This document shows positions 1-64,000 of a DNA stretch of 64,000 nt, one piece after another. Under the pieces are notes generated by a model. That model was not told the origin of the DNA. It saw only the letters and a list, made by a program, of their open reading frames with translations, and did not search any database. The stretch's first letter is position 1. Each line of letters opens with the position of its first letter. This DNA comes from Alphaproteobacteria bacterium. GTDB taxonomy: Bacteria > Pseudomonadota > Alphaproteobacteria > Caulobacterales > Hyphomonadaceae. The translations under genes and the position numbers were made by a program. The stretch lies in the NCBI GenBank assembly GCA_018827375.1, contig JAHJYW010000049.1, positions 124,001-188,000 of the forward strand, given 5' to 3'.

Positions 1-44
1 GTACCGCTTCCACCTGCAACAATGATTGCGGCTACCTGCGACAT
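1..44 (-). CDS. IspD or bifunctional IspDF, N-terminal fragment
   Basis: Only the first 14 codons lie in the window. The reverse strand from 44 reads MSQVAAIIVAGGSG, the nucleotide-binding glycine-rich start of the 2-C-methyl-D-erythritol 4-phosphate cytidylyltransferase family (non-mevalonate isoprenoid pathway). Many alphaproteobacteria have a fused IspDF divergent from dusB-ntrBC, which is why that family is preferred. Other nucleotidyltransferases share the GGxG start, so the call depends on context. About 120 bases separate this start from dusB, leaving room for divergent promoters. Confidence 0.6.
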   Translation of the reverse strand, partial: MSQVAAIIVAGGSG

Positions 45-164
45 AAATGGGTTTCTAGGTGAGGTTGACAAAACGGACTACAGGCCTTTCCGAACATGAA
101 TTTTTGTACAGATGCGCGTCTTTTGTGCACTTGCGAAGAAATGAAAAGTCGGAACAATAGCCAT

Positions 165-1154
165 ATGACTGATTTTAAGGCACCCCAAGTCTGGCTCGCG
201 CCCATGTCTGGCGCAACGGACGCTCCCATGCGCCGCCAGGCTGTGCGGTTCGGGGCGCCCGCTGTCGTGTCCGAAATGGTGGCCAGTGAAACACTGGCAA
301 CGGCCCGACCGGATATGGTTCGCCGCACATGCCGGCATGATGGTGCGGGCAAATGGATCGTGCAGCTCGCAGCGCGCCGTCCTGTAGATATGCTTGCAGG
401 TTCCGTTCTGATGCGTGAGGCGGGTGTCGATGTCATCGATATCAATATGGGGTGCCCATCCAAACAAGTGACTGGAGGCCAGTCTGGCTCTGCCCTTATG
501 CAGGATATCCCGCTTGCGACAAGTATCATCGAATCGGCGCTCGAGGGAGCGAATGGAACGCCCGTAACTCTTAAAATGCGCCTTGGATGGGATCATGACA
601 GCCTGAACGCCCCGGAATTGGCCCGTATTGCCGAGGATATGGGCGTCCAAATGATAGCGGTACATGGGCGCACACGTTGCCAGTTCTACACAGGTGAAGC
701 TGACTGGGCCGCAGTGAGACCCACGGTCGAGGCTGTATCCGTTCCTGTCATCGTAAATGGCGATATCAGCTCCCTTGAAGATGCCCGCACAGCTCTGGAG
801 CGTTCTGGTGCGCATGGTGTGATGATCGGGCGGGCTGCGATGGGCCGTCCATGGCTTCCGGGAGAAATAGCGGCCGGTCTTGCCGCAAAACCCTACAAGC
901 GCCCCGATCTCGCCGAGCAGTTCGACAGCCTTTCCGAACAGGTGAGAGACTCGGTCGACCTCTACGGTCGGTCACTTGGCGTGCGCACTGTTCGAAAACA
1001 TGTGTCGGCCGCAATTGATGCTCTCACGTTGCCCCTGCCTGATGATCACCGCCGCGCTCTTCGGTCGACGCTTTGCCAGATAGCCGATCCCGCCGACCTC
1101 ATTAGGTCGCTCAAGACACTATATCTGAAACCCCAACTGCTTGAGGTCGCTTAA
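165..1154 (+). CDS. dusB: tRNA-dihydrouridine synthase DusB (NifR3 family)
   Basis: Flavin-dependent enzyme that reduces uridine to dihydrouridine in the D-loop of tRNA. The product is 329 aa. It has the FMN TIM barrel with [13 protein letters not shown] near the start, the catalytic cysteine in [11 protein letters not shown] around residue 90-100, and the phosphate-binding [13 protein letters not shown] around 220-235. The open frame extends upstream to 96, but family alignment starts at [14 protein letters not shown], so the ATG at 165 is used. It lies 2 bp before ntrB. The dusB(nifR3)-ntrB-ntrC order is the classic alphaproteobacterial arrangement, so the three are probably one operon. Confidence 0.93.
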
Positions 1155-1156
1155 CG

Positions 1157-2227
1157 ATGGCATCCCTTGCAACACTGAGACCGCCAATGCTGGGTGAACT
1201 TTCTCCCGTCGCTCTGGTTTTGATTGACGCGCGCCGCCGCATTCTTGAGGCAAACCCGGCGGCAGAGTCACTTCTCAAAATGTCCCGCCGGGCGCTTGCC
1301 GGTCGGCCGTTGAGCGAAGTCATCTACCATGACTCTCCATTGTTCGAGTTGATCGATCGCGCGCAGCGACAAGCCGGTGACATAATGGCGCCCGGCACAC
1401 CGATTTCCGGCCCAGGCATGCATTCGCGTATCATATGCGACATTCGGGTTCGCAGCGCAGACCGTGGGGCTTTTGTTCTGGCGCTCTCCGAAACACCATC
1501 GCGTGAGAGCAGCGAATCCGTTGCTGGTGCGGCTGGTTTCGGCCGTATTCTCGGACATGAGGTGAAAAACCCGCTGGCCGGCATCATTGGCGCTGCACAG
1601 TTGCTTGAGCGCCAGGGCCAGGCTGACCAAAGCGAACTGCTTGATATCATCAAGGATGAGGCCCGCCGGATAGAGCGACTGGTCAACCGCCTGTCCGCCT
1701 TCGAGCTGTTCTCTGCGCCGCGGTTGCAGCCATTCAATATTCATGCGCTGCTCGACAAGATTATCGCCGCAGAACGGGCAGCGAACGGTCCGAAAGTGAC
1801 CTTCCAGCGGGTGTTCGATCCGTCGCTGCCGGACGTAGTTGGGGACTCCGATCACCTGCAGCAGGCGTTTCACAATATCATGCGGAATGCAGTCGAGGCG
1901 GCCGTCGAGAATGGTTCGAGTGGCAACGTCACAATCCGGACCGCCTATGCAGCCGGGCTTGCCATGAAGCAGGCGCGCCTCGGGGCCGGCTTGCGCCGGG
2001 CGATGCTGATAACAATTGAGGACGATGGCAAGGGCATCCCGCGCGAGCGGCAAGCGACGATCTTTGATGTCTTCCAGAGTTCCAAATCAGGTGCACGAGG
2101 CCTTGGGCTCTCGATCGTTAGTGAAGTCGTGACGGCGCACGGTGGACAAATAAGGGTAGATAGCGAGCCAGGGTCTACCCGGTTCACAGTGCTTCTACCG
2201 CTTGGAGATGGAACAGAGCATGGCTGA
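1157..2227 (+). CDS. ntrB: Nitrogen regulation sensor histidine kinase NtrB
   Basis: Cytoplasmic kinase/phosphatase of the nitrogen system that phosphorylates NtrC under nitrogen limitation and is controlled by PII proteins. The product is 356 aa with no membrane segment. An N-terminal PAS domain covers about 10-110. The H-box ILGHEVKNPLAG carries the phospho-accepting His134, and the ATPase domain has the N-box IMRNAVEAA, G1 DDGKGIP and G2 GARGLGLSIV. The gene starts 2 bp after dusB, and its last codons overlap the ntrC start by 8 bp, showing translational coupling. Confidence 0.94.
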   Translation: MASLATLRPPMLGELSPVALVLIDARRRILEANPAAESLLKMSRRALAGRPLSEVIYHDSPLFELIDRAQRQAGDIMAPGTPISGPGMHSRIICDIRVRSADRGAFVLALSETPSRESSESVAGAAGFGRILGHEVKNPLAGIIGAAQLLERQGQADQSELLDIIKDEARRIERLVNRLSAFELFSAPRLQPFNIHALLDKIIAAERAANGPKVTFQRVFDPSLPDVVGDSDHLQQAFHNIMRNAVEAAVENGSSGNVTIRTAYAAGLAMKQARLGAGLRRAMLITIEDDGKGIPRERQATIFDVFQSSKSGARGLGLSIVSEVVTAHGGQIRVDSEPGSTRFTVLLPLGDGTEHG

Positions 2228-3596
2228 CAAGACAGTACTTCTTGCTGAAGACGATGCGAGCATTCGATTGGTTGTAAACCAAACGCTGGTTGCGGCTGGG
2301 TATGATGTCAGGGCAACCAGTTCGACGGACGCCTTGGAACGTTGGGTCCGCAACGGTGAAGGCGATGTGGTTGTAACCGACGTCTACCTTGGTGAGACGT
2401 CGATCTTCGACTTGTTGCCGTCTTTGAAACTTGCGCGGCCTGAGCTGCCGTTCATAGTCATGAGCGGTCAAAACACGATCCTGACGGCGGCTTCCGCTGC
2501 TGAGCATGGCGCATTTGATTACCTGCCCAAGCCTTTCGATATCGACATGTTGTCGAGCCTGGTGCAGCGCGCCCTGAAGTCTGCACCGAAGTCGTCAAAT
2601 CGTGCCATCAATCCGGAAGCCCAGAAAGCCATAAGCGATGCAGGTTTGCCGCTGATCGGGCGGTCTGATGCCATGCAGGAAGTCTATCGGATCATCGCCA
2701 AGGTGATGAATACCGAGCTGACGGTTCTGATCGAAGGTGAGAGCGGCACCGGCAAGGAACTTGCGGCACGCGCAATTCACCAACTCGGAGCCGCAAAGGC
2801 CGGCAAGTTCGTTGCGCTGGATCTGGCCGCCTTGCCGGCAGGCGAGATCAACAAGGAACTTTTCGGCACGGGCGGGGAGGGCGGCGCCGTGCACTTGAAG
2901 GGTGGCACGCTTTATCTCGACGAAATCGGCGATTTGCCAGCGGAGGCGCAGACTCAACTCGTCAAGTTGCTGCGCGACTCCAGTGGCGCACGTCTCATCG
3001 CATCTACACGGCGTAACCTCGGGCGTCTGGTGGAGGAGGGCCGTTTTCGTGAGGACCTGTACTACCGTCTCAACGTTGTCCGCCTCACCATGCCGCCCTT
3101 ACGTCTGCGCAAGGAAGACATTCCTGAACTGGCCCGGGCATTCCTAATCCGCGCTCAGAGGCAGGGGCTTTCTGCCAAGATCCTGGACAAATCCGCTATT
3201 GATTTACTCACAGCCTATGATTGGCCTGGCAACGTTCGGGAACTCGAGAACCTGATTCTCCGTCTGGCCGTTCTCAGCCCGGATGAAGCAATCACTTTAC
3301 GGGATGTGGAGAGGGAGCTTCGTGCAGGCGCGTCGGAGCAAAAAGGCGTCAGCGCAGGCCTCGAGAAAGATGTTGAAACGCTACTCCACCGCTATGTAAT
3401 GGGCGACCTTATAGCGGGGGGCGATTCCGAGGATTCAGCCGTCTATTCAAGAGTTATTGACCAGGTCGAGAGACCGCTTATCAAGCTCGCGCTTTCGGTT
3501 ACAGCCGGCAATAAGGTGAAGGCCGCGCAGCTTCTCGGCATGAACCGGAACACGTTGCGGGCGAAGATCAATGCCCTCGGAATTGCAGAAGACTGA
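2220..3596 (+). CDS. ntrC: Nitrogen response regulator NtrC, lacking the GAFTGA loop
   Basis: AAA+ transcription regulator phosphorylated by NtrB. The product is 458 aa from ATG 2220. The receiver domain (1-120) has Asp54 and Lys104. The AAA+ domain (about 145-375) has Walker A GESGTGKE at 173-180 and Walker B LYLDEIGD at 231-238. A Fis-type helix-turn-helix ends the protein (about 415-458). Oddity: between ELFG (213) and Walker B the usual GAFTGA sigma54-contact loop is gone. The segment is about ten residues shorter than in canonical NtrC. Known family behaviour: NtrC proteins without this loop, as in Rhodobacter capsulatus, work with the housekeeping RNA polymerase. An in-frame start at 2202 is less likely because it lengthens the overlap with ntrB. 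Confidence 0.93.
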   Translation: MADKTVLLAEDDASIRLVVNQTLVAAGYDVRATSSTDALERWVRNGEGDVVVTDVYLGETSIFDLLPSLKLARPELPFIVMSGQNTILTAASAAEHGAFDYLPKPFDIDMLSSLVQRALKSAPKSSNRAINPEAQKAISDAGLPLIGRSDAMQEVYRIIAKVMNTELTVLIEGESGTGKELAARAIHQLGAAKAGKFVALDLAALPAGEINKELFGTGGEGGAVHLKGGTLYLDEIGDLPAEAQTQLVKLLRDSSGARLIASTRRNLGRLVEEGRFREDLYYRLNVVRLTMPPLRLRKEDIPELARAFLIRAQRQGLSAKILDKSAIDLLTAYDWPGNVRELENLILRLAVLSPDEAITLRDVERELRAGASEQKGVSAGLEKDVETLLHRYVMGDLIAGGDSEDSAVYSRVIDQVERPLIKLALSVTAGNKVKAAQLLGMNRNTLRAKINALGIAED

Positions 3597-3705
3597 TTGA
3601 CGAGACGACAAAGTGTGGTTTTAGTGCACCACTGTTGCGGATGCGACACTTAACCGTGTCACAAATGCAACGGGGCCGGGGTGGCCACGGTAGAGCAACG
3701 TCGAA

Positions 3706-6003
3706 TTGTCAAACACACTGAGCCAACAGGCGACGAAGGCGAGTTGGGCCCTTTTCGAAGGGCTCTTCATTATTGCGGCGCTCGTTGCGGTGTTCGCGAC
3801 CTTTATCGCCATTTCCGGGGCGGATCCTGACAATCCTACTGCCGGGGCCACACCTTGGCTGCTTGGACTGAACTTTATTGTCATTATCGTGCTCGCGATC
3901 ATCGTGGCGCGGGAATACTTTTCAATCCAGAAAAACGGCCGCGGCGAAGGCAAGGGGCTGTTGGCCAAACGCTTCGTGCTGCTGTTCGGATTTTCGGCAC
4001 TGATACCTGCCATGATCGTTGCCCTCTTCATCGGGGCGTTCATCACCCGTGGACTGGACAACTGGCTCGGTGAACGAGTCGACACGATCATGGAGAAGAA
4101 CGCTCAGATCTTTCAGGATTATGTCGATAATTTCGAGAATACGCTGGACGTGGATATTCGGCTTGCGGCGCTTGATATCGAGAACTTTGCGCGGGATGTG
4201 AAAACGTCCCTGGCTGCCAGCGGTGAGAACGACGAAATTAATGCCGACAGCCTCGCCAAGGATGCTTCCAAAGCCTTCATAGATGGCCTGCGCTCTGAAT
4301 TGGGATTCAGAGAGTTTCTTACGATTGCAGTTCTCGGACCTGACGGGGTCGAGTTGATCGCCGAACAGAGTGTACAGCAACCTATTCTCGTGCCGCCGCC
4401 CCAATCAGCCTTTGAAGAAGCGAATAGCGGCAATATTGCTACGACACTCTATGAAAACCGAGGGATCGCTACAGCGCTCATACGGATCGAAGAGCCGCTG
4501 GATGGCTATATCTACGCTGTCAAGAATTTCGATAAGAACGCCGCCGTTCAGCTGCGTGAAGCCGAGGCAGCGCTCGCCCAGTATAACAACGCCAAGCGCC
4601 GCAGCGGACGGCTGCAATACATATTCGCAATCGGATACACACAAATCGCCGCGCTCATTCTCCTGCTCGCAGGCAGGCTGGGCCTTGAAGCCGCGGGCCG
4701 CATTACAGGTCCGATCGGGCGGCTTGCAGTCGCCGCCCATACTGTGCGGGACGGTGACCTTTCTGTCCGTGTTCCGGTGTCTGGGCCACAGGATGAAGTC
4801 TACGCCCTGACGAACTCTTTCAATGCCATGACCGAGCAATTGGCTGAGCAGCGCAATGCACTGATACGCGCCCGGGAAGATGAAGAGGACCGCCGTAAAT
4901 TCGTCGAGACCCTGCTGGCCGAGGTCAGCGCGGGTGTGATCCGTATGGATGGCGACATGGTTGTCACGCTGGCAAACCGGTCGGCAGGTGATGTTCTGGG
5001 GATAGGAGAAGTCCTGCCTGGTCAGACGCTGGGAGAGGTAGCACCACTATTCGAGCGTTATGCGCGCGACACCCTCGAGCGCGTTGCACCGGTGGATGCC
5101 TCGATTGATCTCAACATCAATGGCGAAGTGCGCCACATCCGGCTCAAGACAGCGCCAGATCCTGCGGGAGGGTGTGTACTCACCTTCGACGATACAACGC
5201 GTCTCGTGAACGCGCAGCGTCAGCTGGCCTGGCGAGATGTCGCTCGCCGGATTGCGCATGAAATTCGCAATCCGCTCACACCTATCATGCTCTCCACAGA
5301 GCGGATTAAACGCCGCTATGCTGATAAGATTGACGATAGTGACGGTGTTTTTGATCGCTGCATCGAGACGATCCTTCGGCAAGTTGGTGATATCGGCCGC
5401 ATGGTGGAGGAATTCTCCTCCTTTGCGCGGATGCCAAAGCCGAACGTGGCTCCGTTCAACATGCGGTCGCTGCTGCAAGGGGCTGGCTTCTCTCAAAGCA
5501 TGGTCTCGCCCGATGTCGAGATCGAGTTCGAGACGAATGCCGACGACGCAGTATATCGCGGTGATGAGCGCCTCTTGGGTCAGGCCTTCGGAAACCTGCT
5601 CAAGAACGCGGCTGAAGCCATTGAGGGGCTTCCGGAGGAGTCCGATATCAGCGGCCATATACGCGTCGTCTTGTCTGCCAACTCAGGTGGGGTCGAGGTC
5701 ACGATTGAAGATAATGGCCCGGGGTTTCCCCAAGACGTGCGTGACCGGTTGCTTGAGCCTTACGTGACAACACGCGAAAAGGGCACGGGCCTTGGTCTTG
5801 CAATCGTCAATCGCATCATTGCCGATCATGGCGGTTCCATATCTCTGCAAAACCGGCTCGATGGTTTGCGAGGTGCGCGGGTGCGCGTCTGGCTACCGGT
5901 CAACGTGCCAGGGGTGGCTGATGACGATCTGAATATGAGCAGCGAAGAGGCTGCCGATACCCCGATATTTGAAAATGTAGAGGAGCCAGCATCATGGCGT
6001 TAG
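3706..6003 (+). CDS. ntrY: Membrane sensor histidine kinase NtrY
   Basis: Membrane-bound kinase partner of NtrX, implicated in nitrogen, redox and envelope responses in alphaproteobacteria. The product is 765 aa. Three hydrophobic segments lie near residues 16-38, 50-70 and 87-112, a large extracytoplasmic domain follows, and a fourth segment is at about 304-327. HAMP (about 327-380), PAS, HisKA (RIAHEIRNPLTP with His518) and HATPase (NLLKNAAEA, DNGPGFP, GTGLGLAIV) come next. The frame is bounded by a stop at 3691 and has no ATG near its start, so TTG 3706 is the likely initiator; no strong ribosome-binding site is visible. The stop overlaps the ntrX start by 10 bp. Confidence 0.92.
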   Translation: MSNTLSQQATKASWALFEGLFIIAALVAVFATFIAISGADPDNPTAGATPWLLGLNFIVIIVLAIIVAREYFSIQKNGRGEGKGLLAKRFVLLFGFSALIPAMIVALFIGAFITRGLDNWLGERVDTIMEKNAQIFQDYVDNFENTLDVDIRLAALDIENFARDVKTSLAASGENDEINADSLAKDASKAFIDGLRSELGFREFLTIAVLGPDGVELIAEQSVQQPILVPPPQSAFEEANSGNIATTLYENRGIATALIRIEEPLDGYIYAVKNFDKNAAVQLREAEAALAQYNNAKRRSGRLQYIFAIGYTQIAALILLLAGRLGLEAAGRITGPIGRLAVAAHTVRDGDLSVRVPVSGPQDEVYALTNSFNAMTEQLAEQRNALIRAREDEEDRRKFVETLLAEVSAGVIRMDGDMVVTLANRSAGDVLGIGEVLPGQTLGEVAPLFERYARDTLERVAPVDASIDLNINGEVRHIRLKTAPDPAGGCVLTFDDTTRLVNAQRQLAWRDVARRIAHEIRNPLTPIMLSTERIKRRYADKIDDSDGVFDRCIETILRQVGDIGRMVEEFSSFARMPKPNVAPFNMRSLLQGAGFSQSMVSPDVEIEFETNADDAVYRGDERLLGQAFGNLLKNAAEAIEGLPEESDISGHIRVVLSANSGGVEVTIEDNGPGFPQDVRDRLLEPYVTTREKGTGLGLAIVNRIIADHGGSISLQNRLDGLRGARVRVWLPVNVPGVADDDLNMSSEEAADTPIFENVEEPASWR

Positions 6004-7382
6004 ACATTCTGGTTGTTGATGACGAGCCTGACATTCGTGAGCTTGTTTCCGGCGTCTTGAGCGATGAAGGCTATTCTGTGCGCACAGCAGAAACAGCCGA
6101 ACGAGCGTTGGAGGAAGTCCGCACACGGACGCCACGCCTTGTCGTATTGGATGTCTGGCTTCAGGGAAGCCAGATGGATGGCCTGTCATTGCTGAAGTAT
6201 CTTAAATCGATTGATCCATTTCTGCCCGTGATCGTGATAAGCGGCCATGGCAATATTGAGACAGCCGTAGCAGCGATCCGCCGGGGCGCTTATGACTTCA
6301 TCGAGAAGCCTTTCAAGACAGACAGGCTGCTGCATCTGATCGAGCGGGCGATCGAATCTGCGGCCCTGAAGTATGAGAATGCCGCCCTGCGCAATCGTGC
6401 AGGCGAGGATGAGCACTGGATCGGTAACAGTCAGGCCGCCGCGAACCTGCGCGCCGCGATCGACAAGGTCGCGCCGACGAACTCGCGGGTCATGATCAAT
6501 GGCCCAGCAGGTGTAGGCAAAGAGCTGGCTGCGCGCCTGATACACCGGAATTCCCTGCGCGCAGGCGGTCCGTTCATCGTTGTGAATGCGGCGAGCATCG
6601 CGCCAGACCAGATGGAGAGCGCGCTCTTCGGGGAAGAGGACCAGCAGGGACGCACAGTTCGCGTCGGGCTGTTCGAGAAAGCTCACAACGGAACGCTCTT
6701 GCTGGACGAAGTGGCGGACATGCCCCTTGGAACGCAGAACAAGATATTGCGTGTCCTGACGGAGCAGCGCTTCCAACGTGTCGGCGGACGGTCAGATGTG
6801 AGTGTGGACGTCCGAGTCATGTCGGCAACGACCAAGGATCTTAAAGAAGAGATCGAACAGGGAAATTTCCGGGAAGACTTGTTCTATCGTCTGAGCGTCG
6901 TGCCGCTGAGAGTGCCGTCCTTGGCGGAGCGCAGAGATGATATCGGTGATCTCGTGAGCTATTTCATAGACCGTATCTCGGATTCATCCGGTCTGACGCC
7001 TCGCGCTTTTTCTGAGGAAGCCATGGCTGTTCTTCAGTCGATGGACTGGCCTGGCAATATCCGCCAGCTGCGCAACGTGGTTGAGAGAATTCTCATTCTC
7101 TCGCCATCGGATTCGAGCCGGCCGGTGAGCGTCGACGAATTGCCCCGCGATACCGGCTCAGGCGCCATGCAGAATTCCAAGAGTGGATCCGCTGAGCTTG
7201 TCGGTTTGTCGCTGCGGGATGCGCGCGAGCAGTTCGAGCGTGAGTATCTTGCGCTCCAGATCACAAGGTTTAACGGAAATATTTCGAGAACGGCCGAATT
7301 CATCGGAATGGAACGGTCCGCACTGCATAGAAAATTAAAAGCTTTGGGCGTAGGTTCCGGGTTCACTAGGCAGGACGGTTGA
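5994..7382 (+). CDS. ntrX: Response regulator NtrX
   Basis: AAA+ response regulator paired with NtrY, 462 aa. The receiver domain carries VVDDEPD and a phosphoacceptor Asp in VVLDVWL. The AAA+ domain has a Walker A variant NGPAGVGKE and Walker B LLLDEVADM, and the C-terminal Fis-type HTH has RTAEFIGMERSALHRKL. The loop after ALFGEED lacks GAFTGA, which is usual for alphaproteobacterial NtrX and so not a defect. It overlaps ntrY and is followed 24 bp later by trkA. In several alphaproteobacteria ntrYX sits directly upstream of trkA and hfq, as here. Confidence 0.93.
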   Translation: MALDILVVDDEPDIRELVSGVLSDEGYSVRTAETAERALEEVRTRTPRLVVLDVWLQGSQMDGLSLLKYLKSIDPFLPVIVISGHGNIETAVAAIRRGAYDFIEKPFKTDRLLHLIERAIESAALKYENAALRNRAGEDEHWIGNSQAAANLRAAIDKVAPTNSRVMINGPAGVGKELAARLIHRNSLRAGGPFIVVNAASIAPDQMESALFGEEDQQGRTVRVGLFEKAHNGTLLLDEVADMPLGTQNKILRVLTEQRFQRVGGRSDVSVDVRVMSATTKDLKEEIEQGNFREDLFYRLSVVPLRVPSLAERRDDIGDLVSYFIDRISDSSGLTPRAFSEEAMAVLQSMDWPGNIRQLRNVVERILILSPSDSSRPVSVDELPRDTGSGAMQNSKSGSAELVGLSLRDAREQFEREYLALQITRFNGNISRTAEFIGMERSALHRKLKALGVGSGFTRQDG

Positions 7383-7406
7383 ATGGCCGTCGGAAGGCAG
7401 TAAGAG

Positions 7407-8780
7407 ATGCGCGTTCTTATATGCGGCGCAGGCCGCGTCGGGCACGGCATTGCCCGTCGCCTTGCGCGTGAAAAACACGACATCACCATTATCGATGAAG
7501 ATCCGGACCTGGTGGACCAGGTTTCGACAGATCTCGACGTTCGTGGGATCACGGGACATGCGGCTCATCCTGACGTGCTGAAGCGCGCAGGTGCGGTCGA
7601 TTGCGAGATGATCATCGCCGTTACGCACTTTGACGAGATCAATATGGTGATCTGCCAGATCGCCCATACGTTGTTCTCGGTACCCTACAAAATCGCGCGC
7701 GTGCGTGATCAGTCTTATATCGACCCGGCTTGGAAGAACATTTTCTCCCGTGAAGGCCTGCCAATCGATATGGTCATCTCACCGGAAGTGGAGGTGGGCG
7801 AAGCCATCCTTCAACGTCTTCGTACACCCGGCGCGGTTATGAGCGCGACGTTCGGCAAGGAGAAAGTCAAACTACTGGGGCTTGAGATTGACGCCAAGAG
7901 CCCGCTGCTCGACACGCCGGTCGACCAGATTCGTGGCCTTTTCCCCGATCTGTCCGCCAGGATTGTTGGCATCGGTCGCAAGGATGCTGTGCGGGCCCCG
8001 CGCTCGACGGACGTGCTAAAGCCGGAAGACCGCGCTTATATCGCCGTGCTCGACAGCCATGCGGACAGGCTCACCAGCATCTTCAACCGGGACAATGAAC
8101 GGCTCGACCATGTCGTTATTGTCGGTGGAGGCAATGTCGGTCTCTATGTCGCAAAGACATTGGAGCGCGAGAGCACGATGCGCATCCGGCTTGTCGAAAA
8201 CAGTGTCGCACGTGCCGATGCCGCAGTGGCTGAATTGAAGCGAACAATCGTTATTCAGGGCGACGGGCTTAGCCCCGACATCCTGGCTGAAGCAGGTGCG
8301 CCGAAAGCCGATTTCGTGATTGCAATCACGAACGACGACAAGACGAACCTGCTCATCTGCAATCTCGCAAAGCGAGCGGGTGCGAAGCGCGCGATGGCCC
8401 TGGTCAACGCAAGTGAGCTGGCTGGACTTGCGCGCGATATGCGCGTGGACGCTGTGCTGGATCCGCGCGCCCTGACGGTGTCGCAAATCCTGCTCCGTAT
8501 GCGTCGCGGGCGTATTCTCGGTCTGCAGTCGATTGAAGACGGTTTGGCCGAAGTGGCTGAAGGGATAACGCTGGAATCTTCGTCACTGATAGGAAAGACG
8601 CTCGGCTATGACGATCTTCCTGACGGTGTGGCTGCAGCGGCCGTTATACGCGATGGCAACGTGATTATCGCAGGGCCGGATGTGACAGTGCGCGCCGAAG
8701 ACCATCTCATCGTTTTCTACGAGGAAAGTATGGTCCGGAAAGTGGAGAAATATTTCCGCGTCAGTCCGGATTTCTTCTGA
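7407..8780 (+). CDS. trkA: Trk potassium uptake peripheral subunit TrkA
   Basis: NAD(H)-binding cytoplasmic gating subunit of the Trk potassium transporter. The product is 457 aa and is a tandem of two RCK modules. The first begins MRVLICGAGRVGHGIARRLA and the second has VVIVGGGNVGLYVAKTLE around residue 235. Both glycine-rich Rossmann motifs are intact, and each half ends in a TrkA-C domain. The gene is followed 4 bp later by trkH, so the two subunits are made together. Confidence 0.95.
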   Translation: MRVLICGAGRVGHGIARRLAREKHDITIIDEDPDLVDQVSTDLDVRGITGHAAHPDVLKRAGAVDCEMIIAVTHFDEINMVICQIAHTLFSVPYKIARVRDQSYIDPAWKNIFSREGLPIDMVISPEVEVGEAILQRLRTPGAVMSATFGKEKVKLLGLEIDAKSPLLDTPVDQIRGLFPDLSARIVGIGRKDAVRAPRSTDVLKPEDRAYIAVLDSHADRLTSIFNRDNERLDHVVIVGGGNVGLYVAKTLERESTMRIRLVENSVARADAAVAELKRTIVIQGDGLSPDILAEAGAPKADFVIAITNDDKTNLLICNLAKRAGAKRAMALVNASELAGLARDMRVDAVLDPRALTVSQILLRMRRGRILGLQSIEDGLAEVAEGITLESSSLIGKTLGYDDLPDGVAAAAVIRDGNVIIAGPDVTVRAEDHLIVFYEESMVRKVEKYFRVSPDFF

Positions 8781-8784
8781 CGCC

Positions 8785-10191
8785 ATGAACTATGCCTCGA
8801 TCGTTCGGGTACTCGCCTTCATCATGCTCATCCTTGCGGGTAGCGCGTTGCTGCCTGTGTTCGTTGCGGTCATTGCAGGCGAAATGAACCAGGTTGTGGC
8901 GCTGAGCGTCACGGCGATCAGCATTACGGTCCTTGCGAGTAGTGTTCTCCTCCTGACCCCCAAACCAAAACGGAAAGCACGTCCATCTGATGCGCTGGCC
9001 GTTGTCATTCTGTGGTGGTTTCTCGCCCCGCTCGCGGCAGCTCTTCCGTTTGTCGTCGGTGTTGCCGACGTATCGGTCCTGCACGCCATACATGAGGCGG
9101 CGGCTTGTCTGACAACCAGTGGGCAATCGGTGATCCGAATTGAAGGAAATAATTGGCCTGTCAGCCTGATCGTCTGGCGCGGCGTCCTGCATATCCTGGG
9201 ATGTCTGGCCTCCATCACCATGGCTGCCAGCGTGCTGGCGGCCATCAACCTTGGCGGCCCCGGTATCCATCGGACCGTTCTGTTTACTGTGCCGGAAACA
9301 AGCTTTTTTGATGCGGTTCCCCGTGTGGCGAAGTCTGTATTCTATATGATGCTGGTGTGCTTCATCGTGCTTGTCGGATTGCTTATTCTTACGGGCGTGC
9401 CATTTCCACGGGCAGTGGGGGATGCCGTAAGCGCGATTACAACGGGCCTGGTTGATCCGTTGGCGATGAAGCGGGAGCTGCTTGCGCCATTCTCGGGTAT
9501 CATCCTGGGTGCCGGTATGATTGTCGGTGCGCTTGGGCTGGCTGTCTGGCTTCCCCTTAAAGATCGAAAGCCGCGGACCGCGCTGTTCGATCCCGAGACC
9601 ATAGTATTCCTTATGCTGGTCCTGGCCTTCGCTGTCCTTGTTTTGCCGACAGGTGTTCTTTTTGGAGACGGCATTGCCTGGTCGGTGTCGGCAATGTCGA
9701 CCTCGGGACTGGCGCTTTCAAATCCTGCTGTGCGGGATCTGATTCCTTTGCCGATCCTTGTGTTGCCGGCTCTCATAGGTGGGTCGGCGTTATCGGCCGC
9801 GGGGGGGGTGAAAATCGCGAGATTGATCGTGCTCGCCAGGCGTGCAGGCCAGGAATTCCGTCAGCTGGGTTATAGGCGCTCGGTGCTTGGGTTCCGTTTC
9901 AGGGATAGAGAGCTCGACGAGCGCAGTGTAATCGGTGTGTGGGTTTATCTGGTTGCGTACATTGTCGCGGTATTTCTCGTCATGATCGGGTTCAGTTTCA
10001 TGAACCTTCCTTTTGACGAGACGATCCGTCTGTCTATTGGTGGCCTTACCAACTCAGGTGGCTTGCTTCTTGGCCATACGGATGGATTGGACGCAGGGGC
10101 GACAAGCCTGCTTGTGCTCTCCATGGTTTTGGGAAGATTGGAGATTTTAGCAGTCATTCCGGCACTTTCACCCAGTTTTTGGCGGGGTTAA
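8785..10191 (+). CDS. trkH: Trk potassium transporter membrane subunit TrkH
   Basis: Ion-conducting membrane subunit of the Trk system, 468 aa and strongly hydrophobic with about ten predicted membrane segments. The pore-loop regions are recognisable, for example HEAACLTTSGQS, DAVSAITTGLVDP, SAMSTSGLALSNP and IGGLTNSGG, each placing small or glycine residues at the filter positions of the TrkH/KtrB family. It starts 4 bp after trkA. The last part is unremarkable and the length fits the family. Confidence 0.92.
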   Translation: MNYASIVRVLAFIMLILAGSALLPVFVAVIAGEMNQVVALSVTAISITVLASSVLLLTPKPKRKARPSDALAVVILWWFLAPLAAALPFVVGVADVSVLHAIHEAAACLTTSGQSVIRIEGNNWPVSLIVWRGVLHILGCLASITMAASVLAAINLGGPGIHRTVLFTVPETSFFDAVPRVAKSVFYMMLVCFIVLVGLLILTGVPFPRAVGDAVSAITTGLVDPLAMKRELLAPFSGIILGAGMIVGALGLAVWLPLKDRKPRTALFDPETIVFLMLVLAFAVLVLPTGVLFGDGIAWSVSAMSTSGLALSNPAVRDLIPLPILVLPALIGGSALSAAGGVKIARLIVLARRAGQEFRQLGYRRSVLGFRFRDRELDERSVIGVWVYLVAYIVAVFLVMIGFSFMNLPFDETIRLSIGGLTNSGGLLLGHTDGLDAGATSLLVLSMVLGRLEILAVIPALSPSFWRG

Positions 10192-10274
10192 GCAGCGTTC
10201 GCACTTGCACAATTGGATCAATCCATTTAGCTCGCGACACATAACAAGAATAATTGCAGGAATGGCCATCTCCC

Positions 10275-10523
10275 ATGTCTTCCGAGAAAAAACAGAACTT
10301 ACAGGATACTTTCCTGAACGCCGTAAGGAAATCTCGTACACCGCTTACGGTTTTTTTGGTGAATGGTGTCAAGCTTCAGGGCGTCGTGACCTGGTTTGAT
10401 AACTTTTGTGTATTGCTTCGCGGCGACGGTCGTCCGCCGCAGCTTGTTTACAAGCATGCGATTTCAACCATAGCGCCAAGCGCACCCGTTCAACTGTTCG
10501 ATGAAGAGTTGGAGGGGCAATAG
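10275..10523 (+). CDS. hfq: RNA chaperone Hfq
   Basis: Hexameric Sm-like RNA chaperone for small-RNA pairing, 82 aa from ATG 10275. Sm1 is present as [29 protein letters not shown] with the proximal-face Gln at the start, and Sm2 as the Y-K-H-A motif ([10 protein letters not shown]). An in-frame ATG at 10254 gives seven extra residues not found in the family. It is separated by only 6 bp from hflX, the conserved hfq-hflX pairing. Confidence 0.96.
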
Positions 10524-10529
10524 GTCCCT

Positions 10530-11849
10530 TTGACTGACAAGTTGATTGATCGCTTGCCAGAGCCCGAAATTGCGGGCGCCGTCATCCCTTGGTTCACGCC
10601 AGCCAATCGCCCATCTGAAGATCGCCTGCAGGAAACCGCAGGCTTGATCGAAGCGCTCGGCTGCGAACTCGCGTTCTTGCGGGGGGATCATGTTCGGGCG
10701 GTAAATTCGTCCGTACTGTTTTCCGGCGGTCTGCTGGATCGTTTTGCAGCGGATCTGGAAGAGCATAATTGCACTGTTGCGGTTGTCGATGGGGCGCTGA
10801 CCCCTGTGCAGCAACGGAATCTCGAGACCCGACTTGGCGTCAAGGTGATCGACAGGACCGGCCTTATCCTCGAAATCTTTGGCCTGAGAGCGCGTACGAA
10901 AGAAGGCCGGTTACAGGTCGAACTTGCCCGAATACTGTACGAACGATCCCGGCTGGTTCGGACATGGACCCACCTTGAGCGCCAACGCGGCGGTGGTGGC
11001 TTCCTTTCGGGTCCGGGCGAAAGCCAGCTGGAAGCCGACAGGCGCATGCTTGATGACAGGATCGTACGCCTGCGCCGCGATCTGGAAGATGTTCGCCGCA
11101 CGCGGGCCGTCCAGCGGGCAGGCCGCGCGCGCAGCGGCAAGCCGGTGATCGCGCTCGTCGGATATACAAACTCAGGCAAGTCGACCCTCTTCAATCGTCT
11201 GTCCGGCGCAAAAGTATTTGCCAAGGACATGCCCTTCGCAACGCTCGACCCGACGATCCGGCGGATCGATTTGCCGACACTCGGTGAAGCCGCCCTGATC
11301 GATACTGTTGGCTTCATTACGGACTTGCCGACCCACCTGATCGACAGCTTCAAGGCCACGCTCGAAGAGGCGATGCAGGCGGACCTGCTGGTTCATGTGC
11401 GTGATCGTTCGAGTGCTTCTGACCGGGAGCAGGCGCATGATGTGAGCGTCGTTCTGGAGCGGCTGGAGAAAGAGACCGGACTTCCGTTACCGCCGATGAT
11501 CGAAGCATGGAACAAGGCCGACCTGTTGCCGCAGGAGCGAGCAGAGGTGCTTGCCTATTCCGCGCAAAGCGTTGGCGATACACCTGCCGTGCTGGTTTCT
11601 GCCCTGCGCGGCGAGGGCATGGAAGCGCTACTGGATCAAATTGAGCATGCATTGCTGCGAGGTGCAGTGGATGTTGCCGTAACGCTTGATCCCCAGGATG
11701 GCCGCGCCCGTGCCTGGCTACACCAGAACGGCGAAGTCAATTCGGAGACCAGTTTGAAAGATGGCAGGTTGGCCATCAGCGTACGCCTGCCCGTGGAGCG
11801 CGTGGGGCAGTTCCGGGCCGAATTTCCGGAAATCGATTTTGAAGCCTAG
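10530..11849 (+). CDS. hflX: Ribosome-associated GTPase HflX
   Basis: GTPase that splits or rescues stalled ribosomes, 439 aa. The N-terminal HflX domain includes the glycine-rich linker GGGGFLSGPGESQLE around residue 150-165. The G domain has G1 GYTNSGKST, G3 DTVGFI and G4 NKAD. The start used is TTG 10530, 6 bp after hfq with GGAGGGGC upstream. A conserved N-terminus follows at once, so a later start would cut the domain. Its stop codon shares four bases (CTAG) with the stop of the facing mazG. Confidence 0.95.
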   Translation: MTDKLIDRLPEPEIAGAVIPWFTPANRPSEDRLQETAGLIEALGCELAFLRGDHVRAVNSSVLFSGGLLDRFAADLEEHNCTVAVVDGALTPVQQRNLETRLGVKVIDRTGLILEIFGLRARTKEGRLQVELARILYERSRLVRTWTHLERQRGGGGFLSGPGESQLEADRRMLDDRIVRLRRDLEDVRRTRAVQRAGRARSGKPVIALVGYTNSGKSTLFNRLSGAKVFAKDMPFATLDPTIRRIDLPTLGEAALIDTVGFITDLPTHLIDSFKATLEEAMQADLLVHVRDRSSASDREQAHDVSVVLERLEKETGLPLPPMIEAWNKADLLPQERAEVLAYSAQSVGDTPAVLVSALRGEGMEALLDQIEHALLRGAVDVAVTLDPQDGRARAWLHQNGEVNSETSLKDGRLAISVRLPVERVGQFRAEFPEIDFEA

Positions 11850-12676
11850 CCAGACGTCTTTTCAGTCCGTTTGACGCGCTGCCAGTATGATTCCTGCGCT
11901 TCTAGATCGAGGTCGGCGAATTCTGCGCCATCATCTGCAGCGGCCACTTCCATGGCCCGGAAGCGGCGTTCAAACTTTGCATTCGCGCGACGCAGTGCCT
12001 GTTCCGGGTCGATACCAAGTCGTCGGGCAAGGTTCGCGCCGACAAAGAGAAGGTCGCCGATCTCGTCTTCTATGTCGTCCTGAATACCGTTAGCGATGGC
12101 TTCACGGACTTCAGCTGTTTCTTCGATCAGCTTGTCGAATATGGGCTCTGCTTCCGTCCAGTCAAAACCGACACGGGCGGCGCGCTTCTGCAGTTTTTCG
12201 GCTCTTAAAAGTGCGGGAAGGGATAGGGCCACGCCATCCAGCGCGCTTGGGGCCGCACCCGTCTCAGTTTTTGCGGCGCGTTCCTCCGCCTTGATCACTT
12301 CCCATGCGCGAGTCTGATCAATGGCTGATCTCTGATCTGGTGCGTCGAACACATGCGGGTGGCGCCGAACCATCTTGTCAGCGATGCCCTGTGTGACGTC
12401 AGCGATATCGAAGGCCCCTTCCTCGGAGGCCATCTGGCTGTGGAAGACGACCTGGAAAAGCAGGTCTCCCAGCTCTTCCTTCAGATCGTTCATGTGTCCC
12501 CTCTGGATCGCATCGGCGACTTCGTAGGCCTCCTCGATGGTGTAGGGGGCAATCGTGGAGAAATCCTGTTCGACATCCCAAGGGCAGCCGGTGTCGGGGT
12601 TGCGCAGTCGCGCCATCACCTCAATCAACTTGAGGAAGGCGCGTGCGGAGGAATCATTTTGTGTGGTTTCAGCCAT
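11846..12676 (-). CDS. mazG: Nucleoside triphosphate pyrophosphohydrolase MazG
   Basis: House-cleaning enzyme that hydrolyses (d)NTPs to NMP and pyrophosphate. The product is 276 aa with the two-domain form of MazG. The first domain has GCPWDVEQDF and the metal-binding EELGDLLFQVVFHSQMA. The second repeats EDEIGDLLFVGANLARRLG. The Glu/Asp metal ligands are present in both halves. It is convergent with hflX and divergent from dgoK across about 190 bp. Confidence 0.94.
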   Translation of the reverse strand: MAETTQNDSSARAFLKLIEVMARLRNPDTGCPWDVEQDFSTIAPYTIEEAYEVADAIQRGHMNDLKEELGDLLFQVVFHSQMASEEGAFDIADVTQGIADKMVRRHPHVFDAPDQRSAIDQTRAWEVIKAEERAAKTETGAAPSALDGVALSLPALLRAEKLQKRAARVGFDWTEAEPIFDKLIEETAEVREAIANGIQDDIEDEIGDLLFVGANLARRLGIDPEQALRRANAKFERRFRAMEVAAADDGAEFADLDLEAQESYWQRVKRTEKTSG

Positions 12677-12867
12677 GGCTTGTCCTAACCCGCGGGCGAG
12701 ATGGCGAAAAGGGCAGGGGGCGCATCCCCAACCTCATCCTCAGCAGAACACATTGACATTCCCCCCAACGCAAGAGACCTGAGCGGCATGCAATCTTCAT
12801 ATCCGGTTACTCGCGGTCAGCACACGATGTTGAAATTCTCCTCCGGGGCTGAGCAGGGAGCGTCGCT

Positions 12868-13728
12868 GTGAGCGCGCCTGTTTCCCTGATCGGCGTATCC
12901 TGGCGAGCCGGGCGGTTCGAAGCCTGGTCATTCGACGAGGAAGGCGAGGTCGTTGCGTCCCTCGCCCGCGATGGCGCAGCGGATCATGGCGTGACCTTGC
13001 AAGACATGACGCGTGCCTTGGTGGCCGAATGGTTGGGTCCAACGTTAACCGCGCCGATTATCGTTTGCGGCGAAACGCCGGGAAGTGCTGGCAAGCTGCT
13101 TCAGGTGCCTGCCTTGCTGAGCGACCTCTATGATTCTCTGACTGACTTCGACGGGGTTCACTTCGTTCCGGGGCTTCGACAGTTGGCGCCGCCAGACATC
13201 CTGCAGGGCCAGGAAGTACAGCTATTAGGATTGGGGCAGCTATCTGGGGCCATCTGTCTGCCGGGCCGCCATGCAAAGCATGTCGCGCTTGAGCAGGGCC
13301 GCGTGCTTGATTTCTCGACCGAGATGACGGGCGAAATACAGGAACTGCTCCTGTCCCAAGGGTCTCTGCGGGTGCCTGTTGGCATTGAGCCGCGTTTCGA
13401 TGCCGGCATTTTCCGCGACTGGGTGGAGCGATCGCTCGATACAGACGACGCGGCATCGCCTTTCGCCGTGAGCGCTGCGCGGTTGATTGGCGTGTTGCGA
13501 CCTGAGCATCAGGTCTCGGCACTGTCTGGCCTTTTGATAGGAGCGGACGTCGCCGCGCACTATGATCCCGGCGATGACGTGATCCTTGTCGCTGACGGCG
13601 AACTGGCGAAAGCTTATGGCATGGCCCTTGATGCACTGGGGGCGAGCGTGGAAGAGTATTCGGCAGAGGAAGCGATGCAGGATGGCCTGTTCGAAATCGC
13701 CGAAGAAGCAGGATTGCTGGATAAATGA
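12868..13728 (+). CDS. dgoK: 2-dehydro-3-deoxygalactonokinase (DgoK family)
   Basis: Probable sugar-acid kinase phosphorylating 2-keto-3-deoxygalactonate in the De Ley-Doudoroff galactose route, 286 aa from GTG 12868. Family hallmarks are GLRQLAPPDILQGQEVQLLG, CLPGRHAKHV (usually PGTHSKW) and FSTEMTGEIQELL. The first strand, which normally carries a conserved Asp, reads SLIGVSWRAGRFEAW, so the N-terminal phosphate-binding motif is atypical. The stop overlaps the start of a 15-codon mini-ORF, which is in turn coupled to the lactonase gene. No aldolase or dehydratase of the pathway is in the window, so the substrate is inferred. Confidence 0.75.
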   Translation: MSAPVSLIGVSWRAGRFEAWSFDEEGEVVASLARDGAADHGVTLQDMTRALVAEWLGPTLTAPIIVCGETPGSAGKLLQVPALLSDLYDSLTDFDGVHFVPGLRQLAPPDILQGQEVQLLGLGQLSGAICLPGRHAKHVALEQGRVLDFSTEMTGEIQELLLSQGSLRVPVGIEPRFDAGIFRDWVERSLDTDDAASPFAVSAARLIGVLRPEHQVSALSGLLIGADVAAHYDPGDDVILVADGELAKAYGMALDALGASVEEYSAEEAMQDGLFEIAEEAGLLDK

Positions 13729-13772
13729 CGATAGCATCACCGTTCCTTGGCGTAGCGCGGTTGTTCGCATGA
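13725..13772 (+). CDS. 15-codon mini-ORF bridging dgoK and the lactonase gene
   Basis: The reading frame MTIASPFLGVARLFA starts in an ATGA overlap with the dgoK stop and ends in a second ATGA overlap with the lactonase start. The phase of both overlaps is exact over 48 bases. It could be a translational-coupling leader, or the scar of a deleted gene between dgoK and the lactonase, where a dgoA aldolase might be expected. No homology is recognisable from 15 residues. Confidence 0.3.
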   Translation: MTIASPFLGVARLFA

Positions 13773-14650
13773 TCGTAACGCCTGAATGTGTTGCGCCAAC
13801 GGGGTGCGCTTTGGGGGAAGGGCCGGTCTGGAGCCCGACCGAGGGATTTCTCTGGTGGGTCGATATCAAACGGGCGAAATTGCATCGCTATAATCCAAAG
13901 ACCGGCAATACGCGCCGATATGACCTTCCCATTCGTGCCAGTGCGCTGGCGATTCATGATGGATGCCTGTTAATGGCGGGCGATCAGGAAGTCGGTTTAT
14001 ACGATCCCGCAACCGAGGCGTATGAGCGATGGTGCACGTTGGCCGACGAGCCTGAATCCAATCGCACGAATGATGGCGGCATCGCCCCGGACGGGTCGTT
14101 CTGGTTCGGCACGATGGATGACCGCGAGAAGGATGCGCAGGGTGGCTATTTCAGGCTAACCCCAGACAGGAAGCTAACGCAGTTGCGTCTGCCATCCGTC
14201 CTAGTCACGAACACGATGCAGTTTTCGCCTGATGGACGGACATTCTACACCTGCGACAGCGCCGAGCAGGAGATACTGGCATTCGATCATGATCCCGAAT
14301 CGGGGACGCTGACAGGGCGACGTGTTTTTGCGTCTACTTACGAATTTGGCGGTTATCCCGACGGTTCGGCAATGGATTCAGAAGGATGTCTCTGGACATG
14401 CCTTTGGGACGCCTCACGCGTCGTCCGGTTTCGCCCTGATGGAAGCGTGGATCAGGTCATCACGCTCGCAGCACCGCGGCCGACATCCTGCACGTTTGGA
14501 GGCGCGGACCTGAGAACATTATTCATTACAACCGCACGTGTGGGAATGAGCTTCCCTGCGCTGGATTCTCGCCCTCTATCGGGAAGCCTTTTTGCCATAA
14601 ATGTCGATGTGCCCGGTCTTCCGGCACGGCGTTTTGGCGCTGGCGGCTGA
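13769..14650 (+). CDS. SMP-30/gluconolactonase family sugar lactonase
   Basis: Probable lactonase hydrolysing an aldonolactone to the sugar acid, 293 aa from ATG 13769. It is a six-bladed beta-propeller with the expected divalent-metal ligands: Glu in LGEGPVW near the start, Asn in ESNRTNDGG, Asn in VLVTNTM and Asp in GGYPDG. Typical family phrases WWVDI, GTMDD and DGSFWFG are present. It is cotranscribed with the DgoK-type kinase, consistent with a galactose or arabinose-type oxidative pathway. The exact lactone cannot be read from the sequence. Confidence 0.82.
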   Translation: MIVTPECVAPTGCALGEGPVWSPTEGFLWWVDIKRAKLHRYNPKTGNTRRYDLPIRASALAIHDGCLLMAGDQEVGLYDPATEAYERWCTLADEPESNRTNDGGIAPDGSFWFGTMDDREKDAQGGYFRLTPDRKLTQLRLPSVLVTNTMQFSPDGRTFYTCDSAEQEILAFDHDPESGTLTGRRVFASTYEFGGYPDGSAMDSEGCLWTCLWDASRVVRFRPDGSVDQVITLAAPRPTSCTFGGADLRTLFITTARVGMSFPALDSRPLSGSLFAINVDVPGLPARRFGAGG

Positions 14651-14803
14651 TTCGAGTCGTTTGGGCGCAGATTTGTAGCTCTCAAATGACTTGCGAAGGG
14701 CACTTTTCGCTATCACATGCCTTCACAAGTGAGCGTATGCACTTTAACCGTGGACGCGGCGGATCAAAACCGCTAACCCCCCGCCTTTCAAGAAAGTGTC
14801 GAA

Positions 14804-15013
14804 ATGGCCGACAAGGACAAGAAAAAACGCGTTGGACCCGTAACCTTCATGCGCCAGGTGCGCGCAGAGGGAAACAAGGTCACATGGACCACTCGTGCCG
14901 AAACGATTCAGGCAACGATTTTCGTGGTTATCATGTCTGTTCTGATTGCGTTGTTCCTGTTCCTGGCCGACACGGCGATCAACTGGGTCGTAAGACTGAT
15001 TACTGGCCTGTAA
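14804..15013 (+). CDS. secE: Preprotein translocase subunit SecE
   Basis: Small essential subunit of the SecYEG channel, 69 aa. The conserved cytoplasmic amphipathic segment (FMRQVRAEGNKVTWTTRAET) is followed by a single membrane helix (about 35-60), the one-helix form usual outside the enterobacteria. It is followed by nusG 44 bp later, the standard secE-nusG pair. The tRNA-Trp gene often found just upstream of secE is not present in the preceding 150 bases. Confidence 0.95.
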   Translation: MADKDKKKRVGPVTFMRQVRAEGNKVTWTTRAETIQATIFVVIMSVLIALFLFLADTAINWVVRLITGL

Positions 15014-15056
15014 AATGCAGGCCGAGCAACACGTATTCAAGGAGCGCGTAGGCCCC

Positions 15057-15599
15057 ATGGCTGAAGCCAAATGGTATATCGTCCACGCTTATTCGAACTT
15101 CGAAAAGAAGGTCGCCGCTTCAATTCTGGAGCAGGCCGAGCGTAAAGGGCTTCTCGAGCTCATCGAAGACATTCAGGTTCCGACCGAGGAAGTCGTTGAG
15201 ATCGCTCGTGGCAAGAAGAAGACCGTCGAGCGTCGGTATTTCCCCGGTTATGTGCTGATGAAGGCGCAAATGTCGGATGATGTCTATCACCTCGTGAAGG
15301 ACACGCCGAAGGTTTCAGGCTTCCTGGGGTCGGACGGCGGGAAAAAGCCGTTGCCTGTGCGCCAACGCGAAGTCGATCGTATTCTCGGCACGTCCACCGA
15401 TTCGGCCGAGGAGCGTCCGCGTCCCAAGGTGTCGTTTGAAATTGGTGAGCAGGTTCAGGTTAATGATGGGCCGTTCCAGGGCTTCGAAGGTGCTGTCGAA
15501 GAAATCGACGAGGCCAATGGCCGTCTGAAAGTCACCGTTTCCATTTTTGGCCGGGGCACGCCGGTCGATCTGGAATTCGACCAGGTCGCAAAGATCTGA
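15057..15599 (+). CDS. nusG: Transcription antitermination factor NusG
   Basis: Elongation factor that binds RNA polymerase and couples transcription to translation or Rho. The product is 180 aa. The NGN domain starts WYIVHAYSNFEKKVA and contains RYFPGYVLMKAQM. The C-terminal KOW domain has EQVQVNDGPFQGFEGAVEEID. The ATG at 15057 is preceded by AAGGAG and matches the family start. An in-frame ATG at 15015 would add 14 residues. In many genomes ribosomal protein genes rplK/rplA follow; here a tRNA gene and an outer membrane protein follow instead. Confidence 0.96.
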   Translation: MAEAKWYIVHAYSNFEKKVAASILEQAERKGLLELIEDIQVPTEEVVEIARGKKKTVERRYFPGYVLMKAQMSDDVYHLVKDTPKVSGFLGSDGGKKPLPVRQREVDRILGTSTDSAEERPRPKVSFEIGEQVQVNDGPFQGFEGAVEEIDEANGRLKVTVSIFGRGTPVDLEFDQVAKI

Positions 15600-15669
15600 T
15601 TCGGAGACGCAGTTTCTCTTATTCCTGCGCTTGAATCGTCAGGGATTGGGCTGTATCTCCACGAAATAG

Positions 15670-15746
15670 GCCGCCTTAGCTCAGTTGGTTAGAGCGCTGG
15701 TTTGTGGAACCAGAGGTCCTCCGTTCAAACCGGAGAGGCGGTACCA
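15670..15746 (+). tRNA. tRNA-His (anticodon GTG)
   Basis: Full cloverleaf: acceptor stem GCCGCCT with AGGCGGT (G1-U72 wobble), D-arm GCTCAGTTGGTTAGAGC, anticodon arm CTGGT-TTGTGGA-ACCAG with anticodon GTG, T-arm CTCCG-TTCAAAC-CGGAG, discriminator A73, and an encoded CCA. The acceptor end lacks the G-1:C73 pair of most histidine tRNAs and carries A73, the form known from many alphaproteobacteria with a divergent HisRS. Confidence 0.96.
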
Positions 15747-15979
15747 TTCCCTGATGGGCCGGGTGATTTGTGACAACCTGGCCATCATTTTGCCACACCG
15801 TCACGATCTGTTGCAAATGGGTCGCGTTACCAAAAAATACCCTGAAATTAGGCATTTGAGTGTTGGAAAGCACTCGCCGCATCCGGGAAAAAAGTTTATC
15901 AGGAACTATGCGCAAACAAGCGCGTATGAACCTGCGGTCGAGGACAATCCCGTCCATCGGCACAAGAAGGGGATCAAGT

Positions 15980-17152
15980 ATGAAGAAAACTCTTATGTGC
16001 GCGACAGCCGCGGCCGCATTTGCGTCTGCCGGTATGGTTGCTCAAGCAGAAGAAGGTTGGTACGGCCGCGCTGATGCGACGTATGCCTTCGACGGTAAGC
16101 TGGATCACGATCCAGTCGTCAGCGACGTCATCGGTTCTGTTGGCGGTAGCTCTGACATTGAAGAAGCATGGGGCGGCGACCTCGGCCTCGGCTACGGTCT
16201 GGCCAATGGTGTGCGTCTCGAAGGCGTTCTGGGTTACAGCTCGGGCGATCTCGAAGTGCCGCCTAGCGTCAATGGTGCACTTCCGCTCACGACATCGTTC
16301 CCACGCGGCTATCTGCAAACAACTGACCTGATGTTCAACGGAATCTATGATTTCAACCGTGAAGGTGCTTTCCAGCCCTACATCGGTATCGGTGTTGGTG
16401 CAGTTCGCGCGAAAGCTAAAGGTTTCAACCTTGTTTATCGTAACGGCACGGATATCGCTGCTGCCAACGGTTTCTCGGGCACTGACACAACTTTTGCTTA
16501 CCAGGGCCTCCTCGGCTTTGGTTACAAGCTGAGCGAAAAGCTTACCATGGATGTCGGTTACAAGTACTTCTCGGCTGAGAAGCTTGACCTTGACGGCGTC
16601 AACGGTGGCATTGGTTACGACGGCGATCTGACGAAGCACACTGCTTCGGTTGGTCTGCGTTATGCATTCGGTGCGACACCTCCGCCGCCACCGCCTCCGC
16701 CGCCACCACCTCCGCCACCACCACCGCCACCACCACCACCGCCTCCACCACCACCGCCTCCGCCAACAACGGAAACGGTTGCACCGGAAGCTGTGTGCTC
16801 GGGCCTGAACCAGAACTTCGTGGTTTATTTCGAGTGGGACAAAGCTGACCTGACAAGCCAGGCTGCTGCGGTTATCGACCAGGCTGTTGCCAACATCACA
16901 GCCGGCGACGGTTGTGCTCCAAGCGCAGTGTCGATTGCTGGACACACCGATACGTCGGGCGCCAGCGCATACAACGAGATGCTCTCGCAGCGTCGTGCGG
17001 ACATTGTGGCTTCGGCCCTCGTGTCCCGTGGCGTGGCTGCATCGATCATCACCGAAGAAGCTAAAGGCGAGAACGATCTTGCTAAAGCGACACGCGATGG
17101 TGTTCGTGAGCCTCTGAACCGTCGTTCGGAAGTCGTTATCAACGTTCAATAA
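15980..17152 (+). CDS. OmpA-family outer membrane protein with 29-proline hinge
   Basis: Outer membrane beta-barrel anchored to peptidoglycan, 390 aa. It has a signal peptide MKKTLMCATAAAAFASAGMVAQA with cleavage likely after residue 23. The N-terminal eight-strand barrel of the OmpA/OprF type (about 24-230) has alternating aromatic strands. Residues 234-262 are 29 consecutive prolines. A C-terminal OmpA-like domain has VVYFEWDKADLT, IAGHTDTSGASAYN and LNRRSEVVI. The start at ATG 15980 has AAGGGGATC upstream; the longer in-frame start at 15860 has no signal peptide. A strong hairpin terminator follows at 17174. Confidence 0.93.
   Translation: MKKTLMCATAAAAFASAGMVAQAEEGWYGRADATYAFDGKLDHDPVVSDVIGSVGGSSDIEEAWGGDLGLGYGLANGVRLEGVLGYSSGDLEVPPSVNGALPLTTSFPRGYLQTTDLMFNGIYDFNREGAFQPYIGIGVGAVRAKAKGFNLVYRNGTDIAAANGFSGTDTTFAYQGLLGFGYKLSEKLTMDVGYKYFSAEKLDLDGVNGGIGYDGDLTKHTASVGLRYAFGATPPPPPPPPPPPPPPPPPPPPPPPPPPPPPTTETVAPEAVCSGLNQNFVVYFEWDKADLTSQAAAVIDQAVANITAGDGCAPSAVSIAGHTDTSGASAYNEMLSQRRADIVASALVSRGVAASIITEEAKGENDLAKATRDGVREPLNRRSEVVINVQ
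16679..16765 (+). repeat. Polyproline-coding CCN tract (29 codons)
   Basis: Twenty-nine proline codons in a row, using a mixture of CCT, CCG and CCA and no CCC. The mixed codon use argues that selection keeps the proline tract at the protein level. Polyproline stalls ribosomes, so translation should depend on EF-P. As a simple-sequence tract it may vary in length between strains and is a place where assemblies err. Confidence 0.95.
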
Positions 17153-17173
17153 GACCGTTTGATATGCAATTTG

Positions 17174-17204
17174 ACGGCCCGGCTCTCCAGCCGGGCCGTT
17201 TTTG
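17174..17204 (+). terminator. Rho-independent terminator after the OmpA gene
   Basis: A perfect 11-bp stem ACGGCCCGGCT / AGCCGGGCCGT with a 4-base loop is followed by a run of five T. It lies 22 bases after the OmpA stop codon and before the arginine operon. Confidence 0.92.
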
Positions 17205-17264
17205 TTTGGGCCGCCAATACGTGACAGGCTTGCTCCTCAACCTCACATATGAAACCAAGCATAC

Positions 17265-18524
17265 ATGAACCAACTCTCCCAAATGACGCGCGAAGATGAA
17301 GCTGCGCGCGAACGCCTGGAGGCCGCTACGGCTGCCATGCAGGCCCGAACCTGTGCATGGTCTGACGTAAATACCGGCAGCTGGAATACGGATGGCCTTA
17401 AGGCTTTTTCCGGAGAGCTCGCAAACGCCTTTGCCGAACTGAAAGGCGACATTCGCCTGCAGGAAGCTCCGGGCTTCGAAACGATCGATTCGTCGGGGAA
17501 ATCCGAGACCATTTATACCGGCCCCATTGTCCGCGTTTCCGCGCGGCCTTCTGCGCCCATCCAGGTTGTGATGACCGGTCACTACGACACCGTCTTCCCA
17601 AAGGGGACATTTGAGGGCGTGAAGGATATCGGCAACGGGATGCTCAACGGGCCAGGACTGGCGGATATGAAGGGCGGCCTCTGCGTTATGCTTGAGGCGC
17701 TCAAGGCGTTTGAATCAGGTCCCCTGATTGATCGTTTGGGATATCAGATCGTTATCACCCCGGATGAGGAAATCGGAAACCATGCAAGCTCTGGCGCGCT
17801 GACTGAGGCGGCCCGTTCGGGTGCTCATATTGGCATGACGTATGAACCTGCCATGGAGACCGGGGCCATGTCTGGCGGCCGCAAGGGATCTGCTGTTTTT
17901 GACATCGTTCTGCATGGCAAGGCGGCTCATGCCGGCCGCGCCAAGGAAGAGGGACGCAGCGCAATTGAAGCAGCAGCTGAACTCGTCGTTAGCCTTGAAG
18001 GCCTGAATGGCCAACGCGAAGGCGTAACTGTCAATGTGGGGGCGATTGAAGGCGGTAGTGCCGTTAACATCGTGCCTGACCTCGCTGTCGTTCGTTTTGG
18101 TGCGCGCGCGCCCGACGCAGCCGCCGCGAAATGGACGACAGAGCAGGTTGGTCGCCTTTTTGCGCGGGCAACTGGTCGTGCCGGTATCTCGGGGCACCTG
18201 CATGGGGGCTTTTACCGCCCTCCAAAGCCGCGCAACGACGCGCAGCAGGCCATCTTTGATGCTGTCCGTGCAACCGGACAGGCGATTGGGCTGGACCTCG
18301 AGTTTGTGGACACAGGCGGCGTGTGTGAAGGCAACAATATCTTCGCTGCGGGCGTTCCAAATGTCGACACGCTAGGCGTACGTGGCGGCCGTATTCACTC
18401 AAACGAAGAATTCGTCGTGATCGACAGCTTTGCTGAGCGGGCGACGCTTTCGGCCCTGATTCTAAATCGCCTTGCCGATGGACGTATGGATGGTCCCGGC
18501 ATCAAGGCATTGATGGAGCGCTGA
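17265..18524 (+). CDS. M20 family metallopeptidase/deacylase in the arginine operon
   Basis: Zinc-dependent amidohydrolase, 419 aa, related to carboxypeptidase G2 and ArgE/DapE. Metal and catalytic residues are visible: His106 and Asp108 in TGHYDTVF, Asp134 in GPGLADMKGG, Glu168/Glu169 in TPDEEIGNH, Glu194 in TYEPAME, and a C-terminal His in GGRIHSNEE. It is the first gene of an operon with astA, astD and astB (1-bp gap to astA). The pathway's last enzyme, succinylglutamate desuccinylase AstE (an M14-type protein), is absent here. This M20 enzyme could do that step, but that is inference; a different N-acyl amino acid is possible. Confidence 0.85.
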   Translation: MNQLSQMTREDEAARERLEAATAAMQARTCAWSDVNTGSWNTDGLKAFSGELANAFAELKGDIRLQEAPGFETIDSSGKSETIYTGPIVRVSARPSAPIQVVMTGHYDTVFPKGTFEGVKDIGNGMLNGPGLADMKGGLCVMLEALKAFESGPLIDRLGYQIVITPDEEIGNHASSGALTEAARSGAHIGMTYEPAMETGAMSGGRKGSAVFDIVLHGKAAHAGRAKEEGRSAIEAAAELVVSLEGLNGQREGVTVNVGAIEGGSAVNIVPDLAVVRFGARAPDAAAAKWTTEQVGRLFARATGRAGISGHLHGGFYRPPKPRNDAQQAIFDAVRATGQAIGLDLEFVDTGGVCEGNNIFAAGVPNVDTLGVRGGRIHSNEEFVVIDSFAERATLSALILNRLADGRMDGPGIKALMER

Positions 18525-18525
18525 C

Positions 18526-19566
18526 ATGCCCGCAGCCTATGTGATGCGACCCTCACGGCTGGACGATCTTGGCGCCCTCATGGAACTCGCGCGTGAGTCG
18601 GGACCCGGATTCACAAGTCTCCCAGTCGATGAGGCCATCCTGCATGAGCGGCTCGAGAAATCCGAGCGGGCCTTCAATAGCCGCCAGAAGAGCATCGAAT
18701 ACGGCAAATACCTGCTGATGATGGAAGACACGCAAACGGGCCATGTAGTCGGTTGTTCTGCAGTCAAGGCGGGTACCGGGATCGACCAGCCCTTCTTCAA
18801 CTATCGTGTCATCACGCTTGCGCAGGCCAGTCATGCAGCCGGTAATCTCCGCTTCGACATGGACGCCCTCATTCTGACAAATGAATATGTGGGGTATACG
18901 GAGGTTGGGACGTTATTCTTGCAGTCTGGGCATCGTGGTGGTGGGGCAGGTCGCCTCGCTGCACAATCACGCTACCTGCTGATGGCCGCCGCGCCGGAAC
19001 GTTTCAGTGAGCACGTCCTTGCCGAATTGCGCGGTGTCGTCGATGAAAAAGGCAAGTCACCATTCTGGGAATGCCTTGGACGACATTTCTTCCGCATGGA
19101 CTTTACCGAGGCCGACCGTTTGTCGGCTACGACCGACAATCAGTTCATTCTCGACCTGATGCCGAAATATCCTGTCTATGTTGACCTGTTGCCGCCGGAA
19201 GCGCGCGAAGTGATCGGACGTTGTCATTCCGACGGCGTTGGCGCCTACAAGCTGTTGCAATGGGAAGGCTTCCAGTTCGACAGGACAGTAGACATTTTTG
19301 ATGGCGGCCCACTAGTTGCGGCGCAAAAGCGCCATATCCGCACAATCCAGGAAAGCCGGGTCGTCACCTTGCGTCCAGGTGACGTTTCCGGGCGCTCGGG
19401 TGTGTCTCAGGGGCTTGTGTCGAGCGACAAGCTGCCCAACTTCCGGGTTTCACTGGCGGATGTAATCGTGGATGAAGACGATGTCGTCATCGTTTCACCT
19501 TCGGTCATGGACGCCCTACAATTGGATCCCGACGCTAAGGCGCGGATCTGGCTACGGAGCAAATAA
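18526..19566 (+). CDS. astA: Arginine N-succinyltransferase AstA
   Basis: First enzyme of the AST pathway: arginine plus succinyl-CoA gives N2-succinylarginine. The product is 346 aa, the normal family length. Family signatures include MRPSRLDDLGALMELARESGPGFTSLP at the start, the GNAT-like core with VGCSAVKAGTG and PFFNYRV, GRLAAQSRYLLMAA, and FWECLGRHFFRMDF. The start is ATG 18526, 1 bp after the M20 stop. The stop shares a base with astD. Confidence 0.94.
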   Translation: MPAAYVMRPSRLDDLGALMELARESGPGFTSLPVDEAILHERLEKSERAFNSRQKSIEYGKYLLMMEDTQTGHVVGCSAVKAGTGIDQPFFNYRVITLAQASHAAGNLRFDMDALILTNEYVGYTEVGTLFLQSGHRGGGAGRLAAQSRYLLMAAAPERFSEHVLAELRGVVDEKGKSPFWECLGRHFFRMDFTEADRLSATTDNQFILDLMPKYPVYVDLLPPEAREVIGRCHSDGVGAYKLLQWEGFQFDRTVDIFDGGPLVAAQKRHIRTIQESRVVTLRPGDVSGRSGVSQGLVSSDKLPNFRVSLADVIVDEDDVVIVSPSVMDALQLDPDAKARIWLRSK

Positions 19567-21020
19567 TGGCACTGGGTGTCTATATTGACGGAAAGTGGAC
19601 TGAAGGCAGCGGACCACGGTTTACGAATACCTGCCCTGCAAGCGCAGAGGTGGTTTGGGAGGGCAATGCGGCCGGCCCGGCCGATGTGGCTGCTGCGATA
19701 GCGTCAGCACGAAAGGCATTCGGTCACTGGTCAAGGCTGCCTCAAAGCGACCGCACGTTTGTTCTCGAGCGCTATGCTGAGGAAATTTCCAAACGTATGG
19801 ACAGGATCGCTGAAACGATCAGCCGCGACATGGGAAAGGTTCTTTGGGAAACGCGGGCAGAAGCAGCAACCATGAAAGCCAAGGTCGCCGTTTCAATCGC
19901 GGCGCAGAATGAGCGTGCAGGCTCCAAGTTCGAGACAGCACCATTCGGGTCGTCGCATCTGACGCATCGTGCGCATGGCGTCATGGCGGTGTTTGGTCCC
20001 TTCAACTTTCCGGGACACCTGCCCAATGGTCATATTGTTCCGGCCTTGCTGGCCGGGAATACATGCGTCTTCAAACCGTCTGAACTTGCCCCGGGTGTCG
20101 CAGCATTAATGGCCGAGGCCTTCGAGGCCGCGGGGCTGCCCGAAGGTTGCCTTAACATCGTACATGGGACACGCGAAACGGGCGGTGCCCTGCTTAATGC
20201 AGAGATTGATGGCTTGTTGTTCACGGGCTCTGCGAAGACCGGTGTATTCTTCCACAAACACTTTGGCGGCCGACCTGAAGTTATCCTTGCGCTTGAGATG
20301 GGTGGCAACAATCCGCTTATAATCTGGGATCCTGCGGACGTTGATGCGGCAGCTGATATTGCGGCCCAGTCCGCATTCCTGACGACAGGACAGCGCTGCT
20401 CGTGTGCGCGGCGAATCATCCTGCCAGAAGGCAAATTCGGGGATGCGGTTGTCGACGCAATCATTGCGCGCGCCAAAGGACTGAAAATTGGCGCCTGGGA
20501 TGAGGAAGGCGTCTTCATGGGGCCGCTTGTTTCGGAAGCTGCAGCTCAGGCGGCAACAGACTTTCAGATGATGCTTTCCAAGACAGGTGGAAAACCGCTA
20601 CGCAGATTGAAGCGCATGGATCGCGGCGGTGGCTTTGTAACAGCAGGCGTCATGGACATTACGGACGCGCACCACATTCCTGATGAAGAATTATTTGGGC
20701 CGCTGATGCAGGTGATCCGGACAAAGACATTCGATGAGGCCATCCAGCGAGCCAATGCGACACGCTACGGGCTGTCCGGAGGTCTCGTGAGCGACGATGA
20801 AGCGCTCTGGGATCAGGCGCACCGCGAGATGCGGGCCGGCATCCTGAATCGCAATCGTCCAACAGCAGGCGCGAGTGGGTCCATGCCTTTTGGCGGTCCG
20901 GGCCTATCCGGCAACTTCCGCCCCGGCGCCTATTATGCCGCTGACTATTGCGCTTGGCCGCAGGCAAGTCAGGTGTCTGACAAAGCGGAACGTCTCGGCG
21001 CCCAAGGGTTCCCGCAATGA
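19566..21020 (+). CDS. astD: N-succinylglutamate 5-semialdehyde dehydrogenase AstD
   Basis: NAD(P)-dependent aldehyde dehydrogenase oxidising succinylglutamate semialdehyde to succinylglutamate. The product is 484 aa. It has the ALDH cofactor motif FGPFNFPGHLPNGHI, the Rossmann FTGSAKTG, the catalytic Glu in LEMGGNNPLI and the catalytic cysteine in TTGQRCSCARR. Overlaps are 1 bp with astA and 4 bp (ATGA) with astB, showing tight coupling. Confidence 0.94.
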   Translation: MALGVYIDGKWTEGSGPRFTNTCPASAEVVWEGNAAGPADVAAAIASARKAFGHWSRLPQSDRTFVLERYAEEISKRMDRIAETISRDMGKVLWETRAEAATMKAKVAVSIAAQNERAGSKFETAPFGSSHLTHRAHGVMAVFGPFNFPGHLPNGHIVPALLAGNTCVFKPSELAPGVAALMAEAFEAAGLPEGCLNIVHGTRETGGALLNAEIDGLLFTGSAKTGVFFHKHFGGRPEVILALEMGGNNPLIIWDPADVDAAADIAAQSAFLTTGQRCSCARRIILPEGKFGDAVVDAIIARAKGLKIGAWDEEGVFMGPLVSEAAAQAATDFQMMLSKTGGKPLRRLKRMDRGGGFVTAGVMDITDAHHIPDEELFGPLMQVIRTKTFDEAIQRANATRYGLSGGLVSDDEALWDQAHREMRAGILNRNRPTAGASGSMPFGGPGLSGNFRPGAYYAADYCAWPQASQVSDKAERLGAQGFPQ

Positions 21021-22336
21021 GTGCTTACGAAGTCAATTTTGACGGCCTGATCGGTCCGTCGCACAATTACGGCGGCCTGTCTGACGGCAATCTGGCCAGT
21101 GCCACGCACGCCGGCGCAGTCTCCAATCCACGTGAAGCTGCGCTGCAAGGGCTGGAAAAGATGCGCGCCTTGCTTCAGCAGGGCCTTATACAGGGCGTGC
21201 TTCCGCCATTACCGCGGCCGAACTTCGATTTTCTCGTGTCTGCCGGTTTTCATGGCACTGATGCGCAGATCATTGAATCCGCCGCGAAAATAGCGCCGCA
21301 CTTGCTCAAGGCAGCGTACTCCGCGAGCAATATGTGGACTGCGAATGCTGCAACGGTTTCGCCTTCTGCTGACACGGCTGACAATCGGCTCCATTTCACT
21401 ACTGCCAACCTGTCCACCATGCTCCATCGCAGCATTGAACATCCGGACACGACAGCAACGCTGATTACGCTGTTCGACAATGAGGAGCGCTTTGCTATCC
21501 ATTCTGCGCTGCCGATGCATAGTGATTTCGCAGATGAAGGCGCTGCCAATCACGTCCGCCTGTGCGCAGAGCATGGCGCGAAGGGCGTTGAGCTGTTCGT
21601 TTATGGACGTAGCGCAGGAGAAAGCACGGTTGGCTTCCCTGCGCGGCAGAGCCTGCTGGCAAGCGAGGCAATTGCGCGTTCGCATGGTCTGGATGGCGGC
21701 AGGGCTGTCATGGCGCGGCAGTCAGCCGATGCGATCAATGCAGGGGCTTTCCACAATGATGTCGTCTGTGTTGGCGCACTCGACACGCTGTTCTTTCACG
21801 AACTTGCGTTTGAAGACACGCGCGGCACATTTGAGGCGCTCCGCCGTGCTGCAGATGGATTGTTCGCACTGAAGCCCGTCATGGTGCCGAATGGAGAGGT
21901 GTCAATTTCCGATGCGATCCGGTCTTACCTCTTTAACTCGCAGCTCCTGCAAATACCCGGTGAGGATCGACTTGTGCTCTTTGCGCCCGTTGAAGCGCAG
22001 GAGATGGATTCGACCCGCGAGTTTTGTGAGCGGATGGTTGCCGGGAACGGGCCGATCGGCCGCGTCCAGTTTGTCGATGTGCGTCAGTCCATGCGAAATG
22101 GCGGGGGTCCCGCCTGTCTCCGTTTGCGTGTCGTCATGACCGAGGCTGAGATTGATGCGTGCCATCAGGGCGTTCTGCTGGATGATGAAGCCATTGACGA
22201 GCTGCAGGATGTTGTGCGCGCAACCTATCGTGATCGTCTGGCGCCGGCGGATCTCGCCGATCCGGCATTCGCCGATGAATGTCGTGCCGCACGGGAGCAG
22301 CTGCTCGCCGTCCTCGATCTTGAGTCACTTGCCTGA
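21017..22336 (+). CDS. astB: N-succinylarginine dihydrolase AstB
   Basis: Converts N-succinylarginine to N-succinylornithine, two ammonia and CO2; member of the amidinotransferase fold. The product is 439 aa. Recognisable segments are NFDGLIGPSHNYGGLSDGN, NMWTANAATVSPSADT, AFHNDVVCVGA with the catalytic His, and MRNGGGPACLRLRV with the catalytic Cys near the C-terminus. No astC transaminase follows, so another aminotransferase such as ArgD must act between AstB and AstD. Confidence 0.95.
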   Translation: MSAYEVNFDGLIGPSHNYGGLSDGNLASATHAGAVSNPREAALQGLEKMRALLQQGLIQGVLPPLPRPNFDFLVSAGFHGTDAQIIESAAKIAPHLLKAAYSASNMWTANAATVSPSADTADNRLHFTTANLSTMLHRSIEHPDTTATLITLFDNEERFAIHSALPMHSDFADEGAANHVRLCAEHGAKGVELFVYGRSAGESTVGFPARQSLLASEAIARSHGLDGGRAVMARQSADAINAGAFHNDVVCVGALDTLFFHELAFEDTRGTFEALRRAADGLFALKPVMVPNGEVSISDAIRSYLFNSQLLQIPGEDRLVLFAPVEAQEMDSTREFCERMVAGNGPIGRVQFVDVRQSMRNGGGPACLRLRVVMTEAEIDACHQGVLLDDEAIDELQDVVRATYRDRLAPADLADPAFADECRAAREQLLAVLDLESLA

Positions 22337-22353
22337 ACATCGGGAGTAATCGG

Positions 22354-23001
22354 ATGCTGAAACTTTATGACTACTGGCGCTCCTCGGCGGCCTACCGGGT
22401 CCGCATTGCGCTGAACATCAAGAATGCATCCTATGACAGTATTCCCATCAACATCGCGCCCGGCAAGGATGAGCAGTTTGCAGAGTCATACCAGCGCCTC
22501 AACCCGCAAATGAGGGTGCCCTCAATCGAGGTGGATGGCCAGATCATCGGCCAGTCCATGGCCATCATGGATTGGATCAGCGAAAGCCTGCCGGGGCCAT
22601 CCCTGCTGCCAGACGATGCCTGGACACGTCTTCAGGCAAGGGCATTTGCCAACACGATTGCCTGCGATATCCACCCGTTGAACAATCTGTCTGTGCTCGC
22701 CGCTTTGCGGAATGACTTCGGCGCCGACCAGGCGGCTGTGACACGCTGGTACCATGACTGGATCCGCCGTGGATTTGAAGCGCTGGAGCGTATTGCGCAG
22801 GACCTGCCGCCCGCGACTCTGCTTTTTGGAGATCAGCCGACGATCGCCGAAATCTGCCTTGTGCCTCAAGTGTCCAATGCCCGTCGCTTCGACATGGATT
22901 TGTCAGATTTTCCGCGCCTGCAAGAGATTGATGCTACATGTCGGACGATTGATGCTTTTGCGCGGGCAGCACCTGAGGCGCAGCAGGGATCCCAGGCCTA
23001 A
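22354..23001 (+). CDS. maiA: Maleylacetoacetate isomerase (zeta-class GST)
   Basis: Glutathione-dependent isomerase of the tyrosine/homogentisate route, 215 aa. The zeta-class active-site motif is YDYWRSSAAYRVRIALN at the start. The glutathione-binding VPSIEVDGQIIGQSMAIMDWI and the C-terminal helix domain with IACDIHPLNNLSVL are typical. It follows astB by 17 bp on the same strand and may be cotranscribed, though it belongs to a different catabolic route. Its stop overlaps the facing DUF3089 gene by 4 bp. Confidence 0.88.
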   Translation: MLKLYDYWRSSAAYRVRIALNIKNASYDSIPINIAPGKDEQFAESYQRLNPQMRVPSIEVDGQIIGQSMAIMDWISESLPGPSLLPDDAWTRLQARAFANTIACDIHPLNNLSVLAALRNDFGADQAAVTRWYHDWIRRGFEALERIAQDLPPATLLFGDQPTIAEICLVPQVSNARRFDMDLSDFPRLQEIDATCRTIDAFARAAPEAQQGSQA

Positions 23002-23831
23002 TTCTCTGCCGCGTCCCTTTTGGCGTCTGTATCGCCGGGCCGACGTATATCGATGATCTCGACTTCTTCGAGCGAACCAAGGGGCTCTGCAGTCTTGGCG
23101 ACATTGGCTTCCAGCCATTCCTCGAGGCCTGTCAGATTGTCACCACCGATCGGTTCTTCCTGAGACACGATCATCATGCCGTCCTGTCGTCCTATTTCGA
23201 CAACAGGTTGGCATTCAGGTGCTTCTGTGAATCGGTCCGGACAGTAGGCCAGCAAATCGCTCGCTGAATTTTCCGCGCCAGCAACGGACGCGAATAGGCC
23301 TGAGTCTCCGCGTGCGCGTGTCAGCCGAAGGAACCCCCCGAACCGCTCTCGAAGCGTTTCGTCAGCCATTATAGGTGCCAACATTGCCGGTGGCAGGGGA
23401 TGGTCAGTGGCAATGACGAAGGCGCGGCCGCGATTATGATCGTCGACATAAGCCTTGAATGCCGCCGACAGGTCAGATGCGGCATTGGCGTCGCGATAGA
23501 GCGGCGCATAAACGGGTCCCACGACGGAGAGTGAATCCGCGAGGCGGCTTGATTGCTCAATCGCGCGTTCGGTTTGTGAAGCAATCTGTGCTGCCGATCG
23601 CGGAGCAAGCCCATCATCAGGCCCAACAAGAATTACGTCGACGGCCCAGCCTTCAGCCCAAACGGCTGGCGGCATTTCGGCAGGTAGCGCGGCCCAACTA
23701 TCATTTGTCCTGTAGTCAAAGGCTGGCAACGCGATGACGTCGCCCTGATCACGAAACGTCCTATAGGCCCAAGGGCCCAAGCCGACACCGAGAACAACAA
23801 TAATTCCGACGATCAATAGCGCACGTTTCAT
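22998..23831 (-). CDS. DUF3089-like membrane-anchored protein
   Basis: 277 aa from ATG 23831, which has AAGGGA at good spacing; a longer in-frame start at 23858 lacks this. One N-terminal hydrophobic helix (MKRALLIVGIIVVLGVGLGPW) suggests an anchor or uncleaved signal. The body resembles the DUF3089 alpha/beta-hydrolase-like family (VDVILVGPDDG, VVGPVYAPLYRDA, AAFKAYVDDHNRGRAFVIA). Where relatives have a GHSQG nucleophile elbow this protein reads ATDHPLPP, so it looks catalytically degenerate. The function is unknown. It is downstream of DUF6285/APH-like genes on the same strand, with 27 bp between them. Confidence 0.7.
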   Translation of the reverse strand: MKRALLIVGIIVVLGVGLGPWAYRTFRDQGDVIALPAFDYRTNDSWAALPAEMPPAVWAEGWAVDVILVGPDDGLAPRSAAQIASQTERAIEQSSRLADSLSVVGPVYAPLYRDANAASDLSAAFKAYVDDHNRGRAFVIATDHPLPPAMLAPIMADETLRERFGGFLRLTRARGDSGLFASVAGAENSASDLLAYCPDRFTEAPECQPVVEIGRQDGMMIVSQEEPIGGDNLTGLEEWLEANVAKTAEPLGSLEEVEIIDIRRPGDTDAKRDAAEN

Positions 23832-23858
23832 GTCGGTCCCTTGCCTCTCGCCAGACAA

Positions 23859-24242
23859 TTAGCCGAGCTTGGAGAGCGCCGCCGCAAGTCCGGAATAGTT
23901 TGGTTGATCTATAGCCAACTGTGAGATTGTGGTGGTTTTTAGGTGCTTGAACAACCCAGGCGTCGCAGCATCGAACTCACCCTCTCGTATCCGCGTGCAC
24001 AGGTCCCTGTTCATCGTGGCCAGGTCTTCATTATCAGGCGCGCCCAGCAGATCCCGAAGGCGTTCGGCTTCAGACGCTTCAGCAGCTGGCCTTTGCTCCA
24101 GCTCTCTTAAGAGCGTTGCAAGTACATTGGATGCAACGCGTGCATGAAAGGCCGCATGGCCTGTCAGCTTAGGCGCTGCGGCATCGTCAATGAAGGATTT
24201 TACCGCGGCGACCAGTTCGGACGGGGAGGGCGCATCATGCAT
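23859..24242 (-). CDS. DUF6285-type small protein
   Basis: 127 aa from ATG 24242; the frame also opens at a TTG at 24260, but the ATG is preferred and sits one base after the stop of the upstream kinase-like gene. The sequence (PSPSELVAAVKSFIDD, LTGHAAFHARVASNVLATLLRELEQ, then EAERLRDLLG) matches my memory of the DUF6285 family, found next to APH-like genes and fadE-type acyl-CoA dehydrogenases. It is a soluble, helical, unknown-function partner of the neighbouring kinase. Confidence 0.7.
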   Translation of the reverse strand: MHDAPSPSELVAAVKSFIDDAAAPKLTGHAAFHARVASNVLATLLRELEQRPAAEASEAERLRDLLGAPDNEDLATMNRDLCTRIREGEFDAATPGLFKHLKTTTISQLAIDQPNYSGLAAALSKLG

Positions 24243-24243
24243 A

Positions 24244-25245
24244 TCAAAGAGCCCTTTCAAGAAGGTTCAGAAGGTCAATTTCGGTTTCCGAAACGCGTCG
24301 ACCTATGGCCGCCCGCTCGACGCTAGGATCGCCGCCTGACCGAAACGCTTCATACATGATCATGCACATGATGCCCCATTTCAGGCTGCCCAGCATTTCC
24401 CACCAGTCGATATCGCGAGGTTCAAACCGGGTGCCACCGCTTGCAGCATAGGCATCGAGAAGCACGTCCAGTTCACCAAAACCTCCGACCCGGTTTTCGA
24501 TCTGCCCGAAACGCCAGGAATTCACGCATATCCACGCAATATCCTCGCGAGGGTCCCCTATGTGCGCGAGCTCCCAATCGAGAACGGACGCGAGGCCCTT
24601 CTCGTCCACGATAAGATTTCCTAATCTGAAATCGCCATGTACCAGCACTGGAGACTGCGGGGCGGGTTGATGAGCTTTAAGCCACGCGAAGGCCAGTTCA
24701 AAGACGGGGCGTGGAAGGTCAAAATTCCGATAAATCGTCTCATATTTGCGGATCTGATCCATGCCGTCGCTTCGTGGCAGATCTGGCAGCGTGCCCATGT
24801 CGATGGCATGTATGCCGGCAAGCGCCGCACCGCATTGTTCCGAAAGCCTGGTGCGGGCGGTCTCAAAGTTCGCGTCGCGCAGGATCTTTCGGCCGATGGT
24901 TTCGCCATCGATTCGGCGCATGATGAAGGATTCGCCGAGGTCGCTGCCTGGTTCGAAGACACCAAGGACCCCGGGAACCGGGACGCCGGCCTGATCGGCG
25001 CATCCCAAAAGCATGGATTCCATGCGTAATGTTATGGCTTCCGATGACCTGGCAACAGCTTCTCCGCCTGGCGCGCGCCGCAGGATCAAGCGGTTGGTCT
25101 TGTCAGCCACGACGACTTCGAAGGCCCAAGTCTCCTGACTTGCACCTCCGGATAAGCGCTTCAGATCAGCTATGCGGGCGTCGTCGCCAAAATCGCGGCG
25201 CGCCCAGCTTTCCAAAGCTCTTTCAATTTGTTCATTACTTCCCAT
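24244..25245 (-). CDS. APH/ChoK-like phosphotransferase family protein
   Basis: 333 aa from ATG 25245 (MGSNEQIERALESW). The frame runs upstream to 25512, but that part overlaps the opposing DUF502 gene and lacks family similarity. Kinase features are LSGGASQETWAFEVV (nucleotide loop), PVLVHGDFRLGNLIVDE with the catalytic HGDFRxGN, and VLDWELAHIGDPREDIAW with the metal-binding Asp. This matches the aminoglycoside phosphotransferase-like group often encoded with acyl-CoA dehydrogenases of the ACAD10/11 type. The substrate is unknown; a hydroxyacyl-CoA kinase role is possible by analogy. Confidence 0.8.
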   Translation of the reverse strand: MGSNEQIERALESWARRDFGDDARIADLKRLSGGASQETWAFEVVVADKTNRLILRRAPGGEAVARSSEAITLRMESMLLGCADQAGVPVPGVLGVFEPGSDLGESFIMRRIDGETIGRKILRDANFETARTRLSEQCGAALAGIHAIDMGTLPDLPRSDGMDQIRKYETIYRNFDLPRPVFELAFAWLKAHQPAPQSPVLVHGDFRLGNLIVDEKGLASVLDWELAHIGDPREDIAWICVNSWRFGQIENRVGGFGELDVLLDAYAASGGTRFEPRDIDWWEMLGSLKWGIMCMIMYEAFRSGGDPSVERAAIGRRVSETEIDLLNLLERAL

Positions 25246-25327
25246 CTTGGCCACAATTACGCGGAAGAAGAGAAACGCCAAGGTCTGACCCAGAGTAACC
25301 TTGAGATTTGCCGATCGGAGATGCCTT

Positions 25328-26044
25328 ATGGCGCGAAGGAAAGACCCTGAAGGTGGCCCACAGCCACTCGACAAACCCCCATCGCAAAGTCTGTTTGCAT
25401 GGCTCAGGGGGCGTTTTTTTGCAGGCATGGTGATTGCCGCACCGATCGCGGTGACGTTTCTGATTCTGCAATTCCTGATCGGCGAGATTGATAAACGGGT
25501 TGTGCCGCTCATCCCGGCTGCGCTGAACCCAGAGACTTATCTCAAGTATGCGGTGCCTGGCTTTGGCTTGATTGTCCTGGTCGTTTTCCTGACGATCCTG
25601 GGCGGCATTGCGACCAACCTGATTGGGCGGTCTGTTATTGGTGTGGGCGACCGTATTCTCAGCCAGGTGCCAATCGTCCGCTCGCTCTATTCGGCATTCA
25701 AGCAGCTGGTCGAAGTTTTTGCGAAGGATAATACCGACCAGTTCAGTGAGGTGGTGCTGATTGAGTACCCCAAGGCAGGGACTTGGTGCCTGGGGTTTGT
25801 CTCATCACCCGCAAAGGGAGAAATTGGCGCCTTGCTCAGCAATGAGTTCCTCGGTGTTTTCGTCCCAACCACGCCAAATCCGACGTCTGGATTTCTTATG
25901 TATGTCGATGCAAAGGAAGTGATCAGGCTGAAAATGACGGTTGAGGAGGGTGCGAAGATGATTCTTTCGGCCGGTCTCGTCGTGCCTGAATTTCCGCCTG
26001 CGCCAAAAGCGGATCCCAAAGCGGCAAAGAAGATTCTGCCCTAG
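25328..26044 (+). CDS. DUF502 family membrane protein
   Basis: 238 aa from ATG 25328. It has two hydrophobic segments, about 24-48 (FAGMVIAAPIAVTFLILQFLI) and 75-100 (GFGLIVLVVFLTILGGIATNL). The conserved DUF502 core follows: GDRILSQVPIVRSLYSAFKQLVEVF, GTWCLGFVSS and VFVPTTPNPTSGFLMYV. No biochemical function is established for the family. The gene ends 13 bp from the facing recG stop. Confidence 0.88.
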   Translation: MARRKDPEGGPQPLDKPPSQSLFAWLRGRFFAGMVIAAPIAVTFLILQFLIGEIDKRVVPLIPAALNPETYLKYAVPGFGLIVLVVFLTILGGIATNLIGRSVIGVGDRILSQVPIVRSLYSAFKQLVEVFAKDNTDQFSEVVLIEYPKAGTWCLGFVSSPAKGEIGALLSNEFLGVFVPTTPNPTSGFLMYVDAKEVIRLKMTVEEGAKMILSAGLVVPEFPPAPKADPKAAKKILP

Positions 26045-26057
26045 GCATTAAATCGTC

Positions 26058-28130
26058 CTAGCTGCCGCTGCCCGTTTCAATTTTTGGCGTCAGGAGTTCG
26101 CGTACGAGCCGGAGTGATTTGCCTCGTGGACCAATGAGGTCCGGGTCAGCTTCAACGACCGCAGTTGCATCTTTCTTGGCTATGGCCAGCAGCTCTGCGT
26201 GCCGCGACAGCTCAATGACCCGGTAGTCCGTCGCACCTGCTTGACGCAGCCCGAGCATGTCGCCTGGCCCACGCAATTTGAAGTCGGCTTCAGCTATTTC
26301 AAAACCGTCTTCGGTACGCCGCAGTGTTTCCAGTCTCTCGCGGGCTGTGTCGCCAAGCGGTGGGCGATAGAGCAGTAAGCAGAATGACGGTTTATCCCCG
26401 CGCCCAACCCGTCCGCGAAGCTGGTGGAGCTGGGCGAGTCCAAATCCTTCGGCGCGTTCGATTACCATGATCGTCGCTTCCGGGACATCGACGCCAACCT
26501 CAATAACGGTGGTGGCGACGAGTATTCTCGTGCGGCCTGTCCTGAAATCCTCAAGCGCGGCATCCTTCTCGGTAGGTTTCAGCCGGCCGTGAACCAAACC
26601 GATCGGTACGCCTAATTGGTCGCTGAGTGCGGCGTGGCGTCCCACAGCTGTCGAATCATCGTCATCCACGTCGACCTTTGGGCACACCCAGAAGGCTCGC
26701 TCGCCGCGCCGGATGGCGCGCCCGACGGCATCAATGACCTCGTCTATTCGCGTGTCAGGTATGGCGCGTGTTTCAACCGGTTTCCGGCCCGGCGGCTTTT
26801 CATCGAGGATGGTCACATCCAGATCGCCATGTACGGCTTGCGCCATGGTGCGGGGGATAGGGGTGGCGCTCATGACGAGCATATGCGGGGATACGCCCTT
26901 GCCCACGAGGCGCATGCGATCCTGGACGCCAAACCGATGCTGTTCATCGACAATGATCAGGCCGAGATTTCGAAAGGAAACGGACTCCTGAAACAGGGCG
27001 TGCGTGCCAGCCACGATCTGTATCGAGCCATCCCCCATGCCCATAAGTGTTCCCTCACGGGCGGCACCCTTGTCGCGCCCGGTGAGGGAAGCGACGGTAT
27101 AGCCAAGTGGCGCGAGAAGGCTGTCCAGCGTTTCATATTGCTGGCGTGCGAGCACTTCTGTCGGCGCCATGAAAGCAGATTGGAAGCCCCCGGTAGCCGC
27201 CTGTACTGCAGCCATCGCCCCCACGAGTGTCTTGCCGGCGCCCACGTCGCCCTGAAGCATGCGCCGCATGGGGGATTGTCCCGACATGTCGTCGCTGATT
27301 TCGGCAACAGCCCGCACCTGCGCGCCTGTCTGCTGATAGGGCAGGGACCGCGCCAGCCGGGATTGTTCCACGGGGGCTTTGGGGATCGGCGGCGCTTTGC
27401 GGCGCTTGCGGCTAGCGCGGGCCAGCGCAAAGGCCGATTCCCGCGCAATCGCTTCATCATAGGCCAACCGCGTCCGGGCTGCTTCGAATGCGGCCTCATC
27501 ATATAGTGGTGGCGCATGTAGTCCGCTCAGCGCACTCCGGAAACCAGGCCAGCCTTTTTGGGCCACGAGATGCGGATCACCCCATTCAGGCAGATCATCG
27601 GGCACGCTCTCAAGCGCCTGGACTGCCAATGTATGCACACGCTTGTTCGTGAGACCGGCGGTCAGCCCGTAAATCGGCTCGACCTCGGGCGGGGGATCTC
27701 CCCGTGCAGGATCAACAATGTAGTCAGGATGGGTCATCTGGCGGTCGCCATTGAAGTCATCGACACGGCCTGAGACGATGCGCCTGGAGCCGATCGGAAA
27801 TTGTCCCTGAAGCCACCGTCCATCTGCGCGGAAGAAAGCCAGCGTCAGAAAGCCCGTGCCGTCGAACAGCTGGATCCTGTGGGGCGCCTTTTCCGAATGA
27901 GGTGCCTGATAGGCATGGACCTCGCCGCTTACGGTCGCGACTTCGCCAAAGACGACCTGATCAAAACCGTCGCGGACGCGCCGGTCTATCCAGCGCTCGG
28001 GTAAATGCAGCAGCAGGTCCCAAAGCGTATCGCCACCCACCAGTCGCTCCAGAAGCGGTTTCAGCTTCGGACCAACGCCAGATAGCGTTTCCAGCCCTGC
28101 AAACATGGGAAAAAGTCGCTCGTCTCGCAT
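26058..28130 (-). CDS. recG: ATP-dependent DNA helicase RecG
   Basis: Branch-migration helicase that reverses stalled forks. The product is 690 aa. The N-terminal wedge/OB domain includes DLLLHLPERWIDRR. The helicase core has Walker A GDVGAGKT, the DExH variant IIVDEQHRFGVQDR, VMSATPIPRTM, and the motif VI region LHQLRGRVGRGD. It ends with the RecG C-terminal domain. It is the only minus-strand gene between DUF502 and sdhE, and is divergent from sdhE across about 100 bp. Confidence 0.96.
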   Translation of the reverse strand: MRDERLFPMFAGLETLSGVGPKLKPLLERLVGGDTLWDLLLHLPERWIDRRVRDGFDQVVFGEVATVSGEVHAYQAPHSEKAPHRIQLFDGTGFLTLAFFRADGRWLQGQFPIGSRRIVSGRVDDFNGDRQMTHPDYIVDPARGDPPPEVEPIYGLTAGLTNKRVHTLAVQALESVPDDLPEWGDPHLVAQKGWPGFRSALSGLHAPPLYDEAAFEAARTRLAYDEAIARESAFALARASRKRRKAPPIPKAPVEQSRLARSLPYQQTGAQVRAVAEISDDMSGQSPMRRMLQGDVGAGKTLVGAMAAVQAATGGFQSAFMAPTEVLARQQYETLDSLLAPLGYTVASLTGRDKGAAREGTLMGMGDGSIQIVAGTHALFQESVSFRNLGLIIVDEQHRFGVQDRMRLVGKGVSPHMLVMSATPIPRTMAQAVHGDLDVTILDEKPPGRKPVETRAIPDTRIDEVIDAVGRAIRRGERAFWVCPKVDVDDDDSTAVGRHAALSDQLGVPIGLVHGRLKPTEKDAALEDFRTGRTRILVATTVIEVGVDVPEATIMVIERAEGFGLAQLHQLRGRVGRGDKPSFCLLLYRPPLGDTARERLETLRRTEDGFEIAEADFKLRGPGDMLGLRQAGATDYRVIELSRHAELLAIAKKDATAVVEADPDLIGPRGKSLRLVRELLTPKIETGSGS

Positions 28131-28229
28131 CCCAAAACTCTAGGCGTGCCGGCCCTTGCACACAATGCGTGGTTTACCTGTCCCGTTCGCAGCCTATATC
28201 GTTCAAGTCAGATTGGTCGGGAGCTATTC

Positions 28230-28490
28230 ATGGAAACAAGACGCCGAAAACTAACCTTCCGGGCATGGCGGCGTGGGTTCCGCGAAATGGATCTATATAT
28301 GGGGTCCTTCGCTGATCAATTCCTTCCGGAATTCAATGAGGCTGAACTCGACGAGTTTGCTCGCCTGCTGGATGTGCCCGACTGGGAAGTCTATGCTTGG
28401 CTCATTGGCCAGAAGGACGTGCCTGACAATCACAAGGGTCCGGTGCTGGACCAGCTCATCGCTTTCCGCTACGCCCCGCAGGCTGGCTGA
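28230..28490 (+). CDS. sdhE: Succinate dehydrogenase assembly factor SdhE
   Basis: FAD assembly factor that helps flavinylate SdhA, 86 aa from ATG 28230. It has the DUF339/Sdh5 signature: RRRKLTFRAWRRGFREMDLYMGSF containing the conserved RGxxE/MD-type motif, then DEFARLLDVPDWEVYAWL. The divergent recG-sdhE-mfd arrangement recurs in alphaproteobacteria. An upstream in-frame ATG at 28146 would add non-family residues. Confidence 0.93.
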   Translation: METRRRKLTFRAWRRGFREMDLYMGSFADQFLPEFNEAELDEFARLLDVPDWEVYAWLIGQKDVPDNHKGPVLDQLIAFRYAPQAG

Positions 28491-28537
28491 TCGAGTCAGC
28501 CCCAGCGCTTCAATCAAATTCTCTGCCAAAGATCAGG

Positions 28538-31500
28538 ATGACACCCGCCGACCTTCTAAAGTCCTTGAGCGGCCCCGCCAGCTTTGCCGGCGCACCCTTT
28601 GGTGCGGACCTGATCGCGTTCTGCAACGCTCTTGCCGCACGAGGCGGGATTGGCCTTTATGTCACGCGCGACGACAAGAGCGCCAATACGGCCCGGCGCC
28701 TTGCTCAATTTATCACCCCCCGCCTGGACAGTATCGACATTCCCGGCTGGGACACGCTGCCCTATGACCGGATCAGCCCCTCACCGAGCGTCGCTGCGCG
28801 CCGCTGCGCTGGGCTTGCCCGGGTCGCCCGCCATGATGCCTCGCAAGGCCCGTTGCTCGTTGTCACCACCGCCACATCGCTCGTCCAGCGCGCTCCGCCT
28901 GTGGCGACCCTGCGCCGTGCATCTTTCTCAGTGTCCATTGGCCAGTCAGTCGCCCAGAAGGACCTCACCGACTATCTCGCCGTAAATGGATATGTTCGCG
29001 CCAGCACTGTGCGCGAGCAGGGCGAATTTGCCATCCGGGGCGGTATTATCGATATCTTCCCGCCAACCGCTGGCGAACCTTACAGGCTCGACTTCTTCGG
29101 TGACACGCTCGAAACGCTGCGCACATTCGACACTGAAACGCAGCGCTCGACTGGCGACGCACGGTCGGTCGCTTTCGCGCCGGTCAGCGAAGTCCTTTTC
29201 GACGATGCGATTCTCAGCGGCTTCCGTGAACGTTATCTGGCGACCTTTGGCCCGCCCTCCGGCGACCAGATGTATGAATCCGCCCGCGCCTCCATCCGCC
29301 GGCAAGGCGTGGAGGCCTGGCTTCCGCTCTTTCATGACCATCTTGAAACCCTGTTCGACTATGTCGGCGATAAAGCGCTCATTGGTCTCGGGCACCTTGC
29401 GCCTGAATCGGCTTTCGAAAGGCTCACACAAGCACTCGACTACTATAACGCCCGTCTTGATGCTGCCGGCGGCGATGCCCACTCCGCGCGCGTGCTCGCG
29501 CCATCGACCCTCTATCTTGAGCCAGATGAAATCGACCAGTTGCTCGCAACGCATGCCGTCGTCAAATTCAGCCCAGCTGAAGCGTCAGGCGGCGCCTATG
29601 ATATGGGCGCCCGCATTGGTCGGGACTTTGCTCCTGAACGGCTAAGGGCAGACCAGAACATCTTTGAAGCCGCCATTGCGCATGCGCGTGCACTTTATGC
29701 TTCAGGCAAGCCCGTTGCGTTCGCTGCCTGGTCTGCTGGCTCTACCGATCGCCTGATCAATGTCATGGCGGACCATGGCCTGCCGGACCTTGCGCAAGTT
29801 CATTCGCTCGAAGCCGCACGCAAGACAGATTTCACGGTTGTGGAAATACCGCTCGAGTCAGGCTTCGTTACGCCTGACATTGCCATCATATCCGAGGCCG
29901 ACATTCTTGGTGACCGTCTTGCGGCGCCGCGCCGTCGACGCAAGACTGCCAGCTTCATCACCGATGCGACTGCGCTTTCTCCTGATGACCTGGTCGTCCA
30001 TGTTGATCACGGTGTGGGGCGCTATGTCGGCCTGAAAACGCTCGAATTGACTGGCGCGCCGCACGATTGCCTCCAGCTCGAATATGCTGGCGGCGACATG
30101 ATCTTCCTGCCGGTTGAGAATATCGACCTTATCAGCCGCTATGGTTCTGAAGAGTCTGAAAGCCAGCTGGACCGCCTCGGCGGCGCAGGTTGGCAGACGC
30201 GGAAGGCCAAGGCGAAGAAACGCATCCTTGAGATGGCGGCTGAACTAATGGCTGTGGCCGCAGAGCGTGCGTTGAAGCGCGCCGAAGCGCTCTCGGCAGG
30301 GCAGGGGATGTATGAAGAGTTCGCCGCGCGCTTCCCCTATGAAGAAACGGATGACCAGCTGAACGCCATTGAGGATGTTCTCGGCGACCTCGCGTCCGGG
30401 CGTCCGATGGACCGTCTCATCTGTGGTGATGTGGGCTTCGGCAAGACCGAGGTCGCATTGCGCGCAGCCTTCATGGCGGCGATGAGCGGCAAGCAGGTTG
30501 CCGTCATCGCGCCAACAACCTTGCTTGCAAGGCAGCACTTCAAGACATTCACAGAGCGTTTCGCTGGCTGGCCGCTCAAGGTGCGCCATCTATCGCGGCT
30601 CGTCGGTCAGCGCGAGTCCGTGGAGACCCGCGACGGCCTTACCGACGGAAGCGTGGACGTGGTTGTGGGAACCCATGCGCTTCTTGCCAAGGGAATGGAC
30701 TTCAAGCGGCTTGGTCTCCTGATCGTTGATGAGGAACAGCGGTTTGGCGTGAAGCACAAAGAGCGCCTGAAAGAACTGAAGGCGGATGTGCACGTACTGA
30801 CGCTGTCTGCGACACCCATTCCGCGGACGCTGCAAATGGCACTCACGGGCATCCGCGACCTGTCCATCATTGCAACGCCGCCCGTCGACCGTCTTTCCGT
30901 CCGTACCTACATCACGGAAGAAGACACGGTCACTTTACGCGAAGCGCTGCTGCGCGAGAAATATCGCGGCGGTCAGGCCTTCTTTGTCGCGCCGCGCATT
31001 CAGGATCTCGACAAGCTCGAGCAGTTCCTGTCGACGCAGGTTCCGGAAGTGTCCTTCGTTGTGGCCCACGGCCAGATGGCGGCAGGCGAACTCGAAGACA
31101 TTATGAATGCTTTCTATGAGGGCAAGTATGATGTGCTTCTGTCGACCACTATTGTCGAAAGCGGCCTGGACATCCCCCGCGCAAACACGCTGATCATCCA
31201 TCGGGCGGACATGTTCGGTCTTGCCCAGCTCTATCAGCTGCGCGGCCGTGTCGGGCGGTCCAAGTTGCGCGCCTATGCCTATTTCACAACGCCGCGCGAC
31301 CGCGTTGTGACGGAGATGGCCGAGAAGCGATTGAAAATTCTCCAGTCGCTCGACAGCCTCGGTGCCGGCTTCCAACTCGCCAGCCACGACCTCGACATGC
31401 GGGGATCAGGCAACCTTCTTGGCGACCAGCAGTCAGGACAGGTCCGCGAAGTCGGCGTGGAACTCTATCAGTCCATGCTTGAGGATGCTGTAAAAGCGCT

Positions 31501-31999
31501 TCAGGCGGGCGCCCGTGGGGAGGATGACGTGGTTGACGATTGGTCTCCCCAGATCAATCTCGGCGTGGCGGTTCTTATTCCGGAAGAGTACGTCGAAGAT
31601 CTTACGATCCGGCTCTCGCTGTACCGGCGTCTCGCTGAAATCAGCACAGCAGAAGAGCGCGAGTCCTTCGCAGCGGAACTTATCGATCGCTTTGGCCCGC
31701 TACCTGAGCCAACCCGTCAGCTGCTTGAAGTCACGGCAATCAAGGTCCAGTGCAAGGCGCTCGGGATTTCCAAGCTGGATTCCGGCATCAAAGGCGCGGT
31801 GTTTGCGTTCCGCCCCGACACGATCATGGACCCAGCGCGTCTGATGGAACTCGTCCGGACCCGTCCTAATGTGCTGAAGTTGCGGCCTGATTCGAAACTG
31901 GTTCATTCCGGGCTTGGGGGAGAACCTGAACGCCGGCTATTAGCAGTGAGGGCTTTTCTAAAAGAATTGGAATCTGTCACAGGCCGAGTGTCGGCCTAG
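28538..31999 (+). CDS. mfd: Transcription-repair coupling factor Mfd
   Basis: Translocase that removes RNA polymerase stalled at lesions and recruits UvrA. The product is 1153 aa, full length. The N-terminal UvrB-like domain includes GWDTLPYDRISPS and REQGEFAIRGGIIDIFPP. The RNA polymerase interaction domain begins around DLVVHVDHGVGRYVGL. The RecG-like motor has GDVGFGKTEVALRAAF, LLIVDEEQRFGVKHKE and LYQLRGRVGRSK. The TRG segment and the C-terminal D7 domain follow. Its stop overlaps the convergent PopA-like gene by four bases (CTAG). Confidence 0.96.
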   Translation: MTPADLLKSLSGPASFAGAPFGADLIAFCNALAARGGIGLYVTRDDKSANTARRLAQFITPRLDSIDIPGWDTLPYDRISPSPSVAARRCAGLARVARHDASQGPLLVVTTATSLVQRAPPVATLRRASFSVSIGQSVAQKDLTDYLAVNGYVRASTVREQGEFAIRGGIIDIFPPTAGEPYRLDFFGDTLETLRTFDTETQRSTGDARSVAFAPVSEVLFDDAILSGFRERYLATFGPPSGDQMYESARASIRRQGVEAWLPLFHDHLETLFDYVGDKALIGLGHLAPESAFERLTQALDYYNARLDAAGGDAHSARVLAPSTLYLEPDEIDQLLATHAVVKFSPAEASGGAYDMGARIGRDFAPERLRADQNIFEAAIAHARALYASGKPVAFAAWSAGSTDRLINVMADHGLPDLAQVHSLEAARKTDFTVVEIPLESGFVTPDIAIISEADILGDRLAAPRRRRKTASFITDATALSPDDLVVHVDHGVGRYVGLKTLELTGAPHDCLQLEYAGGDMIFLPVENIDLISRYGSEESESQLDRLGGAGWQTRKAKAKKRILEMAAELMAVAAERALKRAEALSAGQGMYEEFAARFPYEETDDQLNAIEDVLGDLASGRPMDRLICGDVGFGKTEVALRAAFMAAMSGKQVAVIAPTTLLARQHFKTFTERFAGWPLKVRHLSRLVGQRESVETRDGLTDGSVDVVVGTHALLAKGMDFKRLGLLIVDEEQRFGVKHKERLKELKADVHVLTLSATPIPRTLQMALTGIRDLSIIATPPVDRLSVRTYITEEDTVTLREALLREKYRGGQAFFVAPRIQDLDKLEQFLSTQVPEVSFVVAHGQMAAGELEDIMNAFYEGKYDVLLSTTIVESGLDIPRANTLIIHRADMFGLAQLYQLRGRVGRSKLRAYAYFTTPRDRVVTEMAEKRLKILQSLDSLGAGFQLASHDLDMRGSGNLLGDQQSGQVREVGVELYQSMLEDAVKALQAGARGEDDVVDDWSPQINLGVAVLIPEEYVEDLTIRLSLYRRLAEISTAEERESFAAELIDRFGPLPEPTRQLLEVTAIKVQCKALGISKLDSGIKGAVFAFRPDTIMDPARLMELVRTRPNVLKLRPDSKLVHSGLGGEPERRLLAVRAFLKELESVTGRVSA

Positions 32000-33255
32000 G
32001 CGGCTTCAAGGCGCATGAACGGTCCGGATAGTCCAGTCTCAAGAAATGTCCTTGCCGAATGGTAGGCGCGCTTTTCCACGACGCGCCAGTTCAGCACTAC
32101 ATCCGACAGGCCTTCCAGCTCTGCGACTTTAGTCGCTATGCGAGTCGCCAGTCTTGCGCCGCCACGATAAGGCGTGGCTGGCAGGGAGATGCCGAGGATA
32201 CCTGCTGAGAGCGCAGCTGCGCAGTCTGTTTCGCGCAGCAGAGGACGCAGGCATTCTGCTACTGTTTTGAGAACCTGACGGTCAGTTCGGCGCTCACCGG
32301 TTAGCTTCAGCACGACGAGGCTAAGGGGATCAGCGCGCTGATTTGCGACGGCGATTTGGCGTTCGAGGTGGGATTCAAGAAAGCGTCGCGAAAAAAGGCC
32401 TGTCGCCAGGTCCCTTGCCGCCGGCACAAGTGCGGAAGAATAATCGACCGGACGCAAGGCATTGTATTTGCGCGCCAGTGCTTCGATCCGGTTGGCAACG
32501 AGCTGTGCCTGATCCTGGCACTCGATGATCTCGTCTGCATGCGCCTGGATTGTTTTCATGGCCTCGGATGCCTGGCTGTCCCCGTTCGCCAATGCGAAGA
32601 TCGGCACGCTGCTAAGCATGTCACCCGCTTGCGGGCCTTGAATATGAATTGCGTCGAGCGCCTGTTCAGATGTCAGGTCGAATAGCGCCGCTGTGAAGCG
32701 TCGGCTCGAGAGGTAGTCGCGCACGGTGCTAGGGGAAATAGCTGCCGTCAGCGACAGTCCCCGGGCTTTCAGCGCGCCCTGCAGAGACAGAAATATGGGC
32801 GACCCCTCACCGACATATATCAGTTCAGGTGAGGTATGGGCTGAGCTATCAGGTGGACTCATTCCAAACGCGCGAGCGGTTTCTGCGCGGATCGCGACTT
32901 CCGCGTTACGGGATTCGCGCCGCGCGAGGGCCGCAAGCCGCCCCTTGAGCATCGTAAGGTCACGGTCGCGCCTTAGCGTGATGACGTCTGAGAGGTTTAG
33001 CCCGACGTCCGACACATCGAGGATAATCATGGGTCGCGACAGGCCACGCATGCAGGCACGCGCGCAATACTCCAGCGTCGTCCGCGAGACGCTCTCGATA
33101 TCTACTAGCAGGGGGCCATTGGATTCAAAATCCAGTTGTTCACTGGCCGCATAGGGTCTCAATCCGCTGGAGCGCAGTCGCGACATGATTAACTCGAGGC
33201 GAGGACTGGTCGCAGCAATTTCGATAGGTGGGTCCAGATAGGACATATCAGACAT
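31996..33255 (-). CDS. popA: PopA-like c-di-GMP effector with degenerate GGDEF domain
   Basis: 419 aa. Two receiver-like segments appear at about 15-125 (with LLVDIES and MIILDVSD) and 145-260 (ELIYVGEGSP, TAALFDLTSEQAL). A GGDEF-fold domain starts at DLATGLFSRRFLESHLERQI (about 282-301). The active-site motif is SAGIL at 350-354 instead of GGDEF, so cyclase activity should be lost. The allosteric I-site RETD at 341-344 is intact and correctly placed five residues before it. This REC-REC-degenerate GGDEF layout with a kept I-site is that of Caulobacter PopA, which binds c-di-GMP and targets CtrA for degradation. Orthology is inferred from layout and not tested by alignment. Confidence 0.68.
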   Translation of the reverse strand: MSDMSYLDPPIEIAATSPRLELIMSRLRSSGLRPYAASEQLDFESNGPLLVDIESVSRTTLEYCARACMRGLSRPMIILDVSDVGLNLSDVITLRRDRDLTMLKGRLAALARRESRNAEVAIRAETARAFGMSPPDSSAHTSPELIYVGEGSPIFLSLQGALKARGLSLTAAISPSTVRDYLSSRRFTAALFDLTSEQALDAIHIQGPQAGDMLSSVPIFALANGDSQASEAMKTIQAHADEIIECQDQAQLVANRIEALARKYNALRPVDYSSALVPAARDLATGLFSRRFLESHLERQIAVANQRADPLSLVVLKLTGERRTDRQVLKTVAECLRPLLRETDCAAALSAGILGISLPATPYRGGARLATRIATKVAELEGLSDVVLNWRVVEKRAYHSARTFLETGLSGPFMRLEAA

Positions 33256-33370
33256 GAAACACTCAAAACGCTTCGAAGGGCGACGCTAGGACACCCCTTT
33301 CTTTTGCGCGTTCGACACTTAATGTTCCGCTAATCGGGCCCACAGGGCCATAATTGAACGGGAGAGAATG

Positions 33371-34468
33371 ATGGCAAGCGGGCCACTGGACGGCGTCAAA
33401 ATTGTTGAATTTGCGGGAATCGGCCCGGGGCCGTTTTGCGGTATGCTGCTGTCCGACATGGGCGCGGATGTGATCCGTATTGATCGACCCGGTAACGGGA
33501 AGCCAGGACGTGCGGCTGATGTGATGAGCCGAGGCCGTCGCTCGATCAGCCTGAACCTCAAGGATCCGGCCGATGTCGAAGTTGCGCTCAAACTGATGGA
33601 GAAGGCGGATGGGCTTATCGAAGGCTTCCGTCCCGGTGTCATGGAGCGGAACGGCCTTGGTCCTGATGTAGCGCTCGCCCGCAACCCGAAGCTCGTTTAT
33701 GGCCGGATGACAGGCTGGGGCCAGTTCGGCTCCCTTTCTCAGGCAGCGGGTCACGACCTGAACTATATCTCGCTGACAGGCGCGCTCTATGCGATGGGCC
33801 GTAAGGGTGAGCGTCCAAGCCCACCACTGAACCTCGTCGGCGACTATGGCGGCGGCGCACTCTATCTGGCCATGGGCCTTCTTGCTGCCATTGTAAGCGT
33901 CAAGAACGGTGGTAAGGGTCAGGTTATCGATGTCGCGATGACTGATGGGGCAGCTTCACTGGCAACCATGTTCTTTGGTATGAAGGCCATGGGCGTGTGG
34001 ACCGACGACAGGGAATCAAACCTGCTTGATGGCGGCGCGCACTTCTATGACACCTATGAATGCAGCGACGGACAGTGGGTATCTATTGGCTCGATTGAAC
34101 CGCAATTCTACGCGCTACTTCTCGAAAAGGCGGGGATCACTGACCCGGAATTCCAGGCACAGATGGATCGTTCCAAGTGGGGTGACTTGAAAGCCAAACT
34201 TACGACGCTCTTCAAGACCAAGACCCGTGACGAATGGTGCGCCGTCATGGAAGGGACGGACATCTGCTTTGCGCCGGTCCTCTCGATGGCGGAGGCGCCG
34301 CATCACCCCCACAATGCCGAACGCAAGACATTCGTCGAAGTTGAAGGCGTCATGCAGCCGGCACCGGCACCACGCTTTTCGGGTACACCGGCTGCAATCC
34401 AACGGCGTCCCGCAGGGGTTGGCGAACACACAGAGGAAATCCTCAGCGACTGGCAGGTCAGTCGCTGA
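33371..34468 (+). CDS. Alpha-methylacyl-CoA racemase (family III CoA transferase fold)
   Basis: Epimerises 2-methylacyl-CoA esters so that beta-oxidation can proceed. The product is 365 aa. The start [32 protein letters not shown] is typical. The catalytic His128 ([10 protein letters not shown]) and Asp158 (VGDYGGG) are 30 residues apart, as in the mycobacterial MCR enzyme, and the Glu of SIEPQFYA is also present. These residues separate it from formyl-CoA transferases. Two ATGs stand in tandem at 33368 and 33371; the second has better spacing from GGAG. Confidence 0.87.
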
Positions 34469-34621
34469 TCTTCTGAACCGTCACTCGCCTCGCAGGTGAA
34501 CAGAAGATAACCGTCAGTCTTGGGGACGTTCAGGTTGGATTAGCTATTAATGTGACTGTCGATGCCGCGTTTTTAGGCTTTTTGCCGGAACAAAGGCTCG
34601 ACGTCCTTCTTGCTTTACCTT

Positions 34622-34648
34622 GGCCGCCCTTTGGGGCGGTCATTTTCT
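34622..34648 (+). terminator. Probable terminator hairpin between the racemase and dipeptidase genes
   Basis: An 8-bp GC-rich stem GGCCGCCC / GGGCGGTC (one G-U pair) is followed by ATTTTCTT. The T run is short and interrupted, so termination may be weak. It lies about 150 bases after the racemase stop and 60 before the dipeptidase start. Confidence 0.6.
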
Positions 34649-34707
34649 TGCGCCCCGTTCGTTTACCGATAAGGTCAGCCCATTCAAATAAGAATGAGGG
34701 CTGTAAA

Positions 34708-35958
34708 TTGAAAATCGCATTGACGAGCGTTCTGGCGCTGACACTGGTTGCCTGTTCCGAGAAGGCGCCAGCGCCAGTAGAGCCAGCTGCACCACCAGAA
34801 ACCGCAGCTGAAATTCATGAGCGCATGCTCGTCCTGGATAGCCACCTCGACACGCCAGCCAATCTTTCAAATGCCGATTTCGACATTATCGCCGATAACC
34901 CCAGTGTGCTCGGAAGTGTTCAGGTGGACCTGCCGAAGATGGAGCGCGGCGGCCTTGATGGGGGTTTCTGGGTCACATTCACGCCGCAAGGCCCAATGGA
35001 TCCGGCGTCGTATGAAGCTGCCAAGCAGGCGGCCCTAACCCGCAACCAGGAAATCCACGACATGGTCGCGGCGCATCCTGATTCGTTCGAGCTTGCTTAC
35101 ACATCTGATGATGCGGCCCGAATCGCTGCCGAAGGCAAACGGGTCGTCTATATGTCGATCGAGAACAGCTATCCGCTCGGCACGGAAATCTCGATGGTGG
35201 AGGAATTCTACAATCGCGGCGTGCGCATGATTGGTCCGGTCCACTTCCGCGACAACCAGTTTGCGGATAGCGCAACCGATCTCGGCGCCAATGATTACGG
35301 TGGTCTTAGCCCCCTCGGTGAGGAACTGGTCAAGGAAGCCAACCGGCTCGGAATGATGCTGGACGGCTCACACGCCTCTGATTCGACGGTTGATGACCTG
35401 ATCGCGCTTTCGACCACGCCGCTCATACTGTCACACACCGGTGTGAAGGCGGTTTACGATCATCCGCGCAATATCGACGATGCACTCCTTCGCAAAGTGG
35501 CAGAGGATGGCGGCGTAATTCAGATCAACGCCTATGGCGGTTATCTCGAACAGCTGACCCCAACTCCGGAGCGTCAGGCGGCGCTTGATGAGATGCAGAA
35601 GGAGTTCGAAGGCATTTCACCGGCGACGGCAGATGCCGAGACCCGGGATCGCTATATCGCCCGCATGGAAGAGATTGAAAACCAGTTTCCGGCACCGCGC
35701 TCTACGTTCGAAAAGTTCATGGAGCATATGAATCACGCGCTTGAGGTCGTGGGTCCGGACCATATCGGCATGGGTGCTGACTGGGACGGCGGCGGCGGTG
35801 TCGTGGGCATGGAGGACGTGTCGTTCCTGGCAAAAGTCACCGAAGCCCTTCTGGCTGAGGGTTATTCCGAGGAAGATGTCCAGAAAATCTGGAGCGGCAA
35901 CATGCTGCGCCTGATGAAACAGGTCGAAGAGGCGAAGGCGGCGCCAAAAGCCGAATAG
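34708..35958 (+). CDS. Lipoprotein membrane dipeptidase (peptidase M19)
   Basis: Zinc dipeptidase of the renal dipeptidase family, exported as a lipoprotein, 416 aa. The start is TTG 34708 with GAGGG upstream, giving a lipoprotein signal KIALTSVLALTLVAC with lipobox LVAC at residue 16. The catalytic domain has LDSHLDTPANL (metal HxD), the bridging Glu in YMSIENSYPLG, the metal His of LDGSHASDSTVDD, ILSHTGVKAVYDHPRN and GMGADWDGGG. The frame is open back to 34552, but that N-terminus has no export signal. Confidence 0.9.
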   Translation: MKIALTSVLALTLVACSEKAPAPVEPAAPPETAAEIHERMLVLDSHLDTPANLSNADFDIIADNPSVLGSVQVDLPKMERGGLDGGFWVTFTPQGPMDPASYEAAKQAALTRNQEIHDMVAAHPDSFELAYTSDDAARIAAEGKRVVYMSIENSYPLGTEISMVEEFYNRGVRMIGPVHFRDNQFADSATDLGANDYGGLSPLGEELVKEANRLGMMLDGSHASDSTVDDLIALSTTPLILSHTGVKAVYDHPRNIDDALLRKVAEDGGVIQINAYGGYLEQLTPTPERQAALDEMQKEFEGISPATADAETRDRYIARMEEIENQFPAPRSTFEKFMEHMNHALEVVGPDHIGMGADWDGGGGVVGMEDVSFLAKVTEALLAEGYSEEDVQKIWSGNMLRLMKQVEEAKAAPKAE

Positions 35959-36081
35959 GGCGGGGGAAAGCATAATTCGCGGGTTTGGTGATCTTCAGAC
36001 CTTGCAAAGCTTCTTGGGCGTCTGTATGAGGCCCGTTCCAATTCACACGCTGAAAATGCGCTTCAATCCCGGATACCTGTC

Positions 36082-36267
36082 ATGGCAGTTCCAAAGAGCA
36101 AGATCTCCAAGTCCCGCCGCGGCATGCGCCGTTCGCACGACCGTCTTGATATGAACACCTATATCGAAGACGCCCAGTCGGGCGAGCTTCGCCGTCCGCA
36201 CCATATTGACCTGAAAACCGGCGTATACCGCGGTCGTCAGGTTCTTGAGCCGAAGGACGACATCTAG
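36082..36267 (+). CDS. rpmF: Ribosomal protein bL32
   Basis: 61 aa large-subunit protein. The start [22 protein letters not shown] is the invariant bL32 signature. No zinc-binding Cys motif is present, as is common in proteobacteria. It stands alone between the dipeptidase and enolase genes and is followed by a strong terminator. Confidence 0.96.
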
Positions 36268-36305
36268 TCAGGTTGCGCATTTGCGCGCACAAGACTAAGG
36301 CTTCC

Positions 36306-36339
36306 AGCGCCTCCCGCCGTCCGGCAGGGGGCGCTTTTT
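36306..36339 (+). terminator. Rho-independent terminator after rpmF
   Basis: A long GC-rich hairpin: AGCGCCTCCCGCC pairs with GGCAGGGGGCGCT (one mismatch and one G-U), with a 4-base loop and then TTTTT. It separates rpmF from eno. Confidence 0.9.
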
Positions 36340-36359
36340 ACATCCGACACACTGCCTAA

Positions 36360-37658
<1,299 letters not shown>

Positions 37659-37700
37659 CGCAAACGCGCGGTTAACCAATCGACGTTACAGATCGGCCTC

Positions 37701-38000
37701 ATGGTATCACGCCTTGAGGCCCTCGGGCTCAGCCTTCTCGTGCTCTACTTTGCCTACCACGCGTTTGCGGGGGAGAAGGGACTTGGGCGTTGGTCAGATG
37801 CCCAGCTGGAACTGGAAGATCGCAAGGTTGAATTTGGCAAGATACAGGCCGATATTACGCGTTTGCGCACAGATATTCGCAGGCTGACACCAGGCTCTGT
37901 GGATCCAGACTTTGTCGAAGCGCTCGCACGCGATAAGCTGGCGTTTGTATATCCAAACGAAATCGTCTTGATGACGTCAGAACGTAGCGTTGCAAATTGA
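37701..38000 (+). CDS. FtsB/DivIC-type septum formation initiator protein
   Basis: 99 aa bitopic protein: a short cytoplasmic tail, a membrane helix (about 6-24, LGLSLLVLYFAYHAF), a coiled-coil region (about 35-68) and the conserved DPDFVEALARDKLAFVYPNEIV tail of FtsB/DivIC. It likely takes part in the FtsQLB divisome subcomplex. The eno-ftsB-pdhA order is typical of alphaproteobacteria. Confidence 0.88.
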   Translation: MVSRLEALGLSLLVLYFAYHAFAGEKGLGRWSDAQLELEDRKVEFGKIQADITRLRTDIRRLTPGSVDPDFVEALARDKLAFVYPNEIVLMTSERSVAN

Positions 38001-38066
38001 CATAGATGTTCTGACTTGTCTCTGCGGAAATGCGCGGACATAAGACCCCTAGGGATGGAGCAATAT

Positions 38067-39080
38067 ATGGCAACGAAACCGAAGGGTGCCAAAAAGGCAC
38101 CTTCAAAAGCAAGTAAAGCAGAGCTGCTCGAATATTACCGGGCCATGCTGTTGATCCGTCGATTTGAAGAGAAAGCCGGCCAGCTTTATGGCATGGGCAA
38201 AATCGCGGGGTTCTGCCACCTTTACATCGGTCAGGAAGCGGTCGTTACCGGCATGCAAGCCTGCCTGAAGGATGGCGATCAGGTTATTACCGGCTATCGC
38301 GACCATGGACACATGCTGGCCTGTGGGCTGGATCCGAACGGCGTCATGGCCGAATTGACCGGGCGTAGCGGCGGTTTGTCCAAGGGCAAGGGTGGCTCCA
38401 TGCACATGTTTAGCCGCGAGAAGAATTTCTTTGGTGGTCACGGTATCGTCGGCGCTCAGGTGCCGATCGGAACGGGCCTGGCCTTCGCTAACAAATACAA
38501 GGGCGGCGACAATGTCTGCCTGGCCTATTTCGGCGATGGTGCGGCCAACCAGGGCCAGGTCTATGAAGCCTTCAACATGGCATCCCTCTGGGACCTTCCG
38601 GTCGTGTACGTCATCGAGAACAACCAATATGCGATGGGCACAAGCGTTGCCCGTGCTTCGGCCGAGGTCGAGCTTTTCAAGCGCGGCATCAGTTTCGAGA
38701 TTGAAGGCGAGGCTGTTGATGGCATGGATGTGCTCGCTGTGAAGGAAGCCGGCGAAAAGGCCGTCAAATATGCTCGCTCCGGCAAGGGGCCCTATATCCT
38801 CGAAATGAAGACCTACCGCTATCGGGGTCACTCGATGTCCGACCCGGCCAAGTATCGCAAGCGGGAAGAGGTCGACGACATTCGCTCCCATCACGACCCT
38901 ATTGAAGGACTGAAAGCGCAGATTATCGAGGCTGGCCACGCAACCGAAGATGAACTCAAGGATATCGACAAGAAGATCAAAGGTATTGTGAAAGATGCTG
39001 CTGACTTCTCGCTCGAGAGCCCGGAACCAGATGCATCCGAACTCTGGACGGATGTGCTGCGTGAAGTGGAGGGTGCATAA
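38067..39080 (+). CDS. pdhA: Pyruvate dehydrogenase E1 component, alpha subunit
   Basis: Thiamine-diphosphate enzyme that decarboxylates pyruvate and reductively acetylates the E2 lipoyl group. The product is 337 aa from ATG 38067 (GGAG upstream with good spacing; upstream in-frame starts at 38016 and 38055 are less likely). The ThDP motif is GDGAANQGQVYEAFNMASLWDLPVVYVIENN. The phosphorylation-loop-like YRYRGHSMSDPAKYR is present, as in eukaryotic-type alpha2beta2 E1. It is immediately followed by pdhB with no gap. Confidence 0.96.
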   Translation: MATKPKGAKKAPSKASKAELLEYYRAMLLIRRFEEKAGQLYGMGKIAGFCHLYIGQEAVVTGMQACLKDGDQVITGYRDHGHMLACGLDPNGVMAELTGRSGGLSKGKGGSMHMFSREKNFFGGHGIVGAQVPIGTGLAFANKYKGGDNVCLAYFGDGAANQGQVYEAFNMASLWDLPVVYVIENNQYAMGTSVARASAEVELFKRGISFEIEGEAVDGMDVLAVKEAGEKAVKYARSGKGPYILEMKTYRYRGHSMSDPAKYRKREEVDDIRSHHDPIEGLKAQIIEAGHATEDELKDIDKKIKGIVKDAADFSLESPEPDASELWTDVLREVEGA

Positions 39081-40487
39081 ATGTCCGTAGATATTCTCAT
39101 GCCCGCCCTGTCGCCAACCATGGAAGAGGGCACCCTCTCGAAGTGGCTGAAGAAGGAAGGCGACAAGATCTCGTCCGGCGATATCATCGCCGAGATCGAA
39201 ACCGACAAGGCCACGATGGAAGTCGAAGCTGTGGACGAAGGCGTTCTGGCAAAGATCCTCGTTGCTGAAGGCACCGAAGGCGTAAAGGTCAACGCTGTCA
39301 TTGCCGTGTTGGCGGAAGAAGGGGAGGATGCTGATAGCGTCGAGCCCAAGTCGAACGGCGCTGCCGCTGAAGATGACAGCGCTGACGCAGATGCAGCGCC
39401 TGTCAGCAAGGAAGAGAAGCCAGAAGCCAAGCCTGAAAAGGAAGAAGCGCCAGCAGCGCCCGTCCTGTCGGATCCATCTATTCCTGAAGGTACGAACTTT
39501 ACTGACACCACGGTTCGCGACGCCCTGCGCGACGCGATGGCTGAAGAAATGCGCCGCGACGAAACAGTGTTCGTCATGGGTGAAGAAGTTGCCGAATATC
39601 AGGGCGCGTACAAGGTCACCCGTGAACTGCTTCAAGAGTTTGGGGCACGCCGCGTTGTCGATACGCCGATCACGGAGCATGGCTTTGCCGGCCTCGGCGT
39701 GGGCGCTGCCTTTGGTGGCCTCAAGCCCATTGTCGAGTTCATGACTTTCAACTTTGCCATGCAGGCGATTGACCAGATCATCAACTCTGCGGCCAAGACA
39801 CTTTACATGTCGGGCGGCCAGATGGGTTGTTCCATCGTGTTCCGCGGACCCAATGGAGCAGCATCGCGGGTCGGTGCCCAGCATAGCCAGGACTATGCCT
39901 CCTGGTACGGACATATTCCGGGCCTCAAGGTCATCGCGCCTTATGACGCGGCTGATGCAAAAGGCCTACTCAAGGCGGCTATTCGCGACCCGAACCCGGT
40001 CGTCTTTCTCGAGCACGAACTGCTCTACGGAACCAGCTTCCCCGTGCCGGATCTCGATGATCATATTCTTCCCATCGGCAAGGCTGCTGTGAAGCGCAAG
40101 GGTTCAGATGTTACTCTCGTTGCCTATTCCCGCATGGTCGGCTTTGCTCTCCAGGCGGCTGAGGAGCTTGCGGAGCAGGGGATCGATGCTGAAGTCATCG
40201 ACCTGCGTTCCATTCGTCCGCTCGACACGGCAACCATTATTGAAAGCGTCAAGAAGACCAATCGCATCGTCACCTGCGAAGAGGGCTGGCGCTTCATGGG
40301 CATCGGGGCAGAAATATGCGCCTCCGTCGTGGCTGATGCCTTCGACTATCTTGATGCGCCACCTGCGCGTGTTCATCAGAAAGATGTTCCGCTGCCCTAT
40401 GCGGCCAATCTTGAAGCTATGAGCTTGCCAGGTGTCTCCGACATCGTCGCAGCAGCCCGCAAGGTCTGCTACGTGGATCAGGAGTAA
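39081..40487 (+). CDS. pdhB: Pyruvate dehydrogenase E1 beta subunit with N-terminal lipoyl domain
   Basis: 468 aa. Residues 1-80 form a lipoyl domain with the lipoylated Lys43 in ETDKATME. An acidic, Ala/Glu/Lys/Pro-rich linker spans about 85-135. The transketolase-type beta domain follows from about 145 ([41 protein letters not shown]). The fused lipoyl domain is known in alphaproteobacterial PdhB. The lipoyl domain differs from that of the downstream E2 at only about eight of 83 residues. Confidence 0.96.
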
Positions 40488-40491
40488 GGCC

Positions 40492-41856
40492 ATGAGCATC
40501 AATATCACCATGCCCGCGCTCTCTCCCACAATGGAAGAGGGCACGCTGTCCAAATGGCTCGTCAAGGAAGGCGATACCGTCTCCTCCGGCGACATCATTG
40601 CCGAGATCGAAACCGACAAGGCGACGATGGAAGTCGAAGCTGTCGATGAAGGCACTGTCGCCAAGATCCTCGTGGCGGAAGGTACCGAAGGCGTGAAAGT
40701 CAACGCTGTGATCGCCGTGCTCGCCGAAGAAGGGGAGGATGCGTCCTCCGTGGACGCGCCGACGGAGTCTGAATCGCCTGCAAAGGTTGAGGCACCATCT
40801 AAGGAAGAGAAAAAACCGGACGACAAGCCGGCACCCAAAGCTGCCAAGTCCGAGACCAAGTCTCAAGCGCCTGCCAAATCAGAAGACGCGTCTAAAACCG
40901 AAAAGCTCGCCTCCACCCCACTCCCGAGCGCCAACACGGCTGATGGCCGCATAAAGGCTAGTCCGCTCGCCCGCCGCATCGCGGATATGAAGGATATCGA
41001 CCTAAAGGCGCTCAAAGGCACGGGGCCGAGGGGCCGCATCATCAAGCGCGATGTTGAAAGCGCCCAACCCGGTGCCGCCACAGCCGCGCAGTCTGGTGCC
41101 CGTTCGGGAGGCTCGCCTGACGGTCTCATTCTGCCTCAGGTCCTGGATGACCGTGTCTACGCGCCTGACAGCTATGAGCTGAAGCCGCTGGATGGTGTCC
41201 GCAAGGTTGTCGCCAAGCGCCTCACAACCAGCTTTATGCAGGTGCCCCACTTCCCTCTGACAATTGATCTTGAACTCGACCATCTGCTGGCGAGCCGCAC
41301 GGCCATCAACGCGGCCGCGCCTGAAGGTATCAAGGTCTCGGTCAACGACCTGCTGATCAAGGCCTGCGCCATGGCGCTGATGGATGAGCCGGACTGTAAC
41401 GCATCGTACACGGACAAGGGGATTGCCTATCACAAGCACGCCCATGTCTCGGTCGCTGTTGCCATTGATGGCGGCCTGATCACACCGGTCATCTTCAATG
41501 CTGAAGATAAAGGCCTTGGCGAGATCTCAGAAGAGATGAAGGACCTCGCGGCACGCGCACGCGAGCGCAAGCTGAAACCGCAGGAATATAGCGGCGGCAC
41601 TTTCTCGATCTCCAATCTTGGCATGTTTGGCATCAAGAACTTTGCTTCGATCATAAATCAGCCCGAAGGCATGATCCTGTCCGTTGGGGCAGGGGAGAAG
41701 CGACCAGTCGTAAATGCCAAGGGCGAACTCGCTGTGGCCACGATGATGACCGTAACGCTCACCTGCGACCACCGCGTCATCGGCGGCGCTGAAGGCGCCA
41801 AATGGCTGCAGGCCTTCAAACGCTACGTCGAAACGCCGGAGGCGATGCTCCTTTAA
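40492..41856 (+). CDS. pdhC: Pyruvate dehydrogenase E2, dihydrolipoamide acetyltransferase
   Basis: Core acetyltransferase of the complex, 454 aa from ATG 40492. It has a lipoyl domain (1-83), a charged linker, an E1/E3-binding domain (about 152-190, KASPLARRIADMKDIDLKALKGTGPRGRIIKRDV) and a catalytic domain (about 225-454). The catalytic His427 lies in TCDHRVIGGAEG. The usual motif is DHRxxDG; here the Asp is Gly431, a departure from the textbook active site. The rest of the domain is intact. Confidence 0.94.
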   Translation: MSINITMPALSPTMEEGTLSKWLVKEGDTVSSGDIIAEIETDKATMEVEAVDEGTVAKILVAEGTEGVKVNAVIAVLAEEGEDASSVDAPTESESPAKVEAPSKEEKKPDDKPAPKAAKSETKSQAPAKSEDASKTEKLASTPLPSANTADGRIKASPLARRIADMKDIDLKALKGTGPRGRIIKRDVESAQPGAATAAQSGARSGGSPDGLILPQVLDDRVYAPDSYELKPLDGVRKVVAKRLTTSFMQVPHFPLTIDLELDHLLASRTAINAAAPEGIKVSVNDLLIKACAMALMDEPDCNASYTDKGIAYHKHAHVSVAVAIDGGLITPVIFNAEDKGLGEISEEMKDLAARARERKLKPQEYSGGTFSISNLGMFGIKNFASIINQPEGMILSVGAGEKRPVVNAKGELAVATMMTVTLTCDHRVIGGAEGAKWLQAFKRYVETPEAMLL

Positions 41857-41892
41857 CGCGCGCCAACACTCGAACGTGAAATGGAACAAGAT

Positions 41893-42303
41893 ATGATAAA
41901 ACGTACCGGGCTTGTTGTGGCGCTGACCTTGCTGGCGGCTTGCTCCCCGCAGACACCTGAACCAGCAATAGCACCTGAAGCAGCATCAATACCCACTCCT
42001 GCGGTTCAGTTCGATCCAGACAGGCTCAAAGCCATTGCAGATGTGTTTGCGACAGAGCATGGCATGATGAACTTATGCGGTGATGGCGTGCCGGTCCGGC
42101 TCACATTGTTCATGGCCGAGCTGGGTGCATCGACAACGCCGCCCGAACTTGTGTCGAGCATGATCGCCGCGAATAATGCAAAAATCGAAGAATTGCGTGT
42201 GGCTGAAAAGGAATACGTCTGCACGCCTGAGATGTTTGAAAGCCGCGAGGCGAATTCCATGGCCGCTCAGGAAGAGTGGAACATGATGCGAGGTGCTGAA
42301 TGA
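41893..42303 (+). CDS. Small lipoprotein of unknown function within the pdh operon
   Basis: 136 aa from ATG 41893; an in-frame ATG at 41881 adds MEQD. The lipoprotein signal IKRTGLVVALTLLAAC has lipobox LAAC. The mature part has a Pro/Ala-rich stretch and then a helical domain with two further cysteines (NLCGDG and EYVCTPEMF) that could form a disulfide in the periplasm. It lies between pdhC and lpdA and overlaps lpdA by 4 bp (ATGA). I recognise no family. Its place in an operon for a cytoplasmic complex is unexpected. Confidence 0.75.
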   Translation: MIKRTGLVVALTLLAACSPQTPEPAIAPEAASIPTPAVQFDPDRLKAIADVFATEHGMMNLCGDGVPVRLTLFMAELGASTTPPELVSSMIAANNAKIEELRVAEKEYVCTPEMFESREANSMAAQEEWNMMRGAE

Positions 42304-43721
42304 CCACCCAATATGACCTTATCATCATTGGCTCCGGCCCCGGCGGCTATGTCTCGGCTATCCGCGCCAGCCAGCTTGGCATGAAGACCGCCATCATCGA
42401 GCGTGAAGCACTTGGTGGTGTGTGCCTCAACTGGGGCTGCATTCCGACCAAGGCGCTGCTGCGTTCCGCAGAGGTCATGCACTTGGCCAAGCATGCCAAG
42501 GATTTTGGGCTGAAGATCGATAAGGTCGAGGTTGACCTCGAAGCCGTTGTCAAACGTTCTCGCGGCGTGGCGGGGCAGTTGTCAAATGGCGTGAAGTTCC
42601 TGATGAAGAAGAACAAGATCGATGTCATCGAAGGCACTGCCCGTCTGGAGAAGGGCACGCCTGCACCAAAGGTTGTCGTCAAGGGCAAGGACGGCAAAGA
42701 CACAACGCTTGAGGCCAAGCACGTCATGCTCGCCACCGGCGCCCGAGCGCGCGATATACCGCAGGCCGGCCTCGTCGCCGACGGCAAGCTGATCTGGACG
42801 TATCGCGAAGCCATGACGCCGGACGTGATGCCGAAGCGTCTCCTGGTCATCGGCTCCGGCGCCATCGGCATCGAGTTCGCCAGCTTCTATAACGAGCTTG
42901 GCTGCGAAGTGACCGTCGCTGAAGTCCTTCCGCGAATCCTCCCCGTGGAAGATGCGGAAATCTCGGCCATGGCCGAGAAGGACTTCAAGAAGCAGGGTCT
43001 CAATATTATCACGGGCGCGAAGGTCGAAAACCTCAAAGCTGGCAAGAACACAGTGACAGCCGATATCACGAACAAGGATGGCAAGAAGGAGTCGAAAGAG
43101 TTCGACCGCGCCATTCTCGCCGTCGGCATCGTTGGCAATGTCGAGGACTTGGGCCTCGAGTCACTTGGCGTGAAAGTCGAAAAGACACATGTCACGGTCG
43201 ATGGATTCGGCAAGACAGGTGTGCCCGGTCTCTATGCCATCGGCGACCTCACGGGCCCGCCATGGCTCGCCCACAAGGCCAGCCATGAAGGCGTCATCTG
43301 CGTCGAATCGATCGCTGGAAAAGGGAAGGGCCAGCCCGAGCCTTTCGATGCTTCCAACGTTCCCGGCTGCACCTATTCCCATCCGCAGGTTGCCAGTGTG
43401 GGTCTCACCGAAGCGGCTGCCAAGGAAAAAGGTTACGACATCAAGGTCGGCCGCTTCCCCTTCATCGGCAACGGCAAGGCTATCGCCATGGGGGAGACTA
43501 ATGGTATGGTGAAAACCATCTTCGATAAGAAGACAGGCGAGCTGCTCGGCGCACACATGATTGGCGCGGAAGTCACCGAGCTTATTCAGGGCTATGTCAT
43601 CGTCCGCCAAGGTGAACTCACCGATATCGACCTCGCCCACACGATATTTGCACACCCGACAATCTCGGAAACCATGCACGAGTCCGTCCTCGACGCTGAC
43701 GGCAGGGCACTTCACATATAG
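42300..43721 (+). CDS. lpdA: Dihydrolipoamide dehydrogenase (E3)
   Basis: FAD enzyme that reoxidises dihydrolipoyl groups and makes NADH. The product is 473 aa. FAD motif LIIIGSGPGGYVSAIRASQLG, redox disulfide Cys42-Cys47 in GGVCLNWGCIPT, NAD motif LLVIGSGAIGIEFASFYNELG, FAD motif GLYAIGDLTGPP and the C-terminal catalytic HAHPTISE-type sequence (FAHPTISETMHE) are all present. It is the last enzyme of the pdh operon. Confidence 0.96.
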   Translation: MTTQYDLIIIGSGPGGYVSAIRASQLGMKTAIIEREALGGVCLNWGCIPTKALLRSAEVMHLAKHAKDFGLKIDKVEVDLEAVVKRSRGVAGQLSNGVKFLMKKNKIDVIEGTARLEKGTPAPKVVVKGKDGKDTTLEAKHVMLATGARARDIPQAGLVADGKLIWTYREAMTPDVMPKRLLVIGSGAIGIEFASFYNELGCEVTVAEVLPRILPVEDAEISAMAEKDFKKQGLNIITGAKVENLKAGKNTVTADITNKDGKKESKEFDRAILAVGIVGNVEDLGLESLGVKVEKTHVTVDGFGKTGVPGLYAIGDLTGPPWLAHKASHEGVICVESIAGKGKGQPEPFDASNVPGCTYSHPQVASVGLTEAAAKEKGYDIKVGRFPFIGNGKAIAMGETNGMVKTIFDKKTGELLGAHMIGAEVTELIQGYVIVRQGELTDIDLAHTIFAHPTISETMHESVLDADGRALHI

Positions 43722-43791
43722 GGCAGGGCCTTGCCCAGAGGCATCGCGCCTTATACGCAGGAACCTGTCCAAATTGCTGGAGATGTTTAGC

Positions 43792-44931
43792 GTGCCCCGT
43801 CACCTGATTTTAGGCCTGACCTCCCTCGTGCTAGCCGCGTGTGCTCCAAACGGCCCGCCTGTAGAGGAGACACCTGTGCCAGCCCCCGAGATCGTCCTGC
43901 CTGAATCCCGAGAAGGCGTCGTTACAGACCGCTTTGCCCGTATGGCGCTGCAATGCGTCCACAAGGAATATCCCAACAAGATCAGCCACGTCATGAACAG
44001 CGACGTGGACGCGCAAACGCCTAGTGAGCTGCATCCAGCCTTCTACGGCTGCTTTGACTGGCATTCATCGGTGCATGGTCACTGGCTGCTCGTGCGCATC
44101 CTGAATACGGATCCTTCGACGCCCTACAAGGATGCCATCGTTGCGGCGCTCGGCCAGAGCTTTACGGCGGAGAACATCCAAGGCGAACTGGCTTATTTCA
44201 AGGGCCCAGACCGCGCGAGCTTCGAACGCCCTTATGGTGCCGCCTGGTTGCTGCAGCTGATGACAGAGCTGCGCGAGTCCGAGCTGCCCGAAGCGAAGAC
44301 ATGGGTGAACACGCTTGAACCGCTCGAGGCCTTCATCACAAATGAGACATCGAACTGGCTCACCAAGCTCGCCTATCCGATCCGCATCGGTACGCACAAC
44401 CAAACCGCCTTTGCTTTTGGCCTCATGCTTGACTGGGCAAAGAGCACCAATGCCGGCGCCTTCAACGCACAACTGACGCAGAAAATCCTGGAATTTCACG
44501 GTAACGACAAAAACTGCCCGCTCGCCTATGAACCTTCGGGAGAAGATTTCCTGTCACCGTGCCTGATGGAAGCTGATCTCATGCGGCGCGTCATGACATC
44601 GGATGATTTCGCCAAATGGCTCACAGCCTTCCTGCCGCAAATCCCAACAGACGGTAGCGCCAACTGGCTTCTTCCCGGTGTTGTCCTGGACCCTACTGAT
44701 GGAAAGCTGGTCCATCTCGATGGCGTGAACCTCTCGCGCGCCTGGGCCCTTGACGGCATCGCAAGCGCGCTGCCGGAAGGCGACGCGCGCATCCCGGCCT
44801 TGCTGGCTGCTGAAGAAGTCCACAAGCAGACCGGTATCGCCGCAGTCAGCGACGAACACTATTCTGGGAGTCACTGGCTTGCGAGCTTTGCGACCTATCT
44901 GGAAACGCGGCGCGGGATAGCCGCGCAATGA
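43792..44931 (+). CDS. DUF2891 family lipoprotein
   Basis: 379 aa from GTG 43792, chosen because GGAG lies 9 bases upstream. It gives a clean lipoprotein signal PRHLILGLTSLVLAAC with lipobox LAAC. The frame is open further upstream, inside lpdA, without export features. The mature domain matches DUF2891: HPAFYGCFDWHSSVHGHWLLVR, ERPYGAAWLLQL, YPIRIGTHNQTAFAFGLMLDWA and GVNLSRAWALDGIA. These Trp/His-rich motifs suggest a glycan- or peptide-binding alpha/alpha barrel enzyme, but no activity is established. The stop overlaps the transporter start by 4 bp. Confidence 0.83.
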   Translation: MPRHLILGLTSLVLAACAPNGPPVEETPVPAPEIVLPESREGVVTDRFARMALQCVHKEYPNKISHVMNSDVDAQTPSELHPAFYGCFDWHSSVHGHWLLVRILNTDPSTPYKDAIVAALGQSFTAENIQGELAYFKGPDRASFERPYGAAWLLQLMTELRESELPEAKTWVNTLEPLEAFITNETSNWLTKLAYPIRIGTHNQTAFAFGLMLDWAKSTNAGAFNAQLTQKILEFHGNDKNCPLAYEPSGEDFLSPCLMEADLMRRVMTSDDFAKWLTAFLPQIPTDGSANWLLPGVVLDPTDGKLVHLDGVNLSRAWALDGIASALPEGDARIPALLAAEEVHKQTGIAAVSDEHYSGSHWLASFATYLETRRGIAAQ

Positions 44932-46136
44932 AACTCCCCATTGGCCCCGGTGCACTCGTCGCTGCGGCCTTTATCGGTCCGGGAACCGTCACCACCTGCA
45001 CAATCGCCGGTGCCAGTTTCGGCTTCGCCCTGGTCTGGGCGCTCGTCTTCGCCACACTGGCCACCATGATCCTGCAAGACATGGCTGCCCGTCTCGGCGT
45101 AATGGGACGGGTGGGCCTCGGAGAAGCCCTGGTCGGCGGGGCAGGGAACCCGTTCTTAAAATGGGGCGCAGCGGGTCTTGTCCTCGCTGCACTCGCGCTT
45201 GGTAATGCGGCCTATGAGGCCGGCAACCTCGCAGGCGGCACGCTCGGCGTTCAGGCCTTGATCGGGGAGGGCGATGACTATCACAGGCCCCTGATACTCT
45301 TGCTGTCGGCCATTGCGGCACTCGTCCTGCTCATTGGGCGCTACAAGTTGATAGAGCGTATCCTCGTCACGCTCGTCATCATCATGAGCCTCGCCTTTGC
45401 TGGCAGCGCCGTTCTCGTCCGGCCAGATGTCGCCGTGATGCTCGGTGGCCTCGTGCCACGCGTGCCTGAGGGTGGCTTGCTCACGGCTATCGCCCTCATC
45501 GGCACCACAATCGTACCATACAACCTCTTCCTCCATGCCGCCTCCGCTCGCGAACACTGGCCAGATGCCACACCCAAAGCACTCAATGAGGCTCAGACAG
45601 ACACCCGTGTGTCGGTCGGTCTCGGTGGACTCATTTCCATACTCATCCTCACCACAGCCGCTGCCAGCCTGTTTGGCAGTGGTCAGCAGATATCCAGCGC
45701 TGTCGGCATGGCTGGCGCCATCGCGCCCACCTATGGTGAGGCCGCCCGCTATCTTGTCGGCATCGGTCTTTTCGCCGCTGGCCTGACTTCGTCAATCACA
45801 GCGCCCCTCGCCACGGCCTACGCCCTCAGCGAGATCGCCCGTAAGCCACGCGGTGGACTGCTTTTCAAAGCCGTCGCTCTAGGTATCCTTGCCATCGGCA
45901 CTCTGGTGGCGCTCATTGGCTACAAACCTGTCAGCCTCATTCTTGTTGCGCAGGTCGCCAACGGGATCCTGCTACCCATCGTGGCGATATTTCTGCTCGT
46001 TGCCATGAACCGTCGGTCGCTGCTCGGCGATAGAGTGAATGGTCCCGTGGCCAACATTCTCGGCGGTATGGTTATTCTTGTCACACTGGGTCTTGGTTTG
46101 CGGCTCGTGCTGCGCGCATTGCAGGTCTGGCCATGA
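44928..46136 (+). CDS. Nramp-family (YcsG-like) transporter lacking metal-binding motifs
   Basis: 402 aa with about eleven membrane segments. The Nramp fold is recognisable from FIGPGTVTTCTIAGASFGFALVWAL in TM1 and IGTTIVPYNLFLHAASA in TM6. The metal ligands of canonical Nramp proteins are replaced: DPGN is GPGT (17-20) and the TM6 Met-Pro-His is Val196-Pro-Tyr. It overlaps pxpA by 4 bp. In Bacillus subtilis the Nramp-like ycsG likewise sits with ycsF(pxpA)-kipI-kipA. Transport of 5-oxoproline or another organic substrate is an inference from this linkage. Confidence 0.8.
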   Translation: MKLPIGPGALVAAAFIGPGTVTTCTIAGASFGFALVWALVFATLATMILQDMAARLGVMGRVGLGEALVGGAGNPFLKWGAAGLVLAALALGNAAYEAGNLAGGTLGVQALIGEGDDYHRPLILLLSAIAALVLLIGRYKLIERILVTLVIIMSLAFAGSAVLVRPDVAVMLGGLVPRVPEGGLLTAIALIGTTIVPYNLFLHAASAREHWPDATPKALNEAQTDTRVSVGLGGLISILILTTAAASLFGSGQQISSAVGMAGAIAPTYGEAARYLVGIGLFAAGLTSSITAPLATAYALSEIARKPRGGLLFKAVALGILAIGTLVALIGYKPVSLILVAQVANGILLPIVAIFLLVAMNRRSLLGDRVNGPVANILGGMVILVTLGLGLRLVLRALQVWP

Positions 46137-46894
46137 GCAAAACCATCTGCCTTAACGCCGATATAGGAGAACTGCCCGGCATAAACGGGCGCGCGCTTGA
46201 TCGCGCTATCCTTGATGTTGTCACTCGATGCAATATTGCCAGTGGCGGCCATGCTGGCGATCAGGAAAGTATGACAGCCACCGTCAAGGCCGCCTACGCG
46301 CGCGGGGTCCTTATCGGTGCGCACCCTTCCTACCCTGATCGTGAGGATTTTGGTCGCAAGCCAATGAGTATGTCGCGCGAGGCACTGACCTCCACGCTTT
46401 TACAGCAGGTCCGCTCCTTGGCCGCCATCACACGCGAGCGCGGCGCCAGCCTCTCGCACCTAAAGCCACATGGAGCGCTCTACAATATTGCTGCACGCGA
46501 TGAGGGCATCTCTCGCACCATCGTTGACGTCACGATCCAGTCGCGCATCCCGCTTCTGATCGGCCCACCCAATTCCTGCCTGTCAGCCGCTGCACGCGAA
46601 GCGTGCCTCGACTACCTTGCTGAAGGTTTTGCCGACCGCGCCTACGAAGTCTCTGGCGGCCTGACACCCCGCACAGTCCAAGGCGCTGTCCTCGAGACCG
46701 ATGCCGAACGCATCCAACAGGCCGTTCAGATTGCTTCAACCCGGCAAGTCACGGCGCGCACCGGCGAGACCATAGACCTTCCTGTGCGGACCATATGCAT
46801 TCACGGCGACACACCCGGTGCCCTCGCCAGCGCACTCACCATACGCGATGCACTGAATGCCGCGGGCATCGAGATCACTGCCGTTGAGCCATGA
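46133..46894 (+). CDS. pxpA: 5-oxoprolinase subunit PxpA (LamB/YcsF family)
   Basis: With PxpB and PxpC it forms the ATP-dependent prokaryotic 5-oxoprolinase, converting 5-oxo-L-proline to glutamate. The product is 253 aa. Motifs are CLNADIGELPG (usually LNxDxGE), RCNIASGGHAGDQESM, GAHPSYPDREDFGRKPM and SHLKPHGALYN. It overlaps the transporter gene by 4 bp and pxpB by 4 bp. Confidence 0.94.
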   Translation: MSKTICLNADIGELPGINGRALDRAILDVVTRCNIASGGHAGDQESMTATVKAAYARGVLIGAHPSYPDREDFGRKPMSMSREALTSTLLQQVRSLAAITRERGASLSHLKPHGALYNIAARDEGISRTIVDVTIQSRIPLLIGPPNSCLSAAAREACLDYLAEGFADRAYEVSGGLTPRTVQGAVLETDAERIQQAVQIASTRQVTARTGETIDLPVRTICIHGDTPGALASALTIRDALNAAGIEITAVEP

Positions 46895-47526
46895 GCAATA
46901 CTCTAATCACGTTCTGCGGGGACGACGCCCTTCGCCTATATGTCCCCGATCGGGCAACACGCTTTACCCGGGCCCGTCAGCTTGAGGCCTCGGGTTACTG
47001 GGCCGAGGTCGTTCCAGGTCGACGCGACATCACTGTCCAGTTTGATCCTCACGCCCACACGCCCGACGAAGCAATGCAAATTCTGACGAGTGCCCTCCGC
47101 GCACCATTGCAACATGGACAGGAAACAGCCCAAACGGTCACGATTCCCGTCCAATTCGGGGGCGAAGAAGGCCCGGCCCTGGCTAGCATAGCGGCTAATT
47201 TGAATTTGACTGAGGGTGAGGTAGTCGCTCGTCTCGTTGAGCATCCGCTTGAGGTCGACATGCTCGGCTTTACGCCCGGCTTCGCCTATATGTCCGGCTT
47301 AACCGATGATTTGGAAATTCCTCGCCTCGCGCAACCCCGTCAACAGGTTCCCGGAGGTTCGATTGGCCTGATCACCGGTCAGTGCGGCCTTTATGCGCTT
47401 CCGGGTCCAGGTGGCTGGCCGATCATCGGTCGAACTGCTTTGTCTCTGTTTGACGGGCGTGCTGAGCAACCTTTTCGTCTGCAGCCGGGCATGAGGGTCA
47501 CGCTTGTTGACGCGGGTTCGCCGTGA
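46891..47526 (+). CDS. pxpB: 5-oxoprolinase subunit PxpB (KipI family)
   Basis: 211 aa. The family hallmark GFTPGFAYMSGLTDDLEIPRL and the following VPGGSIGLITGQCGLYALPGPGGWPIIGRT are intact. Homologous to the N-terminal half of allophanate hydrolase-type carboxylases and to KipI, the B. subtilis sporulation kinase inhibitor; here the enzyme role is supported by the pxpA and pxpC neighbours. Start and stop each overlap the neighbours by 4 bp. Confidence 0.93.
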   Translation: MSNTLITFCGDDALRLYVPDRATRFTRARQLEASGYWAEVVPGRRDITVQFDPHAHTPDEAMQILTSALRAPLQHGQETAQTVTIPVQFGGEEGPALASIAANLNLTEGEVVARLVEHPLEVDMLGFTPGFAYMSGLTDDLEIPRLAQPRQQVPGGSIGLITGQCGLYALPGPGGWPIIGRTALSLFDGRAEQPFRLQPGMRVTLVDAGSP

Positions 47527-48449
47527 GTCTGTCTATCCTTAAACCCGGCGTTCAGATGACACTGCAGGGCGCCCCTCGCAAAGGTAGTCGTCATCTTGGA
47601 GTACCGACGAGCGGCCCAGCTGATCCGCTTTCCATGGCGCTTGCAAACCGCCTCGTCGAAAACAAAAGTGAAGCGACCGCCATCGAGATTACTTTTGGTG
47701 GCGCAGCACTGCGTTTCAACACACCAGTCAGCTTTGCTGTCACCGGGGCACTGTCTGACCTGACGCTAAACGGCGTCACTATACAGCCACATACCACGCA
47801 CACAGCCCATGAAGGGGACGAGTTACAGATGGCGACGGCTGCGCACGGATGCCGCATTTATCTTGCCCTCTCTGCCGTACTCGACGCCAAGCGCTTCCTC
47901 GGATCCAGCTCGACCTATCTTCCGGCCGCCCTAGGCGGTCATGAGGGAAGGGCCCTCATGGCCGGTGACCGGATAACACTGGACTCTGTTCGACTTGTAC
48001 CGGCACAGGCCACCCCGGAAGATCTACACCCCGTGTCTAGCAACAGCTACACGTTGCGGGCTGTCGAAGGACCGGATTTCTCGAGAGGCTCGGAACAGAT
48101 TTGGGCGGAAATCTATACTGCCACCCAGCGGGCCAGCCGTATGGGCATCGAACTGAGAGGTATGTTTCCTGTTACCGAGCAGGTTGAGAATCGTCCAAGT
48201 TCGGCGATATGGCCGGGTGCGCTTCAACTGCCACCCGGTGGAAATGGTTTCCTGCTACTCGCGGATGCCCAGACCACGGGTGGTTATCCTCATATCCTTC
48301 AAGTCGCTCGCGCCGACAGGCACTTGTTAGGGCAAATCCGGCCCGGAGACAGGGTGCGGTTCCTGCACAGGACGCAGTCGCAGGCTGTGGACGCGCTACG
48401 TGCCAAACAGGCCTTGCTGGCCAATTGGCTACCAGAATTTACGCTCTGA
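47523..48449 (+). CDS. pxpC: 5-oxoprolinase subunit PxpC (KipA/biotin-dependent carboxylase-like)
   Basis: 308 aa. Typical segments are PGVQMTLQGAPRKGSRHLGVPTSGPADPLSMALAN, AIEITFGGAALRF, RIYLALSAV and DAQTTGGYPHILQVARADRHLLGQIRPGD. It completes the coupled run DUF2891-transporter-pxpABC. It ends 43 bp before the facing ccoS gene. Confidence 0.93.
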   Translation: MSLSILKPGVQMTLQGAPRKGSRHLGVPTSGPADPLSMALANRLVENKSEATAIEITFGGAALRFNTPVSFAVTGALSDLTLNGVTIQPHTTHTAHEGDELQMATAAHGCRIYLALSAVLDAKRFLGSSSTYLPAALGGHEGRALMAGDRITLDSVRLVPAQATPEDLHPVSSNSYTLRAVEGPDFSRGSEQIWAEIYTATQRASRMGIELRGMFPVTEQVENRPSSAIWPGALQLPPGGNGFLLLADAQTTGGYPHILQVARADRHLLGQIRPGDRVRFLHRTQSQAVDALRAKQALLANWLPEFTL

Positions 48450-48492
48450 ACCATCAGGACAAGATCGTCTGACGCGCATCGACCTGACTAGT

Positions 48493-48672
48493 TTATTCCG
48501 CGGAGTCCTTCTCTCCATTTGTGGGCAAGGGGCGATCCTCATCCACAAGGATCCGGTTTGCAGCGCCATCCGGGTCATCAAACTGCCCTGAACGCGCAGC
48601 CCACAGGAATGCCACAAGCCCCACGAGGCCCATTCCCAGTGCAATCGGAATCAGAAAGAGAAGGCCAGACAT
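48493..48672 (-). CDS. ccoS: cbb3 oxidase assembly protein CcoS
   Basis: 59 aa. The reverse strand from ATG 48672 reads MSGLLFLIPIALGMGLVGLV, then FLWAARSGQFDDPDGAANRI. This has the single membrane helix and the FxWAxRSGQFDDPDG signature of CcoS/FixS, needed for heme and copper insertion into the cbb3 oxidase. Its ATG shares one base with the ccoI stop codon (TAATG). It is the last gene of the ccoNOQPGHIS operon. Confidence 0.95.
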   Translation of the reverse strand: MSGLLFLIPIALGMGLVGLVAFLWAARSGQFDDPDGAANRILVDEDRPLPTNGEKDSAE

Positions 48673-50885
48673 TAGAGGTTCTCCCTCATTGCATTCAAAC
48701 GAAGCGCGTTCAGCGATACGAGGATCGACGAAGCGGACATGGCAATGGCAGCCACCAGCGGTGTAGCATGCCCGGTGATGGCGACAGGAACAGCAACCAG
48801 ATTATAGGCCGCTGCGAACGCAAAGTTTTCAAGCATGACCTTGCGCGCCTGTTTGGCCACGCAAATGAGGCGGGGCAGGGCGGAGAGGCCTTTGGAATAA
48901 ACGGCATCGCTGGCCGACTGGCTGATATCCATTGCGCCGCCGGGCGCCAGTGAGGCATGCGCAAGGGCGAGCGCGCCCGCATCATTCAGACCGTCACCCA
49001 CCATGAGTACGCGGTGGCCTTCCGCCTCCAGCTGCTCCAGTCTTTTCACCTTGTCGCGCGGTGAAGCAGCCGCTGACCAGTGATTGATCCCCAGCGTCTG
49101 CGCAACGCGCGCGACCGTTTCTGCTCGGTCCCCGGAGACGATCTCCATGCCATAACCCGCACTGTGCAGGCGCCCGATAGTAACGGCTGCATCGTCCAGC
49201 ACATGATCTTCGAACTGGAAGCGGACTGGAGGCTCGCCCTCTTGTGAGAACCAGAGCGAGCTGCGCTCGCCGCTGCTCCCATCTGCCCCTACCCACTCGG
49301 ACGAGCCGAGTCGGGCAGGTTTGCCTTGAACGGTTCCTTCCAGTCCCAGTCCGGCAAACTCCCGTACATCAGACGCAAGAGGACCCGTTCCAGCAGCATC
49401 AACTATGGCGCGCGACAAGGGATGGCGGCTTGCGCGGGCCAGTCTCGCAGCGGCCTCAAGTGCCTCTGGCGGTATGTTGCCTGATAATTGCGGCGTGCCG
49501 AGCGTCAGGGTCCCTGTCTTGTCGAAAATTATGTAGTCGCATTGCGCAATCCGCTCCAGCGCGTCACCTGATTTCAGGAACGTGCCTGATCGAAAGAGCC
49601 GCCCCGCCGCCACGACTTGCGTGACAGGTGCTGCCAGTGCCAGAGCACATGGACACGTGATAATAAGTGTCGAGACGCCAATCAAAAGGGCCTCGTTCAC
49701 ACCCATCCCTGCGAGCAACCAGCCTATGAAGGCGAGTAGCGCCGACGTGTGAACAAACGGGACGTAGAGTGACACGGCCCGGTCTGCGATGCGGCGATAA
49801 GTCGATCGTCGCTGTTCACCTGCGTCAAGCATGCGGGCAATATCAGCGAGAAGGGAATCGCTTGCCGCAGCGAGGGCCGTACCGGTCAATGGCTGGGAGA
49901 GATTCACTGCGCCGGCGAGCAGGTGCATTCCAGGCCCGGCGCTGCGTGTCAGGCTTTCGCCCGTCACAAGACTTTCGTCGATATCAGACTCGCCTTGAGT
50001 GATTCGCATATCGACAACAGCGCGCTCCCCCGGCGCCAGCAGGATGCGGTCGCCGACGGCGATATCACTCGCGCGGACTGACCGTGCTTTTCCGTCCGGA
50101 TCCACGCGCATCACAGTACGATGCGCCATGGCCGCAAGATCGCGCGCAGAGGAGTGCGCTTTGCGGCGGACTCTTGCGTCAAGGAAGCGGCCGATCAGCA
50201 GAAAGAAGAGCAGCATCACGGAGGCATCGAAATAGGCCTGTTCACCACCGCGCAATGTCTCGGATACGCTGACACAGAATGCAATTATGAGTGCCAGAGA
50301 AATTGGCACGTCCATGTTCGCGTGGCCGTGTTTCAGCACGCTCCAGGCTGACTTGAAGAAAACACGTCCTGAAAAGATGATGGCCGGCAAGGCAATGATA
50401 CCCGAAATGCCATGAAGCACCGTCCGGGTTGTTTCACCCATTTCGCCAATGCCAGCCCAGACGGATACCGACAGCAGCATGATGTTTGCCGTGGCAAAGC
50501 CTGCAACGCCTAGTGCAATCAGCAAACCGCGCTCTTCGCGCTGTTCGTCTGAGACACTCCTGTCATCGTCCCGCGGCGAAACGCCATAACCAAGCGCGCT
50601 GACGGCGGACACAATTCGCGGCGCCTTGAGGCTACCGCGCCAACCGATTTCGAGATCACCGGTCGACAGATTCAGACGCGCAGTCTCAATACCGGGCAGG
50701 GCGTTCACGGCGCTTTCGATACGGTTGATACAGGCACCACACTTGGCGCCACGAACAGTAAGGCTCAATCGGTTCTGACCATCAACCCGGCGGACGAAGG
50801 CTGACGGATCCGACATGATCGGCGCTTCCGACGGCGCCAGACCGCTTGGGCATCCTGCGCCAATATCGGAACCCAACTGGTTCAT
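48672..50885 (-). CDS. ccoI: Copper-transporting P1B-type ATPase CcoI (FixI)
   Basis: Copper-exporting ATPase that supplies Cu for CcoN maturation, 737 aa. The heavy-metal-associated domain has Cys49/Cys52 in GAKCGACINRIE. Eight membrane segments surround the CPC metal site (IITCPCALALAAPVT). The phosphorylation motif is DKTGTLTLG, the actuator has VTGES, and the hinge has MVGDGLNDAGALA. The gene overlaps ccoH by 4 bp (ATGA). Its position after ccoGH identifies it as CcoI and not a general CopA. Confidence 0.94.
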   Translation of the reverse strand: MNQLGSDIGAGCPSGLAPSEAPIMSDPSAFVRRVDGQNRLSLTVRGAKCGACINRIESAVNALPGIETARLNLSTGDLEIGWRGSLKAPRIVSAVSALGYGVSPRDDDRSVSDEQREERGLLIALGVAGFATANIMLLSVSVWAGIGEMGETTRTVLHGISGIIALPAIIFSGRVFFKSAWSVLKHGHANMDVPISLALIIAFCVSVSETLRGGEQAYFDASVMLLFFLLIGRFLDARVRRKAHSSARDLAAMAHRTVMRVDPDGKARSVRASDIAVGDRILLAPGERAVVDMRITQGESDIDESLVTGESLTRSAGPGMHLLAGAVNLSQPLTGTALAAASDSLLADIARMLDAGEQRRSTYRRIADRAVSLYVPFVHTSALLAFIGWLLAGMGVNEALLIGVSTLIITCPCALALAAPVTQVVAAGRLFRSGTFLKSGDALERIAQCDYIIFDKTGTLTLGTPQLSGNIPPEALEAAARLARASRHPLSRAIVDAAGTGPLASDVREFAGLGLEGTVQGKPARLGSSEWVGADGSSGERSSLWFSQEGEPPVRFQFEDHVLDDAAVTIGRLHSAGYGMEIVSGDRAETVARVAQTLGINHWSAAASPRDKVKRLEQLEAEGHRVLMVGDGLNDAGALALAHASLAPGGAMDISQSASDAVYSKGLSALPRLICVAKQARKVMLENFAFAAAYNLVAVPVAITGHATPLVAAIAMSASSILVSLNALRLNAMRENL

Positions 50886-51403
50886 TGAACCATGATGCTT
50901 TTCATGGCCCGAAAAGGTGCGCTGCCCTCTCCATCGTTGATGTCGGTCGTGACCGCGACATGCCAGGCGCCTTCAGACAGCACTGGAAGGGCCGCGCGGT
51001 ACTCGCCTGCGCCGACGGGTTCGAGTGTCAGGATTATGTCGCTATTCTGCGTCGCCGCGCGTCGGATCTCGGCCGTCACAGGACCTGCCGGCAAGGCGCT
51101 GCCATCAGCACCGAGAATTCGGCAGACAAGCACATCCCCGTCCTCATTGGCCAATAGGCCGATTTCGCCACGCCAGCCCATCTTCTCCTGATATTCCTGT
51201 GCCGAGAGCCTGTCATTGAAATGAATGCCCTGAAGGTAGGAGTGATGAACATCCTCGCCAGGAAACGAGGTGAGTGCCGCCCAGAGGAACACGCCATTGA
51301 CGACGAACATCAGGCCGAAAAAACCCATTAGCCAAAAGAGCACATGGTGGCCTTTCAGGACTTTGGAAGACCTTTTCATTGAAGGTGAGAGACTGGCCAT
51401 CAT
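50882..51403 (-). CDS. ccoH: FixH/CcoH family cbb3 assembly protein
   Basis: 173 aa with one N-terminal membrane helix (about 20-45, HHVLFWLMGFFGLMFVVNGVFLWAAL) and a periplasmic Ig-like domain. FixH features are NGVFLWAALTSFPGEDVHHSYLQGIHFNDRL and a C-terminal EGAWHVAVTTD. It interacts with CcoN or CcoI during assembly in studied species. It overlaps ccoG and ccoI by 4 bp each. Confidence 0.9.
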   Translation of the reverse strand: MMASLSPSMKRSSKVLKGHHVLFWLMGFFGLMFVVNGVFLWAALTSFPGEDVHHSYLQGIHFNDRLSAQEYQEKMGWRGEIGLLANEDGDVLVCRILGADGSALPAGPVTAEIRRAATQNSDIILTLEPVGAGEYRAALPVLSEGAWHVAVTTDINDGEGSAPFRAMKSIMVQ

Positions 51404-52860
51404 TTGGCTCCTGCAGTGACAAAGGCAGCTGTACTTGTATGGGTTTCACCCGTTTCCGGATCCCGGATACTGATATCCAGCGACGTGCGATGCGGACGGT
51501 CTGCCGGAGGTGCGGTGACCAAAAGTCGGAAGCGATCTACTCCATATTGCTCAAGGGGTAGCTGGATCTGCGCTAAGTCATCAGGTTTTGCCAAACCAAT
51601 GATCTGGAATTGCGCGCCATCGACACCTGAAATCGAGATGACAGTATTCCTGGCGGTGGTTGCCTTGTTGACGAGTTTCAATGTGTAGCCGTTGCGGACA
51701 CTGCCATCCGCCAGTTGTACAAATGGCGGCGACCGGTCTTTGAGAACACTCACCTGAAAGGTCGGTTTCTCAGCCAGACCAACTAGGATAAGCGCGCTGA
51801 TTGCGATCATCAGAACTGCATACAGAATGGTGCGTGCCCGAAGCAGTTTGTAAACCGGCTTGCCTCCGGCTGCGCGTGTGGCGACAGCCAGGTCGGTATC
51901 ATAGGCGATAAGGCCCGTGGGCCGGTCGACGCGTTTCATAATATCGTCGCATGCATCAATACAAAGCGCGCAATGAATGCACTCCAGCTGGGCACCATCA
52001 CGAATGTCGATACCCATCGGGCAGACCTGGACGCATTGCTTGCAGTCAATACAGTCACCACGTCCTTCGAAGCCCTGATCCTTGTGAAGCGCTCCGCGCG
52101 GTTCGCCCCGGTCATAGCGATAGGTCACATTCAGCGCGTAATCATCAGTCAGCGCGCCCTGAATGCGTGGCCATGGGCACATGTAGGTGCAGACCTGTTC
52201 GCGCATCCAACCCGCTAGAAAATAGGTCGTGAATGTGAGGATGCCGGCAAAAAAATAGGCCGTCAGTGGGGCTTCGCCAACAAAGAACGTCCGGCCGATC
52301 GTGGGCGCGTCATGCCAGTAAAGGATCAAGGCACCGCCGGTCAGGAAGGCAATAACAATCCAGACAATGTGCTTGCCGATCTTGCGGGCCGCCTTGTTGA
52401 CAGACCATGGCGCCTTGTCCAGCCGCATGCGGGCCGCTCGGTCGCCCTCGAATGCGCGTTCCACCCATATGTAGAGATCGGTCCACACCGTCTGAGGGCA
52501 GGTATACCCACACCACGCACGACCAATCAGCGAAGTTACAAGGAAAAGTCCAAGCGCAGCCAGGATGAGGAGGCCCGCAAGATAATAGATTTCCTGCGGC
52601 CATATCTCGATGAAGAAAAAGTAGAACTTCTCACCGGCAAAATCCGCCAGAACGGCCTGATCGGGAATACCCTCTCCACGTTCCCAGCGGATCCACGGCA
52701 AAGCGTAATAAATGCCGAGTGTGCACGCCATCACGATCCACTTCACCATCCGAAACTTGCCATGTGCAAGTTTTGGATAGATCTGCTTGCGACCTTCATA
52801 GAGAGAAGGTGGCTTCTGAGCGTTGTTTTTAGGTGTGGCCGTACTCGAGATGAGGTTCAT
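51400..52860 (-). CDS. ccoG: Membrane iron-sulfur protein CcoG (FixG/RdxA)
   Basis: 486 aa. Several membrane helices occupy the N-terminal half. The conserved CGYTCPQTVWTDLY and MCPWPRIQGALTD motifs are present. Two 4Fe-4S clusters are coordinated by CIDCKQCVQVCPMG and CIHCALCIDACD. A C-terminal periplasmic Ig-like domain follows. It is proposed to reduce copper for CcoN assembly. The start is 9 bp after the ccoP stop. Confidence 0.95.
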   Translation of the reverse strand: MNLISSTATPKNNAQKPPSLYEGRKQIYPKLAHGKFRMVKWIVMACTLGIYYALPWIRWERGEGIPDQAVLADFAGEKFYFFFIEIWPQEIYYLAGLLILAALGLFLVTSLIGRAWCGYTCPQTVWTDLYIWVERAFEGDRAARMRLDKAPWSVNKAARKIGKHIVWIVIAFLTGGALILYWHDAPTIGRTFFVGEAPLTAYFFAGILTFTTYFLAGWMREQVCTYMCPWPRIQGALTDDYALNVTYRYDRGEPRGALHKDQGFEGRGDCIDCKQCVQVCPMGIDIRDGAQLECIHCALCIDACDDIMKRVDRPTGLIAYDTDLAVATRAAGGKPVYKLLRARTILYAVLMIAISALILVGLAEKPTFQVSVLKDRSPPFVQLADGSVRNGYTLKLVNKATTARNTVISISGVDGAQFQIIGLAKPDDLAQIQLPLEQYGVDRFRLLVTAPPADRPHRTSLDISIRDPETGETHTSTAAFVTAGAK

Positions 52861-52868
52861 GACAAAAC

Positions 52869-53756
52869 CTATTCACCCCCGCCGAGCGAGTGCACATAAA
52901 CGGCCAAAGCCTTGATTGTCGGATCATCAAGCCGTCCTTGCCAGGCTGGCATGTGCGCATTTCGAGCATTCGTTATCGTCGCACGAATATCGGCTGGTTC
53001 GCCTCCGAACAGCCACTCGGCGTCAGTCAAATTCGGCGCACCAACGAGACGGCTGCCTTTGGCGTCGACGCCATGACAGCTGGCACATTGTGCCGCAAAA
53101 AGCACAGACCCCTTAGAAGCTGACTCTGGGTTTGTTTGGCGGTCTGAATAGCTCAGGACATGCTGCACAAGATCGTCGATTTCAGCAGAGGTCAGCAGAT
53201 TGTCACGGCCGAAAGCAGGCATGGCGGACAGGCGTGTGAGTTCGTCTGAAGTGTGCCGGATACCATGTCGTACGGTCTGCTCGATTCCATCCAGCGAGCC
53301 GTCCCAAAGCCAGACATCGTCGGCCAGCATCGGATAACCTTTTGCACCCCGGCCGCCCGAACCGTGGCACGTTGCGCAATTGTCGCCGAATGCACTCTCG
53401 CCCATAGCCATTGCGAACTGTTGCAGATTGAGATCATCCTGGATCTCCACCAGCGAAGAACTCATCAACTGCTGAGATGCCACGCTACGCTCCGCTCGCA
53501 TTGTGGATACCTTTGCGGCCACTTCGGCGCGATCGGATTTGCCGAGAATGCCTGGTGTGTTCGTGCCGCCCAAGCCAGGCAGCGCGGGCCACGCGGGCAT
53601 CAGTATCATATAGACGACGGCCCAGAAAATGGTCGCGTACCAGACAATCAGCCACCAGCGCGGAAGCGGGTTATTGAGTTCCTTGATGCCATCCCACGAG
53701 TGCCCGGTGGTTTCGACGCCGCTGTGTGGATCAATTTCTGTCTTATCGTCACTCAT
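52869..53756 (-). CDS. ccoP: cbb3 cytochrome c oxidase diheme subunit CcoP
   Basis: 295 aa from ATG 53756. One membrane helix lies at about 33-52 (WWLIVWYATIFWAVVYMILM). Two periplasmic cytochrome c domains follow, with heme motifs CATCH at 127-131 and CASCH at 224-228. The axial Met candidates are in PMLADD/SAMPAF and the C-terminal AHMPAW. It receives electrons from soluble cytochrome c and passes them to CcoO. The start overlaps the end of ccoQ. Confidence 0.95.
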   Translation of the reverse strand: MSDDKTEIDPHSGVETTGHSWDGIKELNNPLPRWWLIVWYATIFWAVVYMILMPAWPALPGLGGTNTPGILGKSDRAEVAAKVSTMRAERSVASQQLMSSSLVEIQDDLNLQQFAMAMGESAFGDNCATCHGSGGRGAKGYPMLADDVWLWDGSLDGIEQTVRHGIRHTSDELTRLSAMPAFGRDNLLTSAEIDDLVQHVLSYSDRQTNPESASKGSVLFAAQCASCHGVDAKGSRLVGAPNLTDAEWLFGGEPADIRATITNARNAHMPAWQGRLDDPTIKALAVYVHSLGGGE

Positions 53757-53910
53757 CGCCAGGCTCCTTGTCTTCGAGCGGCAGGTAGGCTGCTTCACGG
53801 AATTTCGACTTGTTGGTCGGCCAGAGCGCATAGCCGAGCGCGACGGCAAACATCGCGACAAACAGGGCCAGACCCCAGGTTTGAGCGAATTGGGAAAGTG
53901 TCTCGTACAT
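53749..53910 (-). CDS. ccoQ: cbb3 oxidase small subunit CcoQ
   Basis: 53 aa. The reverse strand from ATG 53910 reads MYETLSQFAQTWGLALFVAM, continuing through a single membrane helix to LGYALWPTNKSKFREAAYLPL and an acidic tail. This is the FixQ/CcoQ pattern, which stabilises the complex. It lies between ccoO and ccoP as expected and overlaps ccoP by 8 bp. Confidence 0.93.
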   Translation of the reverse strand: MYETLSQFAQTWGLALFVAMFAVALGYALWPTNKSKFREAAYLPLEDKEPGDE

Positions 53911-53919
53911 GGGTTTCTC

Positions 53920-54687
53920 CTAGCGCCGGTTGCTCAGGTCGTCGGCTTCGTATGTCGAGAAGTCGACAAGGGTGCCGGTCATCTGAAGATAGGCAATCAC
54001 GGCGTCCATTTCGGTGATGCGCGTGCGGTCACCATCAAAGTCGCCGATCGTGACGGTGCCTTTGCGGCCAGAGGCTTCTTCATAGCGCGCCACAAGAGCA
54101 TCCTGGCTGTCATAGTCAGCATTGGGATCGACCTGCGCAATGAGGTCTGTCTTTGCGTTCTCAATCATGTCGTCGGTGTACGGAACCCCTTCAAACCGCA
54201 GTGTCTTCAGGTGGTCCGCGATATTCTCGATATGGAGCGTGTTGTCCGACAGGAAGGCGTAAGGCGGCATGATCGACTCGGGCACCACAGACCGCGGGTT
54301 GGTCATGTGATCAAGGTGCCATTCGTTGGAATATTTGCCACCGACGCGCGCGAGATCCGGTCCGGTGCGCTTCGAACCCCACTGGAAGGGATGGTCGTAC
54401 ATGCTTTCTGCCGCCAGAGAATAAGGACCATAGCGCTCAACTTCATCACGTAGTGGTCGGATCATCTGGGAGTGACATGTGTAACAGCCTTCCCGGATGT
54501 AGACGTTGCGCCCCGCCAGTTCGAGCGGAGTGTAGGGACGCATGCCCTGTACTTTCTCGATTGTGTTCTCGAGGTAGAACAGGGGCGCGATTTCGACGAT
54601 GCCGCCGATTGCCACGACGACAAGGATGCCAACGGTCAAAAGCAATGAGTGTCGCTCAAGAGCCTGGTGTTTTTGGAAAAGTCCCAT
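53920..54687 (-). CDS. ccoO: cbb3 cytochrome c oxidase monoheme subunit CcoO
   Basis: 255 aa. One membrane helix (about 14-36) is followed by a cytochrome c domain with CYTCH at 68-72 ([14 protein letters not shown]) and [16 protein letters not shown]. The axial Met is likely in ESIMPPY. It follows ccoN by 11 bp. Confidence 0.96.
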
Positions 54688-54698
54688 GATTCCGGCTC

Positions 54699-56366
54699 CT
54701 ATTCGGCGGGTTGAAGGGCTGGTGCGAGGCTGGCTTCAGGGGAGGCGACATCTGCCGCCTCACCGTGTCCCAGCGCCGTGCGCACGAGGTTGTAAGCCAT
54801 GATGAGGGCGCCGGTTAAATAAAGGCCTCCGCCCACCATACGGATCATGTAGTTGATGTGCTTGGCATCAACGGTCTCGATGAAGCTGTATTCAAGGAAG
54901 CCGTATTCGTTATAGGCGCGCCACATCAGGCCTTCGATGATGCCTGCGAAATAGAGGGCAACGATGTAAAAAACGATGCCAATCGTTGCGAGCCAGAAGT
55001 GCCACTCGACCAGGTTCTTGGAATAAAGCGCAGGGCGCTTCCACAGCCACTGCGTGAGGCAGTAAAGCGCGCCGAAGGAGATGAACCCGACCCAGCCCAG
55101 CGAACCGGAGTGGACGTGCGCGATACCCCATTCTGTATAGTGCGACAGGGCGTTGACGGCCCGCACACTCATCAACGGTCCTTCGAATGTCGACATGCCG
55201 TAGAAGGCCAGAGACACCACCATCATCCGAATAACAGGATCGGTACGCAGTTTATCCCAAGCGCCAGACAGGGTCATGACACCGTTGATCATACCGCCCC
55301 AGCTAGGCATCCAAAGCATGATCGAGAAGGTCATGCCCAGAGTCTGCGCCCATTGGGGCAGGGCTGTGTAGTGCAGGTGGTGCGGACCGGCCCAGATGTA
55401 GATGAAGATCAGGGACCAGAAGTGTACGATCGACAGGCGGTAGGAATAGACCGGACGCTGTGCGCGTTTCGGAATGAAGTAATACATGATAGCCAGGAAG
55501 CCGGTGGTCAGGAAAAACCCAACGGCATTATGCCCGTACCACCACTGCGTCAGAGCATCCTGGACACCCGAGAACAGCTGGTAACTCTTTGAGCCGGACA
55601 GGTTCACCGGGATCGACAAGTTGTTCACGATGTGAAGCATCGCAATTGTCACGATGAAGGACAGGTAGAACCAGTTTGCTACATAGATATGTGGCTCTTT
55701 GCGCTTCCACAGCGTACCTAGGAAGACGAGCAGGTAGGCCACCCAGACAATGGTCAGCCAAAGGTCTGCATACCATTCAGGTTCAGCGTATTCCTTCGAT
55801 TGGGTCACGCCCATTAGGTAGCCGGTGCCGGCGATGACGATGAACAGGTTGTATCCCCAGAACACGAACCATGGCCAAAGACCGCCCGCGATACGTGTGC
55901 GGCTTGTGCGCTGAACAACATAGAAGCTTGTCGCGATGAGGACATTGCCGCCAAAGGCGAAGATTACTGCGGATGTATGAAGCGGGCGGAGCCGCCCGAA
56001 ATTGCTCCACCCAAACTCAGGAAAGTAAAAGATACTCGGCCAGGTCAGCTGCAAGGCAATAATGACGCCGACGAGAAAACCGGCAATGCCCCAGAACATA
56101 GCGGCGACGACACCGAATTTGACGATCATGTCCTCGTAGAAAGACTCATCGAAGGGATCTCGGCCCGTCAGTCCGCCCGCCCATATGCCTATCGTCACCA
56201 ACGCAAATGCGGTGAGGAAGAAGAATATCCAGGCATGCGCTTCCATCATGGGGTCGATCGCGTTGGCAGCGATCAGGAGCGATCCCAGGCATGCTATGGC
56301 AACGAGGGTCGCCACACCGGCAATACTGCCCGCAATTGACGACCGTGGCTTTGTGATTGTGCTCAC
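54699..56366 (-). CDS. ccoN: cbb3 cytochrome c oxidase catalytic subunit CcoN
   Basis: Heme-copper oxygen reductase subunit for microaerobic respiration, 555 aa from GTG 56366 ([10 protein letters not shown]), with AGGGG about eight bases upstream. The frame is open much further upstream without family similarity. About twelve membrane helices carry the heme/Cu ligands, including [16 protein letters not shown], the CuB region [29 protein letters not shown], and [20 protein letters not shown]. It is the first gene of the minus-strand ccoNOQPGHIS operon. Confidence 0.96.
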
Positions 56367-56502
56367 CGAATTTGCCCCTTTTAGACCTGCTTCGAATTGG
56401 TCGCAAAATGCGTTGAGCCGCGCGCAGGTTATATACGGGTAGTTACGGATGGGCCGGGCTGTCGCACCTTCGTAGACAAGAGCTACAAACAAGGAGGACG
56501 CC

Positions 56503-56781
56503 ATGTTCAGGATCGCGCACTTTTTGCCCGGAATCATCCTTTTGCTGGTGGGGCTGACGAAACTATGGACGCACACCCGGTCGTTGGAGGCATTCCTTGC
56601 CGTGCGTTGCGGGCCTGACGGTTTGACGGCGGCTGGTCACGGCTCTTTGTCTCTTTGGTCGATAATGCTGCGCGGTCACTGCTGGGGATGCCCAGTCGCC
56701 CTTACCGGTGCGGCGTTGATCGCTGCTGCGGCGGTATTCTGGGCAATGACGCCTACCGTGCTTAAATCATATATCCGCTAG
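56503..56781 (+). CDS. Small membrane protein of unknown function upstream of fixL
   Basis: 92 aa with an excellent ribosome-binding site (AAGGAGG) before ATG 56503. There are two hydrophobic segments: about 5-22 ([18 protein letters not shown]) and 64-84 ([18 protein letters not shown]). Between them is a cysteine-containing loop (VRCGPDG, then [11 protein letters not shown] with CxxC). I recognise no family. It is divergent from ccoN and precedes fixLJ by 67 bp, so a role linked to oxygen sensing, heme or copper is plausible but unproven. Confidence 0.75.
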
Positions 56782-56848
56782 GCAGAACGCTCTGCGCGTC
56801 TTACGGAGTCTAGACTTGCCCGGGCGCATGAAGAGAAAAGAGGACCTG

Positions 56849-58018
56849 ATGAGCACCGAATCATCCGATGGTGCGAAGGTCATGCCGTTGAATTCTCCTG
56901 ATCTCGCGACCTTACAATCTCACTTGGCCTCAATTCTGGACTCGGTGCCGGACGGCATGATTGTGATCGACGAGACGGGAAAGATCGTCGCTTTCAGTCG
57001 GGCGGCTGAAGCGCTTTTCGGCTATACGGCAGCGGAAATAATTGATCGCAACGTGCGGGAGCTGATGGCTGGTCGCGATGAAAGCAACCACGACAAGTAT
57101 ATCCAGAACTATCTGCAAACCGGCGAACGGCGAATTATTGGCATCGGCCGCGTTGTGACAGCAAGAAAGTCGGACGGGACACTGTTCACGATGGATCTCA
57201 AGATCGGCGAAGCGAAGATCGGTGAGCACTGGCTTTTTACGGCCTTCGTTCGAGACCTGACTGATCAGCGGAAATCTGAGCTGCGTATGCGCGAGATGCA
57301 GTCGGAACTCGTGCACTTTTCACGCTTGAGCGCCGTCGGGACAATGGCGTCCGCGCTGGCCCACGAGCTGAACCAGCCGCTGACTGCCGTGGCCAACTAC
57401 CTGGAGGCAGGGCGTGATCTCCTTGATCGTTCCGGTGATGATTCACGCGAAATTCTGCGAGAGGCGTTGGATGAAGGGGCGCGCCAGGCTGTACGCGCCG
57501 GCGACATCGTTCGGAAGCTGCGCGGCTATGTGTCCCGCGGTGAAATTGATGGCCGGTCGGTTGATCTTGAGCCACTTCTCAATGACGCTGCGGCCCTCGC
57601 CAGATTGTCCATGACCATATCGGACGTGCCTATCTTACTAAGAGTGGCGCCAGGACTCGGCAATGTCATTGCAGATCCGATTCAGGTTCAGCAGGTCGTC
57701 ATCAATCTTGTTCGCAATGCGCAGGAGGCGCTCGCCAGGATTGGCAGCCCGCAAATATCAATTGAAGCCGCCCCAGGCGCACCGGGATTTGTAAACGTCT
57801 CGGTTACCGACAACGGGCCGGGGCTTGATCCTGAAGTCCAGGCGATGCTGTTCAAGCCCTTCACGACATCGAAATCCGGCGGCATGGGACTTGGCTTGTC
57901 AATTTGCCAGACAATTGTCGAGGCGCACGGTGGGACAATCAGCGCCGAAGCTGTCGCGGGTGGCGGTACGTGTTTCCGGTTCACACTTCGCGTTGATCCG
58001 GCTATTCATGCCTTATGA
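56849..58018 (+). CDS. fixL: Oxygen-sensing heme histidine kinase FixL
   Basis: 389 aa from ATG 56849 (GAGGA upstream). There is no membrane segment, so this is a soluble FixL. The heme PAS domain (about 23-140) has the proximal His81 in NHDKYIQNYL and Arg101 in IIGIGRVV. The 20-residue spacing between them equals that of His200 and Arg220 in the Bradyrhizobium enzyme. The kinase has His172 in ASALAHELNQPLTAVANYLEA and ATPase motifs LVRNAQEAL, DNGPGLD and GMGLGLSIC. It overlaps fixJ by 4 bp. It likely controls the divergent cco operon. Confidence 0.93.
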   Translation: MSTESSDGAKVMPLNSPDLATLQSHLASILDSVPDGMIVIDETGKIVAFSRAAEALFGYTAAEIIDRNVRELMAGRDESNHDKYIQNYLQTGERRIIGIGRVVTARKSDGTLFTMDLKIGEAKIGEHWLFTAFVRDLTDQRKSELRMREMQSELVHFSRLSAVGTMASALAHELNQPLTAVANYLEAGRDLLDRSGDDSREILREALDEGARQAVRAGDIVRKLRGYVSRGEIDGRSVDLEPLLNDAAALARLSMTISDVPILLRVAPGLGNVIADPIQVQQVVINLVRNAQEALARIGSPQISIEAAPGAPGFVNVSVTDNGPGLDPEVQAMLFKPFTTSKSGGMGLGLSICQTIVEAHGGTISAEAVAGGGTCFRFTLRVDPAIHAL

Positions 58019-58647
58019 GCGACCAGCGGTTGATACATCTTGTCGATGATGACGAAGCTATACGCCATTCGGCGAGCTTCATGCTGCGCCATGCCGGCTT
58101 TGCGGTGAAGACCTATCAGGATGGCGTGACGTTCCTTGAGAATGCCAAAGAAGCGCTGCCGGGTTGCATCCTGCTTGACGTTCAGATGCCTCACATGGAT
58201 GGTCTGGAGGTTCAGGAGCGCCTCAATGAGTTGGGCGTCGCGCTTCCTGTTATTGTGTTGACCGGCCATGGGGACGTCGCAGTCGCTGTCAGGGCGATGA
58301 AAGCTGGCGCGGTCGATTTTGTCGAAAAACCTTATGAAAAACAGATGCTTGTGGGCGCTCTTGAGCGCGCTTTCGAGCGCTTGGAGGCCCGCAACCACCA
58401 GGACGTTCTGATGGATGAGGCCAAGGGGCGCGTAGAACGCCTTACACCGCGTGAGCGGGACGTGCTTGTCGGGCTTGTCGATGGCCTGACCAACAAGATG
58501 ATTGCCGAAAAGCTGGATATCTCGCCGCGCACAGTTGAGATTCACCGCGCCAACCTCATGGAAAAGCTGGATGCAACAAGCCTTTCCGGTGTGCTGCGCA
58601 TCGCGTTCGCAGCGGGCATTGGCCTCGATACAGCCGACGAAGGCTAG
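58015..58647 (+). CDS. fixJ: Response regulator FixJ
   Basis: 210 aa. The receiver domain (1-125) starts LIHLVDDDEAIRHSASFML and carries the phosphoacceptor Asp55 (CILLDVQMP) and Lys in VEKPY. The C-terminal LuxR-type DNA-binding domain has LTPRERDVLVGLVDGLTNKMIAEKL and SPRTVEIHRANLMEKL. It is phosphorylated by FixL at low oxygen in studied species. No fixK gene is in the window. Confidence 0.94.
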   Translation: MSDQRLIHLVDDDEAIRHSASFMLRHAGFAVKTYQDGVTFLENAKEALPGCILLDVQMPHMDGLEVQERLNELGVALPVIVLTGHGDVAVAVRAMKAGAVDFVEKPYEKQMLVGALERAFERLEARNHQDVLMDEAKGRVERLTPRERDVLVGLVDGLTNKMIAEKLDISPRTVEIHRANLMEKLDATSLSGVLRIAFAAGIGLDTADEG

Positions 58648-58717
58648 GGGCTTTTACTTAAAGACGAAGCTGTATTGCTGGGACATTCTCGAAGAATTGG
58701 CTCTGAAATGGAACAGC

Positions 58718-59104
58718 ATGGCGCAACCCGTAGCGACCAAGACGCAACATTGGATTGCCATTGTCGATGACAATGAGGCGGTCTGCCGCTCGCTTTCACT
58801 CCTGCTGCGATCAAAAGGCCATGGCGTGAAGACCTTTCCCAACGGGCTGGCATTTCTCAGCCGAGCGCCAATGGAAACATACAATTGCGTCCTGATCGAC
58901 TTCAAGATGTCCCCGCATGATGGTTTTGCACTCCTCCATGAGCTTCGCGCACGGGGAAATGATACTCCGGCGATCATGATCACGGGCTGGCAATCACCCG
59001 ATCTTCTTCGACAAGCGCTACAGGCTGGCTTCAAGGATGTTATCTATAAGCCGATGCTGGATGACACACTGCTTGCCGCGATCGATCGTGTGCTGCTTAT
59101 TTAA
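58718..59104 (+). CDS. Stand-alone FixJ-like receiver protein
   Basis: 128 aa from ATG 58718; TTG 58697 is an alternative. It is a single receiver domain with VDDNEAVCRSL, phosphoacceptor Asp61 (CVLIDFKMSPHDG), the Thr of MITGW and Lys111 (VIYKP), and no output domain. It is FixJ-like and 70 bp behind fixJ. It might act as a phosphate sink or feedback regulator of FixL, analogous in role to FixT, although FixT itself is not a classical phosphorylated receiver. The function is inferred. Confidence 0.82.
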   Translation: MAQPVATKTQHWIAIVDDNEAVCRSLSLLLRSKGHGVKTFPNGLAFLSRAPMETYNCVLIDFKMSPHDGFALLHELRARGNDTPAIMITGWQSPDLLRQALQAGFKDVIYKPMLDDTLLAAIDRVLLI

Positions 59105-59132
59105 GCCGTTTAGCGATTAATAGCAGAGAAGG

Positions 59133-59140
59133 GGGGAGGG
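59133..59140 (+). other. KOPS-like octamer GGGGAGGG
   Basis: Matches the E. coli FtsK-orienting consensus GGGNAGGG and points toward the probable dif site 168 bases downstream. It is the last of at least sixteen such octamers on the plus strand of this window. Whether this organism's FtsK reads this motif is not known. Confidence 0.45.
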
Positions 59141-59307
59141 ATGCGCGTTTGCCGTAGGGGGGGCTTAACAAGGTCCTAACGGGCATCTCGAGATGGTCGC
59201 CAGACAAAGCGCGTCGCGTGTGGGGACAGCGTGGTTGTGCGCATCCATCAGAGTCTAAAAATCAGCGCCACTAGCAAACCGTGTTGCCATGGGTGATATG
59301 AATCCTT

Positions 59308-59335
59308 GAGTCGCATAATCATCATTATGGGAAAT
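59308..59335 (+). other. dif: Probable chromosome dimer resolution site dif
   Basis: The 11-6-11 layout of a XerC/XerD site: left arm GAGTCGCATAA, centre TCATCA, right arm TTATGGGAAAT. Against E. coli dif (GGTGCGCATAA, six bases, TTATGTTAAAT) the arms match at 8/11 and 9/11, including the inner CGCATAA and TTATG that recombinases contact most. It lies in the only noncoding gap of its size nearby (59105-59351), which has no gene that I can support. The left arm contains GAGTC, a GANTC site for the CcrM methylase. Confidence 0.8.
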
Positions 59336-59351
59336 AATGATGACCGGTTAG

Positions 59352-60161
59352 TCAGGCGCTGAACGGGATTTCCATACCGTCATAGCCTGGCTCCACGCCA
59401 TCTGGCAGCTCCCCCTGCAACGTCCTGTAGTCCAGATCCACGTGCATGTTGGTCAGCACGGCCCGCGCAGGTTTCAGGTCTGCGATCCAGCCAAGCGCCT
59501 TCTCCAGATTGGCATGTGATGGATGCGGCGTGTAGCGCAGTGCGTCGACAACCAGAACATCCAGTCCCCTCAAATGCCTCAGGCTCGCCTCAGGCAGCTC
59601 ATTCACATCGTTGCAGTATGCGAGCCCGCCAATCCGGAAGCCGCAGCACCGGATACGCCCGTGCTCCATGTCGACCGGCAATAGCGTGACGTCTCCGCCA
59701 GAACCGCTGACTGTAAATTGATCATAAGGAATGATGTCCGGCATTGTCTGCAGGATCGGCGGATATCCCCCCATGCCTTCAAAGCAATACCGGAAGCGCG
59801 CGGTCAACGACTGGCGCGTCACCGCATCCATATGTGTCGGTATGGGCCTACGCATGATGTTCACGAGCGCTCGGACGTCGTCAATACCGTGCGTCTGGTC
59901 TGCGTGGTCGTGCGTGAAGACCAATCCATCAAGTACGCGAACATTGGCGGCGAGCAGCTGTTCGCGCAGGTCAGGTGACGTATCTATAAGCACGCGTGTC
60001 ATCGCGCCTTCAGGTCCCATTCGGTCCAGTAAGGCCGAGCAGCGGGTACGTCGGTTGCGAGGCTCATTCGGGTCGCAAACGCCCCAATCGCCGCCAACGC
60101 GGGGCACCCCACCGGATGAGCCAGTGCCCAGCAGGGTCAGGCGATGGTCCAGTCCGCTCAT
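59352..60161 (-). CDS. MBL-fold metallohydrolase (PhnP-like)
   Basis: 269 aa. The N-terminus LTLLGTGSSGGVPRVGGDWGVCDP and the metal motif VFTHDHADQTHGIDD place it in the PhnP/RNase Z-like beta-lactamase superfamily. Further ligands are His in DMEHG, Asp in VVDALRY and His in NMHVDLD. A phosphodiesterase activity is likely, but the substrate is unknown. It overlaps tatD by 4 bp and belongs to the dacA-tmk-holB-tatD run common in alphaproteobacteria. Confidence 0.88.
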   Translation of the reverse strand: MSGLDHRLTLLGTGSSGGVPRVGGDWGVCDPNEPRNRRTRCSALLDRMGPEGAMTRVLIDTSPDLREQLLAANVRVLDGLVFTHDHADQTHGIDDVRALVNIMRRPIPTHMDAVTRQSLTARFRYCFEGMGGYPPILQTMPDIIPYDQFTVSGSGGDVTLLPVDMEHGRIRCCGFRIGGLAYCNDVNELPEASLRHLRGLDVLVVDALRYTPHPSHANLEKALGWIADLKPARAVLTNMHVDLDYRTLQGELPDGVEPGYDGMEIPFSA

Positions 60162-60931
60162 GCGTCCACTTTCGCAAACAAACGCCGCGCATTGTCCTCA
60201 GTGATGGATTTCACGGCATTCACTTCAAGGCCTTTAAGCTTTGCAAGCGCTTCAGCCACATGTTCCAGATAGGCAGGCTCGTTGCGTCGTCCGCGCATCG
60301 GCATCGGCGCAAGATAAGGACAGTCTGTCTCCAGGATAAGTCGTTCCATAGGCACGTCGGCGATCACATCGCGCACCTCACTCGCGCTCTTGAACGAGAG
60401 GATGCCGGAAACGGATACAAACGCCCCCAGTGCGAGCGCCCGCTGGGCCAGCCGCGCACCACCCGTGTAGCAGTGAAGCAGCGGCACGAACGGCGCATCC
60501 GCGTATGCCTCTTCGAGCATGTCCCCCATCAGGTCGTCGGCGTCCCGCGTATGCAGGATGAGCGGCAGACCCGATTGCCGCGCTGCCTCTATATGTTTGC
60601 GCAGGCTGGCGATCTGCGCATCCTCAGCGCTGTAGCCATAATGGAAGTCCAGTCCTGTCTCGCCAATCGCCACGACGTCTGGTCGTGACGCGGCCTCAAC
60701 GAGTTGGCCAACGGTCAGCTCAGGAAAATCCTTCGAGTGGTGCGGATGCACACCGACCGAACACCAGATGTCATCATTCGCCGACGCAATGGCATGCACG
60801 GCTTCAAAATTGTCCAGCCGGTCACAGATAGCCAGGAATCGGCTCACCCCTGCGGTGCGCGCGCGCGAAAGGACTTCATCGAGGTCCTCGGCGAATACAT
60901 CGCCGTGCAGGTTCACATGTGTATCGAACAT
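60158..60931 (-). CDS. TatD family hydrolase
   Basis: Metal-dependent TIM-barrel nuclease/deoxyribonuclease family, 257 aa from ATG 60931; a TTG at 60955 would overlap holB. Motifs are IGETGLDFHYG, ILHTRDADD, LLHCYTGG and LILETDCPYLAP. The opening metal motif, usually HxH (DSHCHLD), reads FDTHVNLH, so the second His is Asn7. This may be a clade feature or alter metal binding. Confidence 0.9.
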   Translation of the reverse strand: MFDTHVNLHGDVFAEDLDEVLSRARTAGVSRFLAICDRLDNFEAVHAIASANDDIWCSVGVHPHHSKDFPELTVGQLVEAASRPDVVAIGETGLDFHYGYSAEDAQIASLRKHIEAARQSGLPLILHTRDADDLMGDMLEEAYADAPFVPLLHCYTGGARLAQRALALGAFVSVSGILSFKSASEVRDVIADVPMERLILETDCPYLAPMPMRGRRNEPAYLEHVAEALAKLKGLEVNAVKSITEDNARRLFAKVDA

Positions 60932-60941
60932 GTGAGATGCC

Positions 60942-61877
60942 TTAGCCTTGCCCAACCACAGAATAAAGGCCCGCGATCACCTTGGCGGCTGTCTGTGACG
61001 CCTCCATGTTGAGTTCGTCTGCTTCGCCGAGCAGCCGCGATGTTCTAAGCCATGCGTCGGCGGCGGCTGGATTATCCTCAGCCTTGTCCGCCAACCAACC
61101 CAGCACTTCAGCGCTAAACGCCTCCATGGCCACTGCGTCGGCATTTGCCGTCTGGAGCGCAGCCGTCAGCAGCGCATCATTCGGTTTCGGCATACCGCGC
61201 AGCATCGCCCGCGCTGCATTGGCGGCCTGCAGGCCGGCCGGACTGGACAGCCGGATGCCGAGCCCGGGCCGACCGCGCGCGAGCCCCAGCGACTCTTTTG
61301 GTGCCTCGACCAATTTGAGCACATCGGCTGTGTCTTCATCCGTCAGGCGCTTAAGACGTAGTATGCGGCAACGCGAGCGAATGGTCGGCAAAATGGGTTT
61401 CGAGCCGTGATTGATCAGGAACATGATGCTGGAGGCTGGCGGCTCCTCCAGCGTCTTGAGCAGCGCATTTGCGCCGTTCCGGTTCAACTCATCCAGTGCG
61501 TCAATAATGCCGACGCGCCACCCGCCCATGGCAGGTCGTAGCGTGAAGAAGTGGTTCAGATCGCGGATCTGGTCGACAGTAATGTCCTGACGCGGCTTGC
61601 CCTTGTCGTTCAGCTCGATCTGCACCGTACGCTGGTCCGGATGGCCGCCCGCGAGATAGGCTTGCATCACTGGATCGGCCGGTTGCGCATCGAGCGGTGT
61701 ATCGCCGGGCCCGCGTGCGCCAAGCATGTAAGCTGCCAGACGCATGGCCAAACGAGACTTTCCAATTCCAGCCGGTCCCTCGATCAGCCAGGCATGGTGG
61801 AGCTTGCCACTTTCATTGGCTGCGAGAAACGCGGCTTCAGCGTCTCCGTGACCGATCAGGGGCAAAGCAATCGTCAT
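60942..61877 (-). CDS. holB: DNA polymerase III delta prime subunit
   Basis: Clamp-loader subunit, 311 aa. It has a P-loop variant GPAGIGKSRLAMRLA, and SRC-type motif TIRSRCRILRLKRL. The segment IIDALDELNRNGANALLKTLEEPP is diagnostic. No zinc-binding cysteine cluster is visible, as in many alphaproteobacterial HolB proteins. It overlaps tmk by 4 bp. Confidence 0.92.
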   Translation of the reverse strand: MTIALPLIGHGDAEAAFLAANESGKLHHAWLIEGPAGIGKSRLAMRLAAYMLGARGPGDTPLDAQPADPVMQAYLAGGHPDQRTVQIELNDKGKPRQDITVDQIRDLNHFFTLRPAMGGWRVGIIDALDELNRNGANALLKTLEEPPASSIMFLINHGSKPILPTIRSRCRILRLKRLTDEDTADVLKLVEAPKESLGLARGRPGLGIRLSSPAGLQAANAARAMLRGMPKPNDALLTAALQTANADAVAMEAFSAEVLGWLADKAEDNPAAADAWLRTSRLLGEADELNMEASQTAAKVIAGLYSVVGQG

Positions 61878-62536
61878 TTGGAGTTCGCCTGTTGCGTAGA
61901 GATCAAACGTTCAATCTCCAGCCACGCTGAGGCAGCGACGTGATCGGCAGTCTGTCCCGCATCAATCAATCGGCATCTGTCGGCATCTCTTCGTGCCAGT
62001 TCCTGGAACGCGCTGCGCACGGCGGAGTGAAACGCGTCTGGCCGCGACTCGAACGCATCAGGCTCAGAGCCGCGTCCCGTCCGGCGTGCATTTGTCGCCG
62101 CCTGAGGCGCATCAAGCACTAGCGTAAGATCCGGCCGGGTGTCTCCGATCACGGATTCTTCGATTTGCAAAAGGACGACCTGTGGCACGCCTCCTTTTAC
62201 GTTTTGGTAGACGCGCGTTGAATCAGAAAATCGGTCAGAAATCACCCATTGCCCTTTCGCCAAAGCAGGCCTGATGAGTTTGTCCAGATGATCGCAGCGG
62301 GCCGCGTTCATAAGCAAGGCTTCGGCCAGAGGCGACCACGCCTCACCTTCTGGCGGGCGCAAGGCGAGTTCGCGGACGCGTTCAGCCAGCTGCGTACCGC
62401 CTGGCTCGCGCGTGGTCACAACCTCAATACCCATGTCGCGCAACCGGCTTGCGAGCGTAATTTGCAAAGTGGATTTGCCGACGCCTTCGCCGCCCTCAAG
62501 GGTGATAAAGCGCCCGCGCAACGTGTCAGCTACCAT
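61874..62536 (-). CDS. tmk: Thymidylate kinase
   Basis: Phosphorylates dTMP to dTDP, 220 aa. P-loop FITLEGGEGVGKSTLQ, the TREPGGT motif and the base-binding ISDRFSDSTRVYQ are present. The LID region (RTGRGSEPDAFE) lacks the basic residues of the E. coli type arrangement at the same place, which I could not judge further by eye. Overlaps: 11 bp with the upstream carboxypeptidase stop and 4 bp with holB. Confidence 0.94.
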   Translation of the reverse strand: MVADTLRGRFITLEGGEGVGKSTLQITLASRLRDMGIEVVTTREPGGTQLAERVRELALRPPEGEAWSPLAEALLMNAARCDHLDKLIRPALAKGQWVISDRFSDSTRVYQNVKGGVPQVVLLQIEESVIGDTRPDLTLVLDAPQAATNARRTGRGSEPDAFESRPDAFHSAVRSAFQELARRDADRCRLIDAGQTADHVAASAWLEIERLISTQQANSK

Positions 62537-63677
62537 TGCCCGAGATCAACGCGCTCAGACCTTCGACAGCTTTGCCGAAGAAGCCGATCTTCTTGACATC
62601 AGCCTCAGCGATGATCGGCGCATCAACTGGCGCCCGGCCTTCCAGCGTCACAACCAGCCGGCCCACGCGGTCGCCCTTTTTCACGGGCGCCTCGAGAGGC
62701 TTGTCGAGGACAATCTCTGTTTTGGCATTCTCGAAGGCTGCTTTATGGCCTGCGATCAGCATCGGCTCGGCAAGCGACACGGGGACCAGGCCTTGCTGGC
62801 CCAGCCACACTTTTTGTTCTGGAAGCGTCACGTTTCCAGGTGCGATGGTTTTCAATTCGAAGCTCTGGAATGCCAGGCGCAGCATGCGTTCGCCTTCGGA
62901 TGCTCGGGCAGCCATCGACTCCATGCCATTGATGACGATCGTCCGGCGCACGCCGTCACGTACAGCCGAGCCTGTCAGGCCGTATCCGGATGCCTCCAGA
63001 TGGCCCGTCTTGACGCCATCTGAGCCTTCGGTGGCGAGCAAAGGATTTCGGTTCGGTTGCGTATATTCGCGCCAGCTATACGAGGGCAGGCTGTACCATT
63101 TATAATATTCCGGAAAATCATCGACGGTCATCTTGGCAAGAAGCGCAAGGTCCTTGGCCGAAATGACATGGCCGACGGCCTCAAGGCCTGTCGAGTTCAG
63201 GAAGTTGGCAGACATGAGGCCTTTTTCGTGAGCCAGATCGGTCATTCGGCGTGCGAAAGCTTCCTCCGATCCTGAAATGCCTTCTGCAAGCACAATACAC
63301 GCGTCGTTGCCGGACATGATGATTACACCATGCAGCAATTCTTCAATCGTCGGCGTATCCTTTGGGACGAGACCCATTGTGGACGTACCGGAAGGGAAGC
63401 CGCCGCGGCGCCATGCGTCCGCACTGACCGTCAGGCGGTCAGTCATCTTCAATTCGCCACGCTTGACCATGTCAAAGACCAGATAGGCCGTCATCATTTT
63501 GGTCATCGAGGCAGGAATCATCGGTGCCTCGCCATCCTTGGAGAAAAGGATTTCGCCAGTGGCATTGTCCAGAATGACGGCATGTTCCGCAGGTGTGTCT
63601 ATGATCTGGGCGCCGGCCGGTCCAACCAGAAAGGCAAGCCCGAAGATGGCAGCAAGGATAGGTGATCGGCGCTTCAT
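62526..63677 (-). CDS. D-alanyl-D-alanine carboxypeptidase (S11, DacA/DacC type)
   Basis: Low-molecular-weight penicillin-binding protein trimming peptidoglycan stem peptides, 383 aa. The signal peptide (1-23) ends PAGA. The active site has SMTK at 57-60, SGN at 122-124 and KTG at 223-225. The C-terminal PBP5-like domain follows from about 275. It lies between the SPOR-domain gene and tmk. Confidence 0.94.
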   Translation of the reverse strand: MKRRSPILAAIFGLAFLVGPAGAQIIDTPAEHAVILDNATGEILFSKDGEAPMIPASMTKMMTAYLVFDMVKRGELKMTDRLTVSADAWRRGGFPSGTSTMGLVPKDTPTIEELLHGVIIMSGNDACIVLAEGISGSEEAFARRMTDLAHEKGLMSANFLNSTGLEAVGHVISAKDLALLAKMTVDDFPEYYKWYSLPSYSWREYTQPNRNPLLATEGSDGVKTGHLEASGYGLTGSAVRDGVRRTIVINGMESMAARASEGERMLRLAFQSFELKTIAPGNVTLPEQKVWLGQQGLVPVSLAEPMLIAGHKAAFENAKTEIVLDKPLEAPVKKGDRVGRLVVTLEGRAPVDAPIIAEADVKKIGFFGKAVEGLSALISGNGS

Positions 63678-63721
63678 TAGGCGAGGGCCTCCATTATAAA
63701 ATCAGAAGGCCAAACGGCGTT

Positions 63722-63757
63722 CGGCCCTTATTCCCGTTTAATTGGGAAAAAGGGCCG
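63722..63757. other. Inverted repeat between the RlpA-like and carboxypeptidase genes
   Basis: An 8-bp outer stem CGGCCCTT / AAGGGCCG with an inner TCCC/GGGA pairing around an AT-rich loop. No T run follows on either strand, so it is more likely an RNA-stability or attenuating hairpin than a full terminator. It lies 40 bases downstream (on the minus strand) of the SPOR-domain gene and ahead of the carboxypeptidase start. Confidence 0.5.
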
Positions 63758-63796
63758 GTTTGTGGTCAGCGTCAATGGGGCGTTCTGTAGCCGGGC

Positions 63797-64000
63797 CTAG
63801 TTACCTGAGACAATTCGGCCATTGGCGATGCCGCTGCCGGCCAATCGATCACGCGAATCAGCCGCCAAATCTCTGGTCGTAAATGGGCCGACACGCACCC
63901 GAAAGAAGTCTGCTCCATTGACCCGAGCCGGAACAATAACCACCGGTAGCGAACCCCCAAGGCTTGCTTCGAAGTCCTGCGCGTTCCCGATGTCTGAAAA
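63797..64000 (-). CDS. SPOR-domain protein, C-terminal fragment (probably RlpA)
   Basis: The last 67 codons of a gene that continues beyond the window. The reverse strand reads DFEASLGGSLPVVIVPARVNG, then FFRVRVGPFTTRDLAA and RIVSGN before TAG. The V-R-V-G-P-F motif is diagnostic of the peptidoglycan-binding SPOR domain. A SPOR-tailed RlpA lytic transglycosylase upstream of dacA-tmk-holB is common in alphaproteobacteria, which suggests that identity. Confidence 0.8.
   Translation of the reverse strand, partial: FSDIGNAQDFEASLGGSLPVVIVPARVNGADFFRVRVGPFTTRDLAADSRDRLAGSGIANGRIVSGN

Follow-up and report, generated by a model that had tools for sequence, protein, structure and literature searches.

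Between a pair of two-component regulatory genes and a metallohydrolase gene lies a 28-base sequence, GAGTCGCATAA-TCATCA-TTATGGGAAAT, and the question raised by this locus is whether these bases are the dif site of the chromosome, or whether they resemble dif for some other reason. The original prediction, made from the letters of the sequence, held that they form a probable XerCD dif site and that the surrounding DNA therefore belongs to the replication terminus. Evaluating this reading across the 64,000-nucleotide stretch that was analysed (hereafter the window, C47:124001-188000, on a 291-kb contig of a 3.63-Mb draft assembly of 50 contigs, G000), as well as in the rest of the assembly and in related genomes, we conclude, with a probability of roughly 97%, that these 28 bases are the dif site of the chromosome in a species of Hyphomonas. 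The dif reading is strongly supported by the uniqueness of the sequence in its genome, by its conservation as an island between divergent flanks, by its synteny with the same neighbouring gene and by a strand switch of KOPS-like octamers around it.

Sequence and setting of the site

Both the position (window 59308-59335, or C47:183308-183335 on the numbering of the contig) and the sequence of the site were recovered as originally given, and the description attached to them, an 11-6-11 sequence in a gene-free gap of 247 bases with arms matching those of E. coli dif at 8/11 (left) and 9/11 (right), proved correct in every part. The gap lies between the end of a response-regulator ORF at 59104 and the end of an MBL-fold ORF at 59352. 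Within the site, the two 11-bp arms form imperfect inverted repeats around the 6-bp centre, with CATAA and TTATG as their inner bases, and taken together they share 17 of 22 bases with the arms of E. coli dif, while the reverse complement of the site scores 13/22.

Scoring both strands of our own contig and of 40 sampled stretches of two relatives against the E. coli dif arms, we found 17/22 to be the single highest score among 2,179,724 positions, above a tail of 486 positions at 13, 98 at 14, 13 at 15 and 2 at 16. Searched with all 28 bases at up to 3 mismatches, the complete own assembly returned one match (0 for the reversed-pattern control), which corresponds to one copy per chromosome in this draft at that threshold. 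With a looser pattern of the arms, in which 16 bases were fixed and at most 3 mismatches tolerated, 6 places were hit in the assembly versus 7 in the control, but the only perfect match was the one at 59308-59335, the next best place carrying 2 mismatches. A better dif match elsewhere in the genome, which would have spoken against the original prediction, was thus found in the own assembly by neither the 28-base nor the arms-pattern search.

Table 1. Features of the site and its surroundings, in window coordinates.
Feature	Position	Strand	Basis or remark
Left 11-bp arm GAGTCGCATAA, probable XerC-binding arm	59308..59318	+	Similarity to E. coli dif; more variable outer bases
6-bp central region TCATCA	59319..59324	+	TC(A/T)(A/T)(T/C)A over 36 Hyphomonas genomes
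Right 11-bp arm TTATGGGAAAT, probable XerD-binding arm	59325..59335	+	
Gene-free gap of 247 bases, containing the site	59105..59351	.	ORF boundaries
Inverted repeat TCATCATTAT-GGGAA-ATAATGATGA over spacer and right arm	59319..59343	.	Likely incidental, or a weak hairpin at the 3' end of the hydrolase gene
MBL-fold metallohydrolase gene	59352..60161	-	Best family match, under curated cut-offs
FixJ-like response regulator gene, left flank	58015..58647	+	249.8 bits (cut-off 255)
ORF of a second response regulator, directly left of the gap	58502..59104	+	Receiver domain in residues 82-197
Final KOPS-like GGGNAGGG octamer on the plus strand ahead of the strand switch	59133..59140	+	C47:183133

On the left side of the gap, a FixL-like sensor kinase, the FixJ-like regulator and the second receiver protein follow one another in a row (window 56816-59104; best family matches, under cut-offs), and the true start of the second response regulator is probably downstream of its ORF start. 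Cytochrome oxidase-like ORFs, identified by reading alone, lie beside this row at 53920-56576.

Conservation and synteny in Hyphomonas

The flanking hydrolase finds its nearest relatives in H. chukchiensis (91% identity) and H. oceanitis (90%) among the best 80 of 283 loci of a genome-contig scan, and for this reason we place our genome in the genus Hyphomonas. In 17 of these best 80 of 283 loci the same core adjoins the hydrolase gene, the species including H. chukchiensis, H. oceanitis, H. jannaschiana, H. beringensis and H. pacifica.

Extending the arms-pattern search to 61 genomes, with a tolerance of 2 mismatches, we found matches in 51 of them, including 36 of the 37 Hyphomonas genomes, in all 37 of which the reversed control returned 0. 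The match was the only one in 34 of the 36, and G025 and G029 each held one further match with 2 mismatches (G025:C7:57046-57070 and G029:C12:2171-2195), both of which are probably due to chance. The one Hyphomonas genome in which the site was not found, G030 (completeness 90), also gave no match in a search with the MBL-fold protein, and the region is therefore probably missing from that assembly.

Stacked without gaps, the 36 genus sites carry a mean of 1.75 bits of information per position inside the 28 bases versus 0.24 and 0.23 in the two 60-base flanks, a conservation that is in part by construction because the search pattern itself fixed 16 bases (up to 2 mismatches). Positions that were free in the search, yet invariant in all 36 sites, are the TC and the A of the spacer as well as two G of the right arm, and the only variable positions of this arm are the 8th (A or C) and the last. 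In 36/36 loci the site follows just after the 3' end of the MBL-fold gene, with 15 to 123 bases between it and the end of the match, and a FixJ-like gene stands on the other side at a similar distance in 14/36 loci as fetched. Checked in relatives in this way, the 28 bases amount to a conserved island with divergent flanks beside the same gene in 36 of 37 Hyphomonas genomes, as the original prediction had expected of a dif site.

Terminus position and competing readings

Evaluating the polarity of the GGGNAGGG octamer along our own 291-kb contig, we found 52 of 53 copies on the strand that would direct FtsK towards the site from either side; the lone discordant copy is at C47:173287. The best interval for the switch, C47:183151-188001, runs in window numbering from 59151 to the first base after the window and encloses the site, and the next octamer past the switch is on the minus strand, starting 26 bases after the end of the window (C47:188026). 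Among octamers seen at least 25 times, with both arms of the contig read towards the site, the most polar was GGGCAGGG at 30:0, followed by one at 25:6. A positive control in E. coli MG1655 gave 8/8 octamers switching at dif over a 32-kb stretch.

In Alphaproteobacteria, hemE serves as a presumed marker of replication origins. Two single-contig relatives, each sampled in twenty 20-kb stretches, had 92/99 and 79/84 octamers concordant with an origin at hemE and a terminus at the site, and in both the GC skew passed from plus to minus across the site. The distance from hemE to the site came to 0.500, 0.508 and 0.510 of the circle in the single-contig genomes G036, G020 and G019, respectively (G016, likewise a single contig, was left out of this measurement). 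With dnaA as the origin marker instead, three relatives would have spoken against a terminus, since the site and dnaA are 0.349-0.364 of the chromosome apart in them, and this marker was rejected. In G036, G020 and G019 dnaA lies about 0.50-0.61 Mb from hemE, which makes it a poor origin marker in these Hyphomonas, and in G036 and G020 the KOPS and skew switch in samples either side of hemE shows that dnaA is not at the origin.

The skew of the own contig is less favourable, its cumulative curve reaching the maximum 16 kb left of the site, at C47:167223. Viewed in 20-kb bins, the wrong sign appears as slightly negative skew at 80001 and 160001, left of the site, and the bin containing the site is slightly negative as well; in G020, the bin at 765801 also has the wrong sign. 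The original placement of the window at the terminus is thus upheld by the strand switch of the octamers, which on the own contig falls at the site, by the sign change of the skew in two sampled relatives and by the position opposite hemE in three; the skew maximum, followed on the own side over the 291-kb contig, lies those 16 kb away. According to the account in PMC13342612, the KOPS polarity switch falls systematically at dif across most of the replicons treated there, and the switch at the Hyphomonas site is the signature that this source describes.

These results also bear on the alternatives, the nearest of which is that the MBL-fold gene has a transcription terminator or hairpin with an accidental likeness to dif. 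The inverted repeat TCATCATTAT-GGGAA-ATAATGATGA does lie 8 bases past the stop codon, a perfect 10-bp repeat on the 3' side of the gene into which the transcript strand folds at -13.4 kcal/mol (z -1.51), and at least 9 of its 10 positions pair in 7/36 genus sites, above what divergent flanks would lead one to expect. The fold is nonetheless ordinary, with 17 of 200 shuffles equalling or exceeding its stability, and 29 of the 36 sites retain at most 8 matching positions (3 to 5 in 21 of them) around an intact set of 28 bases. With the downstream half of the repeat lost in 29/36 relatives and the 28 bases kept without a hairpin, the terminator explanation is largely refuted, and it would leave the uniqueness of the site, the KOPS switch and the position opposite hemE unexplained; we regard it as very improbable. 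Recurrence of that downstream half in the remaining 7/36 may reflect shared ancestry or weak selection.

A Xer-dependent att site of an integrated phage or element (IMEX), in place of the host dif, would have a precedent, as IMEX-type elements use dif-like sites according to a review (PMC5357621). Such a site sits badly with what we observed: the sequence is single-copy in its own genome assembly, where a flanking second copy was not found, and the hydrolase gene adjoins it in 36/36 loci, with the FixJ-like gene opposite at a similar distance in 14/36. Nor did a viral contig collection contain an exact match to the core pattern, and on this absence together with the single copy we rejected the att-site explanation, to which we give almost no chance.

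A further suggestion concerned regulation rather than identity, namely that the GAGTC of the left arm, a CcrM (GANTC) site, could let methylation touch recombination, which the original prediction offered as speculation. GANTC occurs in the left arm of 13/36 genus sites, with AAGTC in its stead in 14/36, and we saw no sign that selection keeps it; CcrM control of dif was accordingly rejected, and the idea lacks support as a conserved feature. That CcrM methylation or strand extrusion tunes the timing of XerCD in the Hyphomonas subset combining a GAGTC left arm with the extended inverted repeat strikes us as a very long shot, although, if true, it would couple dimer resolution to the dimorphic cell cycle through one or the other.

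Recombinases, mechanism and known systems

Returning to the dif reading, the proteins it calls for are encoded, as two XerC/XerD-like proteins are found in the own genome (on C40 and C12) and FtsK gamma occurs once per genome in the 7 genomes searched, our own included. The C40 protein is best matched by a general tyrosine recombinase model (301.7 bits, over the cut-off of 279) and scores higher against XerD (284.7 bits, cut-off 329.6) than against XerC, while the best model for the C12 protein is XerC (291.9 bits, cut-off 335.15); both thus stay under the NCBIfam equivalog cut-offs for XerC and XerD. Matches to PF00589 above 130 bits number two in the own genome and one in each of six relatives. 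A third XerC/D-like tyrosine recombinase (L143, G000:C47:250413-250904), whose best models are XerA and integron-integrase, under their cut-offs, lies 67 kb from the site.

Judging from sequence, we favour XerC on the left arm and XerD on the right, because the site resembles E. coli dif more closely in this orientation than in the reverse (17 versus 13/22) and because the outer left bases are variable. Orientation relative to KOPS was tried as a guide to the arms and rejected. In MG1655 dif is read from the minus strand and has plus octamers to its left, and compared with it the better-matching orientation of our site relative to KOPS polarity is reversed; in G046 and G054, which have two sites each, the two are oppositely oriented with octamers converging on both. 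Across ten order-level sites, the flanks as fetched held 90 octamers, 84 of them concordant, and G037 accounts for 4 of the 6 that were not.

Outside the genus, in another family of the order, two dif-like sites were seen on different contigs in G046 (L008/L238-L241), G054 (L010/L242-L245) and G038 (L009). Octamers converge per site at 11/11 and 15/15 in G046 and at 7/8 and 3/3 in G054, and this convergence on each site suggests two dif-bearing replicons in each of these two genomes.

By analogy with the known system, the site would come into use once recombination has joined two sister chromosomes as a dimer. The GGGNAGGG (KOPS) octamers, which on either side point towards the site, would guide FtsK at the septum, and FtsK would pump DNA to the point where one copy of the site meets the other and would there activate XerD, presumably bound to the right arm, and XerC, presumably bound to the left, which would cleave and exchange strands over the 6-bp centre such that the chromosomes separate.

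We interpret the finding as a canonical dif site, with no evidence for a new mechanism, and it leaves the understanding of dif unchanged. What it provides is a fixed terminus for the chromosome of a marine bacterium and a genus-wide dif consensus, roughly AAGTCGCATAATCWWYATTATGGGMAAT, with uses in ordering drafts, in marker-frequency work and in the detection of dif-integrating elements. Sites of this kind were predicted across bacteria by Kono et al. 2011 (PMC3025954); the name Hyphomonas is absent from the main text of that paper, and among the papers searched none joined Hyphomonas with "dif site". We nevertheless consider an earlier prediction of a Hyphomonas dif likely.

Compared with E. 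coli dif, the Hyphomonas site shares the 11-6-11 layout, 17/22 arm bases with identical inner bases in both arms, and a placement where the GGGNAGGG octamers switch strand, whereas it differs in having GGG in the right arm (GTT in E. coli), GAGT in the outer left arm (GGTG) and TCATCA as spacer (TGTATA). Closer in lineage, the alphaproteobacterium Dinoroseobacter shibae is described as having a 28-bp dif at its chromosome terminus (PMC7901474), to which the site is likened by length and position only: 28 bp, at the terminus of an alphaproteobacterial chromosome.
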